Positions 1 through 14,609 of a stretch of 14,609 nt of DNA are shown here, piece by piece. Source of the DNA: Clostridium sp. (GTDB lineage: Bacteria > Bacillota_A > Clostridia > Lachnospirales > Lachnospiraceae); assembly GCA_023666975.1 (NCBI GenBank), contig JAMPAW010000079.1, forward strand, positions 1-14,609. Reading direction: 5' to 3'. How positions within the stretch are numbered: position 1 is the first letter of the stretch; each line of letters opens with the position of its first letter. The position numbers and the translations under genes were made by a program. The notes under the pieces are model-generated. The model made no database searches and was not told where the DNA came from. It worked only from the letters and a program-made list of their open reading frames with translations.

Positions 1-601
1 TTTTTTTGCGAAGATTGCTTATATGGACATTCATTGTATTATCTTCCTGCAAATAATCCTCACCCATTATAAGCTCATATAAAGTCCGCTTGGAAAATAT
101 TCTGGTGGGGTTTTTCATCAAAAGCTCCAATATGGCATATTCTGTCGCAGTGCAGACAATTTCCCCGCCATTTACGGTAACACGCTTGGAGTCCGTATTT
201 ATCACAATTTCATGGAAGGCAATCTCCTTCATCTCCTGTCCCGCAGTTCTCCGGAGTACAGCTTGAATCCGTAGAATCACCTCGTCAATATCAAAGGGCT
301 TCGTTATATAATCGTCTACCCCAAACTGAAGAAGTTCTACTCTGTTATAGGTTTCGCCTTTTGCAGACAATATGATAATGGGAGTTTCCTTCACTCTGCG
401 CAGCTCTTTTACAATATCCTCACCCGTTTTCTCCGGCAGCATTAAATCCAATAATATAAGGCTATAATCTTCATGCAGTCCCATGGCAAGCCCGTCTATC
501 CCACTATACGCATTGTCAACAACATATCCATTTTTTTCAATAACACTCCGTAACAATCCGTTGATTGTTACATCATCTTCAATAATCAATATTTTGTTCA
601 T
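1..601 (-). CDS. OmpR/PhoB-family response regulator (3' end cut off by window edge)
   Basis: Two-component response regulator that would bind DNA after phosphorylation by a partner kinase. The first 200 codons are present. Residues 1-120 are a receiver domain with the acidic pair E8/D9/D10, phospho-acceptor D52 (in LLDLMLPEKTG), S79 and conserved K101 (ITKPF). Residues about 130-200 are the OmpR-type winged helix, ending just after the start of the recognition helix (NVHISNLRK). The ATG at 599-601 was chosen because AAAGGGG lies just upstream. The usual kinase partner would lie to the left, outside the window. The gap to the next gene on the right is 154 bp, so it may be a separate transcript. 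The family call is secure; the signal and targets cannot be read. Confidence 0.93.
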   Translation of the reverse strand, partial: MNKILIIEDDVTINGLLRSVIEKNGYVVDNAYSGIDGLAMGLHEDYSLILLDLMLPEKTGEDIVKELRRVKETPIIILSAKGETYNRVELLQFGVDDYITKPFDIDEVILRIQAVLRRTAGQEMKEIAFHEIVINTDSKRVTVNGGEIVCTATEYAILELLMKNPTRIFSKRTLYELIMGEDYLQEDNTMNVHISNLRKK

Positions 602-653
602 GCATTTGCCCCTTTTCACATGCCTCTTCTAATGTTTCAGCCCCTATATCTAC
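579..653 (-). pseudogene. Possible C-terminal remnant of a gene once upstream of the response regulator
   Basis: On the minus strand an open frame without a start codon runs from just after a TAG, through AETLEEACEKG, to a TGA at 579-581. It overlaps the first codons of the response regulator in another frame. The residue composition looks like a real helical protein tail and the overlap resembles translational coupling. Seen: only the open frame. Inferred: an upstream gene of this operon was lost and its last codons remain. A chance open frame of about 24 codons is quite possible. Confidence 0.2.
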
Positions 654-755
654 CTAATTTTCACAAATCAATTTACAGGGTATTTCATTTGGCAGCTTTA
701 AACATTTTTCCTCCAAAATTTTGATTTTTAGCCCTATACAGCTTCCGCAAAACGA

Positions 756-1457
756 TTATGATGTCTCCGTCTTCTGATATTGTTCAAGTAATATCCACCA
801 ACCCACAAACGTTATCAATGCACCAATACCCATATTACTCATTCTAATACCATTAATGAACTTTGAATTGGGTAATACCATAGCGAGTACATTTAATAAT
901 ATTTTTCCGGTTAATGGATTAAATATGATAGCCCATTTAGGAAAAACCGTTTTTCCGCTTACTACCGGAACCGCTATTGCTATGGTCATTGGCAGATAAA
1001 CTACCATAAATACTGCCGAAAAAGGAAGCACCAGCCATAATGTAAAATCCATTACGCTTTGGGGAATCTGCGTGAGGTTACTTGTATTTTCCATTCTACA
1101 TACAAACATCAATGCCACACACATTACATGAACAATTCCCCCACCAAGCGCAATGGCTTTTGCACCAATTTCCGTGATTTTTGCACAATGTTTACATTCC
1201 GTTTTCAAAAGAATTTCCGCAATAGCCTTAAACCCGTAATACTGTAATGGAATAAATATGCCACCGAAAAATACACCACTTGCCATCTGTAATACAGTCA
1301 GATTGCCACTACCCATAATGATATCTAAAAGCTCATTTCCTGTTTCAGGATACTCAACCCAGCCTATCGGTATTTCCCCTAGAACCATTGTTATAAAAGC
1401 AAAAATGATTCCGCTTAATAACATCTTCTTCCACTTTTCATATTCGTTTATTTCCAT
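756..1457 (-). CDS. Polytopic membrane protein, DUF6796-like
   Basis: Integral membrane protein of 233 residues with unknown function. Hydrophobic stretches lie at about 11-28, 54-75, 97-120, 136-164, 185-196 and 207-224, giving five to six likely membrane segments. A Cys/His patch (CKHC, 88-91) lies between two of them. The start at 1457 follows a GGAGGAG ribosome binding site. It lies 26 bp downstream of the alpha/beta hydrolase gene on the same strand with no room for a promoter, so the two are almost certainly co-transcribed. The DUF6796 assignment is from memory of similar Firmicutes proteins and is uncertain; the membrane topology is clear. Confidence 0.8.
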   Translation of the reverse strand: MEINEYEKWKKMLLSGIIFAFITMVLGEIPIGWVEYPETGNELLDIIMGSGNLTVLQMASGVFFGGIFIPLQYYGFKAIAEILLKTECKHCAKITEIGAKAIALGGGIVHVMCVALMFVCRMENTSNLTQIPQSVMDFTLWLVLPFSAVFMVVYLPMTIAIAVPVVSGKTVFPKWAIIFNPLTGKILLNVLAMVLPNSKFINGIRMSNMGIGALITFVGWWILLEQYQKTETS

Positions 1458-1483
1458 ATCGCTTTCTCCTCCAAAACTTCAAT

Positions 1484-2566
1484 TTAGCCGATATGCTCAT
1501 CATAAAAACGCAGGAATTTCCCAAACATCTCTGTATCAAGCATGTCACACCACCTGTTCCGGTCAAGATTTTTATGGATATAGTCTGCCTTGTCCTCTGC
1601 GAAGCGGTCTTTGTTTTCTTTGGCATTATAGTCGTAATCAAGTGTTTCCAGCCACTTGTCAAACTTTTCATTAAATTCATCTATGTATGTTGTATCATCA
1701 TAAACGTAATTGTGTCCTCTGTTTTCCAGCCGCAGAAAGATGAACCGTGAATCATCTTTGTATTTTTCCTCATAGAGATCAAACCCGTACTCGATCGGGA
1801 TAACACGATCGTCTACACTGTGAACAGCCATGACAGCCGCTTTACTTGCTTCAAAACCGTCCAATGCAGTGTTTGAGGCATATTTACCATATTGGATACG
1901 CTCGTGGAGCTTGATAAACGGCATCATGGTATCGATCACACCACCTGCCTGCTGCCTGCCGACTGCCTCAAAGTAATCGGACGAACGGTTTGCGCCCGAA
2001 CATTCTATAACGGCTTTCACTTCCGGGTGATAGGTCAGCACACTGCATACGCTGTAACCGCCCCAGCTATGTCCGAACAGAACAATAGGCAGATCGGGGA
2101 AATGACCGCTTTCCTCAACAAAGGAAATCGCATGATCGAGGTCAACCGCTCCCTGCGGAGCGCCACCGACACCATCCCCCTCACTGGCATCACATCCGGT
2201 AGCATCGTAAGCAAATACAAGATATCCATTCTGCGCAAAATAATTTGCAACATCCATATAGGAGTTGTGGCCTCCTCCACCCAGACCGTGTGCCATGACA
2301 ACAATGCCGTGCTGTTCTTCACCCGAACTGTACAGGTATCCCTTTAGATTTTGTCCTTTATCGGAAGGAAAATCATATTCCGAACATGATAAACCGTTAA
2401 AATCCCCGACATTCAGCATATACGGCTCATAGCTGTCAAAACGCTGATTCAAGTTCTCGTTATATATGCTCACTGAAAATGCCCACCAGCCAATCACCAA
2501 AAGAACGGTAATGCACAGCAAGACGATCAGAACAATCTTTTTCTTTGATTTTGCTTTTTCCATCAT
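1484..2566 (-). CDS. Membrane-anchored alpha/beta hydrolase (serine aminopeptidase S33 / Hydrolase_4 type)
   Basis: Probable serine hydrolase (esterase, lipase or peptidase type) held outside the membrane by an N-terminal signal anchor. The anchor is residues 10-33 after a Lys-rich start. The oxyanion motif HGLGGGG is at 93-99. The nucleophile elbow GHSWGG is at 165-170 with S167, the acid is D252 or D253 in HSVDDRVIP, and H285 in RGHN completes the triad. The 360-residue length suits this family. The two adjacent ATGs at 2561-2566 both sit behind AAGGAGG. A promoter is visible upstream, and the membrane protein gene follows 26 bp downstream. The substrate is unknown; membrane or wall lipids, or peptides, would fit the location. 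Confidence 0.88.
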   Translation of the reverse strand: MMEKAKSKKKIVLIVLLCITVLLVIGWWAFSVSIYNENLNQRFDSYEPYMLNVGDFNGLSCSEYDFPSDKGQNLKGYLYSSGEEQHGIVVMAHGLGGGGHNSYMDVANYFAQNGYLVFAYDATGCDASEGDGVGGAPQGAVDLDHAISFVEESGHFPDLPIVLFGHSWGGYSVCSVLTYHPEVKAVIECSGANRSSDYFEAVGRQQAGGVIDTMMPFIKLHERIQYGKYASNTALDGFEASKAAVMAVHSVDDRVIPIEYGFDLYEEKYKDDSRFIFLRLENRGHNYVYDDTTYIDEFNEKFDKWLETLDYDYNAKENKDRFAEDKADYIHKNLDRNRWCDMLDTEMFGKFLRFYDEHIG

Positions 2567-2626
2567 CTGTCCTCCTTAAAAGGTTATCGTAAATCCCAAT
2601 TTTGTCACTTTTAACAACCAAAAAGC

Positions 2627-2655
2627 AGTATAGCATAGCTTTTCCCATATGTCAT
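2627..2655 (-). promoter_or_regulatory. Sigma-A promoter of the hydrolase operon
   Basis: Read on the minus strand: ATGACA at 2655-2650, a 17-nt spacer, and TATACT at 2632-2627. Each hexamer matches the consensus at five of six positions. The start point would fall near 2620, about 55 nt before the hydrolase ATG. The 131-bp gap between the flanking genes holds nothing else clear. Confidence 0.6.
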
Positions 2656-2697
2656 TCAACAACTTACCCCATTGGCACATTTCACGCCATTCCTTAC

Positions 2698-4203
2698 TTA
2701 ATCAATCCTTATATACCTTCTGTTTTTAGTAGTTGCTGTACAGGTTAATCTGCCCATTGCCACCAGTTCATTCAATAACTGCCTTGTCCTTGGTCCTTTT
2801 AATCCTATTCTTTCAGCGATTTCTTCCGTCTTATACAATACTTCCGGCTCCATGCATGCAAGTATCTGTTTCTGCCTTTCAGATAACAATACTTCTTGCG
2901 TTTCTGCTGATTTTTCTGCTGATTCTGCTGATTTTTCTGCTGATTGCTCTCCTTGTTCCGGAATCATTTTAAGATAAAGAGTCACCTGATTAAGGGCGGT
3001 ATCTTCTATCAGCTCCGGTTTTACCCAGCCTTCCTCCTTCCAAGTCGCCAATATGGATGGAAAGCCGGAACCTGCATTGTCCCCAAATCCAACCATTCTA
3101 AGCATGGTCTGCATATGCGGGTTCCTTGATTTTGAATTTCCTCCTCGGTAAATATCTTCTAAAGGAAGCTTCAAAATACCTGGATTCGTAAACTCAAAGC
3201 CATTTGACCTCTTTATTACCTTCAGAACACCTGCATCCATCAAATAGTCGGCATGTATAATAAGGTTTACAAATGCTTCCCTCACTGCTTTGTGTACCGG
3301 AGTCTCATCTATCCGCTGTATTCCCTCAAGTCTAAATGGTTTCTTTAAATCCTCTGTTAATTTTGGCGTGACTTTAGTAAAGAAATTAAAGAGATTATTT
3401 TCCCATGTCCCATCATAGGTAATCCTGTCATTCCAGCGGATATCCATTGTAATTTCGCTTTCATTGCGATAATCCATAAAAATATTGTCAAACTCATTCC
3501 GTATGGCAAGTCCGTCGCCAAACATCATTAAACCTGCAAGTGTCAGCCCCTCCTTGCCCTCTCTTCTGTCTTTTCGATACCCTCCAAGTTTTTCGAGAAA
3601 TGATTTGTCGTCAAGGGAATTCCAGACATGCCCATCATTTCTGATTTCAAAAATCTGCCGGTATTTCCGCAATGTCTCCTTGTCGATATCATCCATTGTA
3701 TAATATTCTAAAATCATTCCATCATTGCCGTCCGGATTCTGGTCACGAATCATTCCTCTAATTTCATGTTCCGTTGCGTGATAATCACCCTCGTTATTTC
3801 GCTTAAATGCCCCTTTGAACGGATTCTCACCAACATAAACCGGACGCATTTTATAATCTGCCCTCGGAACCTTGATCACAATCAAACTAATACCAATCTC
3901 TTCCACAATAAATACATCTTCATCCTTCAGAATATTCCGATTAACCTTGCTGCTGTTAATGGTATTCCAAAAATCCTCTACCTGCTTCTTTGGATTTTGA
4001 ATTCCCTGTATAATAAATCTTTCTTCTGGAAGTGTTTTCTTTTTGTCTTCTTTCACACCAAGAATAATATAGCCACCTTTTGTATTGGCAAAAGCAGAAT
4101 ACGATTCATAGGCAGATCTCGGCACATTGCTCGCTGCTTCTTTGCACTCTATGTCTACTTTTTCGCCTTTATAAATCAACTGTTTTAACTCATACATATT
4201 CAT
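2698..4203 (-). CDS. AlbA_2 / GHKL-ATPase / winged-helix regulator (Schlafen-like)
   Basis: A 501-residue protein of the large 'ATP-binding, RNA/DNA-binding domain' regulator family. Residues about 10-150 form the Schlafen AlbA_2 domain (IECKEA at 18-23, NTKGGYIILGV at 40-50). Residues about 290-415 form a C-terminal HATPase_c_4 domain with N-box REAFVNLIIHADY (308-320; E309, N313) and AGSGFP near 377. Residues about 436-500 form a winged helix. A repetitive linker made of SAEKSAE units (421-434) joins the last two parts. The start at 4203 follows AGGTGATG. It has its own promoter upstream. Members often lie in accessory or defence-rich regions, but the targets are not known and no partner gene is obvious here. 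Confidence 0.9.
   Translation of the reverse strand: MNMYELKQLIYKGEKVDIECKEAASNVPRSAYESYSAFANTKGGYIILGVKEDKKKTLPEERFIIQGIQNPKKQVEDFWNTINSSKVNRNILKDEDVFIVEEIGISLIVIKVPRADYKMRPVYVGENPFKGAFKRNNEGDYHATEHEIRGMIRDQNPDGNDGMILEYYTMDDIDKETLRKYRQIFEIRNDGHVWNSLDDKSFLEKLGGYRKDRREGKEGLTLAGLMMFGDGLAIRNEFDNIFMDYRNESEITMDIRWNDRITYDGTWENNLFNFFTKVTPKLTEDLKKPFRLEGIQRIDETPVHKAVREAFVNLIIHADYLMDAGVLKVIKRSNGFEFTNPGILKLPLEDIYRGGNSKSRNPHMQTMLRMVGFGDNAGSGFPSILATWKEEGWVKPELIEDTALNQVTLYLKMIPEQGEQSAEKSAESAEKSAETQEVLLSERQKQILACMEPEVLYKTEEIAERIGLKGPRTRQLLNELVAMGRLTCTATTKNRRYIRID
2901..2945. repeat. In-frame short tandem repeat in the regulator linker
   Basis: Repeats of the unit TTTTCTGCTGAT and its shorter form TCTGCTGAT occur about four times in a row. 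On the coding (minus) strand they specify alternating SAEK and SAE units at residues 421-434. All units are multiples of three, so gain or loss would change linker length without a frameshift. Such short-unit linkers are common before the winged helix in this family. Confidence 0.75.
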
Positions 4204-4230
4204 GAAACATCACCTGTCCAATCTTTATAT

Positions 4231-4260
4231 GTTATATAAAATCGACCTAAACATTTGCAA
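4231..4260 (-). promoter_or_regulatory. Candidate promoter of the AlbA_2 regulator
   Basis: On the minus strand: TTGCAA at 4260-4255, an 18-nt spacer, then TATAAC at 4236-4231. It lies about 28 bp upstream of the start codon. Five of six positions match in the -10 box and four of six in the -35 box. Confidence 0.45.
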
Positions 4261-4274
4261 ATCCATTGTAATTA

Positions 4275-4436
4275 CTATTTTATCCACATACACACATGGT
4301 ACAATACCGTTTCGCACCCATTACGATTATGTACTGTTTTCATAACTTTTATATCAGAATATGAAAATTCCTCAATAACAATATTATCTTCAGATGATTG
4401 TATTGCAAATGGATATTTATGCTTATATTCACTCAT
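4275..4436 (-). CDS. Small hypothetical protein (53 aa)
   Basis: Not recognised. The ORF starts at ATG 4436 behind GGAGAGG with a 9-nt gap, and ends at 4275. It encodes a soluble, mildly acidic 53-residue protein starting MSEYKHKYPF and ending in an aromatic patch (YHVCMWIK). An upstream in-frame ATG at 4469 lacks a ribosome binding site and lies upstream of the predicted transcription start. A TACAAT box sits about 24 bp upstream of the chosen start. It follows the SUKH-3 gene on the same strand, so it may be another small immunity-type gene or the remnant of one. Confidence 0.45.
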   Translation of the reverse strand: MSEYKHKYPFAIQSSEDNIVIEEFSYSDIKVMKTVHNRNGCETVLYHVCMWIK

Positions 4437-4459
4437 CCACACATTTCCTCTCCGCTTAC

Positions 4460-4487
4460 ATTGTACCATTTTTTACTTTTTTGCAAA
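4460..4487 (-). promoter_or_regulatory. Weak candidate promoter for the 53-aa ORF
   Basis: On the minus strand a TACAAT box at 4465-4460 lies 15-16 nt from TTGCAA/TTTGCA (4487-4481). The spacing is short and the leader would be under 20 nt, so support is limited. Confidence 0.3.
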
Positions 4488-4527
4488 AGTTTCTTACGCT
4501 GCAAGCAGTGGGGAATGTACCCATATG

Positions 4528-4965
4528 TCATTCAATTACCTCAGCTTTTTTGCATTCCCCAACTAAACAATCAAGCATAATTTCTAGATTTTCTCCTGCT
4601 CTCTCTAAATATCCATTCGTAAAACAGTAAAATGTATTTTTCTCTGTCATTAATACCATTAAATTCTCCCTGCAAGCAACTCCAATCGGGTACATCATTT
4701 CGTGAATACCATATTCTTCCAATAAATCTTCAAAATAATCCCTATCCAAATTGCTTCCTAATGCTTTGCCTGGAATAAACTCCAAACTTTCCTTTCTTTC
4801 CGCATCATCAAAGACCAACAACCCATATGTACTCAAAAATTTCTCCACATTTGCCGGCATTACAATACCCGCATTCAAGTACATTTCCTTGATATCTGAA
4901 ACATCAATTTTTCTTTTCTCATTCCAGCCTGCTTTTGACAATCTCTCCTGCGTTATTTTTTCCAT
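4528..4965 (-). CDS. SUKH-3 family immunity-like protein
   Basis: A 145-residue protein with the SUKH-3 pattern. SUKH proteins are best known as immunity proteins for contact-dependent or polymorphic toxins and act in the cytoplasm by binding the toxin domain. Visible landmarks are L9-SKAGW at the N-terminus, R18-KIDV, the G33 turn, VEKFLSTYGLLV at 40-51 (family pattern V..FL..fGGL), YPIGVA at 92-97, and an LDCLVGE ending. The frame stays open upstream to 5112, but the ATG at 4963-4965 has AAAGGCGG at the right distance and begins where the family begins. No toxin gene is seen next to it, so it may be an orphan acquired immunity gene. Probably transcribed together with the 32-aa ORF upstream. 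Confidence 0.72.
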   Translation of the reverse strand: MEKITQERLSKAGWNEKRKIDVSDIKEMYLNAGIVMPANVEKFLSTYGLLVFDDAERKESLEFIPGKALGSNLDRDYFEDLLEEYGIHEMMYPIGVACRENLMVLMTEKNTFYCFTNGYLERAGENLEIMLDCLVGECKKAEVIE

Positions 4966-5038
4966 ATTTATCATCCGCCTTTTTTGCAAACCAGCATTAC
5001 CGACAGGAGCACAGATTTCACCCCCGATAAACCGGAAT

Positions 5039-5137
5039 CTATTTCTTTTTCGTAAACTTGTCAACCACGTTATCCACCCAAAACGTGATGAAAAAATCCG
5101 CAATTTCCGCAATCACATTCACAATAAGATCAGACAT
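5039..5137 (-). CDS. Small amphipathic/hydrophobic protein (32 aa)
   Basis: A short ORF with ATG at 5135-5137 and TAG at 5039-5041. It has AAGGGAG spaced 8 nt upstream and a good promoter about 95 bp upstream. The peptide starts MSDLIVNVIAEIADFF, continues with an aromatic segment (FWVDNVVDKF) and ends KKK. This gives a probable membrane-associated helix with acidic spots and a basic tail. It lies 73 bp before the SUKH-3 gene on the same strand. Function unknown; it could be a small membrane protein, a type I toxin-like peptide, or a leader for the SUKH-3 gene. The gene signals are good, the function is open. Confidence 0.6.
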   Translation of the reverse strand: MSDLIVNVIAEIADFFITFWVDNVVDKFTKKK

Positions 5138-5231
5138 ATAAATATCTCCCTTCTTCACCCTACATTCCTGTGTTTCACTACCCCTGTTGTGGTTTCAATT
5201 TACCCAACAAAAATAATATTTGCTTGTGGAA

Positions 5232-5260
5232 ATATTAACATAATCCATGCAGAGTGTCTA
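5232..5260 (-). promoter_or_regulatory. Promoter of the 32-aa ORF / SUKH-3 unit
   Basis: On the minus strand: TAGACA (5260-5255), 17-nt spacer, TAATAT (5237-5232). Both boxes match the consensus at five of six positions. The leader to the small ORF would be about 85-90 nt. Confidence 0.55.
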
Positions 5261-5309
5261 TAAAAATGCCATCTATCTCAGCAGAATCCATCCATCCATG
5301 CAGCAGCTA

Positions 5310-5338
5310 TTGAAATATAGGCTTCATTAGTTTATACT
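5310..5338 (+). promoter_or_regulatory. Promoter of the yrvL-like gene
   Basis: TTGAAA at 5310-5315, a 17-nt spacer, and TATACT at 5333-5338. The start point would be near 5345, leaving a leader of about 95 nt before the GTG start. The -10 box lies inside an inverted repeat that is listed separately. Confidence 0.6.
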
Positions 5339-5349
5339 TAATATAAACT
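5329..5349. promoter_or_regulatory. Perfect inverted repeat over the -10 box (candidate operator)
   Basis: AGTTTATA, a 5-nt centre (CTTAA), then TATAAACT. The 8-bp arms match exactly and cover the -10 box and probable start site of the yrvL-like promoter. This is the usual place for a dimeric repressor site. No repressor gene is adjacent, so the binder is unknown. Confidence 0.5.
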
Positions 5350-5438
5350 TTGTTTTTGCAACTGTCAGTTTTGCTCATCTCTATCGTGCAATTTGGCGCA
5401 GTTGCCTTTAGACCACTAATGGAAAGAAGGAGAGGCTT

Positions 5439-5885
5439 GTGAAAAAAATATTTGAAAAATATTTTGCTGATGGTATAGCCAAAATACTGGTAATTACATT
5501 TTTTGTCGGAGTAATCGCTGGGATCTTTTTATTAGTTAGCATGTTTGGTGGATTTATCATGTCCGTTTTTGGATTCAAATACCGCTCTGTCGGAAGCATC
5601 CTCCTGTTTTTTGTAATTGTCTTTATATTATCTTTTCCCATTGATTTGGTTACAGAAGCATTACCCAAAGTGCTTTTGATAGAATTTCACAAAATCAACC
5701 TGTGGCAGGCCAGAGTGTTATATATTGTTTTGGATACACTGTGCAGCATGATATGTTATTCATTGGTGGATTATTTTATGGATAGTGTCCATGCCAGTGA
5801 TATGGCAATTTTCATGGTTTCTCTTATTTTCTCCTTGATAGAGGCTAAAGATATTACAGAAAAGGAAACACCCAAAACTGACTGA
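5439..5885 (+). CDS. YrvL-like regulatory membrane protein
   Basis: A 148-residue membrane protein starting with GTG at 5439 behind AAGGAG. Hydrophobic segments lie at about 15-40, 51-70, 92-110 and 120-135, with charged N- and C-termini. The pattern FGFKYRS...ILSFPIDLVTEALPK in the second segment and a late YFMDSV motif resemble the YrvL family. In Bacillus subtilis YrvL is linked to negative control of the SigO/RsoA extracytoplasmic sigma system. No such sigma genes are visible here, so the role may differ. The family call rests on remembered pattern and is moderate; the membrane nature is clear. Confidence 0.6.
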   Translation: MKKIFEKYFADGIAKILVITFFVGVIAGIFLLVSMFGGFIMSVFGFKYRSVGSILLFFVIVFILSFPIDLVTEALPKVLLIEFHKINLWQARVLYIVLDTLCSMICYSLVDYFMDSVHASDMAIFMVSLIFSLIEAKDITEKETPKTD

Positions 5886-5903
5886 AAAATTTTTCCATGC
5901 TAA

Positions 5904-5975
5904 AAAATTCAGATTACCGATAAGGAATTAGAAAAAATAATAGAAGTATTCTGTTTACCGGAAGCGGAAGAATAA
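5904..5975 (+). pseudogene. Possible C-terminal gene remnant
   Basis: Directly after the yrvL-like gene an open frame without a start reads through ITDKELEKIIEVFCLPEAEE to a TAA. The composition is that of a helical acidic protein tail. It ends 15 bp before the stub of the HEPN gene that faces it, suggesting both were trimmed by one deletion. Only the open frame itself is seen; a chance frame remains possible. Confidence 0.25.
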
Positions 5976-5990
5976 GACATATAATAAGCA

Positions 5991-6074
5991 TTAAAGAGTA
6001 ACATATTTAGCAGACTTCAAATCTTCTTTTGCAATCTCAATTCTATATAGAATTAAATCTTTCTGCGTTCCAAT
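5991..6074 (-). pseudogene. Truncated HEPN-domain toxin gene (27-codon stub)
   Basis: Just past the stop of the MNT gene, on the same strand, a frame reads GTQKDLILYRIEIAKEDLKSAK, then YVTL and a stop at 5991-5993. This matches the usual first helix of HEPN-domain proteins paired with MNT nucleotidyltransferases. The codon where ATG is expected is ATT (6072-6074). The rest of the protein is missing, including the R-x4-6-H ribonuclease motif. The toxin is therefore dead. The family call rests on the first helix and on its position behind an MNT gene. Confidence 0.6.
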
Positions 6075-6078
6075 CCCG

Positions 6079-6420
6079 TTAGGCTGTGGCATATAACGTC
6101 ACCCCATCTCTGTTGACATTTGCATAAAACGGATAGTTTCCAACCCACTTTCGATAATGGGCTTCACTCTTTGCAATCGGCTTTATATCCGTATCATGCT
6201 CCATGTTAAAATCAAATGTCATATCTGAAAGCTGGTGTCTATATTCCTTTATATCCATATCTGATAAATCTAATAGTATCATAACATCCAAATCAGATTC
6301 CGAGTTATAATCGCCTCTCGCATAAGAACCGTATAAAATTACCTTCCGTAAATGAGAACCATATATTTCCTGTACACATGAAACATACTGCTGCATTAAT
6401 CCCTGAATTGTCTGTGGCAT
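6079..6420 (-). CDS. MNT-type minimal nucleotidyltransferase (HEPN-MNT antitoxin), orphaned
   Basis: A 113-residue protein with the DNA polymerase beta-like nucleotidyltransferase core. The motif GSYARGDYNSESDLD is at 31-45 with metal ligands D43 and D45, and a third Asp is likely at D78 (HDTDIKPI). In studied HEPN-MNT pairs the MNT enzyme blocks the HEPN ribonuclease toxin, in some cases by adding AMP to it. Here the motif is intact but the toxin downstream is a stub. The ATG at 6420 was chosen over the in-frame ATG at 6453 because GGAGG precedes it and because the earlier ATG overlaps the -10 box. Confidence 0.85.
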   Translation of the reverse strand: MPQTIQGLMQQYVSCVQEIYGSHLRKVILYGSYARGDYNSESDLDVMILLDLSDMDIKEYRHQLSDMTFDFNMEHDTDIKPIAKSEAHYRKWVGNYPFYANVNRDGVTLYATA

Positions 6421-6451
6421 ATAAACACCTCCATTCTCGTACATATAATTC

Positions 6452-6480
6452 ATTATAGCTTTCTATATCACATCCTGCAA
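6452..6480 (-). promoter_or_regulatory. Promoter of the MNT gene
   Basis: On the minus strand: TTGCAG (6480-6475), 17-nt spacer, perfect TATAAT (6457-6452). The leader to the ATG at 6420 would be about 25 nt and contains the ribosome binding site. Confidence 0.65.
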
Positions 6481-6542
6481 GAAAAATATCATTACCGATA
6501 GCAGATTTATAAAAAATTTTGTATGAATTCAAAATAAAAGTA

Positions 6543-6571
6543 TTGACATACAACCAAAATACATATAATAT
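6543..6571 (+). promoter_or_regulatory. Near-consensus promoter of the NYN leader RNA
   Basis: Perfect TTGACA at 6543-6548, a 17-nt spacer, and TAATAT at 6566-6571. The start point is expected at 6576-6580, exactly where the structured leader begins, about 100 nt before the NYN start codon. It is one of the strongest promoters in the window. Confidence 0.8.
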
Positions 6572-6575
6572 GAAA

Positions 6576-6658
6576 GTGTAACAAGGGTTACGCGTTAATA
6601 ATGCACTAGGTTGTACGTCTCTCAACTATATGAGAATGACCGAACCCTAGTGCTTTTT
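6576..6658 (+). ncRNA. Structured leader RNA / small RNA with terminator-like 3' hairpin, upstream of the NYN gene
   Basis: Hairpin 1 pairs 6576-6582 with 6587-6593 (7 pairs, one G-U, tetraloop AAGG) and sits right at the predicted 5' end. Hairpin 2 has an outer stem GCACTAGG (6603-6610) with CCTAGTGC (6646-6653). Its inner arm pairs GTC at 6617-6619 with GAC at 6638-6640, then TCTCA (6620-6624) with TGAGA (6631-6635), with a 2-nt bulge. Five Ts follow at 6654-6658. This could give a free RNA of about 80 nt, or attenuate the NYN gene, whose AGGAGG (6665-6670) follows directly. I cannot match it to a known RNA family. Confidence 0.55.
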
Positions 6659-6677
6659 CAATTAAGGAGGTTTACTT

Positions 6678-7373
6678 ATGAAGACAGCTATTCTCGTTGA
6701 TGGAGGTTTTTATCGCAGACGAGCACAGAAAATATTTGGCGATATCAGTGCGCAAGACAGAGCTGCTGAACTTGCAGATTATTGCAAAAGACATCTCCGA
6801 ACCCACGGGGAAGATAATGATCTGTATAGAATTTTCTATTATGATTGTCCTCCAACCGCAAAAAGAATTTACCATCCATTACTTAAAAAGCAAATAGATT
6901 TTGGGAAAACAGATTTATACAACTGGATGGTTCAATTTCTGAACGAATTAAAAAGAAAGCGGAAATTTGCGATCCGTTTAGGAAAACTCGCAGAGGAGCA
7001 GGCACATTATACTATACGGCCTAATATTATTAAAAAACTATGTACCGGAGCAATCAAATTTGAAGACCTTACAGAAGATGATTTTTGCATTGAAATTGAC
7101 CAAAAAGGCGTTGACATGAAAATCGGATTAGATATTGCTTCATTGTCATATAAAAAACAGGTTGAACAAATCATTTTAATATCCGGAGATAGTGATTTTG
7201 TATCTGCTGCAAAACTCGCCAGAAGAGAAGGTATTGACTTCATATTAGATCCACTTGGTGCTCCTATAAAACCAGATTTATTTGAACATATAGATGGATT
7301 AAGGACTTGTGATAAACAATATACAAACTCTCCATCTTCAACGGCTACCCATTCACAAACCCATAACTCTTAA
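6678..7373 (+). CDS. NYN-domain ribonuclease (LabA/DUF88-like)
   Basis: A 231-residue protein with a PIN-like NYN fold, a metal-dependent RNase family. Acidic residues expected at the active site are present: D8 in AILVDGGF, D146 in KGVDMKIGLDI, and D171/D173 in ISGDSDF. About 130 residues separate the first and second motifs, with a basic segment LKRKRK at 91-96. The body ends at HIDGLR (204-209), and the last 20 residues are low-complexity Ser/Thr/His/Asn. The ATG at 6678 follows AAGGAGG. It is downstream of a strong promoter and the structured leader RNA described above. Such proteins are widespread in gut bacteria, and I know of no defined role for this type. A defence or toxin-like RNase controlled by the leader is possible. 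Confidence 0.85.
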   Translation: MKTAILVDGGFYRRRAQKIFGDISAQDRAAELADYCKRHLRTHGEDNDLYRIFYYDCPPTAKRIYHPLLKKQIDFGKTDLYNWMVQFLNELKRKRKFAIRLGKLAEEQAHYTIRPNIIKKLCTGAIKFEDLTEDDFCIEIDQKGVDMKIGLDIASLSYKKQVEQIILISGDSDFVSAAKLARREGIDFILDPLGAPIKPDLFEHIDGLRTCDKQYTNSPSSTATHSQTHNS

Positions 7374-7448
7374 AAGCTCAACAACTCTTGCTATCTACAT
7401 TAAGCACAAAACAACCCAAACAGGAATATATCTTTACAAAACACAAAA

Positions 7449-7472
7449 AATTCCGAAACGGGAATATTTTTT
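7449..7472 (+). terminator. Candidate intrinsic terminator after the NYN gene
   Basis: ATTCC(G) pairs with (C)GGAAT over 7449-7465 (5-6 pairs with one bulged G), followed by six Ts within 7467-7472. It lies about 75 bp after the NYN stop codon. The stem is short, so the strength is uncertain. Confidence 0.4.
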
Positions 7473-7522
7473 GATTATATGGAAGCAATATGCTATATTA
7501 GGAATCAAAGTCATCCATGTTC

Positions 7523-7576
7523 TTGACTGGCTGCTAGGAAAACCTTGACACTTTTTTGATTTTTAACGTGTATCAT
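7523..7576 (+). promoter_or_regulatory. Spa-box-like operator and promoter of the response regulator gene
   Basis: TTGAC at 7545-7549 and TTGAT at 7556-7560 form a direct repeat with six bases between (11-bp period). A further TTGAC at 7523-7527 lies exactly two periods upstream. A possible -10 box TATCAT is at 7571-7576, 20 nt after the TTGACA hexamer, a spacing that usually needs an activator. Pentamers of TTGAT type six bases apart are the known binding site of SpaR (subtilin regulation). The arrangement recurs before the lipoprotein gene. The leader would be very short (about 13 nt, starting near AGGAGG). Confidence 0.55.
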
Positions 7577-7595
7577 CTTTCCAGGAGGTGTCTGG

Positions 7596-8273
7596 ATGAA
7601 ACATAAAATTTTAATCGTAGACGACGAAACGATGATGACCGAGCTGCTCGCGGATTATTTAGGGGATGAGGGCTACGAGACTTACACTGCCGACAGTGCA
7701 AAATGTGCGCTGGCACTGCTGCCAAAACAGCCTGACCTGATCCTTTTAGACATCAATATGCCGGACATGGACGGTCTGGAACTTTGCAAGGCGATACGCA
7801 GCCATGTGTCCTGTCCGATTTTGTTTCTGACGGCAAGGATTACCGAGCAGGATAAAATAAACGGGCTGCAGTACGGCGGGGATGATTATATCACCAAGCC
7901 GTTCAGCTTAAAGGAGCTTGCGGCAAGGGTGTCCGCCCATTTAAGGCGTGATGAACGCATCCGCAGCAGTGCCTCGTCAGTATTGACATCCGGCGAACTG
8001 CTCGTAAACCTGACCGAACGCCGCATATTTTTCAGGGACACGGAGATTGAAGTCTCCAAGAAAGAATTTGAACTAATTGAGTTTCTGCTGGCAAATGCAG
8101 GGCAGGTGTTTGACCGGGAACGCATTTATGAGCGGATATGGGGCTATGATGCGGAGGGCAGCGCAGACGTTATCAAGGAGCATATCCGTAAAATACGTGC
8201 CAAGCTGCATGCCGTGACAGGCGAAGAATATATCGAAACGGTCTGGGGGGTTGGATACAAATGGAAGCGTTAA
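7596..8273 (+). CDS. OmpR-family response regulator, SpaR/NisR-like
   Basis: A 225-residue DNA-binding response regulator. The receiver domain (1-120) has D9/D10, phospho-acceptor D52 (LLDINMPDMDG), T79 and K101 (ITKPF). The winged helix (about 130-225) contains the recognition region DVIKEHIRKIRAKL and the closing IETVWGVGYKW. The start at 7596 follows AGGAGG. It overlaps the histidine kinase gene by 13 nt, so the two are translationally coupled. The likely targets are its own promoter and that of the lipoprotein-ABC unit, because both carry the same direct repeat. The match to the lantibiotic-type subgroup is inferred from the operator and the neighbouring ABC genes. Confidence 0.93.
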   Translation: MKHKILIVDDETMMTELLADYLGDEGYETYTADSAKCALALLPKQPDLILLDINMPDMDGLELCKAIRSHVSCPILFLTARITEQDKINGLQYGGDDYITKPFSLKELAARVSAHLRRDERIRSSASSVLTSGELLVNLTERRIFFRDTEIEVSKKEFELIEFLLANAGQVFDRERIYERIWGYDAEGSADVIKEHIRKIRAKLHAVTGEEYIETVWGVGYKWKR

Positions 8274-9547
8274 AAAAGAAATGGAACGATTTGCCGCTGA
8301 AACGTTTTCTGATGCTGAGTGTCCTTTTTTCCGTGGGAATCGTCGTGGTTTTGTCGGCATTGATTGCCGGTGGCTGCGCTGCGTTCCGGCACTGGCTTTT
8401 GCCGAACCCAGACGAAGTGTATCTCACAATGGAAGAAACCTGGGCTGATGGGAATGTTTCCGTAAGCACATACCTGCTGGAAATCGGAGCGGATATGGAA
8501 GCCCTGCCTTCCCTGCAGACCTATGACAATGAGGAAGAAATTTCAGAAGATGTGAAGGAGCGGAGGTACTCCATCCAAAAAATAGAAACGGGTGCTGACT
8601 CCCTGACACCAAAGAGAAAGCTTGCCTACCGGCTTTGCGGGATTATCATGTTTGCCGCACCGGCAATGCTGGCGCTTCTGGCGATTTTTTTGTGCAGTAT
8701 CTATTTTTACAGGCGGAAGCTAAGGCAGCCGTTAGCGGTATTGTCGGATGCGGCAAAACAGATCGCCGAACAAAATCTGGATTTCCAGATAGCCTATGAC
8801 TGCCGTGATGAAATGGGGGGCTTATGCCGTTCCTTTGAGGATATGCGGCTGGCACTCTATGAGAACAACCGGGCAATGTGGAATATGCTGGAGGAACAAC
8901 GGCTGATGCAGGCTTCAGTTGCGCATGACCTGCGCAATCCCATTGCCATTATCAAGGGCTATACCGAATATCTGGAGGCAGGGCTTACGCACGGGGAAAT
9001 GAACAGGGAAAAAACGCGCCACATTATCCATAACCTTGGCAAGTCAGCGGATCGGCTGGAGCAGTACACCGAATCGGTCAGGCTGTTAAACCAGCTTGAG
9101 GAAATGCAGCTTTCCCGCAAAACGGCAGCGGCAGACCGGCTGGCGGATGATGCCGCAGAGGATTTGGCGCTCTTAGCGGAGCAAAAAGGCATCGTGCTTC
9201 ATGCAAAGCATACGCTTACCAGTCAGGAAATATCGGTTGACTCCGCCGTGCTGTACCGGATTTTGGAAAATCTGGTAAATAACGCCGTGCGGTATGCCAA
9301 AACCGAGATACAGCTTGCCTTTACCTTGTCCGGTTCGTTCCTCTTTGTTACCGTGACAGACGACGGGGACGGATTTTCTTCCGATATTTTAGAGAGAAAA
9401 AAGAAAGGTATGCTGATCGCGGATAAGGACGGCCACATGGGAATCGGGCTTGCCATCAGCAGGCTTTTGTGCCGAAAGCATGGCGGAAATATGGAGCTGT
9501 CCAACACGGAACATGGCGCCTGCGTAAAAATTTCCCTTTTGGTTTGA
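8261..9547 (+). CDS. Sensor histidine kinase (EnvZ/NisK-type) with short extracytoplasmic loop
   Basis: A 428-residue membrane kinase paired with the regulator just upstream. TM1 is about 17-41, followed by an external loop of about 80 residues, TM2 about 125-150, and a HAMP-like linker 151-205. The HisKA H-box has H222 in VAHDLRNP. The ATPase core has N-box ENLVNNAVRYA (336-346), G1 DDGDGF (367-372) and G2 GHMGIGLA (391-398). The ATG at 8261 lies within the end of the regulator gene. The small external domain suits sensing of an envelope-active molecule or of membrane stress. The stop codon overlaps the first TTGAC box of the next promoter. Confidence 0.93.
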   Translation: MEALKKKWNDLPLKRFLMLSVLFSVGIVVVLSALIAGGCAAFRHWLLPNPDEVYLTMEETWADGNVSVSTYLLEIGADMEALPSLQTYDNEEEISEDVKERRYSIQKIETGADSLTPKRKLAYRLCGIIMFAAPAMLALLAIFLCSIYFYRRKLRQPLAVLSDAAKQIAEQNLDFQIAYDCRDEMGGLCRSFEDMRLALYENNRAMWNMLEEQRLMQASVAHDLRNPIAIIKGYTEYLEAGLTHGEMNREKTRHIIHNLGKSADRLEQYTESVRLLNQLEEMQLSRKTAAADRLADDAAEDLALLAEQKGIVLHAKHTLTSQEISVDSAVLYRILENLVNNAVRYAKTEIQLAFTLSGSFLFVTVTDDGDGFSSDILERKKKGMLIADKDGHMGIGLAISRLLCRKHGGNMELSNTEHGACVKISLLV

Positions 9548-9575
9548 CTGTTTTTTGACTTTTGTCTTTTAAGAT
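9544..9575 (+). promoter_or_regulatory. Spa-box-like operator and promoter of the lipoprotein-ABC unit
   Basis: TTGAC at 9544-9548 and TTGAC at 9555-9559 are separated by six bases, with a TAAGAT box at 9570-9575, 20 nt after the TTGACT hexamer. Box spacing and distance to the -10 are identical to the site before the response regulator, and the bases between are also alike (T-rich). The first box overlaps the TGA of the kinase gene. Confidence 0.55.
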
Positions 9576-9608
9576 CTTCTTGTAAGAAACACAAGGAGGT
9601 CTTTTTTT
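9571..9608 (+). promoter_or_regulatory. Terminator-like hairpin that buries the lipoprotein ribosome binding site
   Basis: AAGATCTTCTTG (9571-9582) can pair with CAAGGAGGTCTT (9592-9603): 12 pairs with two G-U and a 9-nt loop, followed by a T run to 9608. The 3' arm contains the ribosome binding site AAGGAGG. The 5' arm overlaps the -10 box, so RNA started at the local promoter (near 9582) lacks it. Only read-through RNA from the kinase gene could fold this way and terminate or block translation. Confidence 0.5.
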
Positions 9609-10991
9609 ATGAAAAAGTGGTTACTGTTTATGATGACAACAACTCTGTGCTTATCGCTGTGTGCCTGTGGCCAAACAGCCGATACCCAAAATACGGAACA
9701 GCATTCCAAACCGCAAAAAACGGCAGCCAAAACGGATACTGCCCCAAAAAGCGGACTGAAAACATTGCTGAGCAAGAATGGCGAACCATCCTGCAACACG
9801 GAGGACGGCTATTACTACCTGACATCGGAGATAGCCGAGTTAAGTGATGGAAATTACGGGTTCTATTTAATGTACATGGATTTTTCTTCTGGGCGTGAGG
9901 TTTACCTGTGCAGTACGGCAGGGTGCAGGCATGATACCTTAGACTGTCCTGCCGTGCTTTCTTATGACGATTTTCCGATCTTTTCGACCAGGCTGTTTAT
10001 CTTGCAGGACAGCCTGTATATTTTAAGCCGTGAATATGATGATGACGGTTCCAGCTCGCAAAACGTCGTTACCATCGGTGACGACAGCGCGGTGGAAAGC
10101 AGCCCTGCTGCGCTGTACCGCGCAAATCTCGACGGAACCGAACGCCAAAAAATCTATACCTTTGATGCCGGTTTAACCATTGAAGATATGGTGATTGGAA
10201 ATGATGAGGGAATTTATCTCATTACCAAAAGGCTTTCGACGGAAAAAACGGAAGAGGCGACATTCACTACCTCCCAGGAACGCAGGCTGGTATTTCTCAA
10301 TCTTTCTTCGCTCCAAATGCAGGAGGTCTGCCCGATGGACTTCGGGGACAATATTTCATGGAGCATTGTCGGATGCCACGGAAACGAATTTATACTGTAC
10401 GGCATCGACTATGGGCGGGAAATTTCACGGGAAGAAATATGGGATGATGATGTGTACCGGAATCTGTATAATCATTCCGACACGGTATATGCCAGCCTAA
10501 ATGAAAACGGCGGGCAATTGCGGGAAATCTGCCGACAGCCAAACAAGTACGAAAACTCCATGCAGCTAAACGGGGACAGCATGTACCTGTCATCCAATGA
10601 AAACCAGAATATCGAAGCCATCAACTTAGAGACAGGCGAGAAAAAAACTCTTTGCACACTGCCGCAAAATCTGATGATGTATACATTTGAAGATACGCTG
10701 TGCTGTAGGGATTGGAATCTCGGCGGTGAAAACCAGACATGGTACTTTGTAGACACAAAAACAGGTGAGATCACCCAAACCCCGCTCGTCAACCAATGTA
10801 ATGGATGGGCGCTGGAATTTTGCGGAGAAACCGAGGATGAGGCTTTATTGATCTACGATTACGATGCCACGGGCTACGGGGATGGCTCCTATGAAATCCA
10901 TCAGTATAAATATGCGCTGATGAAAAAAGCAGACCTGTTTTCGGGAAAAGAGAATTACCGCAGCATTGAAATGATTGGAGCAGGCAGGTAA
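9609..10991 (+). CDS. Lipoprotein with Cys-x4-Cys-x-His-x4-Cys motif
   Basis: A 460-residue exported lipoprotein. Residues 1-19 are a signal peptide and LCAC (17-20) is the lipobox, with C20 as the likely lipidated residue. A polar linker runs to about 48. The mature part is rich in aromatic beta-strand patterns suggesting a propeller-like fold. Near its start is VYLCSTAGCRHDTLDCPA, with C101, C106, H108 and C113 in metal-site-like spacing. I recall similar lipoproteins beside ABC exporters and two-component genes in gut Firmicutes, but no named function. It lies between the kinase and ABC genes, 14 bp before the ATPase. A role as a cell-surface binding or sensing partner of the transporter is inferred. 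Confidence 0.8.
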   Translation: MKKWLLFMMTTTLCLSLCACGQTADTQNTEQHSKPQKTAAKTDTAPKSGLKTLLSKNGEPSCNTEDGYYYLTSEIAELSDGNYGFYLMYMDFSSGREVYLCSTAGCRHDTLDCPAVLSYDDFPIFSTRLFILQDSLYILSREYDDDGSSSQNVVTIGDDSAVESSPAALYRANLDGTERQKIYTFDAGLTIEDMVIGNDEGIYLITKRLSTEKTEEATFTTSQERRLVFLNLSSLQMQEVCPMDFGDNISWSIVGCHGNEFILYGIDYGREISREEIWDDDVYRNLYNHSDTVYASLNENGGQLREICRQPNKYENSMQLNGDSMYLSSNENQNIEAINLETGEKKTLCTLPQNLMMYTFEDTLCCRDWNLGGENQTWYFVDTKTGEITQTPLVNQCNGWALEFCGETEDEALLIYDYDATGYGDGSYEIHQYKYALMKKADLFSGKENYRSIEMIGAGR

Positions 10992-11005
10992 GGAGGCTTT
11001 TACAT

Positions 11006-11749
11006 ATGCTGGAATTAGACCATATTACAAAGAAATACAGGGATAAAACGGCGCTGGACGATGTTTCCATCACGCTTGGCTGCGGCATTTACGGGCTGCT
11101 TGGGCCAAACGGCGCCGGAAAATCCACCTTGATGAACATTATCACGGGAAACATCAAACCTACGGAGGGAGCTGTATTGTGGGATGGCACGGACATTTAC
11201 AAATTGGGGGCGCAGTTCCGCAGCCTGATTGGCTATGCACCCCAGCAGCAGGGGCTTTACAACAGCTTTTCCGGCAGGCGTTTTCTGGCATATATGGCGG
11301 CGCTGAAGGGAATTTCCAAAAGGGACGTGGCGGATGAACTTAATCGTGTGCTGTCCTATGTAAATATGCAGGAGGCGGCAGACAGGGCGATTGGCGGATA
11401 TTCGGGAGGAATGAAACAGCGAATCTTAATCGCACAGGCAATTCTTGGAAATCCAAAGCTGATTGTACTGGACGAGCCTACGGCAGGGCTTGACCCAAAG
11501 GAGCGGGTGCGTGTACGGGAACAGATTCAGGCGCTGGCAGGGGATAAAATCATTCTTGTCTCCACCCATGTCGTATCGGATATTGCGCCTATTGCGAAGG
11601 AAATACTGCTCATCCGCAGCGGCAGCATTGTGGACAGGGGTACCGTGGAGGCACTCTGCCACAAATACGGGGAAAGCAAAAACCTTGAGGAAGTATATAT
11701 GCACGTATTCGGAGAGGAGGGATGTTATGCTTCGGTTGATTCCATTTGA
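11006..11749 (+). CDS. ABC transporter ATP-binding subunit
   Basis: A 247-residue cytoplasmic ATPase that drives the ABC permease encoded next. Walker A GPNGAGKST is at 33-41, the Q-loop glutamine is Q80, the signature YSGGMKQR is at 132-139, Walker B LIVLDEP is at 152-158, and the H-loop is in STHVVSD. It is of the type that works with ABC-2 exporter permeases, including antibiotic-peptide resistance exporters. The start follows AAGGAGG, 14 bp after the lipoprotein gene. The 3' end overlaps the permease start by 23 nt, giving tight coupling. Confidence 0.95.
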   Translation: MLELDHITKKYRDKTALDDVSITLGCGIYGLLGPNGAGKSTLMNIITGNIKPTEGAVLWDGTDIYKLGAQFRSLIGYAPQQQGLYNSFSGRRFLAYMAALKGISKRDVADELNRVLSYVNMQEAADRAIGGYSGGMKQRILIAQAILGNPKLIVLDEPTAGLDPKERVRVREQIQALAGDKIILVSTHVVSDIAPIAKEILLIRSGSIVDRGTVEALCHKYGESKNLEEVYMHVFGEEGCYASVDSI

Positions 11750-14006
11750 GCTAGGCAGGCAGTTAAAAAAGAAAAGCTTTGTGTTATCCATCTGCTTTTT
11801 ACTGCTTCTTCATCTGTTTCTGCTGTGGTATACATCCCTGCCAGATGAAGAACAGCCACCCCTTTCCGCATATAAAGCAATCGGGAAGGAGCTGCAGGAT
11901 AAGAGTGAGGCGGAAAAGGGAAACTACATCCAGGCGCTTAAGGAGAAAATGGATGGTGTCTTATTTGTGCGCGACATTCTGGCAATGCAGTCCTTTCACA
12001 ATGAAATGGGAGATGCCCTGGCAAGCCAGGAACTGCAAAGCCATCCGGATGTATTTGAACGGTATTATGAACCGTATCAGTCGGGAGACTACCTTGCCTT
12101 TACCGGTTCCCTGGAACAGGAATGCAGCCTGATTGACGAAATTTATGCGGAGTGGCAGACGGTTTCCGGCTATGGGGAGTATCTCGCATCCATTCAGGAG
12201 CAGAAAGAAGCCTTAAGCGGAATATCCATTTGGAGCGGAACCGGCAAAGATTCCTTCAGCTCGAGGAATCTGCAAAAAAGTGCAGCGGATTATGCCGGGC
12301 TTACCGGCCAGACGATACGGTTTGCCCCGTCTAAAGGGCTTGTCTCCGCCATGGAAGCGGTGTGGGCTGACTGGCTGCTTTTTCTTGGCATGATGCTTTT
12401 TGTTGCCAGCATGATTACAGAGGAAAAAGAGAAAAAGCTGTTTTTCATCACCAGAAGCACGATGCATGGCCAAATGGACAACATGGCATCAAGGCTGGCG
12501 GCACTGCTTATTTACTGTGTTTTGTTGACAGGCATTTTTTATTCTGTCAGCATCATCTTTTTTGGTCAGAGTACCGGCTGGTTTGATTTTACGGCAGGCA
12601 TACAATCGGCTGCCGCCTATGCCGCAGGCAGCCTTCCGATCAGCATTTTGGGCTATATCCTGCTTTCCGTACTGACAAAGGCATTGGTGCTGTTTGGCAT
12701 CGGCGCTGTGCTTACCATTTTCTGTATCGTGTCAGAAATTGCAGTCCTGCCGTTTTTGACAGGGGCAGTCTGTATCGGCATAAGCGCATTACTCTACTAT
12801 CTGATTCCTGCAGGCTCGCCGCTGTCCGTTTTCAAATATATGAACCTGATCGGACTGATGAAAACGGAAAACCTGTACGGCAATTACCTGAATTTTAATC
12901 TGTTCCAATATCCCGTGGCAAGGCTTGGGCTGTCGCTTGAGCTTATCCTGATCGTCTGCGTAATCGGAACGGCAGGCGGCCTGTGGAGCTTTTGCCACAT
13001 GAAAAGCTTTGAGATAAAGAAACTGAAATTGCCCGCTATCCTCCCATTCAAGCCGCACACCAGCATTTGGCGGCATGAGGCGTATAAAATACTGGTCACC
13101 AATCAGGCATTCGTCATCCTCTTGCTGTTTTCCATGCTGCTTGTATATAAGAACACCAGCCGTACCTATAGCCCTTCGGTCAGGGAACAGTATTACCAGA
13201 CACTGATGGCTGAACTGGAGGGAGAGCTGACCGGCGAAAAGGAAACGCTTATTTTAGCGGAACAGGCGAGGTTTGAGGAGGCCATGCAGAAAATAGAAGA
13301 AATTGATGGGATGATTGCCGCCGGTGCCATCAGCGATGCCGCAGGAGATTCCTTAAAAGCGCAGGCAAATATGACACTTGCCTTTTACCCTGCATTCCAG
13401 CGGGCCGAGGAACAGTATGCGCACATAAAATCAGAGGGCGGCAGCTTTGTTTATGATACCGGATATCTTTACCTGTTTGGGGCTATGGAGGATGCCTTTT
13501 CCGTTGACCTGCTGATTTTAACCATCGGCATGATCCTTGCCGTAAGCGGCGTGCCGGCAATGGAATATCAGAGCGGCTCCCAGCTTTTGATCCGCGCAGC
13601 GAAAGCCGGAATACGGAAGATAATGGTCTGTAAAACCCTGATTTGCAGTATGGCAGCGGCAGTTCCTGCCATTGCCTGCAGTGTGAGCCGGATATGCCAT
13701 ATTGCATCCGTTTACCCGATGCACGGGGCAGGTGCGGATATCAGAAGCATTTCCTATTTTGCCAGGCTTCCCTTTCCGATGACGACCAGGTGCTTTGCCG
13801 TGCTGTTTGTCCTTTCCCAGCTTGTGGCCGCCATGCTGATTACACTGGCAGTCATCGGAATATCCATATGGAGAAAAAATCAGGTGCAGACCGTGTTTTT
13901 TGCCCTGCTGCTTCTGGCTGTCCCTCTGGTCTTAAAGCTGCTTGGCTTTGAGATGGCAAAATGGTTTTCGCTGTATCCGCTGTATGGCTGGACGGGGATG
14001 CTGTAA
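11727..14006 (+). CDS. Large ABC-2-type permease with two homologous-looking halves
   Basis: A 759-residue membrane subunit of the transporter. Each half begins with a lone membrane helix (18-36 and 461-475), followed by a large external domain (about 37-212 and 476-590), a helix, and a cytoplasmic segment with a Glu and a Lys/Arg-rich turn. Further helices follow: about 255-280, 305-333, 338-360 and 403-422 in the first half; about 636-652, 692-714 and 721-741 in the second. So one chain probably supplies both transmembrane halves. The ATG at 11727 has GAGGAGG upstream; the open frame extends 88 codons further, but that part is the ATPase gene in another frame. Export or removal of a membrane-active compound is inferred from context. 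Confidence 0.85.
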   Translation: MLRLIPFELGRQLKKKSFVLSICFLLLLHLFLLWYTSLPDEEQPPLSAYKAIGKELQDKSEAEKGNYIQALKEKMDGVLFVRDILAMQSFHNEMGDALASQELQSHPDVFERYYEPYQSGDYLAFTGSLEQECSLIDEIYAEWQTVSGYGEYLASIQEQKEALSGISIWSGTGKDSFSSRNLQKSAADYAGLTGQTIRFAPSKGLVSAMEAVWADWLLFLGMMLFVASMITEEKEKKLFFITRSTMHGQMDNMASRLAALLIYCVLLTGIFYSVSIIFFGQSTGWFDFTAGIQSAAAYAAGSLPISILGYILLSVLTKALVLFGIGAVLTIFCIVSEIAVLPFLTGAVCIGISALLYYLIPAGSPLSVFKYMNLIGLMKTENLYGNYLNFNLFQYPVARLGLSLELILIVCVIGTAGGLWSFCHMKSFEIKKLKLPAILPFKPHTSIWRHEAYKILVTNQAFVILLLFSMLLVYKNTSRTYSPSVREQYYQTLMAELEGELTGEKETLILAEQARFEEAMQKIEEIDGMIAAGAISDAAGDSLKAQANMTLAFYPAFQRAEEQYAHIKSEGGSFVYDTGYLYLFGAMEDAFSVDLLILTIGMILAVSGVPAMEYQSGSQLLIRAAKAGIRKIMVCKTLICSMAAAVPAIACSVSRICHIASVYPMHGAGADIRSISYFARLPFPMTTRCFAVLFVLSQLVAAMLITLAVIGISIWRKNQVQTVFFALLLLAVPLVLKLLGFEMAKWFSLYPLYGWTGML

Positions 14007-14031
14007 AGGTGGATTTTGTTCTGATAAGACA

Positions 14032-14409
14032 CTATCTCCTTGCCCCCTCCTCCGTAAAGATTCTCTTTAAGGCTCTCTCTGTCGGGAAAATAGATGCGAT
14101 TAAAATCACACACTGCACGGTGCATAGGATTGCCGCAACAACTCCAATCCTATTCTCCGAACTGTGGTAAAATGGAAGGTGAACCACAAATGACGGTATC
14201 AACATCACCCAGCCGATTTTCCACCATAAGCGGCCGCAATGCTCCTGCGCAAACTTCCATGTATCTATATTTTTCATGGAACGCGCCGTCCGGTAACCAA
14301 CTAGCCCATTGATTTTTTCAGGGGCATGTTTCCACATCATACGACCGGCAGCAACCATAAGTATTGGAATAAGCAAATCACAAACAAGCATAAACCACCA
14401 AAACCACAT
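14032..14409 (-). CDS. SdpI-family membrane protein
   Basis: A 125-residue membrane protein with the SdpI pattern: INGLVGYRTARSMKN (33-47), W51-KFA, a central membrane segment (64-80) and a late segment ending in FPTERAL (108-114). In Bacillus subtilis SdpI gives immunity to the SdpC toxin and also signals its presence. Homologues are widespread and most have not been tested. The ATG at 14409 follows AGGAGG; an in-frame ATG at 14430 lacks a site. It converges on the permease gene with only 25 bp between stop codons and no clear terminator. Its closeness to an envelope-defence locus fits an immunity role. Confidence 0.85.
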   Translation of the reverse strand: MWFWWFMLVCDLLIPILMVAAGRMMWKHAPEKINGLVGYRTARSMKNIDTWKFAQEHCGRLWWKIGWVMLIPSFVVHLPFYHSSENRIGVVAAILCTVQCVILIASIFPTERALKRIFTEEGARR

Positions 14410-14513
14410 ATTTTCTTTTCCTCCTGTCAAGTACCGTCACCCCTTGAAAACTCTAAATTTATGAAAGTCAACTTTTTTTATTCATCACATCATTTTATAT
14501 CGTTTCCCTTGTG

Positions 14514-14543
14514 ATTACACGTGCAAAGATGGGAATTTTTCAA
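14514..14543 (-). promoter_or_regulatory. Candidate promoter of the SdpI-family gene
   Basis: On the minus strand: TTGAAA (14543-14538), 18-nt spacer, TGTAAT (14519-14514). The leader would be about 100 nt. Nothing else is recognised between 14410 and the window end. Confidence 0.4.
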
Positions 14544-14609
14544 CTAACTTGATTCTGCTCCATTTTCTTTCAAAATACTCCAAAATTTATTTATAATTCA
14601 GGATATGCC

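Follow-up and report, generated by a model that had tools for sequence, protein, structure and literature searches.

A conserved hairpin RNA paired with NYN-domain genes on prophages and plasmids, a candidate RNA-antitoxin/ribonuclease module

Introduction

What does a compact, structured RNA do between a consensus promoter and a predicted ribonuclease gene? The question is raised by a 14,609-nt contig of Clostridium sp. (i.e. JAMPAW010000079.1; the whole stretch analysed is termed the window). The initial annotation of this locus likened it to RNA-protein toxin-antitoxin (TA) or abortive-infection pairs and offered simple attenuation as the other explanation. Comparison with related loci points to a module in which an RNA behind a consensus promoter precedes an NYN gene; the RNA is likely, at roughly an even bet, to bind the enzyme and keep it inactive.

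Results

A structured leader separates a consensus promoter from an NYN gene

Re-reading of the sequence recovered each annotated element in its place. The promoter (6543-6571, plus strand, as are all elements of the module) consists of TTGACA (6543-6548), a 17-nt spacer and TAATAT (6566-6571). A first hairpin, GTGTAAC-AAGG-GTTACGC (6576-6593), starts at about the predicted +1 and is followed by a single-stranded linker (6594-6602) carrying a (C/U)UAA motif. The second hairpin (i.e. hairpin 2; 6603-6653) ends in a TTTTT run (6654-6658) that would render it terminator-like. An AGGAGG ribosome-binding site (6665-6670) then leads into a gene for a 231-aa NYN-domain protein (6678-7373; ATG at 6678, stop codon at 7371-7373). 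Promoter, 5'-end hairpin and T run together have the layout expected of a discrete RNA. The predicted fold of the leader is only a modest improvement on those of its shuffles (z = -1.85, with 11 of 200 shuffles equally good), so the window by itself is unable to exclude chance.

The protein matches Pfam NYN (E = 6.2e-9, 36.9 bits against a cut-off of 24.2) and no other Pfam family, Abi_2/AbiF included, and is a predicted ribonuclease. Residues D8, D146, D152, D171 and D173 are invariant across 46 aligned sequences, indicating that the acidic motifs are intact, as annotated. The nearest solved folds are NYN domains, a result obtained with VIA-align only; Foldseek against the PDB returned nothing below E = 0.001, its top rows being unrelated. 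No ToxN row is listed among the nearest solved folds, which is not an exclusion of ToxN likeness.

The annotation had described the surroundings as rich in immunity and TA genes, which holds on one side of the module. Here lie genes for a Schlafen/AlbA_2 protein (2698-4203), a SUKH-3 immunity protein (4528-5112, minus strand) and a lone MNT-type nucleotidyltransferase (6079-6453, minus strand; PADLOC PDC-S09, E = 1.9e-25), whereas the other side is an ordinary cluster (7596-14006, plus strand) of a two-component system, an unmatched 460-aa protein, an ABC ATPase and a large protein without a Pfam match, together with an SdpI-family gene (14032-14430, minus strand). No toxin gene was recognised beside the SUKH-3 gene. 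The MntA_antitoxin match of the nucleotidyltransferase falls below the cut-off of that model, no ORF of at least 60 aa lies directly downstream as a HEPN partner, and one minus-strand frame near this gene was, when read, interrupted by stops. No prophage is visible around the window copy.

Hairpin 2 is conserved and covaries in every helix

Alignment of the regions upstream of NYN homologues and a covariance model, both proposed in the annotation, showed that the hairpin is conserved and has undergone compensatory change; the refuting outcome named there, with no hairpins upstream of homologues and no compensatory changes, was not observed. Hairpin 2 comprises, in order, helix P1 (6603-6610/6646-6653), an internal loop (6611-6645) in which UGUA (6612-6615) stands opposite GAA (6642-6644), a short P2 (6617-6619/6638-6640), a bulge and P3 (6620-6623/6632-6635). 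In a first alignment of 46 sequences, RNAalifold, without being supplied with a structure, returned P1, P2 and P3 with compensatory changes in 14 of 14 pairs. A hand-named structure of 15 pairs was paired in 89% of cells, as compared to 69% in shuffles and 22-59% when slid along the alignment; its third P2 pair, present in the window, is absent from 31 of the 46 sequences. The P1 ends were picked by stem score in this alignment, which favours P1, and P2 and P3 played no part in the choice.

In a second alignment, made with MAFFT from 57 sequences, RNAalifold again found covariation at 14 of 14 pairs; 94% of cells were paired (shuffles: 74%), and doubly changed cells numbered 184 as compared to 50. 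These are 57 of 70 strong genome-locus matches whose positions were located by the covariance model; four repeats of training sequences and nine others (i.e. near-duplicates or weaker matches) were left out, and none of the 57 rows duplicates a training sequence or another row.

Conservation extends to unpaired letters, some of which match the helices in this respect. The internal-loop GUA occurs in 41 of 46 sequences of the first alignment and in 63 of 74 rows of a third (79 rows, five of which were removed before counting as matches not adjoining an NYN gene). The opposite strand mostly reads GAA or GAG, and GUA is combined with one of these in 29 of the 46. The AU of the apical loop is conserved though unpaired. 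The conserved unpaired letters of the GUA/GAA loop and the apical AU suggest a protein-binding surface. A search for a pseudoknot by mutual information, a method to which a non-covarying pseudoknot is invisible, recovered only the nested helices and loop neighbours.

As the annotation had supposed, no named RNA family describes this element. With Rfam 15, the window produced no match up to E = 5 apart from two chance matches, and 15 relatives produced only tRNA at gathering scores, with nothing at the element.

The RNA and the NYN gene are strictly paired

Relatives of the NYN protein are abundant, with 7999 of 8000 scored candidates at E ≤ 0.001, and are encoded in 76 viral-contig loci, 165 plasmid records and 15 phage records as well as in genome loci, of which the best 80 of at least 337 confirmed were analysed. 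The same kind of hairpin lies upstream of most relatives that were read; for four loci (i.e. L061, L069, L075 and L076) only the upstream text was read, and L074 was left out. The covariance model, trained on 46 sequences, matched the window at 6592-6659 with 66.9 bits, a score that is not independent as the window is one of the training rows. Applied to the 80 genome loci, four of which (L126, L129, L133 and L161) repeat training sequences (L029, L030, L035 and L049), the model placed the RNA directly upstream of the NYN gene in 74, with 70 at E < 0.001 and four weaker (E = 0.012-0.062). No match at E < 0.001 was found elsewhere in the 735 kb of these loci, the five others being at E = 0.0012 or worse. 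Each of the remaining six loci (i.e. L131, L139, L154, L157, L160 and L162) has a related hairpin by eye.

Pairing was also assessed in 200 genomes chosen around Blautia schinkii, from which their family, Lachnospiraceae, is taken. Separate scans with the NYN profile and the RNA model picked the same nine genomes (the sample centre, G001, among them), and all ten NYN copies adjoin the RNA. No genuine RNA copy away from an NYN gene was found in these 200 genomes; one apparent orphan (G085:C4, 31.5 bits) was ruled out as a terminator-like hairpin ending a 481-aa ORF. Both here and in the 80 genome loci there is one model match per NYN gene and none in tandem.

Two further samples, one of 246 genomes from the phylum of Corynebacterium G003 and one of 194 from that of Verrucomicrobiales bacterium G012, together contained 12 NYN genes. 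Nine have the RNA, two have none visible and one has a dissimilar hairpin. Among the nine, one belongs to a split NYN gene (G630) and three (G003, G012 and G004) are cases in which the pair had already been seen. No RNA is visible upstream of NYN in loci L184 and L185, and only a long dissimilar hairpin in L186.

Breadth, variants and broken genes

Good model scores were obtained in several phyla, which we take from the organism names: in Bacillota, Treponema (52.5 bits), Alloscardovia (58-61), Akkermansia (51-52), Fibrobacter (35.5), a Phycisphaerae bacterium (43.6) and a Moraxella phage (36.6). A Xanthomonas plasmid scored 40.7 bits and is a training row. Distant relatives from Thermus (L077), Campylobacter (L078), a lambdoid coliphage (L080), and Aeromonas and Spartinivicinus (L192 and L193) reached only 15-20 bits (E = 0.008-0.25), at the right position. 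The model gave no match at the right place in a Proteus phage (L195) or in two further plasmids of Campylobacter (L190 and L191); a hairpin is visible in L190 and L195 and none in L191. In the model run that also scored the window, L060, L067, L068, L071, L073, L078 and L080 were missed and L010, L063 and L077 matched weakly; these loci have hairpins by folding.

Two variant forms were observed. In an actinomycete form (L131, L137, L139, L154, L159 and L160) the loop is GUUGA facing (C)GAUGA and not AGUA/GAA, and three of the six loci have no T run. The form of the lambdoid and Proteus phages (L080, 3914-3983; L195, upstream of 595) is a hairpin GCCCAG..CCGUU..AACGG..CUGGGC directly behind a LexA-type repressor gene. 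The corresponding stretch of the lambdoid phage, ev099, was matched in 274 of 5426 E. coli genomes, and over at least 80% of its length in 73.

Five broken NYN genes have kept the hairpin: L138 (stop codon; 23.3 bits), L156 (frameshift; 57.6 bits), G041 (L172; internal deletion, 63.6 bits), G630 (L187/L188; split, 20.8 bits) and L071 (frameshift; hairpin by folding only, no model score).

Many copies reside on mobile elements

Many copies lie in prophages, ahead of integrases or on conjugative plasmids. In ten loci selected for having a large ORF after NYN, this ORF encodes an integrase in all ten. Nine upstream neighbours were tested, of which four encode repressor-type regulators, two phage metalloproteases and three proteins without a named function. 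A LexA-type repressor gene precedes NYN both in Proteus phage Brookers and in the lambdoid phage ev099. Genes located close to the repressor and the integrase are commonly active in lysogens and frequently have a role in defence. The phage family of the NYN relatives is PHROG 5783, annotated as 'unknown function'.

On Campylobacter plasmids NYN follows an SNF2-related gene, and the same spot in pTet of strain 81-176 is occupied by a GNAT gene. Across L078, L189 and L190, this accessory spot between the SNF2-related gene and a MobP1 relaxase gene holds NYN, GNAT or both. On a Thermus plasmid (L077, 1136-8706), NYN is flanked by a helicase-related gene on one side and an overlapping N-6 DNA methylase gene on the other, an arrangement that resembles defence loci. 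Small RNA candidates with Northern blots are described for C. jejuni 81-176 pVir and pTet (PMC3656092). A pTet sRNA was rejected as a published transcript of the module, as an NYN gene is missing from pTet, where tblastn with two NYN proteins as queries found nothing at E ≤ 1.

Discussion

Restraint of the enzyme and its alternatives

Restraint by the RNA is preferred to purely cis-acting control and to an activating cofactor, a preference that carries about half of our confidence. Most transcripts would stop at hairpin 2 and yield a stable RNA of ~80 nt, and rare read-through would supply a little NYN enzyme. The RNA, made in excess, would bind and silence the enzyme, with the internal loop and P3 as the parts that the enzyme recognises. 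Once the RNA is lost or degraded, whether in the course of an infection or because the element itself has gone, the enzyme would be freed and would then cut cellular or phage RNA.

Counted in favour of restraint are the covariation seen in all helices in both alignments, the near-strict one-to-one pairing without orphan RNAs, the discrete-RNA layout of promoter, 5' hairpin and T run, the conserved unpaired letters, the placement on prophages and conjugative plasmids, and the published analogue AbiF/RCd22. The five broken NYN genes that retain a hairpin are also counted, although recent breaks would leave such remnants under other models as well. Counted against it are the absence of two usual traits of type III antitoxins, for neither tandem repeats nor a pseudoknot signal was seen, the relatives with a dissimilar hairpin or without a recognisable RNA, the weak scores of distant relatives, and the fact that a terminator role alone would preserve P1 and the T run.

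The alternative that survives best, though unlikely, is a leader acting only in cis, in which NYN would bind or cut the hairpin of its own leader and so tune termination or translation, with no separate antitoxin. It accords with an RNA that is always directly upstream of NYN on the same strand, has no copy elsewhere and ends in a T run in most relatives. A promoter score of at least 10 was found in 71% of 107 distinct leaders as compared to 9% of shuffles, and 79 leaders with a usable promoter folded with a mean z of -2.1 (78% below -1), the first paired base sitting near the predicted +1 and the 5' hairpin varying in sequence among relatives. The linker motif YTAA was present in 60 of 120 cases (23 expected; maximum of 36 in 200 shuffles). 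Against cis control, no antiterminator emerged from 78 leaders: pairing of the 5' leader with the 3' strand of P1 (mean z = 0.00, s.e.m. 0.12) or with the other strand (mean z = 0.08) was no better than in shuffles. Furthermore, the hairpin is conserved without a T run in Campylobacter L078, where a separate hairpin terminator follows the element, and in Corynebacterium L131, L139 and L154; this retention is counted for restraint. As antiterminator complementarity is lacking and T-run-free relatives exist, the element is more than a terminator and unlike a classical attenuator, and the simple attenuation considered in the annotation is weakened.

A role as cofactor is improbable. The RNA and NYN would here form a ribonucleoprotein in which the RNA, as guide or scaffold, activates the enzyme or directs it at phage RNA. 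Strict pairing, conserved unpaired letters and the prophage and plasmid setting would suit such a complex; the NYN genes without a recognisable RNA (i.e. L184 and L185) speak against it, as does the lack of a variable segment between the conserved helices, on which ground the alignments ruled out a guide RNA.

An equally doubtful proposal starts from the internal loop. AGUA facing GAA, next to C and before CC, we take to be the letters of the 23S sarcin-ricin loop. The RNA would then carry a copy of this motif as a decoy, and the NYN enzyme would be a ribotoxin cutting 23S rRNA, kept by prophages and plasmids to shut down translation on attack by another phage; such modules would form a new and very widespread class with an RNA antitoxin. 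The likeness in letters has bounds: the sarcin-ricin (bulged-G, loop E) motif is capped by a GAGA tetraloop, whereas the module loop is capped by P2 and P3, and Corynebacterium variants have GUUGA facing CGAUGA.

An ordinary terminator or insulator, whose likeness among relatives would reflect descent and stem constraints, has a hairpin plus T run in its favour, as well as a sole spurious match in 200 genomes that proved an ordinary terminator-like hairpin, and is highly improbable given the conserved GUA/GAA loop, the many compensatory changes in P3, the promoter just before the hairpin and the T runs missing from some relatives.

Should the RNA restrain the enzyme, the known range of RNA antitoxins would grow to include partners from the PIN/NYN superfamily and an RNA that is single and without repeats, and PHROG 5783 would gain a function; a toxic enzyme held by its RNA would represent a novel type of toxin or phage-defence module under RNA control. 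The conserved internal loop may give a direct idea of what the NYN enzyme recognises. The RNA has no match in Rfam 15, although the protein family beside which it occurs numbers thousands of relatives, on prophages, conjugative plasmids and genomes of several phyla.

Comparison with known systems

A literature search, whose coverage stopped short of supplementary lists, bioRxiv and many subscription papers, found no description of an NYN-linked RNA among the papers listed. A 2017 study reportedly presented 224 candidate RNAs, and this RNA may sit unlabelled in some published supplementary list. Among known NYN ribonucleases, we know of no linked leader RNA for MARF1 or VPA0982, and neither these nor any other PDB entry is a sequence relative of the window protein at E ≤ 0.001, the single, unrelated row being at 0.61. 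Term look-up in the accessible parts of PMC11109978, PMC6429828 and PMC8040213 yielded no NYN-linked RNA.

Type III TA systems (i.e. ToxIN, CptIN and TenpIN) are phage-related and consist of a promoter, an RNA, a Rho-independent terminator and an endoribonuclease gene, their antitoxins being tandem repeats that fold as pseudoknots (PMC5086642). By sequence, the module has the same order of promoter, RNA, terminator and gene. It differs from these systems, as described there, in that its RNA is a single hairpin with no repeat or pseudoknot signal in place of a repeat array, and in its NYN-fold enzyme (Pfam NYN only). Since tandem repeats were looked for and not found, type III membership is not claimed.

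The RNA-protein TA or abortive-infection pair suggested by the annotation is supported in part, being consistent with layout, mobile setting, strict pairing and the existence of an analogue. That analogue, the closest proven case, is AbiF/RCd22 of Clostridioides difficile, in which a SigA promoter, a structured RNA of ~100 nt, a terminator and the gene of a phage-encoded toxic protein follow one another, and the RCd22 antitoxin acts both in cis and in trans, neutralising the toxin by direct contact (PMC12373285). The Rfam abiF motif (RF03085, Rfam 15) was not found in the window RNA or in 15 relatives. AbiF is an Abi_2 protein structurally linked to Cas13 ancestors whereas the enzyme of the module is an NYN protein, and RCd22 has two abiF motifs whereas the RNA of the module is one unit with other letters and another fold; the two are nearly identical in layout and alike in having a conserved RNA motif tied to the gene. 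On this analogy, the module is best read as a type III-like pair of RNA antitoxin and RNase, closest in layout to AbiF/RCd22.
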